NCBI RefSeq assembly: GCF_002381345.1
Contig: NZ_CP020660.1
Coordinates: forward strand, 868,001 to 932,000
DNA: 64,000 bases
Reading direction: 5' to 3'
From: Candidatus Enterovibrio altilux
GTDB lineage: Bacteria > Pseudomonadota > Gammaproteobacteria > Enterobacterales > Vibrionaceae
Positions 1 to 64,000 of the stretch are shown here, piece by piece (position 1 is the first letter of the stretch; every line of letters begins with the position of its first letter). Below the pieces are notes generated by a model. That model was not told where the DNA came from. It saw only the letters and a list, made by a program, of their open reading frames with translations, and made no database searches. The translations under genes and the position numbers were made by a program.

Positions 1-219
1 CACGCTGATTTGAATATCCACAATATTTTACTTGGTGCTAACAGTAAATGTTGGCTGATAGACTTTGATAAATGCGGTAAAAAAAATGGCGAGCATTGGA
101 AGGCTTCAAATCTCAGGCGTTTGCTTCGTTCCTTTCGAAAAGAGCGGAGTAAACGACAAATTAATTGGCAAGAATCTGATTGGAAAGCACTCATGCAAGG
201 CTATGAAATTATGAATTAA
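1..219 (+). CDS. kdkA: 3-deoxy-D-manno-octulosonic acid (Kdo) kinase, 3-prime part
   Basis: Partial gene, open at the left edge of the window. It would phosphorylate the Kdo residue of the LPS inner core at the cytoplasmic face of the inner membrane, using ATP. The first codons read H-A-D-L-N-I-H-N-I-L-L, the catalytic loop (HxDLxxxN) of the KdkA/WaaP eukaryotic-type kinase fold, followed by the metal-binding 'LIDFDKC' (DFG equivalent). The tail W..SNLRRLLRSFRKE and W..SDWKALMQGY is typical of the family C-terminus. The gene stops at 217-219. It lies tail-to-tail with waaA, whose product adds the Kdo that this kinase modifies, a pairing seen in Vibrio and Haemophilus relatives. An IS relic begins about 20 bases after the stop. 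The function is a family assignment; only the C-terminal part is visible. Confidence 0.88.
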   Translation, partial: HADLNIHNILLGANSKCWLIDFDKCGKKNGEHWKASNLRRLLRSFRKERSKRQINWQESDWKALMQGYEIMN

Positions 220-238
220 TAGGGTACTACTTACGCAC

Positions 239-1018
239 GACTTTCTTTCCTAAATTATGGAACTGCACTACCAATCTATGCTATAAATAGTAGGGTTCAT
301 TCAAATATTTAGAGCTATGGGTAAACTTAGTTACAAAGCAACCCATCGGACGCAGTGTAATCAAACTTAAATGAATCGTGGCTTATTAACATCCTGAATT
401 GATCCAAAAGTCATTTTGCTATGCAATTAAACTAAACCGGGCAACCGTCGAAGATCTCGCTCATTTAACGGTTTAACCATTATGACGGCTCCCATGGTCA
501 GGCGAACATTATCAATGACGTTAATATGGCTGCAAAATTCATTAATTTTGTTTTCAAGCTCGCTTAACGACCATTGTCATGCCCTCATTATTCGTTCATT
601 AATGAGTGATTCAAGGTGATTCATATCACGTTCAAGGTTATAACTAGAGGCACCATACAGCACTTAGCCATTAATTCTACGGAGCTTAAAGTCTACAATA
701 AAGGCAAATAAAAAGTAAAGAATATGAGCTGATGGAAAATGTAAAGTCTAGTATAAGCTACATTTAGTGATAGATACAAATACGCATGAGATTACTGTTG
801 CATTACTTACTCAAGCAGACCCACCAAAAAAATCAAAAAAATATTAGATATTGATGCTTACGAGACACCAAACTGTGTTACGAAACTATTCGTATTAAGA
901 AAGCAATTCCGCTCATCCTACTGAATTTATTACCTAATTCGAGTTCAAATAGCGAACGTCTCATAATGAATGATGTTTAGGACTCTCCCTATTTGAACTA
1001 GAATTAAAAAATAAAATT
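239..1018 (+). mobile_element. IS903-like relic with a nested mini-derivative
   Basis: Degenerate copy of the window's IS5-family element, transposase on the plus strand. It starts with a recognisable left tip (ctttctttcctaaattatgg) at about 239. The transposase frame is broken by many stops. The plus copy is lost near 918. At 923-975 comes an inverted 3-prime tip, followed directly by a plus-oriented 3-prime tip ending at about 1018. This fills the whole gap between kdkA and waaA. Confidence 0.8.
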
Positions 1019-1036
1019 TTCCGCACTATACTGCTC

Positions 1037-2296
1037 TTATATCCAACGTGCAATCGTCGTGAGTGTATTGGTAAGCGCCCGACGATTTTTTTCAACAATT
1101 GATAAGCCAGCTGCACCCGACTTTCGGCATTTTTCTGGATCATTGAAAAATGCCAATAATGCTTCTGCAATAGCTGAAGCGTCTGCCTTGACTACGCATG
1201 CACCAGCATCTATTAATTGATCAGCGATCACTTGAAAATTATAATAGCTTGGACCAATAATTTGAGGTTTAGCCAGCAAGGCTGGTTCAAGTAAATTATG
1301 CCCTCCGAGCTTATCACCCACCAGACTCCCTCCCATGAAACTCACAGTTGACGTAGCAAGTAAAGTCATCATATCTCCCATAGTATCACCAAGATATACT
1401 TGTGTATTATCATCAATAACGTGGTCTTGGCTGTGACGCGATAGTGACATACCTTTTTGCTCGATCAATTTTGCGACATCACTAAAACGCTCTGGGTGTC
1501 TTGGGACCAAAATCATTAAAGCATCTGATTTTTTAGATAGTACTGCTTGGTGAGAATCAAGCAAAATATCGTCTTCTCCAGCGTGCGTACTTGCAGCTAT
1601 CCAGACGGGTCGTTGCTTGATTTGCTGCTTAAGTTCGAAAACACGCACGCACATCGTATCAAATATAGGCGCATCAAATTTAACAGACCCTGAGACTGAA
1701 ATGTGCTGCTCATCCATTCCGAGCTGCACAAAGCGATCCGCATCATCTTCGAATTGACAGAGAATATGGTCTATATTCTTAGCAAAGAGATGGAAAAAGG
1801 GTTGCACCCATCGATAGCCACGCATTGATCGTTCTGATAATCGTGCATTTATCACGATTATTGGAATACCGGCTTTTTTAACAGCATTTAAGGTGTTAGG
1901 CCATAATTCCGTTTCCATAATCAGCATAATTTTAGGGTTGATGCGCTTAAGAAAACCATTAATCGCGAATGTGAAATCAATCGGCATGTAGCAATGTTTA
2001 GTTCCGTTACCAAGTTTACAGGCAATCGCCGCTCCAGTTGCTGTAGTGGTGGTGATTAGAATCAAAGAATCTGGATATTTTTCGCGAAGCGCATAAATAA
2101 TTGGTTTAGCGGCAATAACTTCACCAACAGAGACTGCATGTATCCAAAACGGACTCACGACATTGAGTGAAGGCATTATGCCAAAATATTCAAGCCATCG
2201 CTTTCCAACTCTAAGCTTTCCATATTTTGTACGGAAAAGCCCAAAAAGGAGGAAAGGAGCTGCAATAATCAATAAAAAAGTATAAAGAAAGCGCAC
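1037..2296 (-). CDS. waaA: Kdo transferase (lipid IVA Kdo transferase)
   Basis: WaaA (KdtA, GT30) transfers Kdo from CMP-Kdo to lipid IVA on the cytoplasmic side of the inner membrane, an essential step of LPS core assembly. The protein begins with a hydrophobic anchor (FLYTFLLIIAAPFLLFG), then the N-terminal domain with HAVSVGEV and TTTTATG, and a GT-B C-terminal domain with FMGGSLV.KLGGHNLLEPA, the nucleotide-sugar binding signature. I start at the GTG at 2296 (about 419 residues) because it has an AAGG ribosome-binding sequence at the right distance and aligns with the usual N-terminus. A TTG 21 bases upstream (2317) extends the same frame. It converges on kdkA. IS relics lie on both sides and none enters the gene. 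Length and motifs look complete. Confidence 0.95.
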   Translation of the reverse strand: MRFLYTFLLIIAAPFLLFGLFRTKYGKLRVGKRWLEYFGIMPSLNVVSPFWIHAVSVGEVIAAKPIIYALREKYPDSLILITTTTATGAAIACKLGNGTKHCYMPIDFTFAINGFLKRINPKIMLIMETELWPNTLNAVKKAGIPIIVINARLSERSMRGYRWVQPFFHLFAKNIDHILCQFEDDADRFVQLGMDEQHISVSGSVKFDAPIFDTMCVRVFELKQQIKQRPVWIAASTHAGEDDILLDSHQAVLSKKSDALMILVPRHPERFSDVAKLIEQKGMSLSRHSQDHVIDDNTQVYLGDTMGDMMTLLATSTVSFMGGSLVGDKLGGHNLLEPALLAKPQIIGPSYYNFQVIADQLIDAGACVVKADASAIAEALLAFFNDPEKCRKSGAAGLSIVEKNRRALTNTLTTIARWI

Positions 2297-2343
2297 ACAA
2301 AAACCTTGTTTGAACAATTTAAAGCTAATTTACAACAAAGAGT

Positions 2344-3390
2344 GATTTTGTTTCCCAAATCAGAGAACTAAATTACCAACTTACACTCTAAACGGCTAAG
2401 CTCACTTAAACATTTAGATCTATAAATAAACCTCACTACAAAACAACTAACTGGAAGTAGTATAATCAAATTTTAATCAGTCATGGTCACTGACATTTTG
2501 GGTTGATGAAGAAACCATTCAGCTGCACAATTAAACTAAGCCAAATAATCATGAGAGATCCTCATTTATTTAACAACTTAGTCATTGCGACAGGCCTCAT
2601 GGTTAAATGCGTATTTTCAATGCCATAGAGAAGTCGGTAAGGATTCATTAATTTTTTTTAAATTTGTTCAACTGTCGTTGTCATACCGACACTATTCATG
2701 CATTAGCAAGCGAGCTAAAACGGTTAACATCACATTCCAAACGGAAACTAAAGGATCTATCTAATATTTAGCCATTGTTTCTATAAGACTCAAAATCTAC
2801 GGTATAGGAAAATAAGAAGTAAAACACATGGTGTTGATGAAAAACTGCGAATTTGGCGTAAATTACATTTAGTGGTAGATATAAATACGCATCAATAATT
2901 TTTGCTGAGTTACGTGCATCAAATGTGACTAAAAGTTAACTTCTACTTAGCTTGCCCAAACAGGCACGCCGAAGAATCAATGAAATATCAAGCGATAATG
3001 CTTACGACACACCATAAAGTATTATGAAACAGTTCGTGTTACACGAACTGTTCCTCTCATTTCAATCAAAAAAGAGCATTTTTGAGAAATGAGGTTATCC
3101 ACGTAATTTAGCAGTCAGTTACCAACAGTTATACAGTTTCAATCAACATTGAAAAACTAAGTATAGTTACCAGAAACGTTCCTTATTAAAAACGACAATG
3201 TTTAGAGCCAAAAGAATACTGGAAGAAACATTGAATTTAAGGGATCATAGTCTTCAAGTTAGCTAAACCTATTCCATGACAAAACATGAAATAAACTGAC
3301 AGGGTTAGATATGCCTGAAATGAAAGTGAAGCGCCTCATAGCTAATCATGTAAAAATTTATTTTCTGAACTTGAATTAGTGGACAATCCC
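2344..3390 (+). mobile_element. Full-length IS903-like relic
   Basis: About 1,047 bp, close to the length of IS903. Left tip gattttgtttccc at 2344 and right tip gaacttgaattag ending near 3390 mark both ends. The transposase reading frame can be followed by eye but has many stops and frameshifts. It lies upstream of waaA, so it separates that gene from any native promoter. I see no clear target duplication. Confidence 0.85.
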
Positions 3391-3525
3391 ATTCTCATAC
3401 ACTCAACCAACACGAATTATATTATTCTAAGTTTTTACTTTTAGCTATTGATTAAAAAACATTCATATTCTATAGTATGATCCTAAAAATTGAGGAATAA
3501 AGTACCCTTAATAATTGCAAATATA

Positions 3526-4338
3526 TCACACTTGACACGCTGAACAAAATACCGTATTACGCTGCCCTATTTTAGCACTTTCAAGCTTTATACCACATAT
3601 GGAACAAGGCTTACCTTGCTTACCATAGACCTGCAATTTTTGTGTAAAATAGCCTAACTTTCCATCGACTTGCGTAAAATTTTTGAGTGTAGTGCCACCT
3701 TGCTCAATCGCTGCAAGAAGCACCGACTTTATATTTGCTACAAAACGGGCGGCTTCTTCTCGTGTTAAGTGACCTGCTGGACGTTTGGGATGAATGTTAG
3801 ACATAAACAGAGATTCATTAGCATATATGTTTCCCACACCAACCACTACAGCATTATTCATAATGAATTGTTTAATTGTCGTTCGCTTATTACAGCTTTT
3901 TTCAAACAAATACTCCCCTGTAAAATCAGCCGTTAGTGGTTCTGGGCCAAGCTTGTCTAAAACAGGGTGCTCTGAACCATTATTTGGCTGCCATAACCAA
4001 GCACCAAAACGGCGCGGATCATTATAGCGGATCATTTGACCAGAACTTAAATGTAGGTCAATATGATCATGTTTAGCAGGCATAGTCCCTTCAGAAACAA
4101 TACACAAACTACCCGACATACCTAAATGAATTAGCGCATATCCTACGTCAGTTTTTAAAATCAAATACTTAGCTCGGCGCTTCACCGAACGAATAATTTG
4201 ACCTTCAATATCATACAATTTTGCAGGCACTACCCAACGTAACTTAGGTTGTCTCACATTAAGTTGAGTAATTTTTTTCCCTACCGCATGCGGTTTTATT
4301 CCCATGCGGCTCACTTCTACTTCGGGTAATTCTGGCAT
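3526..4338 (-). CDS. mutM: Formamidopyrimidine-DNA glycosylase
   Basis: Bifunctional glycosylase/AP lyase that removes 8-oxoguanine and formamidopyrimidines in base-excision repair. The N-terminus [11 protein letters not shown] supplies the catalytic proline (residue 2 before Met removal) and glutamate. The lysine of RRAKYLIL and the helix-two-turn-helix segment [15 protein letters not shown] follow. A C-terminal zinc finger (CSIC...CSAC, about residues 245-268) is intact. Length is 270 residues, normal for the family (about 270). In Vibrio mutM lies near LPS core and coaD genes, consistent with the waaA neighbourhood. IS relics flank it on both sides. With nfo, ung and polA also kept in the window, base-excision repair appears functional. 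Confidence 0.96.
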
Positions 4339-4433
4339 ACTATGCTCAATCGGTCAGAAAATGCAGACTTAAACACCTGAAACCTATTATATATTTTAAA
4401 CATTAAAAAATTTACTATTTGTAGCAAAGTTAC

Positions 4434-5699
4434 AGGACTTTATTTCCTAGTTCAAGCTCAGATAGCAAATCTCAACATTATTTATTCTTAGACAATTGCT
4501 ATCATTTGAGGCGTACTTAATCCTCTTAACTTATTTAACGCTTTTATTATCGCGTTGGTTTCTTTAGTGTGAGCATTGTAATCTCTTAAGCTCAAGGTCC
4601 CTTCCAATAGTTGTTAGCTTGAAACATTGCCATCTCTGACACAAAACGTTTATAGTAACTATATCTCAATTTGCAGTGCTGATTTGAGACGCATGAATGC
4701 TGATAACTGACCGCTAAATTAAGCCTTATTTCCCAAATTAAAGAACTTAATGATTAATCTACGCTTTCAACAACTAGGTTCACTTAAATATTTAGGTCTA
4801 TGGAGCCGCTTCGCTACAAAAGAACTAACTAAAAGTAATATAATCAAGCTTTAATTAATCGTGGCTCGATGACACTTTAGATTGATGAAGCAGCCATACA
4901 GTTCTGGAATCAAACTAAGCTTAATAATTGTAAAAAATCTTTTTTATTTAGTGACTTAGCCATTACGATAGTTTTCATGGTTAAATGCCTATTTGTAATA
5001 CCATTGGGAAGTCTGCCAGGATTCATTAATCCTGTTTAGACATTTGCTCAATTGCCATTGTCATGCCCTCACTATTCATGGGTTAACAAACAAGATCAAA
5101 CAGTGAATATTACGTTCAAGATGAAGATTAAAAGCACCATCAAGCACTTAACCATTGATACGATCGAGCTCAAAATCTACGGTGAAGGCAAATGAAAAGT
5201 AAAAAAACATAGCACTAATGGGACACAGCAAGTCTGGTGCAAGTAACATTTAGCAATAGATATGAATACGCATAAAATAATTGTTACTAAGTTCAGCGTA
5301 TCAAATGTCACTAACGATAAAATACTACCTAATTTACTTAAACAGATCCGTCGCAGAATTAATGAAGTATCATGCAATGGTGCTCATACCACTAAGAAAA
5401 GGAGCAACTTTGGGAGAACGAAGTCACCCGTGTAATTTAGCAATCATTTACCAACAATTATATGGTTCAAATCAGTATTGAAAAATAAAATATAGTTACC
5501 ATAAACGTTCTCTAGCAGAGGCAGCAATGTTTTTAATCAAACAACGACTAGGAAAGACATTGAGCTTAAGGGATGATAATGCTCAGATTAGCAAAACCTA
5601 TGCCAAGTTAAAAGCATTAAATAAGCTTACCAGATTCAGTTTACCTAAAATAAATGTCATTTGCTATCTGAGTTTGAGTTTGAATTAGGAAACTGAGTC
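4434..5699 (+). mobile_element. IS903-like relic with inverted 3-prime arm
   Basis: Two-part relic. Bases 4434-4722 are an inverted 3-prime end of the element (tip ggactttatttcct). At 4723 a plus-oriented copy starts (gccttatttccc) and runs to a right tip near 5699. The junction here differs from the fixed junction shared by eight other loci: the arm is about 289 bp instead of about 225. The right end overlaps the 3-prime end of the neighbouring minus-strand gene at 5657-6196. Confidence 0.8.
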
Positions 5700-6196
5700 T
5701 TAGTGAAAGGAAACAAGTAGTGTGACTCAACCGATACAGCAAGCCAACGACTTTCCCAGTTTTGCATAAGCCAAAACTGAGGTAATTCATAGAACGTTAA
5801 CCGATAAGGTTTTAACTCTTCCCCCAAGCCCACCACTAAAGTTGACGGTGAGCCAAGATCTCTTTTCAACTGTTCATATATTTCACCGCTAATTTCAGTA
5901 CCAGAGATATGCAGCCAACGATTGGCCAATTCAGTCGCGGAAATATTTAGTGGAAAATCGGTTTCCCATGGAAAGCCTTGTGTTAATGTAAATGTTGGAA
6001 AACGCAAAGCTGTGACTGATATGTCTTCTGGTATTAGCGCAATCACTCCATCCGAAAACAGTACAGCGGCATTTTGTGCCAAATTATTTGCAGTCAATTG
6101 TTCTTTGATATAGTCGGGTAAGTGCATTATTCCGATGAATATTAAAGGGCCCACGATCAGAAAATTATTAAACGTGCGGCGGGAAAATCTTCCCAT
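5657..6196 (-). CDS. Unidentified membrane-anchored protein, C-terminus altered by IS
   Basis: A 179-residue protein I do not recognise with certainty. Residues about 9-27 (FNNFLIVGPLIFIGIMHL) form a single hydrophobic segment after a basic start (MGRFSRR), so it is probably anchored in the inner membrane with the rest in the periplasm. The remainder is mixed alpha/beta with no catalytic motif that I can name. The frame is clean and codon use resembles the other kept genes, so it is likely real. Its last ~14 codons lie inside the right tip of an IS relic (5657-5699) and give a low-complexity Asn-Ser tail, so the native C-terminus has been replaced. It may be a conserved Vibrionaceae protein of unknown function. 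Confidence 0.6.
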   Translation of the reverse strand: MGRFSRRTFNNFLIVGPLIFIGIMHLPDYIKEQLTANNLAQNAAVLFSDGVIALIPEDISVTALRFPTFTLTQGFPWETDFPLNISATELANRWLHISGTEISGEIYEQLKRDLGSPSTLVVGLGEELKPYRLTFYELPQFWLMQNWESRWLAVSVESHYLFPFTKTQFPNSNSNSDSK

Positions 6197-6297
6197 TATG
6201 ATCCGTCCATTCTTATTCTATTACATGATATTAACAGTGTATATTTCGAACTGACTGATGTACAAATATACAAAATGTCACCTAAATTTAAAGTTGC

Positions 6298-6322
6298 TCA
6301 CTTAAAAGCAAGTGATTTTTTT
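6298..6322 (+). terminator. Orphan rho-independent terminator-like hairpin
   Basis: Stem TCACTT (6298-6303) pairs with AAGTGA (6310-6315) around the loop AAAAGC and is followed by a run of T (6316-6322). It points along the plus strand, but no plus-strand gene survives upstream of it. It could be left from a deleted gene, or a chance hairpin in AT-rich DNA. Confidence 0.35.
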
Positions 6323-6424
6323 ATCCACTGTTTTCGTCGGGTATTCCATTGTTTTCTTTAGCACAGGACTCTATGGTGAAATTTCTTTTTTATCAAAAAA
6401 TACTCATGGTTTCCTAGATCTACG

Positions 6425-7350
6425 GGCTTTGTTTCCTAATTTGAGTGCAATAGCAAATTCCAGTATGATTCACTATTGGCTATTCACTTTCGTGTTAAGG
6501 ATACCTAATTTTGTCAGCTTATTTAGCGCTTTTATCATGCCGTTGGTTTCGCTAATCAGAGTTGTGTGCTCCCTTAGACTCAATATGCCACTCAGTAGTC
6601 TTTTGATGCGAACCATTGCGGTCTCTACTAGATAACCTTTATGGTAACCGGCTTTATTTCCTAAATGAGAAAACTAAATTTTCAATCAATACTCCAAACA
6701 GTTGACTGGAAGCAGTATCATCAAACTTTAATCAATCATCGCGCACTAACATTCTGGATTGATGAAGAAGCCACTCAGTTATGGAATCAAACTACACAGA
6801 GTAATCACAGAAAACTTCGTTTATTTAGATACTTAGCCATTACAACGGTCCTAATGATTAAATGCGTATTTTCAATGTTGTTGAGAGAGCTTCAAGGATT
6901 CATGCATTTTGTTTTTAAATTGACCCGACTATCGTTACTATACTCTCACTATGAATGCATGAGCAAGCGAGCAAAAACGATTAACATCATGTTCAAGACG
7001 ACTAATAACCGAACCATTCAGCACTTAGCTATTGATTCTACAGGGTTCAAAATTTACGATGAAGCGAATGGAAAGTACAAAGAATATAACACTGATGAGA
7101 AACGGGTAATTTAGTGCAAGTAACATTTAATGATAAATATAAATACACATAAAATCATTACTGCTGAGTTAAGTACATTAAATATGACTGACGGTGAAGT
7201 TCTACCTTACTTGCTCAAACAGACCCACCGAAGAATCAATGTGATATCAGGCTACAGTATTGACGACACCAAACAATGTTACAAAATCATTCGTATTAAA
7301 TAAACGACTCTACTCATCCCACCCCAGAAGGAATAATTTTAAGGGACAAG
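6425..7350 (+). mobile_element. Long-inverted-repeat IS derivative, truncated
   Basis: Bases 6425-6649 are an inverted 3-prime arm starting with a good tip (ggctttgtttccta). It ends after tggtaacc, where a plus copy starts at 6650 (ggctttatttcct). This is the fixed junction shared by eight loci. The plus copy has an internal deletion of about 70 bp near 6700 and keeps the longest transposase piece in the window (149 codons, 6665-7114, with DSTG around residue 127). It is lost near 7350, so the right tip is missing. Confidence 0.82.
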
Positions 7351-7557
7351 ATCTAGTCTAGACTATGATTACAAACCATTCAACCACAATGCATCTTAAC
7401 ATTTTAAGTGTAATTTTTCGACAGTCATACTGATAAAATGTCGCTACAATCCAGCATGTTATAAAAATTTTAAAATATATCTCAATCGCAGGTTAACAGA
7501 GCTCTCTAGACGTGGCATCCTTACCTACCCATTATTTTCCGGTTAACTTCAATAGCT

Positions 7558-10353
7558 ATGGTTGTGAATTTTAAAACTCCGTTGATTTTGGTCGACGGCT
7601 CTTCCTATCTTTACCGCGCATACTACGCATTTCCAAAGCTCACCAATACGAAAGGTGAACCAACAGGAGCAGTGTATGGTGTTATTAACATGTTACGCAG
7701 TTTAGTTAAGCAGTATCCACAATCCAATGTAACGGTAATTTTTGATGCTCAAGGGAAAACATTTCGAGACGATATGTATTCTGCATATAAAGCACACCGA
7801 CCTCAAATGCCTGACGATCTACGCGGTCAAATTGTGCCACTACATCAGATCATAAAAGCCATGGGTTTCCCTATGATAATGATCGAGGGTATTGAAGCCG
7901 ATGACGTAATTGGAACCTTGGCAACTCAGGGTTCTGCTGCAGACATGTCTATCCTGATCAGTACTAGTGATAAAGATATGACACAACTAGTAGACAAAAA
8001 CATTAATTTAATCAACACCATGACTAATATTATTATGAACCTGCAAGGTGTATATAATAAGTATGGTTTTGGTCCAAAACACATTGTAGATTACTTGGCA
8101 TTGATGGGCGATACAGTCGATAACATTCCTGGTGTGCCAGGTATTGGTGATAAAATAGCAACGGCATTGATCACAGGTATCGGTGGTTTGAATAAACTTT
8201 ACAATAACCTAGATAAGATTGCGGATCTTGGGTTCCGTGGTTCTAAAACTATAGCCAAAAAGCTCGAAAATAATCGTGAGCAAGTCTACCTTTCTTATGC
8301 GTTAGCAACAATCAAACTAGATTACGAATTTTTTACTCATCCAAAAAAATTAATCAACGACACGCCAGATAACAACAAACTGGTGGAGCTGTTCACTGAA
8401 CTAAATTTTACACGCTGGTTGGCAGAAGCACAAAGTAGTAACACAGGTATAGATGTAGTTACAGATCACATAACGATGGGTAACGCACCAAAAAAAGCAA
8501 AAGCTAACAGTACTAATTTTGAAGTCACAGCCATTAACTGCAGTAAATATAATACCATTTTAATGGAAGAAGACTTTCATACGTGGATGAATAAATTACG
8601 TTCAACAGATGTTGTTGCATTTGATACTGAAACAGATAATCTCGACTATATGAAAGCAAATTTAGTTGGTTTGTCTTTCGCGATTGCACCTGGTGTTGCA
8701 GCTTATGTTCCTGTGGCTCACGATTACCTGGGTGTACCTAAACAGCTAGATCGTGATTGGGTCCTGGCTGAAATGAAAAGCTGGTTGGAAGATGCGAGCG
8801 CACTGAAAGTAGGTCAAAACCTAAAATATGATGCAAGTATACTGACGCAGTATGACATCAATCTGAAGGGTATTGCATTTGATACCATGCTGGAATCATA
8901 TGTATATAATAGTGTTGCAGGTCGTCATGACATATACAGCCTATCAATGCGTTATTTACAGCATACCTGCATTAGCTTTAAAGAAATTGCAGGTAAAGGC
9001 AAAAAACAACTGACCTTAAATCAGATTAAACTAGAGCAAGCTACTGAATATGTTGCTGAATATACAGATATTATTTTGCATTTACATCTTGCATTGCTGC
9101 AGCATATTAATAGTAATAATAATTTAAAAATCATTTTTGAACAATATGAAATGCCACTGGTGCCAGTGCTTTCACGCATTGAACGTCATGGTGTCTTGGT
9201 TGACAGCAGGATGCTAGCCAAACAATCGTTGGAAATCACAGCACGCCTTAAAATTCTGGAAACAGAAATTTTTAAGCTGGCTGGTGAAAAATTCAACTTG
9301 AACTCTCCTAAGCAACTTCAAGTTATTCTGTTTGAAAAAATGGATATGCCTGTTATTAAAAAGACATCGTCAGGTACACCATCAACGAATGCAGAGGTGC
9401 TGCAAAAGTTAGCTTTGACTTACCCCATACCGAAATGTATTTTGGAATATCGTGGTTTGGCAAAGTTGAAATCAACGTACACGGATAAGTTACCGAAAGT
9501 AGTCAATCCTGCGACAAAGCGCGTGCATACTTCGTATAACCAAGCAGCAACGGCGACAGGACGTTTAGCTTCAACCAATCCAAATTTACAGAATATTCCT
9601 ATTCGTAATAAAGAGGGCCGTCGTATTCGCCAAGCGTTCATTGCTCCGCAAGGCAAAACTATTCTGGCTGTTGATTATTCTCAGATTGAACTTCGAATCA
9701 TGGCACACTTATCTGGTGATGAAGCGCTGATTGATGCATTCCGTAATGGAAAAGATATCCATAGTACAACTGCAGCTGAAGTAATGAAAATTGATATTAA
9801 TGACGTTACATTAGAAATGCGCCGTCATGCAAAATCGATAAATTTTGGTTTGATTTACGGGATGAGTGCAATGGGTCTGGCGAAACAGTTAAAAATTCCA
9901 CGTGGTGCAGCTCAGCAATATATGGAACGCTACTTCGAGCGTTATCCTAATGTTCTGCAATACATGGAAAAGACACGCATTCAAGCTTCAGAACAAGGAT
10001 ACGTTGAAACTATCTTTGGTCGTCGTGTGTATTTGCCTGACATTAATTCGAGCAATAATTTGCGTCGTAAAGCAGCTGAGCGTGCTGCAATCAATGCACC
10101 AATGCAGGGAACAGCTGCTGATATCATTAAACGTGCTATGATTTTTGTCGACCGTTGGATTCAACAACAACCGGAAGGACGTGTTGCATTAATCATGCAA
10201 GTACATGATGAATTGGTATTGGAAGTCGATACTGAACATCTGGCAGAAGTGAAAGCGCAGATCTGCAGACTCATGGAATCTGTGGCGATATTGGATATTC
10301 CATTAATTGCTGAGCCTGGTAGCGGAAAAAACTGGGACTCATGTAAGCATTAA
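7558..10353 (+). CDS. polA: DNA polymerase I
   Basis: Gap-filling polymerase for repair and Okazaki fragment maturation. All three domains are present in 931 residues, the normal length. The 5'-3' exonuclease has DGSSYLYRAYYAFP, EADDVIGT, STSDKDM and GDTVDNIPGVPGIG. The 3'-5' exonuclease keeps its metal ligands Asp356 and Glu358 in FDTETDNLD. The polymerase has motif A (VDYSQIELR, Asp706), motif B (RRHAKSINFG, Lys759) and motif C (VHDELV, Asp884-Glu885). The start ATG at 7558 gives the expected short lead into PLILVDGSSYLYRA. I see no strong ribosome-binding sequence, only weak purine runs. The spot 42 RNA gene (spf), which often follows polA in this group, is not recognisable downstream: there are about 80 AT-rich bases, then an IS relic. 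Confidence 0.98.
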   Translation: MVVNFKTPLILVDGSSYLYRAYYAFPKLTNTKGEPTGAVYGVINMLRSLVKQYPQSNVTVIFDAQGKTFRDDMYSAYKAHRPQMPDDLRGQIVPLHQIIKAMGFPMIMIEGIEADDVIGTLATQGSAADMSILISTSDKDMTQLVDKNINLINTMTNIIMNLQGVYNKYGFGPKHIVDYLALMGDTVDNIPGVPGIGDKIATALITGIGGLNKLYNNLDKIADLGFRGSKTIAKKLENNREQVYLSYALATIKLDYEFFTHPKKLINDTPDNNKLVELFTELNFTRWLAEAQSSNTGIDVVTDHITMGNAPKKAKANSTNFEVTAINCSKYNTILMEEDFHTWMNKLRSTDVVAFDTETDNLDYMKANLVGLSFAIAPGVAAYVPVAHDYLGVPKQLDRDWVLAEMKSWLEDASALKVGQNLKYDASILTQYDINLKGIAFDTMLESYVYNSVAGRHDIYSLSMRYLQHTCISFKEIAGKGKKQLTLNQIKLEQATEYVAEYTDIILHLHLALLQHINSNNNLKIIFEQYEMPLVPVLSRIERHGVLVDSRMLAKQSLEITARLKILETEIFKLAGEKFNLNSPKQLQVILFEKMDMPVIKKTSSGTPSTNAEVLQKLALTYPIPKCILEYRGLAKLKSTYTDKLPKVVNPATKRVHTSYNQAATATGRLASTNPNLQNIPIRNKEGRRIRQAFIAPQGKTILAVDYSQIELRIMAHLSGDEALIDAFRNGKDIHSTTAAEVMKIDINDVTLEMRRHAKSINFGLIYGMSAMGLAKQLKIPRGAAQQYMERYFERYPNVLQYMEKTRIQASEQGYVETIFGRRVYLPDINSSNNLRRKAAERAAINAPMQGTAADIIKRAMIFVDRWIQQQPEGRVALIMQVHDELVLEVDTEHLAEVKAQICRLMESVAILDIPLIAEPGSGKNWDSCKH

Positions 10354-10437
10354 GTTAACTTTTTTATAATATACTCATAATAATTAAAAGTATTCGATTT
10401 TTTAAAAATTCGAAATTACATAATAAATTATACAAGT

Positions 10438-11617
10438 AGCTTTAGTTCCTAATGTGAGTTCAGACAACAAATTTTAAAATAATCAACTATTAGTTGTTAG
10501 CTTTTATTTTAAGCATACCTCTCCCTGCCAGCTTATTTAACGCTTTTATCTTTGTGTAGGTTTAGTAAATGTAGGATGATGATCCCTTAGTCTCAATATC
10601 CCTCCGAATAATCTTCGATTCGGAACACTATCGTCTTTACGATGCTTTGTTTCCTACATCATGGCACTAAATTATTAACCTACGTTCTAAGCAGCTAAAT
10701 TCATTTAAATATTCAGCTCTATAGACCAGCTTCACTACACAACAACTAATTGAAATCAGTATAATGAAGCTTTAATCAATTATGCCTCATTAATACTTTG
10801 AATTGATGCAACATCCCTTTCACTATGGAATTAAACTAAGCTGGGTAATCATAAAAGAAATGTTATTTATTTAGCAACTTAGCTATTACAACAGTTATCA
10901 TGGTCAAATGCAGATTTTTAATACCATTGAGAGGTCTGCAAAAACCATTAATTTTATTTTCACATTTCCTCAACTGCCATTGTCATGCCATCGCTATGCA
11001 TGAATTCACAAGCGAGCCCAAGCGGCTAATGTCGAGTTCAAGACTAAGATTAAAAAAATCATCCCGCACTGTACCATTTATTCTACGAGCTCAAAATCTA
11101 CAGTGAAGAAGGATAGCCAGTGAAAAAGCATGGTGCAAACGGAAAATATCTAATCTGGCGCAAATTACACTTCGTGGTAGATATAACTGCGCATGAAATC
11201 ATTACTACTGAATTCAGTTCATCAAATGTGACTAACAGTAAAGTACTACCTAACTGACTCAAGTAAACCCACTGAAAATCAATAAAATATCAAGCGATCG
11301 TGCTTACGACACCAGACAACATTACGAAACTGTTCATACTAAGCGAGCGATTCCACTTATCCCACCCAAAAAAGCAATTTTTTGGAAATAAAGTGTCGTT
11401 CTATAAACGTTCCCTGTCAGAACAGCAGGTTTAAATCAAAACATTACTCATAGGAACGTTAAGCCTAAAGGATTATAATGTCCATATTAACGAACTTACG
11501 CCATGATAAAAGCATCAATAAGCTTACAAAGCTAGGTGTGTATTAAATAAAAACCATCGTTTAGTAATGAATTACATTGAAAGCTGTGACCTTAACTAAC
11601 ATTAGGAAACTAAGTAC
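10438..11617 (+). mobile_element. IS903-like relic with inverted 3-prime arm
   Basis: Inverted arm 10438-10642 (tip agctttagttcct), then a plus copy from 10643 (tgctttgtttcc) to a right tip near 11617. About 20 bp at the junction are missing compared with the fixed junction elsewhere, so it may be the same derivative with a small deletion. The transposase frame is heavily broken. Confidence 0.75.
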
Positions 11618-11941
11618 GCAGCTCATTAAGAGGAAAAATGTTATCCTCTACATTAGTTTGAGACAATTCAATCCAAAAATAATTAGGTATTCAAAATTAA
11701 TAAAAATGCAGAGCAACATGAGTGATATCTTCATTGAATGTGAGTATTACCTTTAAATTACAACCCACTTATAAAACATATAACCATGAAATGAGTATCC
11801 CTCTTTTTGAATATCGGCTGCATTAGTCATTTTCGAAGAGGACACAAAGTCTTTCTTAAATAATGACGCGTAGTATCTTACAAATCCAATAAGCTAATAC
11901 TTGTTCAGCTTACAAGCAGCAGAGTTGGTTCGATTACTGCT
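11618..11941. other. Gap without recognisable gene
   Basis: AT-rich stretch between an IS relic and a small decayed ORF upstream of trkH. The only structure I see is a 6-bp hairpin near 11630-11650 (gaggaaaaatgttatcctc) without a T run. No reading frame of interest. Confidence 0.4.
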
Positions 11942-12224
11942 ATGATAACAAGTTACAATAATGGCATCCAATTGGATACAGACGGCTTAGTAAAAGCATA
12001 GAATGGAAGGATTCAACAAACGCTAATTAAGTTCATAATGTTCGCATATTGGCTTAATAGAATCAATATTGAAATCCCATAACGCGGTTCAGGTTAATGC
12101 TGGATTCAGCCATAATGTGTTGATGGCAGTGGAAGTGGATGCACGAAGTGCTGGTTAGATTGCTAGTGATATAGCAAATCGTACTCGCGATCAGGCAAGC
12201 GATATCGTGCAAGATAATAATTAA
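11942..12224 (+). pseudogene. Decayed small ORF upstream of trkH, unidentified
   Basis: Coherent coding traces in more than one frame. It starts MITSYNNGIQLDTDGLVKA followed by a stop, and ends with SHNAVQVNAGFSHNVLMAV, then EVDARSAG, a TAG, then IASDIANRTRDQASDI, a short tail and a stop at 12222-12224. Joined, these give a protein of about 95 residues with at least one frameshift and two in-frame stops. It lies directly upstream of trkH on the same strand. I do not recognise the family. The order of polar and aliphatic residues looks like real protein rather than chance. It is dead as it stands. Confidence 0.45.
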
Positions 12225-12271
12225 TGGTTCAGGCTTAACGCTTGAATACGAGGATTGAGCCGTCTCAGGCT

Positions 12272-13729
12272 ATGCAATTTCGATCAATTATCCGAATCGT
12301 CGGGCTGCTTCTGGCATTATTCAGTATCACCATGCTGGCACCAGCAGTGGTGGCGTTTATTTATCGAGACGGTGAGGGGTTCCCTTTTGTTCTGACTTTT
12401 ATTCTGTTACTTGCAGGCGGAGGCGTGCTGTGGTTTCCGAATCGTAGTTATCGTCACGAACTTAAAGCCAGAGATGGCTTTCTCATTGTCGTTTTGTTCT
12501 GGACCGTGATTGGTAGTTCTGGATCGATACCATTTATGCTCTCTGAGCAGCTTTCAATGTCAGTTACTGATGCTTTTTTTGAATCATTTTCTGGACTTAC
12601 AACGACTGGTGCAACGGTGATGATGGGACTTGACGATCTACCAAAAGCAGTCTTGTTCTATCGTCAACTTCTTCAATGGTTTGGGGGGATGGGGATAATA
12701 GTGCTTGCTGTCGCAATCCTGCCCGTGTTAGGTATCGGTGGTATGCAGTTGTATCGAGCTGAAATTCCTGGGCCAGTTAAGGATAGTAAAATGACACCGC
12801 GTATTGCGGAAACAGCAAAAGCACTGTGGTACATCTATCTAGCATTAACACTTTCCTGTGCATTTGCCTATTGGTTGGCTGACATGTCTGTTTTTGACGC
12901 AATAAGTCATAGCTTTTCAACGGTAGCTATTGGAGGGTTTTCCACACATGATGCAAGCATGGGCTATTTCAATAGTTCGATTATTAATCTCATTACAGTT
13001 TGTTGCCTCTTTATATCAGCATGCAACTTTTCACTGCACTTTGCGGCGTTTTCGAGTGGTAAGTTGCATCCTGGTTACTATTTTAAGGACCCTGAATTTC
13101 GGGCGTTTGTGCTGATTCAAGTGATTTTATTGGTAATTGTATTTTGGATACTCATGAGCCATAATGTCTATAATTCTAAGTTCGAAACATTTAACCAAGC
13201 TATATTTCAAACTGTTTCTATCAGTACAACTGCAGGTTACACGACGACAGGTTTTTTTGAATGGCCACTGTTTTTACCAGTGCTACTGCTGTTTTCCTCT
13301 TTTATAGGCGGATGTGCAGGTTCAACAGGTGGTGGTATGAAAGTGATTAGAATACTACTGCTATCACTACAAGGTTCGCGAGAATTGAAGCGTTTGGTAC
13401 ACCCACGTGCGGTATATATAATCAAAATCGGGAATAAAGCATTACCACAACAAGTTATTGATGCTGTGTGGGGATTCTTCTCGGCCTATGCGTTAGTATT
13501 TGTACTCTGCATGTTGGCATTGATTGCAACAGGGATTGATGAACTAACTGCGTTTTCTGCGGTGGCATCAACTCTTAATAATCTGGGGCCTGGATTAGGA
13601 GAAGTGGCGGCTCACTTTGGTGATATTAATGACGGAGCAAAATGGGTCTTAATAGTGTCTATGCTATTTGGTCGTCTTGAGGTATTTACGTTGTTGGTCT
13701 TGTGCACTCCAACTTTCTGGCGAAGCTAG
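12272..13729 (+). CDS. trkH: Trk potassium transporter, membrane subunit TrkH
   Basis: Potassium-translocating subunit of the Trk system in the inner membrane, partner of the cytosolic regulator TrkA (not in this window). The protein has about ten to twelve membrane segments. Its four selectivity-filter loops are visible: TTTGATV, IGGFSTHD, TTAGYTTTG and LNNLGPGLG, each with the key glycine. The conserved GGMGIIVLAVAILPVLGIGG and the C-terminal EVFTLLVLCTPTFW match the family. I start at ATG 12272 (485 residues) because MQFRSIIRIVGLL aligns with TrkH N-termini. The frame also runs back to a TTG at 12242. hemG follows after about 40 bp on the same strand, as in Vibrio and E. coli, so they may share a transcript. 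Confidence 0.97.
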   Translation: MQFRSIIRIVGLLLALFSITMLAPAVVAFIYRDGEGFPFVLTFILLLAGGGVLWFPNRSYRHELKARDGFLIVVLFWTVIGSSGSIPFMLSEQLSMSVTDAFFESFSGLTTTGATVMMGLDDLPKAVLFYRQLLQWFGGMGIIVLAVAILPVLGIGGMQLYRAEIPGPVKDSKMTPRIAETAKALWYIYLALTLSCAFAYWLADMSVFDAISHSFSTVAIGGFSTHDASMGYFNSSIINLITVCCLFISACNFSLHFAAFSSGKLHPGYYFKDPEFRAFVLIQVILLVIVFWILMSHNVYNSKFETFNQAIFQTVSISTTAGYTTTGFFEWPLFLPVLLLFSSFIGGCAGSTGGGMKVIRILLLSLQGSRELKRLVHPRAVYIIKIGNKALPQQVIDAVWGFFSAYALVFVLCMLALIATGIDELTAFSAVASTLNNLGPGLGEVAAHFGDINDGAKWVLIVSMLFGRLEVFTLLVLCTPTFWRS

Positions 13730-13768
13730 TCTATTAACGTACTCATCACATCTATATAAGGATCACTT

Positions 13769-14293
13769 ATGAAAAAAATACTTTTGCTTCATTCAAGCCG
13801 TGAAGGCCAGACAGTTAAGATCCTTCGTTATATAGAACATGAATTGGCAAAGACTCATCAATGTGAGTTTATAAACTTACATAGTATGCCAGAAATTAAC
13901 TTTACATTATACGATGCAATCATGATTGGATCCTCAATTCACTATGGACATCTGAATAAAAAATTATATAAATTTATAAAAAATAATCTCTCTGCATTAA
14001 ATAAATCACAAGCAGCATTTTTTTGCGTAAATTTAACTGCTAGAAAACTAGAAAAAGATACGCCTGAAACAAACTTCTATATGAAGAAGTTCCTGTCCCT
14101 TTCACCTTGGAAACCAAAGCTTCTAGATGTCTTTGCAGGTGCCCTCTACTATCCGCGCTATAGATTCGTTGATCAAGTTATGATTCAATTCATTATGAAG
14201 ATAACAGGTGGTGAAACCGACAGAACAAAGGAAGTTGAATACACAAACTGGGACCGCGTGAAGCAACTTTCCATAAACTTCAGTGCACTTTAG
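13769..14293 (+). CDS. hemG: Menaquinone-dependent protoporphyrinogen oxidase
   Basis: Flavodoxin-like enzyme that oxidises protoporphyrinogen IX to protoporphyrin IX in heme synthesis and passes electrons to quinones. The FMN phosphate loop (LHSSREGQTVK) is at residues 6-16 and the second flavin loop is IMIGSSIHYGHLNK. The C-terminal region RYRFVDQVMIQFIMKITGG holds the membrane-associating segment that distinguishes HemG from flavodoxins. Length is 174 residues, slightly shorter than the usual about 180. The ribosome-binding sequence AAGGA lies 8 bases before the ATG. It follows trkH closely. An IS relic begins 12 bases after the stop. Confidence 0.94.
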   Translation: MKKILLLHSSREGQTVKILRYIEHELAKTHQCEFINLHSMPEINFTLYDAIMIGSSIHYGHLNKKLYKFIKNNLSALNKSQAAFFCVNLTARKLEKDTPETNFYMKKFLSLSPWKPKLLDVFAGALYYPRYRFVDQVMIQFIMKITGGETDRTKEVEYTNWDRVKQLSINFSAL

Positions 14294-14304
14294 CATTATA
14301 TCAA

Positions 14305-15269
14305 GATTCTCTTTCCTAATTCGAGTTCAGATAGCACATCTCAAACATAGTCAACAATGAAATAATCTTTTATTTTAGACATACCTAGTCCTACCAGCTT
14401 ATTTAATGCTTTTATCATAGCGTAGGTTTCTCTAATCTAAGCGTTATGCTTTCTTAAGCTGAATGTTCCTCCAAGGGATTTTGTGATCCAAAACATTGCC
14501 GTCTCTAATAAGAAACGTTTATGATAACCATACCTCATTTTTCCAATCTAATTTGAACCGTATAATTTTTAATAACTAACCGTTAAATTATGCGGATAAT
14601 CACGTTTTAAAAACGTACGCCTTTTTTGTCGTGGGATAAGTGAAACTACTCGTTTAATTCGAACAATTTCGTAATACTATCTAATATCGTAAGCACCATC
14701 AGTTAATATATCATTGATTTTTTTACGGGTCAGTTTGAGTAAGTTATGTAGCACTTCACCGCCAGTTACATTTGGTGCACTTAACTCAGCAGCAAGAATT
14801 TGCTCACTGTTTCCCATTATAGCCATGCTTTTTTACTTTAATTTGCCTTTTCCATAAAGTTGAGCCCCTGTAGTATCAATAACTAAGTACTGGATAGCTC
14901 CTTTAGTCTTCGTCTTGAGTGCGATATTAACCGTTTTGGCTCACTTAATAAGGCATAAGTAACGAGAGCATAATAACGCCAATTGAACAAGTTTAAAAAT
15001 GAAATTAACGAATCCTTGCACAGGCCTCTCAATAACATTAAAAATACGCAGTTGCCCATGAAAACCGTTGTCATGGCTAAACCGCTAAATAAACAAGATC
15101 TACCATGACTATACGGCTCAGTTTGATGCCATAGCTGAATAGCTTACTGATACTGCTTTTTATTAGTTATTTGATAATCTGGTTTGATCATAACTCTAAA
15201 TATTTAAATAAAGTTAACTGTTCAGAACATAGCTTGATAATTTAGTGCCTTAATTGGAGAAACACAGCC
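14305..15269 (-). mobile_element. IS903-like relic, nearly full length
   Basis: Transposase on the minus strand. Tip agattctctttcct at 14305 (3-prime end of the transposase) and a clear 5-prime tip ending aacacagcc at 15269. About 80 bp shorter than the longest copies through small deletions; frame broken. Confidence 0.82.
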
Positions 15270-15391
15270 ATTAGCCGTTAAAGAAGCTAACTTAGACGTA
15301 ATTTGGAAAGATTGTCATCACTGGTACTCTGCGTAATTAAAACTAATTTAACAAAAAAAGCTCTCTAGGGATCTTTCTCTTGTAGCGAAAA

Positions 15392-17179
15392 TTAACATGA
15401 CAAAGATGTTGTAGCTTGCTCAAGCCACACTAAATCATCACCTTGTAGTAATGGACTTACGTCTTGCCACACTTTGTGGTGGTAATCATTCCACCAAGCA
15501 ATTTCACTGCTTGTCAACAGAGATGTATTGATTAAACGACGATCAATTGGGACGCGCGTTAAAGACTCAAAGCCCATCATTGCCACATCACCCTGAGTTG
15601 GCACTTCTACCACTAGTTCCAAATTTTCGATACGAATACCAAATGAATCTGCGCAATAATAACCCGGTTCATTAGACAGCACCATTCCTGGAAGTAAAGG
15701 AATAGTATTAGACGCTTTTGCAATGGACTGAGGGCCTTCATGAACGCTCAAAAAATGACCCACACCATGGCCTGTTCCATGATCATAGTCGAACCCATGC
15801 GCCCATAAGTACTGACGAGCAAGCACATCCAATTGATTGCCACAAGTACCTTTCGGAAAACGTGCAGCACCTAACGCAATATGGCCTTTCAGCACTAAAG
15901 TAAACGCAATTTTAACGGTATCATTGCAATCACCAATTGCAATGGTACGGGTTATATCGGTAGTGCCACCTAAGTATTGACCACCAGAATCCACTAAATA
16001 CACATTATTCCACTCAAGCTCACTAGATTTAGGCTGATTGAGGTGGTTATAGTGACACATAGCGGCATTTTCGCCTGCGGCAGAAATGGTGTCAAAACTT
16101 AAGCCGACAAACGTCTCATCCAATGTACGGAAACTATAGATCTTGTCAGAAAGCTTTGCTTCATTTGGAAGAATGCCCGCTGTAACTTGTGCATCTAACC
16201 ATGCTAAAAAACGGCTAACAGCGGCACCATCACGAATGTGGCTAGCTTTTATACCAGAGATTTCAGTACTGTTTTTGATAGCTTTTGGCAATAAACATGG
16301 GTCAACAGCATGCACTATATTAATGTTATTTTGATTCAATACTTGGCTCGTCCATGCGTTACTGGTTTGCGGATCAACTAATACAGTTTGACCTGTCATT
16401 GCAGCCAATGATGCAGCTATTGAGCCTGGTGGTCGCACGAAAACTCCATTACCTATGTGGTTTAAAAATACAGCAGGTAAACGTAATAAATCAATGAAAA
16501 AGTGGACATTACCGTTTGATTCGACAAGCGCAGTTGAAAGCAATACTGGTAGATGCGGTACATCGTCACCACGAATATTGAGTAGCCAACAAATACTGTC
16601 AAGTTGACTTAAGAGCGCAACATCTGCCCCCGTTTTAGCAATGGCTTGACCAATTTGTTGACGTTTAGATTCACTACTTTGACCAACCAATTCGTTACCC
16701 ATCAATTTCGCTTGAGTTAATAATGGCGCCGGACGATCACGCCAGAGTATATCTATTGGATTGCTGTCAATGCAAGTTAAGATTAGTGTATCTGCAACAG
16801 TTTTTTCTGCCTGAGCTAACCAGCTTACACTATGCAATTTTGCGTCAACAGCAATTTTACTTCCTGCTGGTAATATTTCGAGCAACCATTGAAGAACAGA
16901 CGCATCGATTAAATGTCGATATTCAAATGTACCTGCTGGGACTTGTTTACGCACTTGAGCCTGGTAGCGGCCATCAACGAAAACAGCCGCCTTATCACGT
17001 GTGATCACTGCGACACCAGCTGAACCTGTAAATCCTGTTGCCCAGTGGAGGCGTTCATTGTGGGATGGAATGTATTCTCCAAGAAATTCATCTTCGTGCG
17101 GAATGATCAAAGCGTCCAGTGCTTTATCATCTAACCAACGTCGCAGAGCATCAACACGTTCAGTAATAGTGGCATGCAT
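15392..17179 (-). CDS. pepP: Xaa-Pro aminopeptidase, eukaryotic-type long form
   Basis: Metallopeptidase of family M24B that removes an N-terminal residue preceding proline, in the cytosol. The 595-residue length and three-domain layout (two creatinase-like N-terminal domains and a pita-bread C-terminal domain) match the long APP1-like form rather than the ~440-residue E. coli PepP. The dimetal ligands are visible: two Asp in VDSGGQYLGGTTDITR, His in GTGHGVGHFLSVHEG, Glu in LSNEPGYY and Glu in IRIENLELV. The start ATG at 17179 has AGAGGATGAAAT just upstream. It is intact although IS relics flank both sides. The symbol is used loosely; some annotators would call it pepP2. Confidence 0.93.
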   Translation of the reverse strand: MHATITERVDALRRWLDDKALDALIIPHEDEFLGEYIPSHNERLHWATGFTGSAGVAVITRDKAAVFVDGRYQAQVRKQVPAGTFEYRHLIDASVLQWLLEILPAGSKIAVDAKLHSVSWLAQAEKTVADTLILTCIDSNPIDILWRDRPAPLLTQAKLMGNELVGQSSESKRQQIGQAIAKTGADVALLSQLDSICWLLNIRGDDVPHLPVLLSTALVESNGNVHFFIDLLRLPAVFLNHIGNGVFVRPPGSIAASLAAMTGQTVLVDPQTSNAWTSQVLNQNNINIVHAVDPCLLPKAIKNSTEISGIKASHIRDGAAVSRFLAWLDAQVTAGILPNEAKLSDKIYSFRTLDETFVGLSFDTISAAGENAAMCHYNHLNQPKSSELEWNNVYLVDSGGQYLGGTTDITRTIAIGDCNDTVKIAFTLVLKGHIALGAARFPKGTCGNQLDVLARQYLWAHGFDYDHGTGHGVGHFLSVHEGPQSIAKASNTIPLLPGMVLSNEPGYYCADSFGIRIENLELVVEVPTQGDVAMMGFESLTRVPIDRRLINTSLLTSSEIAWWNDYHHKVWQDVSPLLQGDDLVWLEQATTSLSC

Positions 17180-17335
17180 ATTTCATCCTCTTATCACCAG
17201 TTTGATTAATCGTAACATTTTAATATAATTAAGTTAAATGATTTCAATGCTCCTATCCTATGCATTTTTCTCTACGGCTACAATTCCTGTCATATGGAGT
17301 CATCGTAAAATAATCGACGATTCTGCATTTATTAG

Positions 17336-18449
17336 GGCTTTGTTTCCTAATTCGAGTTCAGATAGGAAATCCCAACATGATTCACTATTAAACAATCGAT
17401 TTTGTTTTAAGCACACTTAACCTGGTCGACTTATTTAATGCTTTTATCATAGCTTAAATCTCGTTAATCTAAGCATTATGATCTCTGCAACTCAATACTC
17501 CTACAAGTAGTTTTTTGATTCAAAATATTGCCGTCTCTGATAGAGAACATTTATGGTAATCATACTTCATTTTTCAATACTGCTTGAAGCCATATACTTC
17601 TGACAACTGGCCTCTAAATTACGCAGATGACTTCATTCTTCTTCACCGTAGATTTTGAGTCCCATAGAATCAAGGACTAAGTGCTGTATGCTTCCTTTAT
17701 TCTTCGTCTTTTACGTGATATTAACCGTTTTGGCTCGCTTGCTAATGAATGAATAGTAAGAGCATTACAATGGTAGTTGAGCGAATTTGAAAACAGAATT
17801 AATTAATCCTTGCAAACCTCTCACTGGCATTAAAAATATGCATTTAACCATAGGGCTGTCTCAATGACTAAATAAATGAGTCTTACTTAATGACCCTACT
17901 TAGTTTGATTCCATGCTGAATAGCTTCTTCATCAATCCAGAATGTTAGTGAACCACAATGGCTTAAAGCTTGATTATACTAATTTCAGTTAGTTCTTTTG
18001 TAGCAAAGCTTATCCATAGACTTGAATATTTAAGTAAACTGAGCTGTTTAGAACGAAAATGAATAATTGAATTCCCTAACTAAAAAAAAAGCCAGTAGAA
18101 TATCAGGCAATAGTGCTTATGACACAAGGACGTGTTGCGAAGTCGTTCGTATTAAATGTGTAGTTCCACACATTTCATCAAAAAAGGGAGGACCTTTTGA
18201 GGATCGATATTATCCGCGTCATTTAACGGTTAATTACCAAAAATTATACAGTTCAAATGAGCATTGGAAAACGAGGTATAATTACTATGAAAATTCCCTA
18301 TCTAAAACGGTAATATTCCGAGTCAAAAACTACTCGAAGGGACATGAAACCTAAGAAATTAAAATATTTAGATTGACGAAACCTAAGCAAGCATTTAATA
18401 GTTAACCATTGGTAATTTATTAACTGAACTTGAATTAGCAAACAAAGTT
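17336..18449 (-). mobile_element. IS903-like relic with inverted 3-prime arm at the right
   Basis: Minus-strand copy from a well-preserved tip (ggctttgtttcctaattcgag) at 17336 to its 5-prime end (aaaaaaagcc) at 18093, with an internal deletion near 17635. It is joined to a plus-oriented 3-prime fragment (18094-18449) ending attagcaaacaaag. The overall shape is the long-inverted-repeat type in reverse, but the junction (arm about 356 bp) is not the fixed one. Confidence 0.78.
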
Positions 18450-18476
18450 CCTTCAGATCATAATTAATTTATTAAA

Positions 18477-19465
18477 GACATAAGGGAACTCCATTATTAA
18501 TCTACGCTTTAAATAACCAGTTAGAAATAATATAATTAAGTTTTAATTAATCGTAGTTCACTAATATTTTAGATTGATGAAGAAGCCATTCAGTTATGAC
18601 ATCGTACTAAACTTGGCAATCGTGAGAGGCCTCATTGATTTAGTAACCTAAACATTACGATGGCTATCATGATTAAACGCATATTTTCAATGCCCTTTAT
18701 AACTCTGCAAAAATTTATTAATTCTGTTTTCAAACTTGCTCAATTACTGTTGTCATGCCCTCACTATTAATACATTAGCAAACAAGTTAAAATGGGCAAC
18801 GTCGCATGCAAGACTAAGACTAAAACTAACAGAATCTTCCAGTACTTAGCCATTGATTTTTACAGAACTAAAAATTTACGGTGCAGATACATGAGAAGTA
18901 AAAATGTATGCCACTGATAGGAAACGTCAAGTCTAGCGCAAGTTGTATATAGCAGCAGATCTAAATACTTATGAAATCATTACTACTAAGTTATGTTCAT
19001 CAAATGTAACTACTGATGAAGTGCTATCTAATTTTATCAAACATACTCGCCGAAGCATCAATGAAATATCTGACGGTAGTGCTTAGCATACCAGATAATA
19101 TTGCGGAACCATTCGGATTAAACGAGCACGTTCACTCATCCCATCAAAAAAACAATTTTTGGAAACGAGCTCATCTACGTAATTTAGCACTCAGTTACCA
19201 ACAGTTATACTGTTCAGATCAGTATTGGAAAACTAGGTATGATTACCATGAACGTTCTCTATCAGAGACAGCAATATTTTTAATCACAAAACTCCTCGAA
19301 AGGACATTAAATTTAAGAAATCATAACACTCAGATTAGCGCAACTTATGCGACGATTAAAGCATTAAATAAGCTGGTAAAACTAGATATACCTAAAACAA
19401 AAGCTATTGCCCAATAGTTAATAATGTTTGGGTTTGTTATCTAAACTCGAATGAGGAGACAAAAT
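18477..19465 (+). mobile_element. IS903-like relic
   Basis: Plus-strand copy with a worn left end (about 18477) and right tip ending near 19465. It keeps a 133-codon C-terminal transposase fragment (19016-19417) with recognisable ERSLSETAIFLITKLLERTL. No complete frame. Confidence 0.78.
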
Positions 19466-19517
19466 GAATTTAAGCCCCATTTGCTAACCAAACAGGACGT
19501 ACCGTTCAAAACATCAA

Positions 19518-20087
19518 TTACAATACAAACCACAAATTACCAAAGTATGGGCTAAGTAAATCACCAATTAAAAAATTGAGAAACTGCAGAACAACAAACA
19601 ATACTAGTACGCTCAAGTCTAATCCACCAAATGATGGTAGTACACGACGTATCGGCGCTACCAATGGCTCAGTTAGTTGGATCATAATAAACTCAATGGG
19701 ATTATGACCTTGGCTTACCCAACTAAGAATTGCACGCAAAATCAAGACCCAGAACAGTAGACTACCAGCGGCTTTACTTAATGCAATGAAACCTATCAGC
19801 AGGTAACTGACATTAAGCAGAGGAAGCCCTCCTGACACAACCAATTGCAATACAAAAAACTTTACTACGCACAGCACAAAAGCAAACACAACTGTTGCAA
19901 GGTCGAAGGTAGCAATAGATGGAATCATACGACGAAGCTGTGCAACCACAGGTTGTGTTGCTTTCACCACAAACTGACTAAATGGATTATAAAAATCTGC
20001 GCGTGCCCATTGCAACCAAACTCGCAGTAACACCACCATAATATAAAGATCAAATAGTGTTGATACAAGGAAGTTCATTGAATTCAT
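19518..20087 (-). CDS. yggT: YggT family membrane protein
   Basis: Small integral membrane protein with two tandem YGGT repeats, each with a pair of membrane segments. The repeats are visible as VVLLRVWLQWARADFYNPFS and LILRAILSWVSQGHNPIEFI, each followed by TQPVVAQLRRMIPS or TEPLVAPIRRVLPS. Length is 189 residues, the usual size. A role in osmotic tolerance or membrane organisation has been suggested for the family, but the molecular function is unknown. The start at 20087 aligns with E. coli YggT. In Vibrio the order is yggS-proC-yggT-yggU. Here proC is wrecked by IS insertions and yggU is not visible downstream, where an IS relic ends about 50 bp away. Confidence 0.93.
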   Translation of the reverse strand: MNSMNFLVSTLFDLYIMVVLLRVWLQWARADFYNPFSQFVVKATQPVVAQLRRMIPSIATFDLATVVFAFVLCVVKFFVLQLVVSGGLPLLNVSYLLIGFIALSKAAGSLLFWVLILRAILSWVSQGHNPIEFIMIQLTEPLVAPIRRVLPSFGGLDLSVLVLFVVLQFLNFLIGDLLSPYFGNLWFVL

Positions 20088-20233
20088 AGAGTTGCCCTAA
20101 AATAAAATTGAATTTTTCGCACGTGTAACGTGGTTTGCATGACTTTTACGATTTTTTTGATAGTGGATTATGATTAAATAATGCTTAAAATTTAAGTAAT
20201 TGTTGCATTTTAACGTCGCTTTTTACGTACGAT

Positions 20234-22309
20234 GGTTTTGTTTCTTAACTCGAATTGAGATAGCAAATCTCAATTCAATTCACTATCAGACAATCGCTTT
20301 TAATTTAGGCATACATCGCCCTATCTTCTTGTTTAACACTTTAATTATTACTGAAATTTCGTCACTCGAGACATTGCAATCTCTTAGGATCCATGTCCCT
20401 CCGAGTAATTTTGTGACTCAAAACCTCACTGCCTCTAATAAGGAACATGCATAGTAATTATGCTTCATTCTCCAATACTATTTATACTGTATAATTTTTA
20501 GTTATTGACAGCTAAATTATGCGGATCACTTCGTTCCAGCTTTTTTCCCTAATTCTAGTTCAGATAGCAAGTTTCAGCATGATTTACTATTAGACGCTTG
20601 CTTTTATTTGAAGTATCCCTAGCCCTGTCAACTGTTTTAACTTTTTTATTATTGTCTAAACTTCGTCAATCTGAACATTGTAATCCCTTAAACTAAATGC
20701 CCTCCAAATAGTTCTTTGACTCGAAACATTGTCGTACCTAACAGGGAACGCTTATGGTAATCATACCTCATTTTTTATACTTATTTAAACCATATAACTT
20801 TTAGTAACTGACCGCTAAATTACGCAGACGGATTCATTCCAAAAAAATTTTTTTTAGTGAACTTAATAGAACAGCTCATTTGATCCGAACGGTTTCGTAA
20901 TATTATCTGCCGCCGTAAGCGCCATCCCTGATATTTCATTGCTTCTTGAGTGGATCTAGTTAAGTAACATTTCGCTGCTAATTTCATTTGATGAACCTAA
21001 CTTAGCAGTAATAATTTTATGCGCATTTATATCTCCCGCTATATGTACTTGCGCCAGACTCGTAGTTTACCGTCAGTACCATACTTTTTCACTTTTATTC
21101 ACCTTCGCCATAGATTTTGAACCCCGTATAATCAAGGGCTAAGTGCTGTATGCTTCCTCTATTCTTCGTCTTGAACACGACGTTTACCGTTTTGGCTCGC
21201 TTGCTCATGCATAAATAATGAAGGCATAACAATAACAATAACAATTGAAAAAGGTTGAAAACTGAATCAACTAATCCTATAAGACCTCTCAATAGCATTG
21301 AAAATACGCGTTTAACTATAAGAGCCGTCGTAATGGCTAAATCGCTAAATAAACGAGATCTTCCACTATTAACCGGCTTAGTTTGATTCCATAACTGAAT
21401 GGCCTCTGCATCAATCACAAATGTTAATGAACCACGATTAATTAGAGCTTGATTATACTGCTTCCAGTTGGTTGTTTTGTAATGCAGATTATTCATAGAC
21501 CTAAATATTCAGGTGAGCCTAGCTGTTTAGAACGTAAATTACTAATTAAATTCCTTAACTTAAAAAATAAAGCCTTCATGCCCCAAAAATTGCTTTTGTT
21601 CTTAGCGGAATGAGTGAAACTGCTCGTTTAATACGAATTATTTCATAAGACTGACGGGTGTCGTAAACTCCATCTCCTGATATTTTATTCACTTTTCGGC
21701 TGGTCTCTTTGAGCAAATTAGGTAACACTTCACCACCAGTCAGATTTAGTACACTTAACTCAGCAATAATAATGTCATGCATGTTTATATATACTACTAC
21801 ATATAACTTGTGCCAGATTCAACGTCTCCCGTCAGTCCCATGCTTTTTTACTTGTCATTCACCTTCACAGTACACTTGCAACCTCGTAGAACCAATGGCT
21901 AAGTGCTGGACGGTTCCTTTAGTCTTACTTTGAATGCGGCATTCACCGTTTTGACTTACTTGACAATGTTATAGAGGGTTAAAGTATGATAACGATAGTT
22001 CAACAAGTTTGAAAATAAAACTAATTGATCCTTACAGACTTCTCAGTAACATTGTTTACCCTCGTTTGATTACAGACATTATCGTTATTACTAAGTCACC
22101 AAATAAATGTTGTCTTACACAATTATATATAGCTGAATGGTTCTTCATTAATTCAATGCTAGTGAACCACAATTAATTAAAGCTTGATTATACTCTTTCC
22201 AGTTAGTTGTGTTGTAGCAAAGCTTACCCATAGACCTGAATATTTAAGTGAACCTAGCTGTTTAAAACGAAACTTAATCATTGAATCCCCTAATTTAGGA
22301 AACAAAGTT
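20234..22309 (-). mobile_element. Outer IS903-like relic interrupted by a second copy
   Basis: The outer minus-strand copy occupies 20234-20537 and 21575-22309. Its sequence is continuous when 20538-21574 is removed. Left tip tggttttgtttct at 20234 and right tip aggaaacaaagtt at 22309. The right end sits inside the proC remnant and marks the insertion that cut that gene. Confidence 0.8.
20538..21574 (-). mobile_element. Nested full-length IS903-like relic
   Basis: Complete minus-strand copy of about 1,037 bp inserted into another copy. Tips agcttttttccct (20538) and aaaaaataaagcc (21574). Flanks ttcgttcc and ttcatgcc match at six of eight positions and probably are a decayed target duplication. 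It keeps a 133-codon N-terminal transposase fragment (21095-21496). Confidence 0.84.
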
Positions 22310-22876
22310 TCTTAAAGTTGCTAGTTCTATGTCTAAGTTGTCAATCATCATTTTAGCTACTCCCGAATGCATTTTATTGAACTCGTCCATAAACAGTAGC
22401 TTTTGTAAAATTTTAATGTTTTGCTTCCGCTTGTATTACTTTCATGATAAGGAAGTAATACATTTGCGAGGTACAAGCTGTAGCTATAATACCATTAATC
22501 TCAGTTTTTTCTGACCAATGGAAATGTATTTGGCATCACACGAATAAGGTTAAATAGTGCTACGGTCATTTCACACAAATATGCAACGAAAATGCCCGCG
22601 GTAATAGATATGAACAGTTTATAATGCCAATTAATGTTTTTTAGAGCTACAAGCAGTTCAACCATATCTTATTGATTCACACCTAGCACCTCGACGTTAG
22701 CACTATTTACGATTTCAATTGTATCCTCATTGGTGTTAATGCCAGAGGTATTATAAAAAAAGCATTTTTTTGGTGTTAAATTTACTGCCGTAATGTCTGC
22801 CGCGAAGTTACCTAATGCTATCAAACTGGTAATGATAGAGCACGCATATTATATGCACCAATAAAAACGATTGCAC
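22310..22876 (-). pseudogene. proC: Pyrroline-5-carboxylate reductase, remnant
   Basis: Decayed proC between yggS and yggT, its normal place in Vibrionaceae. Reading the minus strand from 22876: AIVFIGAYNMR matches the ProC Rossmann start (IAFIGAGNMAR). A frameshift leads to SIITSLIALGNFAADITAVN and on to a stop at 22669-22671. Three bases later MVELLVALKNINWHYKLFIS begins (22665), continuing through ITAGIFVAYLCEMT and LIRVMPNTF to a stop at 22501-22503. The segment matches ProC around the conserved RAMPNTP motif. Near 22380-22310, AKMMIDNLDIELATLR matches the C-terminal helix region, and the gene then runs into the IS end at 22309. The middle and the last part are deleted. In its normal form ProC makes proline from pyrroline-5-carboxylate. 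Confidence 0.78.
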
Positions 22877-22878
22877 AT

Positions 22879-23752
22879 AGTTTTGTTTCCTAATCCAAGT
22901 GCAGTTAGCACATCCTAACTGATTAATTTTTGTCAATCACTTTCGTATTAGGGATACCTAGCCCAGTCAACTTATTTAACGTTTTTATACAGCGGAGATT
23001 TCGCTAACCTAAGCATTGCGATCCCTTAGGCTCAGTGTCCTTCGAAAAAATTTTTATCTCTAAGCATTGCTACTTCTAATAGGAAACGTTTATGGCAACC
23101 ATACCCTATTCTCCAAAAGATGCTTCATTTCTTGGAGGTATGAGTGGAACCAAGCGTTTGATACGAACGATGTCATACACACCACCGACTAATATTTCAT
23201 TAATTTTTTAGCGGATCTGTTTGAGTAAGTTAGGTCGCACTTCACCGTCAGTCATATTTGGTGTGCTTAACTCAGCAGCAATGATTTCATGCGTATTTAT
23301 CTCTATCGCCAAATATAATGTGCGTCAAACTCACAGTTTTCTATCAGTACCGTACTTTTTTGCTTTCCATTTACCTTCACCGTAGACTTGGAGTCCCGTA
23401 GCATCAATAGCTAAGTGCTGGATGCTTCCTTTATTATTCGTCTCGAACGTAACGTTAATCGTTTTAATTCGCTTGCTAATGCATGAACAGTGAGGGCATA
23501 ACAATGGTAGTTGAGCAACTTTAAAACAGCATTAATGGCTCCTTGCAAACCTCGCAACGACATTGAAAATACGCATTTCACCATGAGAGCCATCGTAATG
23601 GCTACGTCGTTAAACAAATGAGGCCTCCCATTATTACCCGACTTCACTTGATTCCATTGTTAAATAATTTTTCATCAATCTAGAATAATAGTAAACCTAC
23701 CTGTTTAGAGCATAAATTAATAGTTTAGTTCCCTGATTTGGGAAACAAAATC
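22879..23752 (-). mobile_element. IS903-like relic
   Basis: Minus-strand copy from tip tagttttgtttcc (22879) to ttgggaaacaaaa (23752), with a deletion of about 100 bp near 23110. It sits at the start codon side of the proC remnant and separates it from yggS. Confidence 0.8.
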
Positions 23753-23820
23753 ATCGTACATTACTCCATAAATCTACACCCTATTGATATAGATAAGATA
23801 ATCGTACTATGTAGTTATTC

Positions 23821-24528
23821 TTAGTATTTGTGTGTAGCATAGTTTCTCGCACCAAAAATAGCGGTACCAACTCTCACCATTGTGCTACCTGATGCTATGG
23901 CGGCATCTATATCTCCACTCATACCCATTGACAGCGTATCAAAACGCGCACGTGATGCCTTCATTTCTTTAAATAATTGAGAAAGTGGCGCAAACGCGGT
24001 GAGTTGACTATCATGATTATTTTCTGGCTGTGGAATACACATCAACCCACGAAGCTCTAGGTTAGGTAGCTGATCTATTTCATCCGCCAGTTCTTTGACA
24101 TCATAAAATTCAATGCCAGATTTAGAAGATTCACCACTGGTATTCACTTGAATTAATAACTGCAAAGGGGGCATATAATCTGGGCGTTGTTCGCTCAATC
24201 GACGGGCGAATTTACTGTGTCTAACTGAGTGAACCCAATCGAAATTTTCAGCTACTATACGGGTTTTATTAGACTGTATTAGTCCAATAAAATGCCATTC
24301 AAGGTTGAGATATTGTTCTCTGAAATAAGTTATTTTATCTACCCCTTCTTTAACGTAGTTTTCACCAAATTGGCGATGGCCTGCTGCTGCTGCATCAGCA
24401 ATTGCATTGAGAGGTCTGGTTTTACTTACCGCAATAAGTTGCACATCAGATAATTTTTTTCCACATTTTTGTGTTGCGCTGTCTATTTGTTTGATAACTT
24501 TTTCTAAATTTTGTTTGATACTACACAT
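23821..24528 (-). CDS. yggS: PLP homeostasis protein YggS
   Basis: Single-domain alanine-racemase-fold protein that binds pyridoxal phosphate and affects cellular PLP balance; no catalytic activity is established. The PLP lysine is Lys36 in LIAVSKTRP. GENYVKEG, WHFIGLIQSNKT and the C-terminal LSMGMSGDIDAAIASGSTMVRVGTAIFG are the family signatures and contact the phosphate. Length is 235 residues, normal. It is the first gene of the usual yggS-proC-yggT-yggU order. Its start ATG at 24528 has only a weak upstream purine run. Retention of yggS and yggT while proC decayed suggests that the operon was disrupted gene by gene. Confidence 0.95.
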   Translation of the reverse strand: MCSIKQNLEKVIKQIDSATQKCGKKLSDVQLIAVSKTRPLNAIADAAAAGHRQFGENYVKEGVDKITYFREQYLNLEWHFIGLIQSNKTRIVAENFDWVHSVRHSKFARRLSEQRPDYMPPLQLLIQVNTSGESSKSGIEFYDVKELADEIDQLPNLELRGLMCIPQPENNHDSQLTAFAPLSQLFKEMKASRARFDTLSMGMSGDIDAAIASGSTMVRVGTAIFGARNYATHKY

Positions 24529-24584
24529 GATTAATTTTTCAAAGATATAAATAAATGAATATTACTAAATTACTAGACTGTAAT

Positions 24585-26026
24585 AGCATTGTTGTCTAAT
24601 CCAAGTTCAAATAGCAAATCCCAACATGATTAACAATTAAGCGATCACATTCGTTTGAAGAATGCCTAGCCCGGCCAGCTTATGTTAACGTTTTTATCTT
24701 GGGAGGAGCTTTCGATAATCTGAACATTATGCGCCCTTAACCTCAATATCTCTACCAGTAGGTTTTTGACTCGAAACATTGCCATCTCTGATAGGGAATG
24801 CTTATGGCAACCATGCCTCATTTTTCAGTGTGAATTTGAACCATATAGCTACTGGTAGCTGACCGCTAAATTACATGAATAATCTAACTCCTAAAAGTTG
24901 CTCCTTTTCTTGGTGGGATGATTGGAACCATTCGTTTGATGCGAATAATTTTGTAACATTATCTGATGTCGTAAACACCGTCTCCTAATAGTTTATTAAT
25001 TTTTCGGCAAGTCTGTTTAAACAAGTTAGATAGCACTTCACTGTCAATAACATTTGATGCACTTAACTCAGCAGCAATGATCTCATGCATATCTATATTT
25101 ACCACTCAATGTAACTTGCACCAAACCCACTATTTTTCATCAGTGCCATACTTTTTTTATTTACCATTCGTCTTCACTGTAAACTTTTATCTTCGCAGAG
25201 CCAATGGCTAAGTGCAGGATTATTCCTTTAATTTACGTCTTGAACGAGCTTTATTTCCTAAATCAAATGACTAAATTATAAATCTATGTTCTAAACAGCT
25301 AGGTTCACTTAAATATTCAAGTATATGAACAAGTTTCACTACCAAATAACCAACTGGAAACAATATAATTAAGTTTTAAGCAATCATAACTCACTAATAT
25401 TCGGGATCCATGAAGAAGACATTCAGTTATGGAATCAAACCAAGCTAAATAGTCATGGTAAACTTCATTTATTTAACAACTGAATTATTACGACGGCTCT
25501 AATTATCAAACGTATATTGTCAATACCTATAAGTGGTCTGCACGGATTTATTAATTCTGTTTACAAACTGGCTCTACTGGCATGGTCATTTCCTCATTAT
25601 TCATGCATAAACAAGCGAGTCAAAACGACTAGTGTCTCGCTCAGGGCGAAAACTAAAAGACCATCCCGCACTGAACCATTGATTTTATGAAGCTAAAAGC
25701 CTACGATAAAGGCAAATATAAAGTAAAAAACATGGTATTGATGGAAAATAGCTGATTTGGTGCAAGTGACATTTCATGGTAGATATAAACACGCATGCAA
25801 TCATTATGGCTAAGTTCAGTGCATCAAATCTGACTGACCATAAAATGCTATCTTACTTGTTCAAATAAATTTATCGAAAAATCAATGGAATATAAAGCGG
25901 TAGTACTTACGACACCAGACAAAGTTACGAAACCATTCAGATTAAACGAGTTGTTTCAATCATCCCGCCAAGAAAAGGAATAACTTTTGGAGAACGAGAT
26001 CATTCGCATAATTTAACAACTCATTA
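24585..26026. mobile_element. Two head-on IS903-like relic fragments
   Basis: Minus-strand fragment 24585-25246 (tip agcattgttgtctaat) is cut at about its two-thirds point. A plus-strand copy starts at 25247 (agctttatttcct) and is itself cut at 26026 by the next element. Both frames are broken. The distal part of the minus fragment reappears at about 27315-27401, so later elements entered it. Confidence 0.78.
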
Positions 26027-27300
26027 GGCTTTGTTTCCTAATTTAAGTTCAGATATCCAATGCCACATAATTCACTATTAGACGAGCACTTTCGTTTTAG
26101 GTATATCTAGCCCAGTCAGCTTATTTAACGTTTGTATCATGCCTTAGTTTACGTCAATTTGGGCATTGTAATCACTGAGGCTCCAATGTTCCTCTGAATA
26201 GTTTTTGATTTAAATCATGGCTATCTCTGCTAAAAAACGTTTATGGTAATCAGCTTTATTGCCTAAATAAAGGACTAAATTTTCAATCAACACTCTAAAC
26301 AGTTAGGCTCACTTAAATATTCAAGTTTATGAATAATTTTGCGGCAAAACAACTAACTAAGAGTAGTATAATCAAGCTTTTATCAAACATAGCTCAAGAA
26401 TATTCTTGATTAATGAAGAAGCTATTTAGCTATAGAATCCAACTAAACAGGATAATAATAGGAGATTTCGTTTATTGAGCGACTTAGACATTGCGACGGC
26501 CCTCATAGTTAAATGCGTATTTTCAATGCCATTGAGGGGTCTGCAAAGAACCCATAATTTTGTTGTTAAACTGACTCAACTACTATTGTCATGCCCTCAC
26601 TATTCATGCATTAACAAGCAAGCCAAAACAATTAACGTCATGTTCAAAACAAAAAATAAAGAAGCCATACAGTACTTAGTCATTCATTCTACGTAGGCTC
26701 AAAGCCTACGGTAAAGGAAAATAGAAAGTAAAAAAGCATGGTACTAATGGAAAACAGCGAGTTTGGCAAAAATTACATTTAGCGGAAGATATAAATATGC
26801 ATGAAATCATTACCGCTGGGTTAAGCGCATCAAATGTGGCTGGCGGTCACGTGCTGCCTGACTTGTTCAAGCAGGCCCACCGAAAATCAATGAGATATCA
26901 CCTAATGGTGCTTACAATACCAGGCAATGTTACGAAACCATTCGTATTAAACAAGCGGCTCCACTCATCCCGCCACAAAAGGGGTAGTTTTTTAAACACG
27001 AGATCATCCGCGTAATTTAGCGGTCAATTACCAAAAATTATACAGTTCTAAGGAGCATTGGAACATGAGGTATGGTTACCATAAAAGTTCCCTATCAGAG
27101 ACGGCAATGTTTCAAGTCAACAAAATACTTGGAGGGACGTTGAGTTTCAAAGATCACAATCCTCAGATTAGCGAAACTTGAGCCATAATAAAAGCACTAC
27201 ATAAGCTAACTGGGCTAGCTATGCATACAACAGAAGTGAGCGTCTAATAATTAATGATCTTTGGATTTGCTGTCTGAACTCAAATCAGAAAGTAAAACTC
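26027..27300 (+). mobile_element. Long-inverted-repeat IS derivative
   Basis: Inverted 3-prime arm 26027-26251 with a clean tip (ggctttgtttcctaattt), fixed junction after tggtaat, plus copy from 26252 (agctttattgcc) to a worn right tip near 27300. Transposase fragments at 26475-26696 and 26797-27015. This is the most complete example of the derivative on the plus strand. Confidence 0.83.
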
Positions 27301-27314
27301 ATGAAAATGATCGT

Positions 27315-27401
27315 GATATCTAAATCGCTAAACATTTAAGTGAACACAGCGGCTTGAAGCATAGATTGGTAATTTAAGTCCCTGATTCAGAAAATAAAGC
27401 C
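27315..27401 (-). mobile_element. IS903-like 5-prime tip fragment
   Basis: Minus-strand 5-prime end (aacatttaagtgaacac ... ttcagaaaataaagc) ending at 27401. It probably is the far end of the copy that begins at 24585, split by later insertions. Confidence 0.65.
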
Positions 27402-27423
27402 GGCCCAGCTCATAGAGCATACC

Positions 27424-27765
27424 TTGCAACCAAAGCAACCGAGCATCAAGAAAACTAAATTTAATAAACGAGTACTTATACAGATTCAAAGTTCATTCAT
27501 AAAATCAGTTGATGAGATAATGATAAATCAAATTTGCGTAATAGATTTTGAAGTCTCGATGTCATGCTTAATGGAAAACTATTACTATCATTATCACTTC
27601 GCTAATAGGAAAGAGAAAAGACTTGTTTCTTTATTTGACACAAAAAAATTAAGTATTTTTCCCATCTCGAAAAAAATTTATCAGAAGTATACGACATCTA
27701 CAACAAACAGTGTCTATTGTTATTCATACTCAAATCTTTATGCAATCTATAGTTTTTTCAAATAA
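27424..27765 (+). CDS. Doubtful ORF, 113 codons, unidentified
   Basis: Open frame from a TTG at 27424 to 27765 in the gap between IS debris and the PTS operon. Basic, lysine- and tyrosine-rich (MENYYYHYHF, KKIYQKYTT) with no membrane segment and no motif that I know. There is no convincing ribosome-binding sequence before the TTG. In Vibrio cysK normally precedes ptsH, but I find no CysK similarity here. It could be a chance frame in AT-rich DNA, or an orphan gene or remnant. Confidence 0.22.
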   Translation: MQPKQPSIKKTKFNKRVLIQIQSSFIKSVDEIMINQICVIDFEVSMSCLMENYYYHYHFANRKEKRLVSLFDTKKLSIFPISKKIYQKYTTSTTNSVYCYSYSNLYAIYSFFK

Positions 27766-27912
27766 GCAGATCACGATTTTAACATTTAATTTATGTCTTA
27801 TACATAGTTCAGCTTAGTTTAACGTCCACTGATAGCCAAAACAGATCATTCAGTTTAAGCTATCCACAAATTTAATATATAAACTTAAATAAATCATGTA
27901 TCGGAGTAAATC
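27766..27912 (+). promoter_or_regulatory. Leader and presumed promoter region of ptsH
   Basis: AT-rich 147 bp upstream of the PTS operon. The ribosome-binding sequence CGGAG lies about 8 bases before the ptsH ATG. I can see several possible -10 sequences but cannot choose one, and no clear CRP palindrome. Confidence 0.4.
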
Positions 27913-28170
27913 ATGTATCAAAAGCAAGTAAAAATCACTGCTGAGAATGGTCTGCATACTCGTCCTGCAGCTCAGTTTGTTAAGGAGGCAAAAAGCTTCG
28001 ATGCAAAAATTACTGTTAAATGTGGCAGTAAAGAAGCTAGCGCAACTAGCTTATTCAAACTTCAAACTCTAGGCCTGACTAAAGGTACTGTAGTCACGAT
28101 TAAAGCTGATGGTGCACAAGCTCAAGAAGCTGTTGATTACCTAGTGAAACTGATGGATGAATTAAAATAA
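27913..28170 (+). CDS. ptsH: Phosphocarrier protein HPr
   Basis: Carries phosphate from Enzyme I to the sugar-specific Enzyme IIA proteins of the phosphotransferase system in the cytosol. Active His15 lies in [12 protein letters not shown]. Ser46 is present in [13 protein letters not shown], the position phosphorylated by HPr kinase in Firmicutes but structural in proteobacteria. Length is 85 residues, exactly the family norm. It is the first gene of ptsH-ptsI-crr, all on the plus strand with 54- and 40-bp gaps. The whole operon is intact, so PTS sugar import and its EIIA-Glc signalling remain available. Confidence 0.98.
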
Positions 28171-28224
28171 TCTAGCTTTGCTCTATCCATCAGCTCTTAA
28201 AATTGATCAACGTAAGGTAAAGCT

Positions 28225-29952
28225 ATGACTTCAGGTATTCTGGCATCTCCAGGTATTGCATTCGGTAAAGCGCTACTACTTCAAGAAGACGACATCGTAA
28301 TCAATAAAAACCCACTTCCAGTGGATCAGCGGGATGCGGCAATTCAGCGCCTGTACGATGCACGTGAAAAATCTAAACAACAGCTTGAAGCCATTAAAGC
28401 AGAGGCTCTCATTACTTTCGGTAAAGAAAAAGAAGCTATCTTTGAAGGCTATATAATGTTATTGGAAGATGAGGAGCTAGAAAAAGAAATCATAGCTTTC
28501 ATTAAAGACAACAATGCTTCTCCTGATTATGCTATCTATAGCGTACTCGAAGAACAAGCAATGACTCTAGAATCTCTAGATGACGAATACCTCAAAGAAC
28601 GCGCAACTGACATTCGCGACATCAGTTCACGCTTTGTCAAGAATGCTTTAAGTCTCAACATTGAGTCTCTAAGTACTATCAGTGAAGAAGTAATTTTGGT
28701 TGCTAACGATTTAACACCGTCTGTGACTGCGCAAATTAATCTAGATTACGTTCTAGGCTTCATCACCAACATTGGTGGTCGCACATCTCACACATCTATT
28801 ATGGCACGCTCACTAGAACTGCCTGCTATTATTGGCACTATCGACATTACTTCGCGTGTAGAAAATGGTGACATGCTAGTTCTTGATGCAATTAATAATA
28901 AAATTATTATCAACCCAAGTGCAAACGAACTGATTGAATTCCAAAAGATCCGTGACACATTTATCGCGGAGAAAGAAGAGCTAGCAAAACTAAAAGAGCT
29001 GCCTGCTACTACTCTTGATGATCATCATGTAGAAGTTTGCGGCAACATTGGCACTGTAAAAGATTGTGATGGTATTAACCGCAACGGTGGCGAAGGCATT
29101 GGTCTTTATCGAACTGAATTCCTGTTCATGGACCGAAATGCACTGCCTACTGAAGAAGAGCAGTACAAAGCATATAAAGACGTTGCTTTGGCAATGAAAG
29201 GCCACCCAGTGATTATCCGTACTATGGATATCGGTGGTGACAAAAATTTGCCGTATATGGACTTGCCAACAGAAATGAATCCCTTTTTAGGTTGGCGTGC
29301 AATTCGCATCAGTTTGGATCGTCGTGACATTCTACGTGCTCAACTTCGTGCAATGCTTCGCGCATCTGCTCACAGCAAACTTCGTATGATGTTTCCTATG
29401 ATCATCTCTGTAGAAGAAATACGGGAGCTGAAAGCAGCCATCAAAGAATACAAAAGTGAACTTCAGGCGGAAGGTTTAGCGTTTGACGAAAACATCGAGA
29501 TCGGTGTAATGGTTGAGACACCAGCAGCAGCAGCGATTGCTAACCACTTAGCAAAAGAAGTGGAGTTCTTTAGCATTGGTACAAATGACCTGACCCAATA
29601 TACTCTTGCGGTTGACCGTGGCAATGAGATGATCTCTCATCTATACAATCCATTATCTCCAGCAGTACTTACTGTTATAAAACATGTTATTGATGCTTCG
29701 CACAACGAAGGGAAATGGACTGGCATGTGTGGTGAACTAGCAGGCGATGAGCGTGCAACTTTATTGCTAATGGGTATGGGTCTGGATGAATTCAGTATGA
29801 GTGGCATCTCTATCCCACGCATAAAAAAAATTATTCGTAATGCTAACTTTGCTGATGTTCAAGCCATGGCAGAAGAAGCACTCACAATGCCTACAGCTGC
29901 GGAAATCACTGAACATGTGGAAAAATTCATTGCAAGGAGAACTGTCTGCTAA
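28225..29952 (+). CDS. ptsI: PTS Enzyme I (PEP-protein phosphotransferase)
   Basis: Takes phosphate from phosphoenolpyruvate and passes it to HPr. Active His189 lies in [19 protein letters not shown]. The PEP-binding C-terminal domain has the arginines of [13 protein letters not shown] and the catalytic Cys502 in [10 protein letters not shown]. Length is 575 residues, as in E. coli. Start ATG 28225 has a GTAAGGTAAAG ribosome-binding region. Codon use is similar to ptsH and crr and more biased than in other genes here, which fits high expression. Confidence 0.98.
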
Positions 29953-29992
29953 TATAGCAGCAACGTATTAATAACGCTTAGGAGCACACACT

Positions 29993-30502
29993 ATGGGTCT
30001 ATTTAACAAACTGAAGAAGTTGGTTTCTGATGACAGCAGCGATGCGAATGTCATTGAAATAGTTGCACCATTGTCTGGTGAAATCGTAAATCTCGAAGAC
30101 GTGCCCGACGTCGTTTTTGCTGAAAAAATTGTTGGTGATGGCATCGCTATCAAACCAACTGGCGACAAAATGGTTGCACCTGTTAACGGTACTATTGGTA
30201 AAATTTTTGAAACTAACCACGCATTCTCTATCGAATCTGATGATGGCATCGAGATGTTTGTTCACTTCGGTATCGACACTATTGAATTGAAAAGTGAAGG
30301 TTTCAAACGTATCGCTGAAGAAGCCCAAACCGTTAAAGCAGGTGACACTATCATAGAGTTCGATCTAGCAATGCTAGAAAAAAAAGCTAAATCTACCCTA
30401 ACGCCTGTTATTATCTCAAATATGGATGAAATTAAAGAGCTGCATAAGTTTTCTGGTCTTGTCACTGTTGGCGTAACACCAGTACTGCGCATCAAAAAGT
30501 AA
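29993..30502 (+). CDS. crr: Glucose-specific PTS Enzyme IIA
   Basis: EIIA-Glc transfers phosphate from HPr to EIICB-Glc and, by its phosphorylation state, controls adenylate cyclase and inducer exclusion. Phosphorylated His91 (His90 without Met) lies in [13 protein letters not shown]; the second histidine is in the [11 protein letters not shown] loop. The N-terminal amphipathic segment [13 protein letters not shown] for membrane contact is present. Length is 169 residues as in E. coli. A GGAG ribosome-binding sequence lies about 9 bases before ATG. Ends the operon. Confidence 0.98.
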
Positions 30503-30519
30503 TATTCTTTCTGTATGAA

Positions 30520-30547
30520 AAAAGCGTGGCTTTGGCTGCGTTTTTTG
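30520..30547 (+). terminator. Damaged terminator of the ptsHI-crr operon
   Basis: Sequence aaaaaagcgtggctttggct followed by gcgtttttt. The right half (GGCTGCG plus T run) looks like the 3-prime arm of a normal crr terminator, but the left arm pairs poorly. The T run merges with the start of an IS relic at about 30541. Confidence 0.4.
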
Positions 30548-31763
30548 TTACCTACGGTTGAATTTCAGTTAATAGCAAATACTAACATTATTCACTATTA
30601 AATAATCGCTTTCGCGTTAGGCATACCTAATCTTACTAGACTTATTCAATATTTTTATCATGGCACAGATTTTACTAAATTTACCTTAGGCGTAATACCC
30701 CTACCAGTAGTTTTTTTACTCGAATCATAGCTGTATTTGCTAAGAAACGTTTATAGTAACCCACTTTATTTTTTACATAAGAGAACTAAATTTTTAATTA
30801 ATATTCCAAACAGTTAGGCTAACTTCAATATTCAGGTTTATGAGTAATCTTCGCTACAAAGCAACTAACTGGGGCAGTGTAATCAAGCGTTAATCAACCG
30901 TGGCTCACTAACATTCTCGATTGATGAAAAAACAACTTAGTTATGGAGTAAAACTAAGCACGGTAATCGCGATTAAACACGTACTTTAAATACCGGTGAG
31001 CTGTATGCAGACTTCAATAGTTATGTTTTCCAGTTTACTCAATTGCCGTTGTCATGCTCTTATTATCCATACGTTAACATGCGAGCTTAAACGGTTTACG
31101 TCACGTTCAAGATGAAAATCAAAGGAGCCATCCAACACTTAGCCATTGATTCTACGAACCTAAAAGGCTACGGTGAAGGAAAATGAAAAATAAAAAAGCA
31201 TAACGTTGATAGGCGACATTGAGTTTAGCGTAAATTACATTTAGTTCTAGATACAAAGACGCATGAAATCATTGCTGCCCAATTAAGTTTATTCAATGTG
31301 TCTTATGGTGAAATACTACCTAACTTACTCAAACAAACCCACCGCAGAATCTATGAAGTATCAGGCAATGGTGCTTACGACGCTAGATAATGTTACGTAA
31401 CTATTCGTATTACATGAGCGAATCCTCTCATCCCACCAAGAAAAGAAACAACTTTTGAAGAACGAAATCATACGTGTAATTTAGCAATTAGTTACCCGAA
31501 GTTATACGATTCAAATCAATATTGAAAAATAAAATATGGTTACTATAAACGTTCCCTAACAGAGACCGCAATGTTAAAAATCACAAAACTACTCAGAGGA
31601 ACATTGAGATTAAGAGATCACAATGCTCAAATTGGCAAAACCTACGCTATGATAAAAGCGTTAAATACGCTAACCGGGCTAGGTATGCCTAACACGAAAG
31701 CGATTGTTTGATAGTTAATCATGTTAGGGTTCACTATTTGAACTCAAATTAGGAAACAATACC
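30541..31763 (+). mobile_element. Long-inverted-repeat IS derivative
   Basis: Inverted 3-prime arm 30541-30761, fixed junction after tagtaacc, plus copy from 30762 (cactttatttttt) to right tip aggaaacaatacc at 31763. Frames broken by many stops. It abuts the terminator of crr. Confidence 0.82.
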
Positions 31764-31879
31764 GTTCGCTTTTAAATGAATGGCCTTAAGGTGATGTCTC
31801 CCTTTTGCTGTATCTGAGGAACAAAATTTTTTAATCTTTATTACAACTAGATATTCGCAACCAGCCAAAGGAATAAACC

Positions 31880-32494
31880 GTGAAACAACTTTTTTTTACC
31901 CTAACAATGATATTAATGCTTTCTACCCCAACTGCAAATGCACAGGATAACTACATCTCCGATGAATTATTCACCTACATGCATTCAGGTCCAGGTACAC
32001 AGTTCCGTATTATCGGCAGTATCAACGCGGGCACAAAAATTACGATTGTAGATAGAGATGCTAATGCGGATTATACACAAGTTATCGATGAACGCGGACG
32101 TAAAGGTTGGGTCAGCAATAAACATGTATCCCGCCAGCCAGGTCTAAAAATACGTATACCTTCGCTTGAAAAAGAACTAGCACAAGTAAAATTAATGCTC
32201 GCAAATGCGAAGGATAATTCAAAAATAAAAACCAAAAGTTTAATTGAATCTCTGGACCAACGTAATGCGCAGCTTAAAAAGCTCGAAATATACACTAATG
32301 ACCTCCACCACAAGCTGATAAATGCACAGAGTGAAATTCGTGCATTACATGCACGTATTGATACGCAGAAGGATAATTTACTCATGAGCTGGTTTACGTA
32401 TGGCGCAATCGTTGCGGGTGGTGGTTTATTGCTCGGTCTAATTCTTTCGCATTTAATTCCACATCATAAAAAACGCAATAATGATTGGACATGA
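31880..32494 (+). CDS. ygiM: SH3-domain envelope protein YgiM
   Basis: Envelope protein of the YgiM/TIGR04211 family, with a signal peptide (MKQLFFTLTMILMLSTPTANA, cleavage after about residue 21), a bacterial SH3 domain (about 25-90, TYMHSGPGTQFRIIGSI and GWVSNKHV), a coiled-coil stretch (about 95-165), and a C-terminal membrane segment (YGAIVAGGGLLLGLILSHLI) with a basic tail. It is thus an inner-membrane protein with a periplasmic SH3 head. Function is not established; SH3b domains usually bind cell-wall peptides. The start is a GTG at 31880 with AAAGGA about 8 bases upstream. 204 residues, normal length. Confidence 0.9.
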   Translation: MKQLFFTLTMILMLSTPTANAQDNYISDELFTYMHSGPGTQFRIIGSINAGTKITIVDRDANADYTQVIDERGRKGWVSNKHVSRQPGLKIRIPSLEKELAQVKLMLANAKDNSKIKTKSLIESLDQRNAQLKKLEIYTNDLHHKLINAQSEIRALHARIDTQKDNLLMSWFTYGAIVAGGGLLLGLILSHLIPHHKKRNNDWT

Positions 32495-32511
32495 GCATTA
32501 CCTAAAACTAA

Positions 32512-32541
32512 AAAAAGTTAATTAACGCAACTTTTTAATTT
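32512..32541 (+). terminator. Terminator-like hairpin after ygiM
   Basis: Stem AAAAAGTT (32512-32519) pairs with AACTTTTT (32529-32536) around a 9-base loop, 17 bp after the ygiM stop. The T-rich arm serves as the T tract. AT-only stems are weak, so the call is moderate. Confidence 0.5.
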
Positions 32542-32644
32542 TAAAACGGTCATGTATTCCATAAATTGATCATTGTCTTGCAAAAATAATACTCACGCTC
32601 AATGGATATACTAATAATTTCGTTATGCATTTCCGTTGATCTGA

Positions 32645-33814
32645 GGCTTTTTTTTTAATTAGAGTTTAGGTAGCAAATCCTAGCATTATGAACTATTCGG
32701 CAATTATTTTAATCATACCTAGCTATGTCAGCTTATTTAACACTTCTATTGTGGCGTAGATTTCGCTAATGTGAGCAATGTGATCCCTTAGGTTTAATGC
32801 ACCTCCAAGTAATTTTGGACTCAAACTATTGCTGTTTCTACTAAAGAACGTTTATGATATATAGCTTTATTTTTTAAATCAGGAAACTCAATTTTCAATC
32901 GACACTCTAAGCAGCTAGGTTAACTTAAATATTCAGGTCTATGAAGAAGCTTAGCTACAAAACAACTAACTGGAAGCAGTATAATCAAGCTTTAATTAAT
33001 CGTGGTTTACTAACCTTCTAAACGGATAAAGAAGCCATTCAGCTATGGCACTAAACTAAACAGAGTCATCATGAAAGACCTCATTTATTTAGCGACTTAG
33101 TCATTAGATGGTGAAATGCATATTTTCAATGCTATTGAGAAGTCCGTAAGGATTCATAATTTTTATTATTAAACTTGCTCCACTGCTGTTGTCATGCTCT
33201 CAATATTCATACATTAGCAAGCGATCCAAAAAGATTAACTTCACATTCAAAATGAAGAATAAAGGAACCATACAGCACTTAGCCGTTAATTCTACAGGCC
33301 TCAAAATCTATGGTGCAGGCGAATGGAAAGTAAAAAAATATAGATCTAATGGAAAATAACTAGTTTGACGTAAGCTACATTTAGCATAAAGATAAATACG
33401 CATAAAGTCATTGCTGCTGAGTTCAGTGCGTTAAATGTGACTGACGGTGAAGTTCTACCTAACTTGCTCAAACAGACTCGCTGAAAAATAAATAAAATAT
33501 CAGCCAATAGGACTTACGACACCATACAATGTTACGAGACCATTCGCATTAAACGAGCGGTTCTAACCAGCATTGAAAAACGAAGTATAGTTACCATACA
33601 CACTTCCTACCAGAGACGGCAATGTTTTGAGTAAAAAAGCCACTCAAAGCGGCATTGAGCCTAAGGCATCACAACGCTTAGATGAGTGAAACCTACCCCA
33701 TGATAGCAGTCTTAAATAAACTTAGAAGGCTAAGTGTGGTTAAAACAACAGTGAGTATCTAATAACTAGCCTTGTTAAGACTTGCTATCTGAACTCAAAT
33801 TAGAGAATAGAACC
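32645..33814 (+). mobile_element. Long-inverted-repeat IS derivative
   Basis: Inverted 3-prime arm from 32645 (ggcttttttttt), fixed junction near 32862, plus copy from 32863 (agctttattttt) to right tip ending about 33814 (attagagaatagaacc). The tip lies only 14 bp before the can start codon. Confidence 0.82.
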
Positions 33815-33828
33815 TATTGGAGGGAGTA

Positions 33829-34479
33829 ATGACACAGATAAAACAGCTTTTTGTAAATAACCTAAAATGGTCAAAGACTATAAAAAAAAATAATTCAGCC
33901 TATTTCTCTGAACTCGCCAAAGCTCAGCATCCTGAATATCTTTGGATTGGCTGCTCAGACAGTCGGGTTCCAGCAGAGCGTTTAACTGGGCTTAATTCGG
34001 GAGAACTTTTTGTTCACCGCAACGTAGCAAATCAAGTTATTCACACTGATTTAAATTGCCTATCAGTCATACAATACGCCGTCGACATACTCAGAGTCAA
34101 GCACATCATAATATGCGGCCACTATCGTTGTGGTGGTGTACATGCTTCTATTGAAAATTTAGAACTTGAGCTCGTCAATAATTGGCTTCTTCACATTCGT
34201 ACTCTTTATCATAAACACAATCGTCATCTCAGTACATTGAGTTTGGAGGAACAAGGCAACTTGCTGTGCGAGATAAATGTGGCTGAACAAGTATATAATT
34301 TAGGAAATTCCATAATTTTACGTGATGCGTGGGGACGAGGACAGGATATTCAAATTCATGGGTGGTTTTACGATATTAATGACGGTATATTAAAAGACTT
34401 AGGCATCACAGCAAACAATTTAGAAATGTTAGAAGCTGGTTATTCATCGGTAATGGCACAAATAATGCTTAGCAACTAA
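33829..34479 (+). CDS. can: Beta-class carbonic anhydrase
   Basis: Zinc enzyme that interconverts CO2 and bicarbonate in the cytosol, supplying bicarbonate for carboxylases. Zinc ligands and dyad are at the E. coli positions: Cys42 and Asp44 in GCSDSRVP, His98 and Cys101 in CGHYRCGG. Length is 216 residues (E. coli 220). I choose the ATG at 33829 because GGAGGGAG lies 5 bases before it; a TTG at 33817 only extends into that site. The IS relic upstream ends at 33814, so the native promoter has been displaced and transcription must start within or beyond the relic. Confidence 0.97.
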
Positions 34480-34743
34480 CCTTAATATGATTATAAGCGA
34501 AATTAAGATGATAGTAAATAGTATAGTTAGATTGTGTGTTCAATGAATGTGCCAATCTCTTTATCATGCATTTTAGTTGATTTTTAGTATGCTAATATTT
34601 TTTAAGTTTTATTTTTTAATGCAAGTTGTACTTTACTATCGGGATTCAGATTAGGAAACAAGGCTCTTTACTACTGATTTTTGTTACTCCAGACTGAATA
34701 ACTGTGCAAAAATACACCATCCCAGCGCTAGAAAATATAAAAT
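34480..34743. other. Gap between can and the argR pseudogene
   Basis: AT-rich. The only feature is a short plus-oriented IS right tip at about 34630-34665 (cagattaggaaacaagg). No gene and no clear terminator seen. Confidence 0.45.
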
Positions 34744-35235
34744 ATGCGTAATTCAGATAAATAAGATCAATGAGTAAAAACCTTTAAAGCAATTTTAAAA
34801 GAAGGAAAATTTAGTGCTCAGGGTGAAATTATTGATGTATTAAAAGCACAAAGCTTTGAAAACATTAATCAGTCGAAAATTTTACGTATTTTTACTAAAT
34901 TTGGAGCAGTACGTACACGTAATGCAAAAACGAACATAGATTACTGTCTACCTATAGAACTCAATGTACCGATCATCAACAGCTCACTTAAAGAACTAGT
35001 GATAAACATTGATTACAATGAAACTCTTGTTGTCGTTAATACTGGCTCAGATGCAACATAATTAATCGCTCGTCTACTCGATTCTTTAGGAAAAGCTGAA
35101 GGTATTATGGGTATCGTTGCAGGAAATTATACATTTTTCATCACGCCAACGAGCGTAATCACCACTGAAGATCTTTTTCATACTGTAGGCAACCTATTCG
35201 AGACTACACCCGCTAACATGTCATTTACATCCTCC
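34744..35235 (+). pseudogene. argR: Arginine repressor, inactivated by stop codons
   Basis: One frame carries an almost complete ArgR with nonsense codons. It begins MRNSDK, then TAA (34762-34764), D-Q, TGA (34771-34773), then [39 protein letters not shown] (the DNA-binding region, with NINQSKVSRML changed at the recognition helix), TRNAK, NIDY, then TAA at 35059-35061 in the arginine-binding domain, followed by LIARLLDSLGKAEGIMGIVA. There is no frameshift. The end runs into an IS tip at 35236. ArgR would repress arginine synthesis genes. In Vibrio it is divergent from or next to mdh, which is not in this window. The decay is recent enough that alignment is trivial. Confidence 0.9.
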
Positions 35236-36261
35236 AGCTTTATTTCTTAATTCGAGTCACGTTGCAAACTTCAACATGATTCACTATTAAACAATCGCTT
35301 TCGTATTAGATATCCCTAACCATGTCAGCTTATTTCACGGTTTTATCACGACATCAGTTTCTCTAACTTAGCCATTCTAATCCCTTAAGCCCAATATCCC
35401 TCCCAGTAGTTTTTTAACTAAAAAGATTGCCGTCTTTAATAAGGGACGTTTATGACAACTATGCCTCGTTTTACAATGCTTATTTAAACCATATAACTGC
35501 TAGTAGCTAACCGTTCAATTAAGCAACTTATCTTATTCCCAACAAGTTGCTCTTTTTCTTGGTGACATGAGTAAAACCACTCGTTTAATTCAAACGGTTT
35601 CGTAACAGTGTCTGGTATCATAAGCACCACCGTATGATATTTCCTTGCTGATCTGGCGAGTATGTTTACGCAAATGAGGTAGCACTGCACCGTCAGTCAC
35701 ATTTGATGCACTTAACTCAGTAGCAATCATTTCATCTATATGTATATCGACTGCTAAATGTAACATGCGCCATACTCGTCGTTTTCCATCAATACCATGC
35801 TTCTTTACTTGCTGTTTTCCTTCACCGTAGAACTTTGAGTCTGTATAATCAATCTTCGGTACCGTATGGTTCCTTGAGTCTTTATTTGGAACGCGATGTT
35901 AAACGTTTTCGTTCGCTTGTTCATGCATAAATCATGAGGACATAACAACAGCAGTGAACAAATTTGAAAATAGAATTAATGAATTTTTGCAGACCTCTAG
36001 ATAACATTAAAAGTATACATTTAACCATAAAGACCGTCGTAATGGCTAAGTCGCCAAATAAACAAAGTCTTTCATCATTACTCTGCTTAGTTTGATTTCA
36101 TAGCTAGATGACCTTCTGCATCCATCCATAATGTTAGTGAGTCACTATTAATTAAAGTTTGATTATGGTGTTTCCAGTTGGTTATTTGGTAACAAAGCTT
36201 GTTCATAGATCTAAATATCTATCTGTTTAGAGCATAGATTGATAATTTAGGAAACAAAGCC
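35236..36261 (-). mobile_element. Full-length IS903-like relic
   Basis: About 1,026 bp with both tips: agctttatttcttaattcgag at 35236 and aatttaggaaacaaagcc at 36261. Transposase on the minus strand, broken. It follows the argR pseudogene directly. Confidence 0.84.
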
Positions 36262-36356
36262 ATTTGTAAGATCATAAGTTCATAATCAACGAAAGTTGCG
36301 TACGCACTAAAGAGAATTTCGACCTTTTACTATTATAAACACTGCTTTTTTTATCT

Positions 36357-37808
36357 TTACATTGACTCCGTACCACCAACAGTCATTAAGTCCAGCTTCA
36401 ATGTAGGCTGCCCCACACCCACTGCAATACTTTGACCTGCTTTTCCACACACGCCAACACCACGGTCCATTGCTAAATCATTGCCAACCATTGATATTTG
36501 CTGCATGGCTTCCATTCCGCTACCGATCAAGGTTGCGCCTTTAACTGGTCTTGTCACTTTACCATTTTCAATCAAATAGGCTTCACTAGTTGAAAACACA
36601 AACTTTCCGGAGGTAATATCAACCTGACCACCACCTAAATTAGATGCATACAAGCCATATTCAACACTGCCAATAATATCTTTTGGGGTACTCTGACCAG
36701 ACAACATATATGTATTAGTCATACGAGGCATAGGTAAATGCGCATAAGATTCACGGCGACCATTCCCAGTTGGTGCAACACCCATTAAATATGCATTGTG
36801 CTTATCTTGCATGTAACTTTTCAAAATACCGTTTTTAATCAATGTATTGTATTGACCTGGCACACCTTCATCATCTATGTTTAATGAACCACGACGGCCC
36901 TGCAGCGTACCATCATCCACAATAGTACAAAGCGGCGATGTCACTTGCTGGCCTATTTGACCAGAGAAGACTGAAGACTTTTTACGATTATAGTCACCTT
37001 CTAAGCCGTGACCGACCGCCTCGTGAAGCAATACACCCGGCCAGCCTGCTCCCAGTACCACAGGCATTGAGCCTGCTGGCGCACCTTTCGCATTAAGATT
37101 CACCAACGCCTGACGAACTGCTTCATCAGCATAGTTTAGTGCAATCATCTTACTATTTTCTTCAATCAAAAAATACTGATAATCAAAACGGCCACCACCA
37201 CCGGAAGAACCACGTTCACGACTGCCATCTTTCTCCACCAAAACACTAATAGATAACCGTACCAATGGACGTATATCTGCTGCATAAGTGCCGTCTGTTG
37301 CGGCAATAAGCACTTGTTCATACACCCCACTGATGCTGATAGACACTTCTTGGATTAATGGTTCTTTAGCCCTAATATAAGCATCGACTTCCTGAAGCAA
37401 TGCCATTTTATCTTCTCTGTTCATACTTTGAAGCGGGTCAATGGCATGATAAATAGTTGGATATTGACGCGTTATAAACGCAGGCACTTTAAGTATTCCA
37501 CCCTTGTCTGCGATACTACTTGCTGCTGTGGTACTCTGCATTAACGCATCAGCATTAATTTGGTTTGAATAAGCAAAACCTGTTTTCTCACCACTGATAG
37601 CACGCACACCAACACCACTGTCAATATTAAACGAGCTATCTTTAATTATGCTGTCTTCAAGCACAAGCGATTCATGCCAGCATGACTGGAAGTAAACATC
37701 CCCGTAATCGATATTTCTTGTTGTTAGATGTTCTAGTGTTTCACCAAGTTGACTCTTACTAACACCCGACAGGTGCAGCATCATTTCTTCGACATGTTCC
37801 AGACTCAT
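36357..37808 (-). CDS. tldD: Metalloprotease TldD
   Basis: Subunit of the heterodimeric TldD/TldE (PmbA) cytosolic metalloprotease, which trims peptides and is needed for microcin and CcdA processing. The zinc site [11 protein letters not shown] is intact near residue 265. The N-terminal region ([20 protein letters not shown]) and the glycine-rich C-terminal [20 protein letters not shown] match the family. Length is 483 residues, as usual. The partner gene pmbA is not in this window. The ATG at 37808 has AAAGAG upstream. Intact in a stretch where all surroundings are IS relics. Confidence 0.96.
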
Positions 37809-38175
37809 GTGTTGGCTGCTCTTTAACTCTGAAAATCATAGACATCCCGAGCATTCAGCTCACTGCAGCGGGATCAATAATAAAATAAGATTGCGCTATT
37901 TCGGCATGCATTGCAACTAAACGTACTGTGATACCAATATTTTGGTTCCAATTTAACGATGGCTGGTAAGGTATATATCAGACATGCATTACCAATTTAT
38001 TTTCATAGTCCACTCGACTCTTGCCTCCTATGGAGCAATAATCATCGAATATCTATAGGTTCCACATTCATCTTAGTTGTTGCCACATTACACTGCGATA
38101 AGCACTCAGTTTCAACAGCTTGAATTTAAAGTACAACGTCCTTATGTATTTTACTCATCACTTTGATTAAAGTTA
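37809..38175. other. Gap upstream of tldD without recognisable gene
   Basis: About 370 bp. The minus strand has a short open stretch ending PAAVS before a stop near tldD, possibly the tail of a lost upstream gene, but I cannot name it. Otherwise nothing. Confidence 0.35.
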
Positions 38176-39175
38176 AGCTTTGTTCTCTAACTTAGGGAAC
38201 AAAATTAATTTCAGCATGATTCACTATTAGGCACTTACTTTTATTTTAAGCAGCCTAATCCTGTCAGCTTTTGTAATACTTTTATCACATAGTGTAGGTT
38301 TCACCAATCTTGGCATTATAATTCTTTAGAATCATGTCCCTCCAAATAATTTTTTAGCGCAGAACATTACTTTTTCTGTTAAGATGTTTATGATCACTAT
38401 ACTTCGTTTCCAATGCATATTAGAACCATATAAATTTAAGCAACTGGCCACTTCAGCGCTTGAATAACCGCGTCTCCAAACCGCTACCCTTCTCTTGGTG
38501 AAATGAGTGAAATCCTTCGTTTTAGACGATTAATTTAGTAATATACTTTTATACTATAAGCACCATCACCTGATATTGCATGGAGTCTTAAGATGGCCTG
38601 TTTGAACAAGTTAGATAGCACTTAACTGTCAGGCACATTAAAGATACTTAACTCCACAGCAATGATTTCATGCGTCTTTGTATCTACAGCTAAATGTAAC
38701 TTGTACCAAACTCGCCGTTTACCGTCAGTTTCATACTTTTTTACTTACTATTGGCCTGCGCTGTAGAATCCATAATCAAGTACCGGATTATTTTTTAGTT
38801 CTCAGCTTAAACGCGACATTAACCATCTTGACTCGCTTGCTAATGCATAAATAATGAGAACATGATAATAGCAGTTGCACAAGTTTAAAAGCAGAATTAA
38901 TGAACCCTTATAAACCTCTCAATGGCATTAAAAATATGTGTTTAACCATGAGAACCATCGTAATGGCTAAGTCGCTAGATAAACGAGATCTCCCATGATT
39001 ACTTTGCTTAGTTTAATTTCATGGCTAAATGACTTCTTCACCAATCCATAATATATTAATGAACCATGATTGATTACAGTTTGCTTATGCTGCTTCAAGT
39101 TAATTGTTTTGTAGCAAAGCTTATCAATAGACTTGAATATTTAAGTCAACTTAATTATTTAGAGCGTAGATTTAG
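38176..39175 (-). mobile_element. IS903-like relic
   Basis: Minus-strand copy from a rearranged tip (aagctttgttctctaa) at 38176 to about 39175, where the last ~30 bp of the 5-prime tip are missing. Transposase broken. Confidence 0.78.
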
Positions 39176-39335
39176 GATCTTATCACTATAAATACATCGC
39201 ACTCAGATAAATAAACTACCGTAGTTTAAAGAATGAAAATGAATAACGAGCCACTGTTAATCGTGAACGCTATCACTTAAAATGTTATTCATTACTTATG
39301 TTCAATTGATTTGTGCATGAAACGAGCGAGAAAAA

Positions 39336-40187
39336 ATGAAATATATCGGAGCGCATGTTTCTGCGGCTGGTGGTGTTGATAAAACACCTGTGAACGCAGC
39401 CGTAATTGGAGCTAATGCATTTGCATTATTTACTAAAAATCAGCGTCAATGGCAAGCCAAACCACTAAAAACCAACACAGTTTTAGCGTTTAAAGCAAAT
39501 TGCAAAGCCCTTGGTTTTGTATCTGAAGCAATTTTGCCACATGATTCCTATCTAATTAATCTGGCCACCCCGGAAGCAGATAAATTGAAAAAATCTCGTA
39601 ATGCATTCATTGACGAGATGCAACGCTGTGAACAATTAGGTTTACCACTGTTAAATTTCCATCCAGGTAGTCACTTGAAAAAAATAAGTGTAGCAGATGG
39701 CTTATCATTGATTTCAGAGTCAATTAATATAGCACATAAGGCTGTGCCTAACGTGGTAACCGTGATCGAGAACACAGCGGGTCAAGGCACTAATTTAGGT
39801 TGGTCATTTGAACAAATCTCCATGATTATTTCTCATGTTGACGACAAACAACGTGTTGGTGTCTGTATTGATACCTGTCATGCGTTTGCCGCAGGGTATG
39901 ATTTACGCACGCATTCTGCCGCAGAAGCTACCTTTAATGCGTTTGGTGATATCATTGGTTTTAAATTTCTTCGAGGCATGCATTTGAACGACGCAAAAAC
40001 AGTACTTGGTAGCCGTGTTGACCGCCATCAGGCATTAGGTGAAGGCGAAATTGGATTGGCATGTTTTGAAGTGTTAATGCAGGATGAACGTTTTAATGGG
40101 ATACCACTTATTTTGGAAACTACAAAGCCAGAACAATGGATGGATGAAATTCGACTCCTACGTCAGTTTGAAACTATGCCAATGTGA
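39336..40187 (+). CDS. nfo: Endonuclease IV
   Basis: AP endonuclease with a TIM-barrel fold and three zinc ions; cuts 5-prime to abasic sites in base-excision repair. Start [13 protein letters not shown] is the family signature. Metal ligands visible in order: [35 protein letters not shown] and ILETTKP. Length is 283 residues (E. coli 285). GCGAG sits about 8 bases before the ATG. ung follows on the same strand after 71 bp, so two consecutive steps of uracil repair (uracil removal, then abasic-site cleavage) are probably co-transcribed. Confidence 0.97.
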
Positions 40188-40258
40188 TTCTTGATTAGTA
40201 CAAAGTCATGTCATCCTGTGACATGGTTCATGCGAAAAGAAGAAAAGGTGACAAATAG

Positions 40259-40945
40259 ATGATACAAGTAATGACTTGGCATGACGTTATTGCTCAAGAA
40301 GAAAAGCAGCATTACTTTCAACAGATCATGACTTATGTGGCCAATGCACGTAAGCAAGGTACGGTAGTTTATCCACCTGAGTGCGACGTATTTAACGCAT
40401 TTCATTTTACTAAGTTGAGTGCTCTGAAAGTGGTCATTTTAGGACAAGACCCTTATCACGTTTCTGGTCAAGCACATGGTCTATGTTTTTCCGTTCTGCC
40501 TGGTGTTAAAATCCCTCCATCTTTGATGAATATCTACAAAGAATTAACACAGGATATCGATGGCTTTACAATTCCTAGTCATGGTTATCTAAAACACTGG
40601 ACAGACCAAGGTATATTATTACTCAATACGGTATTAACCGTTGAGCAAGGCAACGCACACTCTCATGCACATCTAGGTTGGGAGATATTTACAGACCACA
40701 TGATTGAAACAGTAAATGCATACACCAACGGGGTAGTGTTCTTACTATGGGGAGCGCATGCCCGTCAAAAAAGCCGCATGATTAATTATCAGCGTCATCA
40801 TATCCTTGAAGCGTCGCACCCATCACCTCTTTCTGCGCATAGAGGTTTTTTTGGTTGCGGTCATTTCTCGCAAACCAATCAACTCCTATCAGAGATGAAT
40901 AAAACGCCGATCGATTGGCAGTTAGTGCCAGTTATCAAAGACTAG
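40259..40945 (+). CDS. ung: Uracil-DNA glycosylase
   Basis: Removes uracil from DNA. Catalytic Asp64 lies in ILGQDPYH, the second catalytic histidine in the leucine loop [26 protein letters not shown] is the minor-groove reading loop and LLLNTVLTV the conserved core. Length is 228 residues, as in E. coli. The ribosome-binding sequence AAGGTG lies 9 bases before the ATG at 40259. A hairpin terminator follows about 45 bp after the stop. Confidence 0.98.
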
Positions 40946-40991
40946 GCGGTATTTTTACTATTAATTGAGTAATGTAACCACCATGCAAAAC

Positions 40992-41024
40992 CAGCAATGG
41001 GTAAAATAGGTTGCTGATTTTTTT
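40992..41024 (+). terminator. Rho-independent terminator of nfo-ung
   Basis: CAGCAA (40992-40997) pairs with TTGCTG (41011-41016), with further partial pairing in the loop, followed by atttttttt. Correct orientation and distance for the end of the nfo-ung transcript. Confidence 0.75.
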
Positions 41025-41102
41025 AACTGCTATTTAATAAATAGTGCCGCATAATTTTTTCATTTTGTATCATGCGTGTGCTACAAAAGGTCGTGTAAAC
41101 GC

Positions 41103-41135
41103 TGCTTGATTTCCTAACTTAAGAAACTAAAGCTA
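41103..41135. mobile_element. Tip-to-tip IS remnant
   Basis: About 33 bp in which the two IS ends meet: gcttgatttcctaac is followed directly by ttaagaaactaaagc. Almost the whole element has been deleted. It lies where most of mpl is missing. Confidence 0.5.
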
Positions 41136-41312
41136 GTTAATAAAAGAAGTTTTCGATGCGTATAAAGAGCCTGTTCAGTACTTTAATTAACATAGATGCA
41201 TTAATCATGGGTATTGTTCACAATACTAGTACGGGGGTATTATGCGAGTCATGTGTAAGAAGAATTTTAGCAATATTTACGTTAAGCTACACAATGCATT
41301 AAACAATCGTAC
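41136..41312 (+). pseudogene. mpl: Probable C-terminal remnant of UDP-MurNAc-tripeptide ligase
   Basis: Short decayed frame directly upstream of ubiX. Segment 1 reads SLFSTLINIDALIMGIVHNT; after a frameshift near 41240, [20 protein letters not shown] resembles the Mpl C-terminus (VMSNGGFGGIHQKLL.AL). Mpl recycles peptidoglycan tripeptide and often lies upstream of ubiX in Vibrio, which supports the call. The similarity is limited to about 20 positions. Most of the gene has gone, at the site of a tip-to-tip IS remnant. Confidence 0.45.
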
Positions 41313-41323
41313 TTTGGAGCATA

Positions 41324-41956
41324 ATGACTAGTAACGTAAAAAATAATAGACGTATAACGTTAGCTTGGAGCGGCGCGTCTGGCGCACCTTATGGTGTTCG
41401 TTTGTTGAAATATTTGTTGGCAGCAGAGTATGAAGTATTTCTTCTTATCTCTTCTGCTGCGCGCATGGTGCTTGCGACTGAGCATGCCTTAACACTGTCC
41501 TCGGACTCCGATACAGCCAAAGAGACACTAACAAAACATCTGAATGTGTCAACTAAGCAACTCATTGTATGTGGAAAAGAAGATTGGTTGTCGCCCGTCG
41601 CATCCGGTTCGGCGGCTCCAAGGAGAATGGTAGTGTGCCCTTGTTCTACGGGATCGCTTGCGGCAATTGCAAATGGAATATCGGATAACCTCGCTGAACG
41701 TGCGGCTGATGTGGTGTTAAAGGAACGTGGTCAACTGTTGTTGGTAGTACGTGAAACGCCATTTTCGACGTTACATTTAGAAAATATGCTGAAGCTATCA
41801 ACTATGGGAGTCACTATTATGCCAGCTGCACCGGGTTTTTATTATCAGCCACAAACGATTGATGATCTAGTGAATTTCATGGTCGCACGTATTTTAGATC
41901 ATCTTGGTATTGAACAAAAATTGGTACCACGCTGGGGATATGATCAACGTAAGTGA
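41324..41956 (+). CDS. ubiX: Flavin prenyltransferase UbiX
   Basis: Makes prenylated FMN, the cofactor of the UbiD decarboxylase in ubiquinone synthesis. The N-terminal flavin loop is [16 protein letters not shown], the central region [24 protein letters not shown] contains the phosphate-binding residues, and the prenyl-site region is [18 protein letters not shown]. Length is 210 residues, normal for the family. A GGAGC ribosome-binding sequence lies 5 bases before the ATG. UbiD is not in this window. Aerobic quinone synthesis seems to be retained. Confidence 0.96.
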
Positions 41957-42081
41957 TTAATAAATTTTACATATTTATAAATCACATACTTTTAACATAG
42001 CCCATTTTGAGTCAGATATACTATGAGGTCATACATTTAATATATTTGGCGTAGTGTACCGTTTTTTAAGGAGTGATTATT

Positions 42082-42115
42082 GTGACTACCGTTAATATCG
42101 AATACCATTTTTATC
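42082..42115 (+). pseudogene. 5-prime stub of a gene cut by an IS
   Basis: A good ribosome-binding sequence (AAGGAG, about 42068-42073) precedes GTG 42082, which opens MTTVNIEYHFYL and then runs into an IS tip at 42116. This looks like a gene start truncated by insertion. Too short to identify. Confidence 0.4.
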
Positions 42116-43186
42116 TGCTTTGTTTCCTAACTCGAGCTCAGACAGCTCATCCCAACATGATTAATGATTAAATAATCGCTTTCATATTAAGCATACTTAG
42201 TCCTGTCAGCTTATTTAATGAGTGTATCATGGCGTGGTTTCGCTAATCTAAGTTGTGTCATCTCCTAGACTCAATGTCCCTCCCAATAGTTTTTTGACTC
42301 GAACTATTACTGTCTCTGCTAAGAAACGTTTATAGTAACCTTCTTTAATTCCTAAATAAGAAAACTAAATTTTCAATCAATATTCTAAATAGTTAGGCTC
42401 ACTTCAATATTCAGGTCTATGAACAAGCTTAGTTACAAAACAACTAACTGAAAGCAGTATAATCAATCTTTAATCAATAGTATCTCACTAAAATTTTAAA
42501 TTGATGAAGAAGCTATTCAGTTATGAAATCAAACTAAGCAGGATAATCATGGTAGACCTCGTTTATTGAGCGACTTAACCATTACGACGGTCCTCATGGT
42601 TAAATGCTTATTTTCAACACCACTGAGAGGTCTACAAGGATTCCTTAATTCTGTTTTCAAACTTGCGCAACTACCATTGTCACGCCATCGCTATTCAAGC
42701 ATTAGCAAGCGAGCCAAAGCAGCTAACATTACGTTCAAGGCGCAGAATAAAGAAAATATCCTTCACATAGTCATTGATCCTACGGGGTTTAAGGTCCACG
42801 GTAAAGGAGAATGAAAAGTTAAAAAGCATCGTGCTGATGAGAAATGACCTATCTGACACAAGTTACATTTAGCAGCAAATATAAATATTCATGAAATCAT
42901 TGCTGCTAAGTTAAGTGCATCAAATGTGACTAACGGTGAAGTGCTACCTAACTCACTCAAACAGATCCGCTGAAAAATCAATGAAATATCAGCCTAGGGT
43001 GCTTGCGACACCAGACAATGTTACTAAATAGTTAAAATTAAAACAAAATATGATTACTTTTAACGTCTCCTATCAAAGATTATAATGCTCAAATTGGTGA
43101 AACATACGTCATGATACATGCGTTAAATAAGCCAACAGTTCATTCAACTGAAATTTATTACTTGAACTCGAATTAAGAAAAAAGCC
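42116..43186 (+). mobile_element. Long-inverted-repeat IS derivative, shortened
   Basis: Inverted 3-prime arm from 42116 (tgctttgtttcctaactcgag), fixed junction after tagtaacc, plus copy from 42341 to right tip aattaagaaaaaagcc at 43186. A deletion near 43040 removes part of the 3-prime region. Transposase fragment at 42566-42814 (82 codons). Confidence 0.82.
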
Positions 43187-43342
43187 TCGTAAATACTTAT
43201 TCTCCGTTTGTAAGTACCTAATAGTTAAAGTTTGAAATAAACTGTTACAAAATATAAGGCTTAATAGCCCTGTACCATCATGATGCAGGCCTTTTATCTT
43301 ATGCACACAATCAGTATTATTGTATACATTCTTGCAATATAT

Positions 43343-43368
43343 ACGCTAATAAGCGTTCTTAATATAAT
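43343..43368 (+). promoter_or_regulatory. Palindrome and -10 box upstream of fbpA
   Basis: Perfect 5-bp inverted repeat ACGCT-AATA-AGCGT at 43343-43356, followed by TATAAT at 43363-43368, 22 bp before the fbpA ATG. The position fits an operator overlapping the -35 region. It does not look like a canonical Fur box, which would be expected for an iron gene. Confidence 0.4.
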
Positions 43369-43390
43369 TTCGGTCTATCCAGGAGAAAAA

Positions 43391-44410
43391 ATGAAAAAAT
43401 TATTGTTAGCATCTATATTGGTGCTTGGATTTGTGGGTGCTAGTAACGCTACAAATTCAGCGGAAAAAGTGAATGTATACTCCTACCGTCAACCATTTTT
43501 AATTAAACCGCTGTTAAATGAATTCACTAAAGAAACTGGCATTGAGGTAAACATTAAGTTCGCCAATAGTGGGTTAGCTGAAAAGGTTGAGCAAGAAGGT
43601 AAATACAGCCCAGCGGACGTACTGCTGACGGTTGATATATCTCGCCTGATCGAACTAGTGAATAAAGACTTGGTTCAGCCAATTGATAATGACATCATTA
43701 AAAAAAATATTCCCGCACAATATCGCGATAGTAATGACCTTTGGTTTGCTCTAACGACTCGTTCTCGCGTACTTTACTCATCACGTGAGCGTGTGGGTAG
43801 ACTGGGAGAAGAGTTTGACTACATGGATCTTGCAAAGCCTGAATGGAAGGGAAGAATTTGTACCCGCCCTGGTAAACACGCGTACAATGTGTCACTAATC
43901 TCTTCTATCATTGCAAATCATGGTGAAGCAGAGGCAAAAATGTGGCTGAAAAGTGTAAAAGCAAACCTTGCGCGTAAACCTCAGGGGAATGACCGAGGTC
44001 AAGTTCAAGCTATTTCAGAAGGACTTTGTGATATTTCGCTAGGAAATAGTTACTATTTAGGTAAAATGCTGAACGATAATAACCAAAAAAATTGGGCTAA
44101 CAGTGTTTACCTGAATTATCCAGGTCAAAAAGCTAATGGTACGCATGTGAATATTAGCGGCATGGCAATGGCCAAATATGCCCCAAATAAAGAAAATGCA
44201 CGAAAATTGATGGAATTTTTGACGTCAAATATAGCGCAGAAAATGTATGCAGAAGTTAACTTTGAAGAGCCAGTGAAGTCCGGTATCAAACGTTCTGATT
44301 TGGTCGCTTCTTGGGGTCAGCATACTGCGGATCAACTGCCACTAACAGCCATTGCAAAAAATCACACAAAAGCCATGAAGCTTCTTGATGAAGTTGAATT
44401 CGACTTATAA
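43391..44410 (+). CDS. fbpA: Ferric-iron ABC transporter periplasmic binding protein
   Basis: Class of FbpA/FutA/AfuA extracellular solute-binding proteins that capture Fe(III) in the periplasm for an ABC importer. Signal peptide MKKLLLASILVLGFVGASNA, mature start at about residue 21. Then VNVYSYRQPFLIKPLLNEFT, and the paired-tyrosine iron site appears in GNSYYLGKML. Length from the ATG at 43391 is 339 residues, as in the family; AGGAG lies 6 bases before it. An upstream in-frame extension to 43280 lacks such a site. The permease and ATPase genes (fbpB, fbpC) that normally follow are absent: the next 1.3 kb is an IS relic. Either the transporter subunits lie elsewhere or the protein is an orphan. 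Confidence 0.93.
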   Translation: MKKLLLASILVLGFVGASNATNSAEKVNVYSYRQPFLIKPLLNEFTKETGIEVNIKFANSGLAEKVEQEGKYSPADVLLTVDISRLIELVNKDLVQPIDNDIIKKNIPAQYRDSNDLWFALTTRSRVLYSSRERVGRLGEEFDYMDLAKPEWKGRICTRPGKHAYNVSLISSIIANHGEAEAKMWLKSVKANLARKPQGNDRGQVQAISEGLCDISLGNSYYLGKMLNDNNQKNWANSVYLNYPGQKANGTHVNISGMAMAKYAPNKENARKLMEFLTSNIAQKMYAEVNFEEPVKSGIKRSDLVASWGQHTADQLPLTAIAKNHTKAMKLLDEVEFDL

Positions 44411-44512
44411 TTCTCTGTATTTTTTAAATATTCAAATTAGGTTTAGGGGGAAATAATCTTCCTCCTTATACTAAATGATACGATATTATCGCCTAGTATG
44501 TCATCATAATAC

Positions 44513-45793
44513 AAAATTGTATCTCTCAATTTGAGTTCAGATAATACATTTTAGCATGATGAACTACTAGATGATTGCTTTAGTTTAAGACGTACTTATC
44601 CCTGTCAGTTTATTTAACGCTTTTGTCATGGCGTAGATTTCGCACTAATCTGATCAGTGTGATTCCTTAGGCTCAATATCCCTCCCAGTAGTTTTTTCAT
44701 TCGAACCATTCCTATTTTTGCTAAAAAACATTTATAGTAACCCACTTGATTTTTTAAATGAGGGAACGAATAAGCAATATGCGCTTTAAACAGCTAGACC
44801 CATTTCAACATTCAAGTTCATAGACAAGCTTCACTACACAACAATTAACTAGAAGAGGTATAATCACGCTTTAATTAATAGCGACTTACTAACATTCAGG
44901 ATTAATGGAGAATCTATTCAGCTATGGAATCAAACTAAGCCAGGTAATAATGGGAGACCTCGTTTATTTAATGACTTAGCTATTACGACAGCCCTCATGG
45001 TTAGACGCGTATTTTCAATTCTATTGAGAGATCTGCAAGTATTCATTAGTTCAGCTTCAAATTTGTTCACTTGCCGTTGTCATGTCTTCACTATTCATGC
45101 ATCAGTAAGCAAGTCAAAATAATTAATATCACGTTCAAACGAAGAATAAAGGAACCATCCAGCACTTATCCATTGATTCCACGGAGCTAATAATCTACGG
45201 TGCGAACAAATAGCAAGTAAAAAACATAGCACTGATGGGAAACAATGTGTCTGGTGCAAGTTACATTTAGCAACAGATATAAACACCCATGAGATGATTG
45301 CTGCTGAATTAAGTGCATCAAATGTGACTAATGATGAAGTGCTACCTCACTTATTCAAACAGACTCACCGCAGAATCCATGCAAGACCAGGCGATGGTGC
45401 TTACGACACCATACAATGTTACGAAGCAGTGAGTGCGCATTAAACGAACGGCTCACTCATCCCACTAAGAAGAAGAATACCTTCTGAGGAACGTAATCAT
45501 CCGCATAATTTAGCGGTCAGCTATCAGAAGTTACACGGCTGAAATACACATTAAAAAACGAGGTATGATTACCATGAACGTTCCTTGTCAAAGACTGCAA
45601 TGTTTTGAATCACAAAACTCCTCGGCAGAACATTGAGCCTGCAGGATCAAAATGTTCAGATTAGGGCAATCAATACCACGACAAAAACATTAAATCAGCT
45701 GACAAAGCTAGGTATGCTGCAAACAAAAACAATGGTCTAATAGTTAATCATGTTGAAATTTGTTATTTAAACTTAAATTAGGGAATAAAAGCT
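44513..45793 (+). mobile_element. Long-inverted-repeat IS derivative
   Basis: Inverted 3-prime arm from about 44513, fixed junction after tagtaacc, plus copy from 44742 to right tip near 45793 (attagggaataaaag). Frames broken throughout. It lies where fbpB would be expected. Confidence 0.82.
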
Positions 45794-46124
45794 GAATTAT
45801 TTGAAAATCAAGCATCTTCAATGTGTACGACATATACATGACTCCGTTAGAGGATGAGAAACACGATTATAAGGCTCATTCACTCCATTGGAAGCAATTG
45901 ACTCGTATTGAAATAAGTGCGGCTTTTATAAAGAGTTGCCAAACACCATGCCACGTACAGTAGATTGACCTAATATTTGAAATATATACCTGCTTAAAAG
46001 TCAGCATCAAGTAATTTTTTTGCAAGTTCTCTCCGCAGGTTTATTATTTTTTAGACAGTTATCTTTATACTGCAGATAGTAATCTATTGACCAGCCCGAC
46101 AAAAAACGTAATGGAGCATATCTA
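45794..46124. other. Leader region of mrcA
   Basis: About 330 bp without a convincing gene. In Vibrionaceae mrcA is usually divergent from pilMNOPQ, so the minus strand here could hold a pilM stub, but I see no recognisable PilM sequence. The mrcA promoter is probably in the last 100 bp (tatact near 46070), not certain. Confidence 0.35.
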
Positions 46125-48635
46125 GTGAAGTTTATTAAGCGACTGATTATCCTTGCATTCATTTGTATGTTACTTGGATTGGGTACAGTTTTCGGGTTCT
46201 ACTTCTTCGTAAAACTAGAGCTGCCAGATGTGGCGACTTTAAAAGATATTGAGCTCCAAACACCAATGCAGATTTATAGTATTGATGGAAAACTAATTTC
46301 TCAATTTGGTGAAAAACGAAGAATTCCTATTATGTATGATCAAATTCCTCAAAATTTAATTGAAGCACTGATCGCAACTGAAGACCATCGTTTTTATGAG
46401 CATTCAGGTATCGATCCAATCGGTATCATTCGAGCTGCTTTAGTTGTCATAATGTCTGGATCTGTAAAACAAGGCGCCAGTACCATCACGCAACAACTTG
46501 CGCGGAATTTCTTTCTTTCTAACGAAAAGAAAATAATGCGTAAAATAAAAGAAATATTTATTGCAATCCATATCGAAACATTATTATCTAAACAAGAGAT
46601 AATGGAGCTATATGTCAATCAAATCTTCTTGGGATACCGCTCGTATGGCTTTGGTGCAGCAGCGCGTGTTTACTTCGGCAAAGACCTCGATAAGCTGACA
46701 CTGAGCGAAATCGCTACCCTAGCAGGAATGCCAAAAGCCCCGTCAACCATGAACCCATTATATTCTATTGAACGTGCTACCAATCGACGTAATGTCGTCC
46801 TTGGACGCATGCTAACTGAAGGTTACATTACGCATTCAGAATACGAACAAACAAAAAACAAAAATATCGTAGCTAGTTATCACGAACCTAAAATAGAATT
46901 GAATGCTCCTTACGTTGCCGAGCTCGCTCGTGCATGGGCAGTTGCACAATATGGTGACAATGTGTATAAATCTGGTATGAAGGTGTACACTACCATTGAT
47001 TCACGCTTACAAAATTTAGCACAACATGTCGCAATTTCAAATTTATTGTCTTACGATCAGCGTCATGGCTATCGTGGAGCCGTCGCAATCTTATGGGACA
47101 AAAATAGCATTGCATGGGATACAATAAAGATTGAAGTTCATCTAAAGAATCAACCAAGTTATGGTGAGTTAAAACCCGCAGTAGTCATGACAGTTACAGA
47201 TAAAACTGCTAAAGTAAAACTTCAAAATAATAAGAATATAATACTCTCTTGGGATGGCATCAAATGGGCTCGTCGCTATGTGACAGATACGCTCCAAGGT
47301 AGTGCACCACAACGCGCGAGCGATATCCTAAGTGCTGGTGAACAAATTTGGGTGCAATACGTAAACCAAGAATGGCATCTAAGCCAAATGCCAGCTGCAA
47401 ATACTGCAATGGTTGCCATTTCTCCAAAAGATGGTGCTGTGCAAGCATTAGTCGGTGGATTTAATTTTGCTCACAGTAAATTCAACCGCGTCACGCAATC
47501 TATTCGTCAGGTGGGTTCTGGGATTAAACCTTTTATCTACTCGGTAGCCATCGACCAAGGTATGACGCTCGCAACCCTCATAAATGACGCACCTATCAAC
47601 CGTTGGGATTCAAGCCAAGGTACGGCATGGCGTCCAAAAAATTCTCCACCAATATATGACGGTCCGACACGTCTTCGTATTGGTTTAGCACAATCCAAAA
47701 ATGTCATGGCAGTACGTGTACTACGTCGTATTGGTTTGAATAAAACCATCAATTTTTTAACCAAATTTGGATTCAACAGAGCCAATCTTCCACGGTCAGA
47801 AGCTCTTGCCTTAGGAGCTGGTAGCTTAACACCAATCGAAGTCGCACAAGGCTTCAGTATATTTATTAACGGCGGTTATTACATTAAACCATATTACATC
47901 AGTAAGGTCGAAAACCCCTTCGGTAAAGAATTACATAAAGCTAAACCTAAAAGTATCTGCAAAAACAATTGTAACGTTCACATAAACAAACGCAACTCTT
48001 CGAATCTACAAGAGGAAGAGAATCTACTCGATCAAACCGATGACATAGCAAACACATCTCAACTCGCCCCACAAGTGATTAGCGAGCAAAATGCTTTCCT
48101 TGTCCGCGAAATGCTTCAAGCAAACATTTGGGGTGGCGGTAGTTGGCGCAATGGCACAGGTTGGAATGGCACGGGTTGGCGTGCGCAAAAGCCACTAAAT
48201 CGTCGCGATATAGGCGGTAAAACAGGTACCACTAATGATTCAAAAGATGCATGGTATTCAGGTTTTGCGCCAGGCTTAGTCGCCACTGTTTGGGTAGGTT
48301 TTGATAATAACGCTCGCAATTTAGGTCGAACATCAAACAATACTAACTTAAAAAAAATTCAAATTTCGGGTGCAGAATCAGGAGCTAAAACAGCTCAACC
48401 AGCATGGATCGACTTTATGATAAATGCGATTGCTCATGTGCCTGAACAACGCAAAGAAATTCCATCTGGCATCGTGCAGGTACGCATCGACAGACATACT
48501 GGTCTGCTTACCCGTAAAGCAGATGGTAGCGCTATGTTTGAGTATTTTGAACAAGGCACAGAACCAACAGAGTACGTGTCTGCAGCGTCTAGTCATGGCA
48601 ATATCTACGAAAGTGAAGGTGAAGAGTTATTTTAA
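46125..48635 (+). CDS. mrcA: Penicillin-binding protein 1A
   Basis: Bifunctional peptidoglycan synthase anchored in the inner membrane by residues about 5-28. The glycosyltransferase domain has catalytic Glu86 in IATEDHRFYEH and GASTITQQLARN. The transpeptidase has Ser465 in VGSGIKPF (SxxK), SKN in LAQSKNVMAV and GGKTGTTN. Length is 836 residues (E. coli 850). The start is GTG 46125 with GGAG upstream. One oddity is a short glycine-tryptophan repeat before the KTG motif (GGSWRNGTGWNGTGW), where E. coli has one GTGW. Divergent pil genes typical of the family neighbourhood are not recognisable. Confidence 0.97.
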   Translation: MKFIKRLIILAFICMLLGLGTVFGFYFFVKLELPDVATLKDIELQTPMQIYSIDGKLISQFGEKRRIPIMYDQIPQNLIEALIATEDHRFYEHSGIDPIGIIRAALVVIMSGSVKQGASTITQQLARNFFLSNEKKIMRKIKEIFIAIHIETLLSKQEIMELYVNQIFLGYRSYGFGAAARVYFGKDLDKLTLSEIATLAGMPKAPSTMNPLYSIERATNRRNVVLGRMLTEGYITHSEYEQTKNKNIVASYHEPKIELNAPYVAELARAWAVAQYGDNVYKSGMKVYTTIDSRLQNLAQHVAISNLLSYDQRHGYRGAVAILWDKNSIAWDTIKIEVHLKNQPSYGELKPAVVMTVTDKTAKVKLQNNKNIILSWDGIKWARRYVTDTLQGSAPQRASDILSAGEQIWVQYVNQEWHLSQMPAANTAMVAISPKDGAVQALVGGFNFAHSKFNRVTQSIRQVGSGIKPFIYSVAIDQGMTLATLINDAPINRWDSSQGTAWRPKNSPPIYDGPTRLRIGLAQSKNVMAVRVLRRIGLNKTINFLTKFGFNRANLPRSEALALGAGSLTPIEVAQGFSIFINGGYYIKPYYISKVENPFGKELHKAKPKSICKNNCNVHINKRNSSNLQEEENLLDQTDDIANTSQLAPQVISEQNAFLVREMLQANIWGGGSWRNGTGWNGTGWRAQKPLNRRDIGGKTGTTNDSKDAWYSGFAPGLVATVWVGFDNNARNLGRTSNNTNLKKIQISGAESGAKTAQPAWIDFMINAIAHVPEQRKEIPSGIVQVRIDRHTGLLTRKADGSAMFEYFEQGTEPTEYVSAASSHGNIYESEGEELF

Positions 48636-48655
48636 CGTTTTAAGCAAGCAAAAAC

Positions 48656-49790
48656 GGACTTTATTTCCTTACTAAAGTTCAGATAGCAAATCCCAACATG
48701 ATGCACTATTAAACGGCCGCTTTTCTTTTAGGCATACCTGGTTCTATCAGTTTATTTAAAATTTTTATTATGACGTAGGTTTCACTAATTTGGGCATGAT
48801 AATCCCTTAGATTCAATGTTCTTCTGAATAGTTTTTTTACACAAAATATGACCGTTTTTTAATAGAAGACGTTTATGGTAACCATACCTTATTTTACAAT
48901 ATTCATTTAAACGTATAGAGGCTGGTAACTGACCGCTAAATCACGCGGATAGCCTCGCTCCTAAAAATTACTCCTTTCTTGGAAAGATCAGTGGAACCGT
49001 TCGCTTAATACGAACAGTCTCGTAAGCCCCATCGGCTACATTTGATGAATGTAACTCGGTAGCAATGATCTTATACGTGTTTACGTCTATCGCTACATGT
49101 GACTTTCGCCAAACTCTCAATTTTCCATCAGTACCATGCCTTTTTTACTTTTCATGTTCCTTCACCGTAGGCTTTTAGCCTGTAAAGTCAATGAGTAAGT
49201 ATTCAGTGCTCCTTTTATTTTTTGTCTTGACCGTGACATTATCCATATTGGTTCGCTTGTGAATACATAAATAATGAGAGCATGACAACGGCAGTTGAAT
49301 AAGTTTGAAAACAAAATTAATGAATCCTTGTAGACCTATCAATGGCATTAACAATACGCACGTAACCATGGGAACCGTCGCAATTGCCAAGCCGAAAATA
49401 AACGAGGACTACCATCATTACCCAGCTTCGTTTAATTCCATGGCTGAATTATTTTTTCACCAATCCACAATGCTAGTAAGCCACAATTGATTAAAACTTG
49501 ATTATATTGCTCCTAGTTAATTGTTTTGTAACTAAGTTTGTTCATAAACCTGAATATTAATTTCCTAATTTTGGCAATAAAGTCGGTTACCATAAATCTT
49601 CCCTAACAAAGACGGCAATGGTTTAAGTCAAATAATTACTGGGAGTGACATTGAGCCTAAGACGAAATTCATGGCATGGCAAAAGCGTTAAATAAGCTGA
49701 CAGGCCTCAGTATGCCTAAAACGAAAACGATTATCTAATAGTGAATCACGCTGAGTTTGGCTATCTAAACTAGAATTAGGAAACAAAATT
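48656..49790 (-). mobile_element. Long-inverted-repeat IS derivative, reverse orientation
   Basis: Minus-strand copy from tip ggactttatttcct (48656) to its 5-prime end (aataaagtc, 49584), joined to a plus-oriented 3-prime arm that starts ggttaccataaatc and ends aggaaacaaaatt at 49790. The junction is exactly the reverse complement of the fixed junction seen in six plus-oriented loci. Confidence 0.83.
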
Positions 49791-49793
49791 TAA

Positions 49794-49975
49794 CTGAATA
49801 ACTTTTTTATCAATTCAAAATGTCAGTGAACTGCTATTTAATTAAAGCTTAATTATACTACTGCCAGTTGACTGTTTTGCAATTAAATTTGTCTATAGAC
49901 ATGACTATTTGAGTGACTTAGCTATTTAGAGCGCAGATTAATAATTGATTGGCCTAATTTAGGAAACCAAACTCC
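49794..49975 (-). mobile_element. IS903-like 5-prime fragment
   Basis: Minus-strand 5-prime fragment of about 180 bp (tcagtgaactgc ... taatttaggaaaccaaac) ending near 49975. It lies just upstream of the polysaccharide locus. Confidence 0.72.
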
Positions 49976-50068
49976 AAGCAATGTATTCATTTTACAAGTC
50001 ATTCTGAAAAAAGACAGTACGCAAAAAGTAGTATCCACCATAACAGTATGATTCCATAATAAAAAAAT

Positions 50069-50086
50069 GTGGTCCATTTTATGCTT
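50069..50086 (+). promoter_or_regulatory. Sigma-54-type promoter upstream of sypM
   Basis: TGGTCCATTTTATGCTT has GG (50071-50072) and GC (50083-50084) separated by exactly 10 bases, the -24/-12 spacing required by sigma-54, and a TGG.C context. In V. fischeri, sypM is one of the genes preceded by a sigma-54 promoter activated by SypG. I see no clear SypG enhancer upstream; the space has IS debris. Confidence 0.6.
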
Positions 50087-50142
50087 CTTATTGATTGCAT
50101 TGACGGCTGACTATCACTCAAAAGAATAAGAAGGAGAATACC

Positions 50143-50211
50143 ATGTGTGTAGTTTTTACGGTTGAATTTTCATTGTGCACATTAGTTCATAGTATTGAAA
50201 TAATTCTATGA
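50143..50211 (+). CDS. 22-codon leader ORF coupled to sypM
   Basis: ATG 50143 has a strong ribosome-binding sequence (AAGGAG, 50131-50136). The frame MCVVFTVEFSLCTLVHSIEI ends with I-L and TGA at 50209-50211, which overlaps the sypM ATG (50208) as ATGA. The sypM start itself has no ribosome-binding sequence, so its translation probably depends on ribosomes finishing this ORF. The peptide is hydrophobic with two cysteines. It could be a leader peptide, or what remains of the gene that preceded sypM (sypL in V. fischeri) after deletion. Confidence 0.5.
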   Translation: MCVVFTVEFSLCTLVHSIEIIL

Positions 50212-50930
50212 ACATGCAAACAACCCACCAATGGATTAAACATAGTTCCAATCCAGTCGCTCGTAGTCTTTTTAAAATCCTGCAGCTCATGATTCAAATA
50301 AGTGTACCAGCGCCAAAAATCATCACATCTCCACTTTATGCTGCCACAATCACCATTATGAAATTTTGGACTACCCTCACACGTGTATTATGGTGGACAC
50401 CTATTTTTAAAGGTCGCATCAATCACATTGGTAAAGGCTTTTATCTTTATGGCGGCATGCCTTTTGTCAGTGGATCTATTTCCTTAAAATTTGGTGATAA
50501 CTGTCGCGTATCTGGTCAAACGACCTTATCGGGAAGGTCAACTAGCTCCGCATGCCCATTGCTAACAGTGGGAAACAATGTAGATATAGGATGGCAAACT
50601 ACCATTGCTGTCGGCACCAAAATTATAATCTATGATAACGTGCGCATCGCTGGTTGTACTTTTCTTGCGGGATACCCCGGTCATCCTATGAACGCTTCAG
50701 ATCGCGCTGCAGGATTGCCTGAGTTGGATAGCCAAGTTGGTGACATTATTTTGGAACGTGACGTATGGCTTGCAACAGGTGTATCCGTTTTGGCTGGTGT
50801 CACAATAGGACAAGGTACGATTATTGCTGCTGGTAGTGTGGTGACCTCTGATTTACCTCCTTTTGTAATAGCTGGCGGTATACCTGCAAAAATACTCCGC
50901 ACATTAACAACCGAGGAACAGAAGAGATGA
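50208..50930 (+). CDS. sypM: Hexapeptide-repeat acyltransferase, SypM-like
   Basis: O-acetyltransferase of the left-handed beta-helix type, which would acetylate a sugar of the polysaccharide or its lipid-linked precursor. Residues about 80-225 show the hexapeptide repeats (ISLKFGDNCRVSGQTTLSG, VGNNVDIG, NVRIAGCTFL, DVWLATGVSVLAGVTIGQGT, IIAAGSVVTSDLPPFVIAGG) and the terminal IPAKILRTL. The expected catalytic histidine would be in AGYPGHPMN. Residues about 20-65 are partly hydrophobic. It overlaps both the leader ORF (ATGA) and the next gene (4 bp). The order M-N-O..P-Q-R and predicted functions match sypM-sypR of V. fischeri, the basis for the symbol. Confidence 0.82.
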   Translation: MNMQTTHQWIKHSSNPVARSLFKILQLMIQISVPAPKIITSPLYAATITIMKFWTTLTRVLWWTPIFKGRINHIGKGFYLYGGMPFVSGSISLKFGDNCRVSGQTTLSGRSTSSACPLLTVGNNVDIGWQTTIAVGTKIIIYDNVRIAGCTFLAGYPGHPMNASDRAAGLPELDSQVGDIILERDVWLATGVSVLAGVTIGQGTIIAAGSVVTSDLPPFVIAGGIPAKILRTLTTEEQKR

Positions 50931-52051
50931 ATAGAGATCTGATTGTTTTTGGAGAAGACTGGGGAGGACTACCTTCCAGCACCCAGCATCTCATCCAACA
51001 TCTTGCGCCGCAACGTAAAGTGATTTGGATTAATTCTATTGGTTTACGCCAACCACGCTTGTCTTTCCATGATATAAAACGTGCATGGTATAAATTAATA
51101 GTACCCACTGTCATTGATGCCTCTGTTCAAATAACCAACACACCCCACAATATTACAGTGGTCAATCCAACCACATTGCCCGCACCAAGAGCACAATACA
51201 GCCGTAAGTTAGCAGCAAATTGGTTGACGAAACAATTGTTACCCATCATTAAGCAAACAAAACTACACAACCCTATTCTATGGACATCAATTCCTACTGC
51301 TGTAGATATGGCTAACAAATTAGGCGCAAAATCTTTAGTGTATTACTGCTGTGATGATTTTTCATCACTGGTCGGCGTCGATCATGACACAGTCACGAAA
51401 CGTGAAGTAGAACTGATTGAAAAAGCTGACCTCATTTTAGCATCTAGCGAAATATTGTTTAATCGTTTCCCTAAATCGCGCACACATTTATTGCCACATG
51501 GTGTTGATTACAAATTATTTTCCACACCTGTACTACGCGCTGGAGATATGCCTTACAGCCAACGTCCCATTGCGGGATTTTATGGCTCATTATCCGAATG
51601 GTTAAACTACAGTTTGTTAGATGCTGTTATTTCTGCATTACCAAATTGGGGCTTCGTCTTTATCGGCCAAATATGTAAGCGCGCTGTCGCACTCAAGGAA
51701 CATAACAACGTGATACTGCTTGGCTCTCGTCCTCATCATTTACTACCAACTTACAGCCAACACTGGACAGCAAGCTTGTTACCATTCACAGATAATGCAC
51801 AAATTAATGCATGTAATCCGTTGAAACTTAGAGAATACCTCGCAACCGGCATACCCGTAATCAGCACACCTTTCCCTGCACTAAAAAGTTACTCTGATTT
51901 TGTATCCAAGGTGAAAACTCCACACGAAATGATTCAAGCGCTAATAAAAGCACAATTCAAACGCCGCAATGAAGCACAACAAAATGCTGTTAAGTCTCAT
52001 ACATGGGCAGCCAGAGCAAAAGAGCTAGAGAGATGGCTGAGTACCTTATGA
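50927..52051 (+). CDS. sypN: Glycosyltransferase, SypN-like
   Basis: GT-B fold glycosyltransferase (GT4-like, in the TuaH/GumK style) that would add a sugar to the lipid-linked repeat unit at the cytoplasmic face. The N-terminal part has FGEDWGGLPSSTQHL and SLVYYCCDDFSSL. The C-terminal nucleotide-sugar domain has LLPHGVDYKLFS, AGFYGSLSEW, and the acceptor region LPFTDNAQINACNPLKLREY followed by LATGIPVISTPFPAL, where E/K residues of the GT4 signature lie. 374 residues. The start ATG overlaps the sypM stop by 4 bp (ATGA), and its own stop overlaps the next start in the same way. These overlaps indicate one translationally coupled operon. Confidence 0.82.
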   Translation: MNRDLIVFGEDWGGLPSSTQHLIQHLAPQRKVIWINSIGLRQPRLSFHDIKRAWYKLIVPTVIDASVQITNTPHNITVVNPTTLPAPRAQYSRKLAANWLTKQLLPIIKQTKLHNPILWTSIPTAVDMANKLGAKSLVYYCCDDFSSLVGVDHDTVTKREVELIEKADLILASSEILFNRFPKSRTHLLPHGVDYKLFSTPVLRAGDMPYSQRPIAGFYGSLSEWLNYSLLDAVISALPNWGFVFIGQICKRAVALKEHNNVILLGSRPHHLLPTYSQHWTASLLPFTDNAQINACNPLKLREYLATGIPVISTPFPALKSYSDFVSKVKTPHEMIQALIKAQFKRRNEAQQNAVKSHTWAARAKELERWLSTL

Positions 52052-53544
52052 ACTCGCTAACGTATAAGTTTCTCATTTTACTTGATGGTGCATGGCGTCG
52101 ACGCTATGTCATTATGCTGCCTATCATTATATTGCCTTTAATTGGCATTGCTATCGGTTTACTCAGCCCGAAACAATTTAATTCTCATACCAGTATGCTT
52201 ATTCAAGAAACTGCCAACATGAATCCATTTTTAGAAGATCTCGCAGTATCCTCTATGATGAAAGAACGCTTTAATGGACTTCAAACTTTATTACATAGCC
52301 GCCATATTCTCGGTAAAGTTGCATTAGATCGAAAACTGATCACCGAAGAGTCGGAACTTAAGCTAATTGATGAAACCATTGAAACCCTTTCAAACGGGTT
52401 ATCCATGTCTACCATTGGCAGAGATGTTATTCGTATCGATTTCCAATTTAATCAATCCGAAGGGATGAAAGAAACGTTAGAGATTGTCAGTCAACATGTC
52501 ATCGAAGAATTACTCGCTCCCGAACGTTCTTCCATGAAAGACTCCAGTTACTTTTTATCCGAACACATTAAGTTCCGTCGTGAAGACCTCAATAAAGCAG
52601 AAACTGTACTATCAAAATTTAAGAGCCTTAACTCTGATGGGCTCCCAGCACTTCAATTGGCAAACCTCTCCCGTATTGAAGCTTTAAAGCAACGCTTATC
52701 TGAAAAGGAAGCCGAAAAAGCTGGTGCACAACGTGGGCTGGGTGGCCTTGACCAACAACTTTCCACCACCAACCCCATACTTGGTAAAATTGAAGAGCAG
52801 ATCGTAAAAATACGCAGTGAGTTGGTACTACTCAAAGCACGCTATACTGACCAGCATAGCCTTGTAAAAAACTCAATGCGCAATCTACGTCGTTTAGAGG
52901 AACAACGTTCGCAGTTATTATCCAATACTTCGCAAACTGTAAATGCCGACCAGCTTTGGGCCATCGCGAGCAGCACTACCATGGCAACAGAGGGCGAGTC
53001 CCATCAACCACTATTAATTTCTCAACTTGAAAATCTACAACTCGCACGTAGCACAGTAGCAATGCTCGAAGAAGAAACATCTAGCCTAAGAAACATGATC
53101 ATTGAACTTGAAGTCAAAACTAGTAAATCAGGAATAAAAGAGCAAAAAATTAAAAAACTAGAGCGTGATTTAGATGTGAAACGTGAACTATTTAATGAAT
53201 TGCTTGAACGCTATGAAATGGCTAGACTAACCAGCTCACTGAGCGTGTTCGAGCAAGACAAACGTATCAAAGTCATAGACCTTCCATTTTCACCAGCTAC
53301 GCCCAGTAACATGCCTCTGACGATCTTTACTGTCGCGGGTTTAATTGGCGGTATATTTCTTGGCTGTGGAGTGTCCATGCTTCTTGAGCTAACAGACACA
53401 ACTATTCGTAGAATTTCAACCTTAGAAAAAATTACTAGCGCCCCAGTTTTGACGCGTATACCTGAGTTTAGAAACGTACTCATACCATCCCCAAATATTA
53501 CAAACACTATATTTAATGGAAATAAACATATTGCCATTAAATAA
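52048..53544 (+). CDS. sypO: Polysaccharide chain-length determinant, SypO-like (Wzz family)
   Basis: Polysaccharide co-polymerase that sets chain length. The protein has two membrane segments (about 18-38, YVIMLPIIILPLIGIAIGLL, and about 430-450, TIFTVAGLIGGIFLGCGVSM) flanking a large periplasmic coiled-coil domain, the Wzz/GNVR topology. The proline-rich stretch before the second membrane segment (LPFSPATPSNMPL) is typical. No Walker kinase domain follows, so it resembles Wzz proteins without the tyrosine kinase. I start at ATG 52048 (498 residues), overlapping the sypN stop (ATGA); a frame extension to 52003 is unlikely. It corresponds to SypO by position. Confidence 0.85.
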   Translation: MNSLTYKFLILLDGAWRRRYVIMLPIIILPLIGIAIGLLSPKQFNSHTSMLIQETANMNPFLEDLAVSSMMKERFNGLQTLLHSRHILGKVALDRKLITEESELKLIDETIETLSNGLSMSTIGRDVIRIDFQFNQSEGMKETLEIVSQHVIEELLAPERSSMKDSSYFLSEHIKFRREDLNKAETVLSKFKSLNSDGLPALQLANLSRIEALKQRLSEKEAEKAGAQRGLGGLDQQLSTTNPILGKIEEQIVKIRSELVLLKARYTDQHSLVKNSMRNLRRLEEQRSQLLSNTSQTVNADQLWAIASSTTMATEGESHQPLLISQLENLQLARSTVAMLEEETSSLRNMIIELEVKTSKSGIKEQKIKKLERDLDVKRELFNELLERYEMARLTSSLSVFEQDKRIKVIDLPFSPATPSNMPLTIFTVAGLIGGIFLGCGVSMLLELTDTTIRRISTLEKITSAPVLTRIPEFRNVLIPSPNITNTIFNGNKHIAIK

Positions 53545-53595
53545 AAAAATACATGCTCCTATATAATCACATTTAAATAACCAGGTACATCATCT

Positions 53596-55956
53596 GTGAA
53601 ATATTGGCTACTACTTCTATTACTGATGTTTACTGCACCAGCATATCCCAAAATTCGTATTAATAAGTCCGAGCTAAGCATAGTGTCTGAAAGTAGCCTG
53701 TTAATTATTCAAGGTACAAATTTCTCAAACTCAGACGTCATACTGGTAATTCGAGCTGATGATAGCCAAGACCCAGGATATGCTGACCGCGCTAATATAG
53801 AGAGAGTTATTCCAAAAGGAAAGTTTGAGCTGCAAGTGTCATTCGCCAGTTTAAGAACACCCAGTGGGCGCCAACTAAAACTCGATACTCTTGAGCAAAT
53901 CATTCTCTTTCCTGGAGAAATAACACCAGGTTTTACCCTTATCTCTGTGCAAGTTAAAATCCCGGAGCCATTAGGCAAAAATGTCTATGCGTGGGATCTT
54001 GGTCCAGCCGAAAGCGCTATCTGGCCTGGGTTTAAACCACTCACCATCAATATGGGTCTTCTTTCAGGGAAAAACATGACACCAGTGGACCGTAGTGCAA
54101 AAATGCAAGCGGCTGACAGTCTGACCTGCGATGGAATCCGTGGAATTGAGACTGCCAGCCTCCCTTTGCCTATAGGTAATTGGCAAATCACCTTGTGGCT
54201 CAGAGATGCAGGGGAATGGGAATACCTTCCTCACCCGCTTAAACGAAAAATTTACGCAAACGGAAAACGTATTTACGTGAAAGACCTGACACCAAGTGAA
54301 TGGATACAGCGTATTTATCTTGGGCGTCGAGATATTGAAGCTACCCCAGCTAGCAGTAGTTGGGAGCTTTTCGGTAAAAGAGAAAGTGACCGTGTTACAT
54401 TTGATATTTATAGTGATGGTACCCCCATTATTCTGCGCCTATACGGTGATTCCACGGATGCGCAATTTATCAGTGCCATTCTGGCTATTCCCAGCAAAAA
54501 TGCACTGATCCTTGACATACTCACGCGTCAACGTAAGGCATGGTGGGAAAAAAATTGGGCAATCGCAAACTGGAAAAAATGGCCTACTGGTCAACCAAGC
54601 TTAACCATAGAGAACGCCAAATTACAAGCTGCACCTGGCACCTCTGTTACCGCCATATTCGAGTTCGAACAAGGCAATCTCCCTGGTGCACCCATGATTA
54701 TGCTCAGTCAACCCACCCTAAACAACCACTCAATTCCGGCACATTGGCACTGGAGTCAATGGCAGCTGACCCGCACGCACCTTGCATCCACACTATTAGA
54801 AGCACACGACACATATTTGCGGCATGGATTAATGCCAGCGAACAAAGGTGTAGCCATGCCCCGCCAATTAGTTGTTCGTTTTGATTTACCTCAAGGCCTC
54901 GCAAAGGGTTTATATAAAGGTGAGATGCGCATAATGATACCAGGCAAAAATTTTACCCTTCCTTTTCACATTAATGTGGTTGACGCTGTACTCCCAGAAC
55001 TCACGAAACCTATTGGTATTTATTTAGAAAAACCTGTCCATTTCGGCTGGTTTAAAGAATTGGAGATGCTAGGTGACCAAGCAATGATATGTGACCTTCG
55101 TTTTTTACGTAAATTAGGTTTAACAGGAATATCTCCTCCCTACCCAACACCAAGTGATGATGAAAAACGTATTAAATTTAATAGATTATCAGGCGAACTC
55201 AATAAGCTGGGTTTTGTAGATTCCATGGCGTATACATCAGCTAAACGGCTTAGTCAAAGATTAGGAGCAGGTAATGCCGCTAATATTGTTGCTGAAATAG
55301 AGGCAGAATACAAACAAAAATTGCAAAATATGCCATACTGGTCAATTGCCGATGAACCCAGCAATCCGGGTAACACTGATTTATTTAAAAGCATCCACCG
55401 ATACTTTACTCTGTTCGCACCAACAGCCAAACTAGCCGGACACTTAAACCACTCTGCCGACAAAGCATACCTTCCTATGTTCGATATGATCCTCATTAAT
55501 GACGGTTATGGAGCGAATAAAAAGGACATTCAAGACGCACAAGATCAAAACCTTAAAGTATGGCTATACAACATGCCTAACCCTCGAGCTGCTGCTGGGT
55601 TCTACCTTTGGCAAACTCAAGCCGATGGATTTATCCAATGGCACGGCCGCATGCCTACTGCTGACCCTTTTGATCCAACCGATGGACGCGAATTTGATGT
55701 GCAATTTTTGTATCCTTCAGAAAACCCATGTCCACAGGAACCAGATATAAATATACTGCTTTATGACATCATGAATGGCATTGTCGATCATCGCTGGATG
55801 CTTTGGTTACAACAGAAAGCAAATTCGAACAGTAATGCCAAAGTTCTACTGAACCAACTACGTCATGAGATCCCTAGCACATGGAATGCAATGCGAGACA
55901 TCGATGATTCTCTCCTTTCTCAGTGGAGGCAACAAATCATCAATTTAGTAGATTAA
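53596..55956 (+). CDS. Secreted glycoside-hydrolase-like protein (GH123/DUF4091-like)
   Basis: A 786-residue protein with a signal peptide (MKYWLLLLLLMFTAPAYP) and a modular body. Residues about 18-340 are beta-rich carbohydrate-binding-like. Residues about 340-460 resemble the N-terminal beta-sandwich that precedes GH123-type domains. Residues about 460-720 form a TIM-barrel-like region with YWSIADEPSNPG, where adjacent Asp-Glu is placed as in the catalytic pair of GH123 substrate-assisted hexosaminidases. WLYNMPNPRAAAGFYLWQTQ and ADGFIQWHG match the end of DUF4091/GH123 barrels. The start is GTG 53596. It lies between sypO and sypP, where V. fischeri has no such gene as far as I recall. A periplasmic polysaccharide-trimming or release enzyme is the likely role. 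Fold-level call only. Confidence 0.6.
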   Translation: MKYWLLLLLLMFTAPAYPKIRINKSELSIVSESSLLIIQGTNFSNSDVILVIRADDSQDPGYADRANIERVIPKGKFELQVSFASLRTPSGRQLKLDTLEQIILFPGEITPGFTLISVQVKIPEPLGKNVYAWDLGPAESAIWPGFKPLTINMGLLSGKNMTPVDRSAKMQAADSLTCDGIRGIETASLPLPIGNWQITLWLRDAGEWEYLPHPLKRKIYANGKRIYVKDLTPSEWIQRIYLGRRDIEATPASSSWELFGKRESDRVTFDIYSDGTPIILRLYGDSTDAQFISAILAIPSKNALILDILTRQRKAWWEKNWAIANWKKWPTGQPSLTIENAKLQAAPGTSVTAIFEFEQGNLPGAPMIMLSQPTLNNHSIPAHWHWSQWQLTRTHLASTLLEAHDTYLRHGLMPANKGVAMPRQLVVRFDLPQGLAKGLYKGEMRIMIPGKNFTLPFHINVVDAVLPELTKPIGIYLEKPVHFGWFKELEMLGDQAMICDLRFLRKLGLTGISPPYPTPSDDEKRIKFNRLSGELNKLGFVDSMAYTSAKRLSQRLGAGNAANIVAEIEAEYKQKLQNMPYWSIADEPSNPGNTDLFKSIHRYFTLFAPTAKLAGHLNHSADKAYLPMFDMILINDGYGANKKDIQDAQDQNLKVWLYNMPNPRAAAGFYLWQTQADGFIQWHGRMPTADPFDPTDGREFDVQFLYPSENPCPQEPDINILLYDIMNGIVDHRWMLWLQQKANSNSNAKVLLNQLRHEIPSTWNAMRDIDDSLLSQWRQQIINLVD

Positions 55957-55977
55957 CGAAAAAATTGCTCAGATAGA

Positions 55978-55992
55978 CTCTCAAAATGAAAA
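55978..55992 (+). promoter_or_regulatory. Possible SypG-type enhancer site upstream of sypP
   Basis: CTCTCAAAATGAAAA matches five of six fixed positions in the first half and the TG of the second half of the SypG enhancer consensus as I recall it (TTCTCA-N3-TG). It lies about 85 bp upstream of the -24 element, a normal distance for a sigma-54 activator. Confidence 0.4.
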
Positions 55993-56061
55993 AATACATA
56001 ATTGCTAAATTGCATCTAAATTTATTCTTTTAATATCAATTAATTAATTACATAAAAATTT

Positions 56062-56077
56062 TGGCACACCTTCTGCT
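56062..56077 (+). promoter_or_regulatory. Sigma-54 promoter upstream of sypP
   Basis: TTGGCACACCTTCTGCTT has GG at 56063-56064 and GC at 56075-56076 with the 10-base spacing of the -24/-12 consensus (TGGCAC-N5-TTGC). It lies 37 bp before the sypP ATG, so transcription would start about 25 bp upstream of it. V. fischeri also has a sigma-54 promoter at sypP. Confidence 0.72.
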
Positions 56078-56113
56078 TTGCTTCAAGCATCTACCTAAAT
56101 ATTAAAGGCTTCA

Positions 56114-57181
56114 ATGAAAACAATCATTCAAGTAGTACAACACTTAAAACCGGGTGGAATTGAAGTAATGGCTCTTGAATTAATGCGATTTTCTAATTAT
56201 AAAAAATGTATGAAAATAATTAGCTTAGAAGGTAATAAATCGAAAGCAATTAAAGCATGGCCTCGTCTTAATACATTACAAAATAAACTAATTTTTCTCA
56301 ATAAATCTGAAGGTTTTTCACTGTCTTTGATACGTCGATTAAACAAACTATTTGTTGAACTAAGCGCAGATATTATACACACTCACCACATTGGCCCATA
56401 TTTCTATGCAGGTATAGCTTCACGTTTAGCTGGGGCATCACTCATCCATACTGAACATGATGCATGGCATTACAGCGACAAGCGACATCAATTATTACAC
56501 AAAGTCATCAGCATGATTACAACACCTAAATTAGTTGCAGACGCAGATATCGTTGCTAACGCAGTAAATGCCATGTCTGGAACGTCTAATATTCAAGTGA
56601 TTAAAAACGGTGTAGACATCGACTTGTATTCACCTGGTGATAAAAACAAAGCTCGCGACTGTCTAAACTTACCACAGGATATGAAACTCATTGGTACAAG
56701 CGGTCGTTTAGAAGACGTTAAAGGCCATCGCATATTAATTGAAGCCATGATGTACTTACCATTAAGTACCTACCTTGCTATCGCAGGAATAGGCTCACTT
56801 GAAAATAAATTACGCGAACTAGCTAGTAATCTCAACGTAGCTGAACGTGTTCGTTTTTTAGGCTATATTGATAACATGCCTCGCTTCTACCAAGCGCTCG
56901 ATCTATTTTGCTTACCATCCTTCAATGAAGGCTACCCACTTGCACCTCTTGAAGCACAAGCGTGTGGTATCCCTACCGCCGTTACCAACGTTGGTGGCGC
57001 CACAGAAACACTGTGCCCACGGACAGGCGTCGTGTTAAAAGCAGGTGATGCTGAAAATATGGCAACAAAGATTTCACTTCTATTTAATCAATGCTTGGCT
57101 ATAAGCCCACGTCAATTTGTTACTTCAATGGCTGACATTCGCACAATGGCGAGTGCTTACGATGCCCTGGTAGAGGGGTAA
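56114..57181 (+). CDS. sypP: Glycosyltransferase family 4, SypP-like
   Basis: GT4 glycosyltransferase for a polysaccharide repeat unit. N-terminal domain: VQHLKPGGIEVMALEL and IIHTHHIGPYFYAGIASRLAG. C-terminal domain: NGVDIDLYSPGDK, TSGRLEDVKGHRILIEAM, and the GT4 signature LFCLPSFNEGYPLAPLEAQA with the two Glu of the E-x7-E motif, then CGIPTAVTNVGGATE. Length is 355 residues. AAAGG lies 5 bases before the ATG. Preceded by a 157-bp gap with a sigma-54 promoter, and followed by sypQ after 3 bp. Confidence 0.86.
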   Translation: MKTIIQVVQHLKPGGIEVMALELMRFSNYKKCMKIISLEGNKSKAIKAWPRLNTLQNKLIFLNKSEGFSLSLIRRLNKLFVELSADIIHTHHIGPYFYAGIASRLAGASLIHTEHDAWHYSDKRHQLLHKVISMITTPKLVADADIVANAVNAMSGTSNIQVIKNGVDIDLYSPGDKNKARDCLNLPQDMKLIGTSGRLEDVKGHRILIEAMMYLPLSTYLAIAGIGSLENKLRELASNLNVAERVRFLGYIDNMPRFYQALDLFCLPSFNEGYPLAPLEAQACGIPTAVTNVGGATETLCPRTGVVLKAGDAENMATKISLLFNQCLAISPRQFVTSMADIRTMASAYDALVEG

Positions 57182-57184
57182 AAC

Positions 57185-58360
57185 ATGGAGAATCCCTTAA
57201 TTTTTTGGTTTATAGCCATCAGTACTTTATTGGTAATTTACCATCACCTTGGCTACCCCCTATTGCTGAAGATACTAGTGTACTGTTTTTTTTCAACACA
57301 TGAAGGGTTAATACCTCCTATTCGTGGCTACAGAAACACAAAAGCAGATAATATTCTACCTACCATTGCCATACTGATGCCAGCTTATAACGAGGCGCAA
57401 TGGATAGCAGATAAAATACGTAATCTCGCTAGCGTGGATTACCCAAACAACAAATTACGTGTAATCGTCGTCTGTGATGGCTGTTCAGATGATACAGCAC
57501 AAATCACAAGACAAACAGGCAAAGAAGATGCTTGTAAACATCTTGACATAACCGTCGTTGAATACGCCATTAATGAAGGCAAAGTATCCATTATTAATAA
57601 GTCTATGTCTTTAGTACACGAAGATATTGTCGCCATGAGTGACATATCATCTCTCATTTCAATTGATGCACTTTTAATTGCATCCAAACACTTCGAAAAT
57701 CTGAGCGTAGGCGTGGTAAACAGCTGCTATCACTTGTTATCACCTACCAACGGCGAAAAAAAATACTGGGACTACCAAAATACACTGCAACACCGGGAAG
57801 CCAAAATGGGAGCAACATTAGGAGCGCATGGAGCTCTGTATTTAATACGACGCCGTCTTTTCGCACCACTGGCTGCAGATACCATCAATGATGATTTCGT
57901 GCTGCCAATGAGCATTATGGTTCAGGGTTATCGCGTCAATAGTGATGACACAATTAATGCAATAGAACTAGAACCCACGAATGCTAACCAAGATTTTAAT
58001 CGCCGCATCCGCATCGGTGCAGGCAATTATCAACAACTGATCCGTTTGACGGCACTACTAAACCCAAAATACGGAGGCGTGGCATTCACATTTGCATCAG
58101 GTAAAGCACTTCGCGTTGTAATGCCATTTTTCATGCTGATTGCTTTAGGGGGATGGATGTGGTTGGCACAATATCATATATTATTCGCCATTGGCACAGC
58201 AGTTCAATTGTTTATTTATGCAGTTGTTGCCGCAATTACCATGCTAAACGTAGCGCCGAAGAACACCTTAATCGTAACTCTTTGTTACTTAGTTTCCGGT
58301 CATGCCGCCAATATGATTGGGACTCTTAAATACATTGTCAGTCCTAAATCCTGGCGTTAG
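57185..58360 (+). CDS. sypQ: Membrane glycosyltransferase family 2, SypQ-like
   Basis: Processive-type GT2 enzyme (cellulose-synthase-like) that would extend the chain or repeat unit at the inner membrane. An N-terminal membrane segment (about 5-25) is followed by the GT-A domain with ILMPAYNEAQWIADKI, VIVVCDGCSDDT, VAMSDISSLIS in place of the D-x-D motif, INDDFVLPMSIM as the acceptor aspartate loop and RRIRIGAGNYQQLI as the R-x-x-R-W-like motif. Three or so membrane segments follow (about 300-380). 391 residues. GAGGGG lies 6 bases before the ATG. Matches SypQ by order and type. Confidence 0.86.
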   Translation: MENPLIFWFIAISTLLVIYHHLGYPLLLKILVYCFFSTHEGLIPPIRGYRNTKADNILPTIAILMPAYNEAQWIADKIRNLASVDYPNNKLRVIVVCDGCSDDTAQITRQTGKEDACKHLDITVVEYAINEGKVSIINKSMSLVHEDIVAMSDISSLISIDALLIASKHFENLSVGVVNSCYHLLSPTNGEKKYWDYQNTLQHREAKMGATLGAHGALYLIRRRLFAPLAADTINDDFVLPMSIMVQGYRVNSDDTINAIELEPTNANQDFNRRIRIGAGNYQQLIRLTALLNPKYGGVAFTFASGKALRVVMPFFMLIALGGWMWLAQYHILFAIGTAVQLFIYAVVAAITMLNVAPKNTLIVTLCYLVSGHAANMIGTLKYIVSPKSWR

Positions 58361-58404
58361 CAATATTTTTGCTCAACTGTATAGACTCTATTGAGAAATA
58401 AACA

Positions 58405-59067
58405 ATGAATATACAAATTTTACAACCCAACACTCATAGTAATATTAATCCAACAACAGCTAAAGCTAAACGTACTTTTGACATTATACTAACCCTTATT
58501 GGGCTTGGGCTAACACTTCCTATTTTTCCACTGGTAGCCATTGTAATCAAACTTGATAGCCCAGGCTCTATTTTCTTCTACCAAATACGCATTGGTCGAT
58601 TAACGCCAAAAATAAGCACCATTTTCCGCATCATAAAATTTCGCACTATGTGCACGAATGCTGAAAGTAAAACTGGAGCGACATGGGCGACTGACCGAGA
58701 CTCACGCATTACTCGTGTCGGCCACTTCCTTCGTAAAACCCGCTTGGATGAACTACCACAATTTTTCAATGTGCTGCGTGGAGACATGTCTTTAATTGGT
58801 CCTCGTCCTGAACGGCCAGGTTTCTATCAAAAACTAGAAAACGAAATTCCTTATTTTGCTGACCGCACATATTTTGTTACGCCTGGAATCACTGGCCTTG
58901 CACAAATAAATCAGGGCTACGATACCTGCATTGAAGATGTTCGTTCTAAAGTCAGTTATGATCACTCTTATGCACTGTCCCTATCATCCACCAAAGCCTG
59001 GCTTCAGATGGATTGTTATATCATATTCAAAACCATGTTGGTGATGCTGACAGGAAGTGGACAGTAA
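58405..59067 (+). CDS. sypR: Initiating sugar phosphate transferase, SypR-like
   Basis: Polyprenyl-phosphate sugar phosphotransferase (PF02397), which loads the first sugar phosphate onto undecaprenyl phosphate and so starts each repeat unit. One membrane segment (about 25-50, FDIILTLIGLGLTLPIFPLVA) is followed by KLDSPGSIFFYQIRIG, FRIIKFRTM and the catalytic block RKTRLDELPQFFNVLRGDMS then LIGPRPERP. The basic loop and DE/R-P-E residues of the active site are present. Length is 220 residues, the short form lacking the long N-terminal membrane domain. It is the last gene of the locus. After its stop comes about 100 bp and then an IS relic. Wzx, Wzy and Wza homologues are not in the window. 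Confidence 0.92.
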   Translation: MNIQILQPNTHSNINPTTAKAKRTFDIILTLIGLGLTLPIFPLVAIVIKLDSPGSIFFYQIRIGRLTPKISTIFRIIKFRTMCTNAESKTGATWATDRDSRITRVGHFLRKTRLDELPQFFNVLRGDMSLIGPRPERPGFYQKLENEIPYFADRTYFVTPGITGLAQINQGYDTCIEDVRSKVSYDHSYALSLSSTKAWLQMDCYIIFKTMLVMLTGSGQ

Positions 59068-59171
59068 CCGTATAAAGCATGCTATTTGCTCCATAAGGTT
59101 GGAATACAACTATAATCTTTCAAGCTCTACACATCCATGAAACTGCGGTGTAGTACGACCTTAAAGACTAT

Positions 59172-60119
59172 GAGCTGTCAGCTTATTTAACTTTTTTTCA
59201 TGGCATAAGTTTCGCTAATCTCAGCATTATGATCTCCTAAGCTCAATTTGCCTCCAAGTAAATTTTTGACTAGAGCCATTGCCGTCTCGAAAAGAGAACG
59301 TTTATGGTAACCATATTTCATTTTTTGATGCTGATTTGAACCGTGTCATTTCTGGCAACTGACCGCTAAATAATACAGATGACCTCATTCCCAAAAAATT
59401 TTCCCTTTTTTGGGTGGCATGAGTAGAACCGCTCGTTTAATACGAACGGTTTCGTAACATTATCAGGTGTCGTGAGCACCATCAGCTAATATTTCATTCA
59501 TTTTTAAGCTGGTTTGTTTGAGTAAGCTAGATAGCACTTCACCGTAAATTTTTAGCCCGTAGAATCAATAGTTAAGTATTGATGCTTTCTTTATTTTTTG
59601 TGTGGAACGTGACGTTAACTATTTTAGCTTGTTTGCTAATGCATGAATAGCGAGAGCATGAGAATGGAGTTGAATAAATGTGAAAACAGAATTAATGAAT
59701 TCTTGCAGACCTCTTAATAACATTGAAAATGCGCATGTAATCATGAGGGCCGTCGTAATGGCTAAGCCACTAAACAAACGCACTCTTCCATAATTATTTT
59801 GTTTAATTTGATTATGCCGTTTCCAGTGGTTTTTTTGTAGCAAAATTATTCATAGACCTGAATATTTAAGTGAACCTAACTGTTTACAATCAATTGAAAA
59901 TTTAGTTCTCTTATTGAAAGAATTAAGGCTTATTACCATAAACATTCCCTAGCAGAGACAGCAATAGCTTCAGTCAAAAAACTCAGGTTCGTGAAACCTA
60001 CACAATGATAAAAGCATTAAATAAGCTGATAAGACTAGGCATATCTAACACGAAAACAATTATCTAATAGTTAGTCATGTTGAAATCTACTATCTAAACT
60101 CGAATTAGGAAACAAATCT
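59172..60119 (-). mobile_element. Long-inverted-repeat IS derivative, reverse orientation, truncated
   Basis: Minus-strand copy lacking its outer 3-prime tip (begins inside the element near ctgtcagcttatttaac), with deletions. The 5-prime end (gaaagaattaaggct, 59930) is joined at the fixed junction to a plus arm starting tattaccataaac and ending aggaaacaaatc at 60119. Confidence 0.8.
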
Positions 60120-60423
60120 ATATTATCTTCAAATTGCAGTCAAATGGTTGAATACATTACCGTATAGAGACTACAGAATCTTTATATCCATTTTATTTGC
60201 CGTTACCTCATTAATGAATTCCCTAAATTAACCATTTAGATGCGAATGTCCAAACTTATGTAAACTCCACCATTTCCACTTTGCTCTTACTTTACTTTAC
60301 CGTTAGGCACAGCCTTTTTATGGGCGGTTCAAATTATTGAGATCCACAAGCAGCCATGCCACCGGCAAGCATTGTAGTGACGTTCTCAATTGCTACCTGT
60401 CTGAACTAAGAGACGTTTGATTA
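60120..60423. other. Gap between IS relic and toxin-like remnant
   Basis: AT-rich sequence without a clear gene. The minus strand has a short coherent stretch ending TMLAGGMAACGSQ before a stop near 60345, which I cannot assign. Confidence 0.3.
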
Positions 60424-60570
60424 GAAGAATTTAAGCTAATTATTTTAGATATTTAAAAGTTATCGGACGAGCTTACTTCAGTGCATGACCCATGGAAAAA
60501 CAGATATCGTATAACAATCAATCAAATTGAGCAACTTTGGTTTCGGCTGTAAATTATTGAGGTAAACAAT
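60424..60570 (+). pseudogene. Possible HigB/killer-family toxin remnant
   Basis: Decayed frame reading KLSDELTSVHDPWKNRYRIT and NQIEQLWFRL, then TAA (60550-60552) and IIEV. The spacing of W-K-N-R-Y-R-I-x-I-N ... L-W-F-R ... I-E-V resembles the C-terminal half of RelE/HigB plasmid-killer toxins (L.GD..GQYSIRIND.WR.CF.W....VEIVDYH). An upstream LIILDI fits the preceding helix after a stop. No HigA antitoxin is visible downstream. The family match is weak, but the fragment is not explained by the IS. Confidence 0.32.
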
Positions 60571-60688
60571 AGGTCTCAACAGTCTTGCAACCTATTATGC
60601 ATTTTTTTAAAAGCATTCCTTCATTTGAAAACGATCAGAATTACTGTAATTCAGAACGTTTAAGTCAGTATTATTTAGTCTGAGATGA

Positions 60689-61408
60689 TTAAATTTCACC
60701 TAGTTTGCCACAAAAACGGTAGCCTTCACCATGGATAGTTGCAATGATTTCTGGCGTATCGCCACAAGATTCAAAGTGTTTACGGATACGACGAATCGTT
60801 ACGTCAACTGTGCGGTCATGTGACTTCAAATCACGACCAGTCATTTTTTGAAATAAATTAGTGCGAGTTTGAATTTTGCCAGGGTTTTCACAAAAATGCA
60901 GCAGCACACGAAACTCAGATCGTGGAAGTTTGAATTGCTCTTTGCCTGGGCTAATCAAGGAACGACTGTTTATATCCAGTACCCAACCATTGAATACATA
61001 GCGCTCCACTGAAAATTTGTTTTTTGGCGACACACCTTGACTCATCGCACGGGTTAATAAGTTACGCGCACGAATAGTCAGTTCACGCGGGTTAAATGGT
61101 TTTGTGATGTAATCGTCAGCACCAATTTCCAATCCTAAGATCTTGTCTACTTCGCTATCACGACCAGTCAGAAACATTAAAGCCATATCACCTTGTTTAC
61201 GTAATTCACGTGCTAATAGTAAGCCGTTTTTACCCGGAAGATTAATGTCCATGATCACCAAGTTTACTTGATTATTCAAAAGTACTTGGTGCATTTCCTC
61301 GCCATCATTGGCTTCCAGCACAATGTAACCTTCCGCTTCAAAAATGTTTTTCAGCACGCTACGAGTTACGTGTTCGTCTTCTACAATCAAAATGTGAGGA
61401 TTTTGCAT
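60689..61408 (-). CDS. arcA: Aerobic respiration control response regulator ArcA
   Basis: OmpR-family response regulator of the ArcBA system, phosphorylated when quinones are reduced; represses respiratory genes and, in luminous Vibrio, the lux operon. Receiver domain 1-120 with acidic pocket E10-D11, phospho-acceptor Asp54 in [13 protein letters not shown], and KPF (Lys about 103). The winged-helix domain has [20 protein letters not shown] and [17 protein letters not shown]. 239 residues, as in E. coli. I start at the ATG at 61408 because it matches ArcA N-termini and AGGTG lies about 8 bases upstream; a GTG at 61417 is in frame. The long upstream leader is free of genes. Confidence 0.97.
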
Positions 61409-62008
61409 TGACGTCACCTAATTTCTTTAAAAAATTTGGTATTTACAATCACAGAACAGGTCAGGTCTATGAAAAAAATTACAGACAGAAAGTAAATCAA
61501 AAATTTATTTGAACTCTTGAAGTATACTCCTCTGATACAAACGCCATCCTTGATAAAAGGTTTTCACATAAGCCAAAGTTTACGCTGCATGCTATTGGTT
61601 AAATTATTTTAGTCAATACATCCTACGAATGATGTTAATCATATTTATTTAGCAGCATACTAACAATAATTAGTAAGTAACTAATGTTACTTTTTTAATT
61701 TTTATTGAAATACATTAATATCAGCTAAAATAGTCTGACATTCGGTAATTTCATAAAATATTATACTCAATTAATTTGAAAATGTAGATTTGCACACCCT
61801 AAAACGTGTTCTTTATACGGGACGTCAAAAAACTATAATTTCTGAAAAGTCATTTTGCAAAATCGAATATGAATGCTGCATCTTTAACAAAGTTACTGCG
61901 GTGAAGCTCCACATCCTCATAAATTATACTGGACTGAGGAATGACTAGATAACTTTTTCAGTGTGCTAAAAAATGGACAATAGTTATATAATTTATAGTT
62001 GCATACTC
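61409..62008. other. Long leader region of arcA
   Basis: About 600 bp of AT-rich sequence upstream of arcA with no gene I can support. It probably holds the arcA promoter(s), which are complex in relatives, but I cannot place them. Confidence 0.4.
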
Positions 62009-62309
62009 GAATTTTTTTGCCTGAATCAGGGAACAAAGCCCCCATCTCACCGAGGAAAGAAATAACTTTTGAAAATGAAGTATAGTTACCATAAATATTC
62101 CTTATAAAAGACTGCAATGCTTCGAGTCAAAAAGCTCCTCGGAGGAACATTCAGCTTAAGAGATCGCAGTACTCAGGTTAACGCAACTTAAGCTATAATA
62201 AAAGTGTTAAATAGGCTAGCCAGGTTAGGTATGCCTACAAAGAAAATAATCGTGTAATAGTGCATCATTCTGGAGTCTACTATCTGAGCTCGAATTAGGA
62301 AACAAAGCC
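62009..62309 (+). mobile_element. IS903-like tip plus inverted 3-prime arm
   Basis: A minus 5-prime tip (ctgaatcagggaacaaagcc, ending 62040) is joined directly to a plus-oriented 3-prime arm (62041-62309) ending aggaaacaaagcc. It is the remnant of a reverse-orientation inverted-arm element after loss of most of the body; the right tip is perfect. Confidence 0.78.
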
Positions 62310-62357
62310 CCCTGTAATAAAGAATTTAAATCTAAGTCAATAAACGTTAATCCATGC

Positions 62358-62707
62358 TTAAAAAATGTAGAGCACTTTTTCGGGAGGACAGCACATTGCA
62401 GCTTTTCCGTTCGTAACAACACTTAGACGTTCAAGTAATTTTGAATTATCAGTGATTGTTTGAAGCAATTATTTGTCAGCTACGAGGGCATCATCTAACT
62501 TCAAGTTTTTATATAACTCACCATTCGTTCGCATCATTTTTCGTGGTACATCATAATTTCACGTTCCGGGCCGAGAAGAAAACGTTTCTGCTACAGGAGG
62601 GTTATTTAAATAAACAATAATATTTAATTCTATGCTGCGTATGGTCAATAAGCCTAAAATTTTTTACTTTTTGAATAATGTGGGTTGTAATAAATAGTAA
62701 TTGACAT
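62358..62707 (-). pseudogene. arsC: Arsenate reductase (ArsC/YfgD family), remnant
   Basis: Almost full-length decayed gene on the minus strand. It starts with ATG at 62707: MSITIYYNPHYSKSKK, matching MSVTIYHNPRCSKSR of the family. After a one-base frameshift it reads ILGLLTIRSIELNIIVYLNN then PPVAETF, an in-frame TGA, then YDVPRKMMRTNGELYKNL, a TAA, and LLQTITDNSKLLERLSVVTN, then CCPPEKVLYIF before TAA (62358-62360). The catalytic cysteine of the NPxCSKSR loop is tyrosine here, so even a repaired frame would be inactive. Total about 116 codons, the family's normal length. The enzyme normally reduces arsenate with glutathione/glutaredoxin or has a related reductase role. Confidence 0.85.
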
Positions 62708-62835
62708 AAATATTTTTGTAGATTTCTGTTGATATATACCTAATCAATTTGATGCAGTCTGAAGCATCTGAAACTTCTGATTAATCACCTTCTATTGCCG
62801 TACCATCGAATGAAAACTTGAACTATACGGTGAAA
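62708..62835. other. Gap upstream of the arsC remnant
   Basis: Short AT-rich stretch with no feature that I can support. It contains the presumed old promoter of the arsC remnant. Confidence 0.35.
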
Positions 62836-63800
62836 AATTTTATTTACTAATTCAAGTGCAGATAGTAAACTTAAACGTAATAAACTATTAAACGATAGCT
62901 TTCATTATAGGCATACCTAGCCCGGTCAGCTTATGTAAAATTTTTATCATGCCATAATTTATCAATACAGGTATTATAATCCCTTAGGCTCCATGTTCCT
63001 CCGAGAAGTTTTTGGACTCGAAACATTGCAATTTTTAATAAAAATGTTTTTAGTAACCATACTTCAGTCCCCCAAAATTATTCATTTTTTAGTGGGATAG
63101 GCTGTGATTCCTGAGGCAGAAAACTAAATGATTAATCTACGTTCTAAACATCTAGGTTCACTTAAATGTTCAGGCTTATGAATAAGCTTCGTTACAAAAA
63201 ACTAACTGGAAGGAGTATAATAAAGCTTTAATCAATCGTGCCTATGGAATAAAACTAAATAAAGTAATTGTGAAAGATTTCATTTGTTTTGTGACTGAAT
63301 CATTCATATAGTTATTCATAGTAAAATAAGCAATTTTAGTGCCATCCAGCAGATGTTAAAATTCATTATTTTTGTTTGTAAATTTGCTCAACTGCCATTA
63401 TCATTTTCTTGCTATCCATGCATTAGTAAGCGAGTCAAAATGATTAACATCGAATTCAAGATGATGACTCAAAAAATTATCCAGCACTTAACCATTGATT
63501 TTACGGAACTAACAGTTCTACAATGCAGGCAAAATAGCTTCTGCATTAATCCATAGTATTCGTGAGCTACGCTTAATTATTATAAATATAACCTATCTTT
63601 AATAGGTTATATTTCGGCTCAAAAACTACTCTGAGAAGAATTAAGCCTAAAAAATTTCAATGCCCAGATTAAAAAAGTCTACGCAATAATAAAAGTGTAA
63701 AATAAACTGATAGAACCAAGAATACCTAAAACTCAAACAATCATCAAATCGTCAATCATTTTAGCATATGCTATCTGAACTTGCATTAAAAAACGAATCC
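62836..63800 (+). mobile_element. IS903-like relic with inverted 3-prime arm
   Basis: Inverted arm 62836-63100, longer than in the fixed-junction group and with an internal deletion, then a plus copy from 63101 (ggctgtgattcc) to a worn right tip near 63800. Among the most degraded copies in the window. Confidence 0.72.
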
Positions 63801-64000
63801 TTATTTCAATAATAATTGATTGCATAGAAAAACTAGAAATTCAATACAACAGTTGTCCCATAGGAATAATGATACATTAATAAATGCAATTTTGGTGGAA
63901 ATAGATTGGTAAGAGGAGGATGCACCCAATTATAATTGAGCGACAAAAAAATATTAAGTATGAATATTTTTGGGGATAGGAAGAATTTTTACTTGTTTAA
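63801..64000. other. Right edge, no gene identified
   Basis: AT-rich. A purine-rich AGAGGAGG immediately before an ATG near 63919 opens a short frame MHPIIIERQKNIKYEYFWG ending in TAG. The spacing is too short for a normal start and I do not call a gene. Confidence 0.3.

Follow-up and report, generated by a model that had tools for sequence, protein, structure and literature searches.

The bacterial symbionts of fish light organs are among the closest described systems for the locus analysed here. 'Candidatus Enterovibrio luxaltus' CC26, which we take to be the source of this DNA, is a symbiont of the anglerfish Cryptopsaras couesii and was reported to carry 785 pseudogenes and 7 complete amino-acid pathways, as against 20 in free-living Enterovibrio (PMC6020299). 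The same account gives 2,645,619 bp in 39 contigs for 'Ca. E. escacola' MJ02, and 1,112,309 and 1,015,921 bp, with 23 and 13 pseudogenes, for the flashlight-fish symbionts. Neither arginine nor argR occurs in the main text of that paper or of PMC6773444. In the titles and abstract openings listed by literature searches, argR was not named for anglerfish or flashlight-fish symbionts, and nothing usable appeared on a link between ArgR, LuxR and bioluminescence.

Reed-beetle symbionts offer a second comparison. Their arginine pathway is described as eroded and incomplete, with only carA and carB, and in this they resemble the bacterium studied here; unlike it, they keep argR (PMC12508126), so a bacterium can lose the pathway and still retain the repressor.

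The window, by which we mean the whole stretch of 64,000 nucleotides that was analysed (C1:868001-932000), comes from a genome of 2,143,356 bases in 4 contigs (G000), of which contig C1 makes up 1,604,691 bases. Open reading frames of at least 150 aa cover 47.9% of its bases, versus 71.7-86.1% in four stretches taken from three relatives. Within it lies an argR gene which is almost certainly a unitary pseudogene. The genome is the reduced one of a symbiont from the light organ of a ceratioid anglerfish, and the gene probably owes its state to ordinary, largely neutral decay after arginine auxotrophy.

Structure of the argR locus

The positions of the features are given in Table 1. Translation from the start codon reads MRNSDK*DQ*VKTF... 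(asterisks are stops), and after codon 106 the frame meets its next stop at 35248-35250. When this translation was searched with Pfam profiles, its stops masked as X, both ArgR domains were matched above their curated cut-offs: PF01316 with E 6.3e-15 and 55.1 bits (cut-off 27), PF02863 with E 1.1e-12 and 48 bits (cut-off 25). Residues 1-153 of the ArgR of one relative, L021, align by tblastn to 34744-35202 with 69.3% identity (E 5e-68). Both domains of an ArgR protein are thus present, and an uninterrupted frame of about 156 aa is absent. The preliminary description had called the gene dead on account of three nonsense codons, TAA, TGA and TAA, and had held that single-base changes can explain them; both statements are borne out, since the stops fall at codons 7, 10 and 106 and each is one substitution away from a codon that some relative uses there.

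Table 1. Features of the argR locus, in window coordinates
Feature	Position	Strand	Basis
argR pseudogene (homologous extent, ATG to displaced ancestral stop)	34744..35216	+	Pfam PF01316 and PF02863; alignment with 15 intact relatives
In-frame TAA, codon 7	34762..34764	+	One sense residue in 15/15 relatives
In-frame TGA, codon 10	34771..34773	+	One sense residue in 15/15 relatives
In-frame TAA, codon 106	35059..35061	+	One sense residue in 15/15 relatives
Codons 128-129, Asn-Tyr here, Asp-Asp in 15/15 relatives	35125..35130	+	Alignment
Net 2-base insertion relative to relatives, within this stretch	35199..35210	+	At 35199-35201 in 13/15 alignments
Remnant of argR upstream region, alignable to that of relatives	34666..34743	+	blastn match of L021 and L022 begins at 34666; upstream alignment

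An ArgR_C match is present in 17 of the 18 genomes of the genus, presumably Enterovibrio, when this one is counted; the exception is G005. Fifteen of the 16 matching relatives were used for comparison, and in all of these full-length cases argR is an intact, open gene of 156 aa; L009, whose genome is listed as 87% complete, was left out: from a late start it measures 94 aa, and its open frame runs for 128 aa with no stop codon. The window copy shares with the genes of the other genus members the start, both domains and an alignable upstream region, but where they are open it has three stops, a shifted end and altered key residues. The genome holds a single ArgR-like place: no second copy was found by profile search with PF01316 (E <= 1) or with PF02863, so the intact duplicate which the preliminary description had named as a possible objection did not come to light. 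A search of the genome contigs with the masked argR protein as query found no relative; the query may have decayed too far for the patterns of that search.

The same description had stated that the gene was broken without a frameshift. This is correct to about codon 152, up to which the frame is unbroken, and fails beyond it, where, owing to a net 2-base insertion near 35199-35210, the former stop codon at 35214-35216 is no longer in frame. When the part from about codon 127 onward was aligned with free end gaps, 13 of the 15 relatives gave a single 2-base insertion at the position listed in the table; the two most divergent, L016 and L017, gave 2 bases at 35209 together with two compensating 1-base gaps upstream. 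A multiple alignment agrees with a 2-base insertion at the 3' end. In pairwise alignments with forced ends, L002 shows the insertion and L008 and L014 scatter their gaps, and none of the three is gapped before base 456. Homology to the gene extends to 35216; what is read from 35217 to 35250 lies beyond the old gene.

The surroundings of argR were also compared. In L021 a gene that we take to be mdh-like adjoins argR; the window is without one (tblastn with the L021 gene gave no match in the window), and directly upstream of the dead argR, where L021 has the mdh-like gene, stands an open carbonic anhydrase gene at 33829-34479 (+; Pro_CA, 172.9 bits). An open ubiX-like flavin prenyltransferase gene at 41324-41956 (+) is on the same strand as argR here, and near argR but on the opposite strand in L021, L022 and L024, which indicates that the argR neighbourhood has been rearranged. 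Downstream, about 1 kb (35250-36350) contains short ORFs only, the longest of 68 aa, and may hold further gene remains; beyond it is a PmbA/TldD-type gene at 36357-37808 (-). Farther along, an ORF run at 50208-58360 (+) with glycosyltransferase, hexapeptide-transferase and weak Wzz-like matches is perhaps a surface polysaccharide cluster; one of its ORFs, of 786 aa at 53596-55956, matches no Pfam family.

Decay beyond the stop codons

The stops are not the only lesions. Among the first 150 alignment columns, 118 are invariant in the 15 relatives; the window copy keeps 87 of these and changes 31, by the 3 stops and by 28 missense differences, to which the shifted end must be added. All 15 relatives have Ser-Arg at 47-48, residues that we presume to contact DNA as in E. 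coli ArgR, and the window has Leu-Arg. The Asp-Asp pair at 128-129, also replaced, presumably corresponds to arginine contacts of the E. coli protein. The locus has, in sum, the features of a unitary pseudogene: a single copy, intact orthologues, several disabling lesions and relaxed constraint.

Differences from the relatives' consensus are distributed over the three codon positions as 36/16/77, and 88 of the 129 run from GC to AT, with 16 from AT to GC. We simulated neutral decay with 60 substitutions, a number that matches the observed second-position changes, under an assumed GC-to-AT bias and transition rate. The simulation predicted 16.7 second-position changes (16 observed) and 89.9 of the 118 invariant columns kept (87 observed), and at least 3 stops arose in 26.4% of the 500 runs, so that a gene body with three stops and no indel is unremarkable. 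The first 150 codons or so are free of indels against 13 of the 15 relatives, a little tidy for some 60 neutral substitutions, and to this small extent the count speaks against neutral decay.

Under this model, some 57 of the 77 third-position changes would be older than the loss of argR. The dominance of changes at this position suggests that the gene was under selection for much of the history of the lineage and died fairly late, although this two-phase reading is itself a model. The dN/dS ratios of the window copy versus relatives, 0.056-0.145 in the 9 defined comparisons (0.003-0.07 for L008 versus the other 14), are low, as expected if most of the divergence predates the loss; because dS was infinite (saturated) in 6 of the 15 comparisons, we set these ratios aside and relied on codon positions.

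The arginine pathway and the distribution of ArgR

The preliminary description had expected arginine genes to be either constitutively expressed or lost. For four of them it is the latter, and constitutive expression does not apply: judged from sequence searches, argC, argF, argG and argHA are absent from this genome and from the reduced genome G005. For argG, G000 gave only 22.7 and 14 bits (cut-off 268) and G005 nothing, with matches above the cut-off in all four larger-genome relatives examined (genus members of 3.6-5.7 Mb). For argHA, the fusion protein of G009 (625 residues) as query was matched only in part in G000, at 25 bits, and not at all in G005; residues 1-625 were matched in G007 and 1-623 in G016, the two relatives searched. 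For argF, a single match was obtained in G000 (142 bits) and in G005 (135 bits), both short of the cut-off of 281. Both G009 and G016 have an argF above it, and their second match, under the cut-off, is at the level of the G000 and G005 match. For argC, the best matches were 30.8 bits in G000 and 15.9 bits in G005, neither above the cut-off, which was passed in both G009 and G016 (the G016 match contains one TAA).

The weak matches to arginine enzymes in G000 were traced to QueC, MnmA, PyrB (with PyrI beside it), a split AspA and Asd, and were rejected as homologues. The aspA-like gene (L034:1348-2550, minus strand; G000:C1 at about 950455-951171, outside the window) is divided by an in-frame TAA into two abutting ORFs, and is another gene broken by a stop without evident frameshift. 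A DNA search with the argCBGH stretch of a relative was empty in G000 and G005; it had no positive control, and absence of argB is not claimed. A strict ARG-box pattern gave few sites, namely (sites/backwards control) 3/0 in G000, 1/4 in G005, 1/1 in G009, 2/1 in G007 and 4/1 in G013.

PF02863 has a match in 293 of 296 genomes of the family, presumably Vibrionaceae; the 296 were sampled from a larger group, and each has a completeness of 90% or more. The three without ArgR_C are G005 (2.6 Mb, 40 contigs), G189 (1.1 Mb) and G190 (1.0 Mb), which in size fit fish light-organ symbionts, putatively 'Ca. E. escacola' MJ02 for the first and 'Candidatus Photodesmus' for the other two. Like G000, G005 is a reduced genome of the same genus that lacks the four arginine genes; unlike G000, with its remnant, it has no recognisable argR (nothing with PF01316 at E <= 10 or with PF02863 at E <= 0.01). 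G189 and G190 are likewise reduced, but belong to another genus and are much smaller. The match in G000 is the weakest ArgR_C match in the sample (E 5.8e-13), all other matching genomes having E 1.9e-18 or better; stops in ArgR_C genes are visible only among the matches listed. A genome of 2.6 Mb from another genus, G018, has kept ArgR, which means that small genome size alone does not predict the loss.

Alternative explanations and meaning

Could a functional ArgR still be made, or was the gene never broken? Translation through the stops by suppression or recoding would take advantage of a frame that is otherwise open to about codon 152. It would have to deal with stops of two kinds, TAA and TGA, and the suppressor tRNAs for which the preliminary description proposed to look were not seen: among the 37 tRNAs identified, the anticodons tta, cta and tca are all missing, and with them any tRNA for TAA or TGA (ARAGORN on RF00005 matches; the scan covered tRNAs regular enough to match RF00005, which tRNA-Sec may not be). 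For comparison, 36 tRNAs are reported for CC26 (PMC6020299). Even a protein read through in this way would have Asp-Asp 128-129 and Ser 47 changed and its C-terminus shifted, and we consider readthrough to a working repressor extremely unlikely. No more weight can be given to a truncated piece that still works, such as a DNA-binding domain translated from a start within the gene. Codons 11-105 are indeed stop-free and contain most of the N-terminal domain, but after codon 1 in-frame ATG, GTG or TTG codons occur only at 86, 122 and 159, none of them ahead of that domain, and no in-frame product exceeds 47 aa, the length obtained from codon 122. That sequencing or assembly errors created the stops in an intact gene might be argued from the reported coverage of CC26, only 14x (PMC6020299); every one of three stops, the 2-base insertion and 28 missense differences at invariant columns would then have to be an artefact, the genome has lost four pathway genes besides, and the chance of this is in our view negligible.

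A different question is whether selection in light-organ symbionts favoured the loss of ArgR instead of merely tolerating it. The distribution in the family may be cited for it, with ArgR_C missing in only 3 of 296 genomes, all of a size that fits fish light-organ symbionts, and with the match in G000 the weakest. The substitution pattern, however, fits neutral decay, and loss of the pathway explains the distribution without selection, which leaves favoured loss very improbable, if somewhat less so than the rescue of a functional protein. Under the reading that we prefer, largely neutral decay following arginine auxotrophy, arginine supplied from outside would have allowed the biosynthetic genes to be lost; with the pathway gone, the repressor would have been left with little to control, and selection on it would have lapsed; and point mutation biased from GC to AT would then have eroded the gene. 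That the pathway went before its repressor is part of what we infer.

The loss of four arginine enzymes together with the repressor points to arginine obtained from the host or the environment. The argR gene described here is one well-preserved step of a known process, a pseudogene of the ordinary kind in a symbiont genome that is shrinking. Its wider setting invites a more speculative suggestion, which we put forward tentatively and consider possible though on the whole unlikely. ArgR would be near-universal in the family and, within the 296-genome sample, missing or visibly broken only in dedicated fish light-organ bacteria, caught in mid-decay in the present case, and its repeated loss would reflect a bargain of arginine for light with the host, separately evolved in anglerfishes and flashlight fishes. 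The family-wide pattern could become a simple test of which regulators go once a symbiont is fed.
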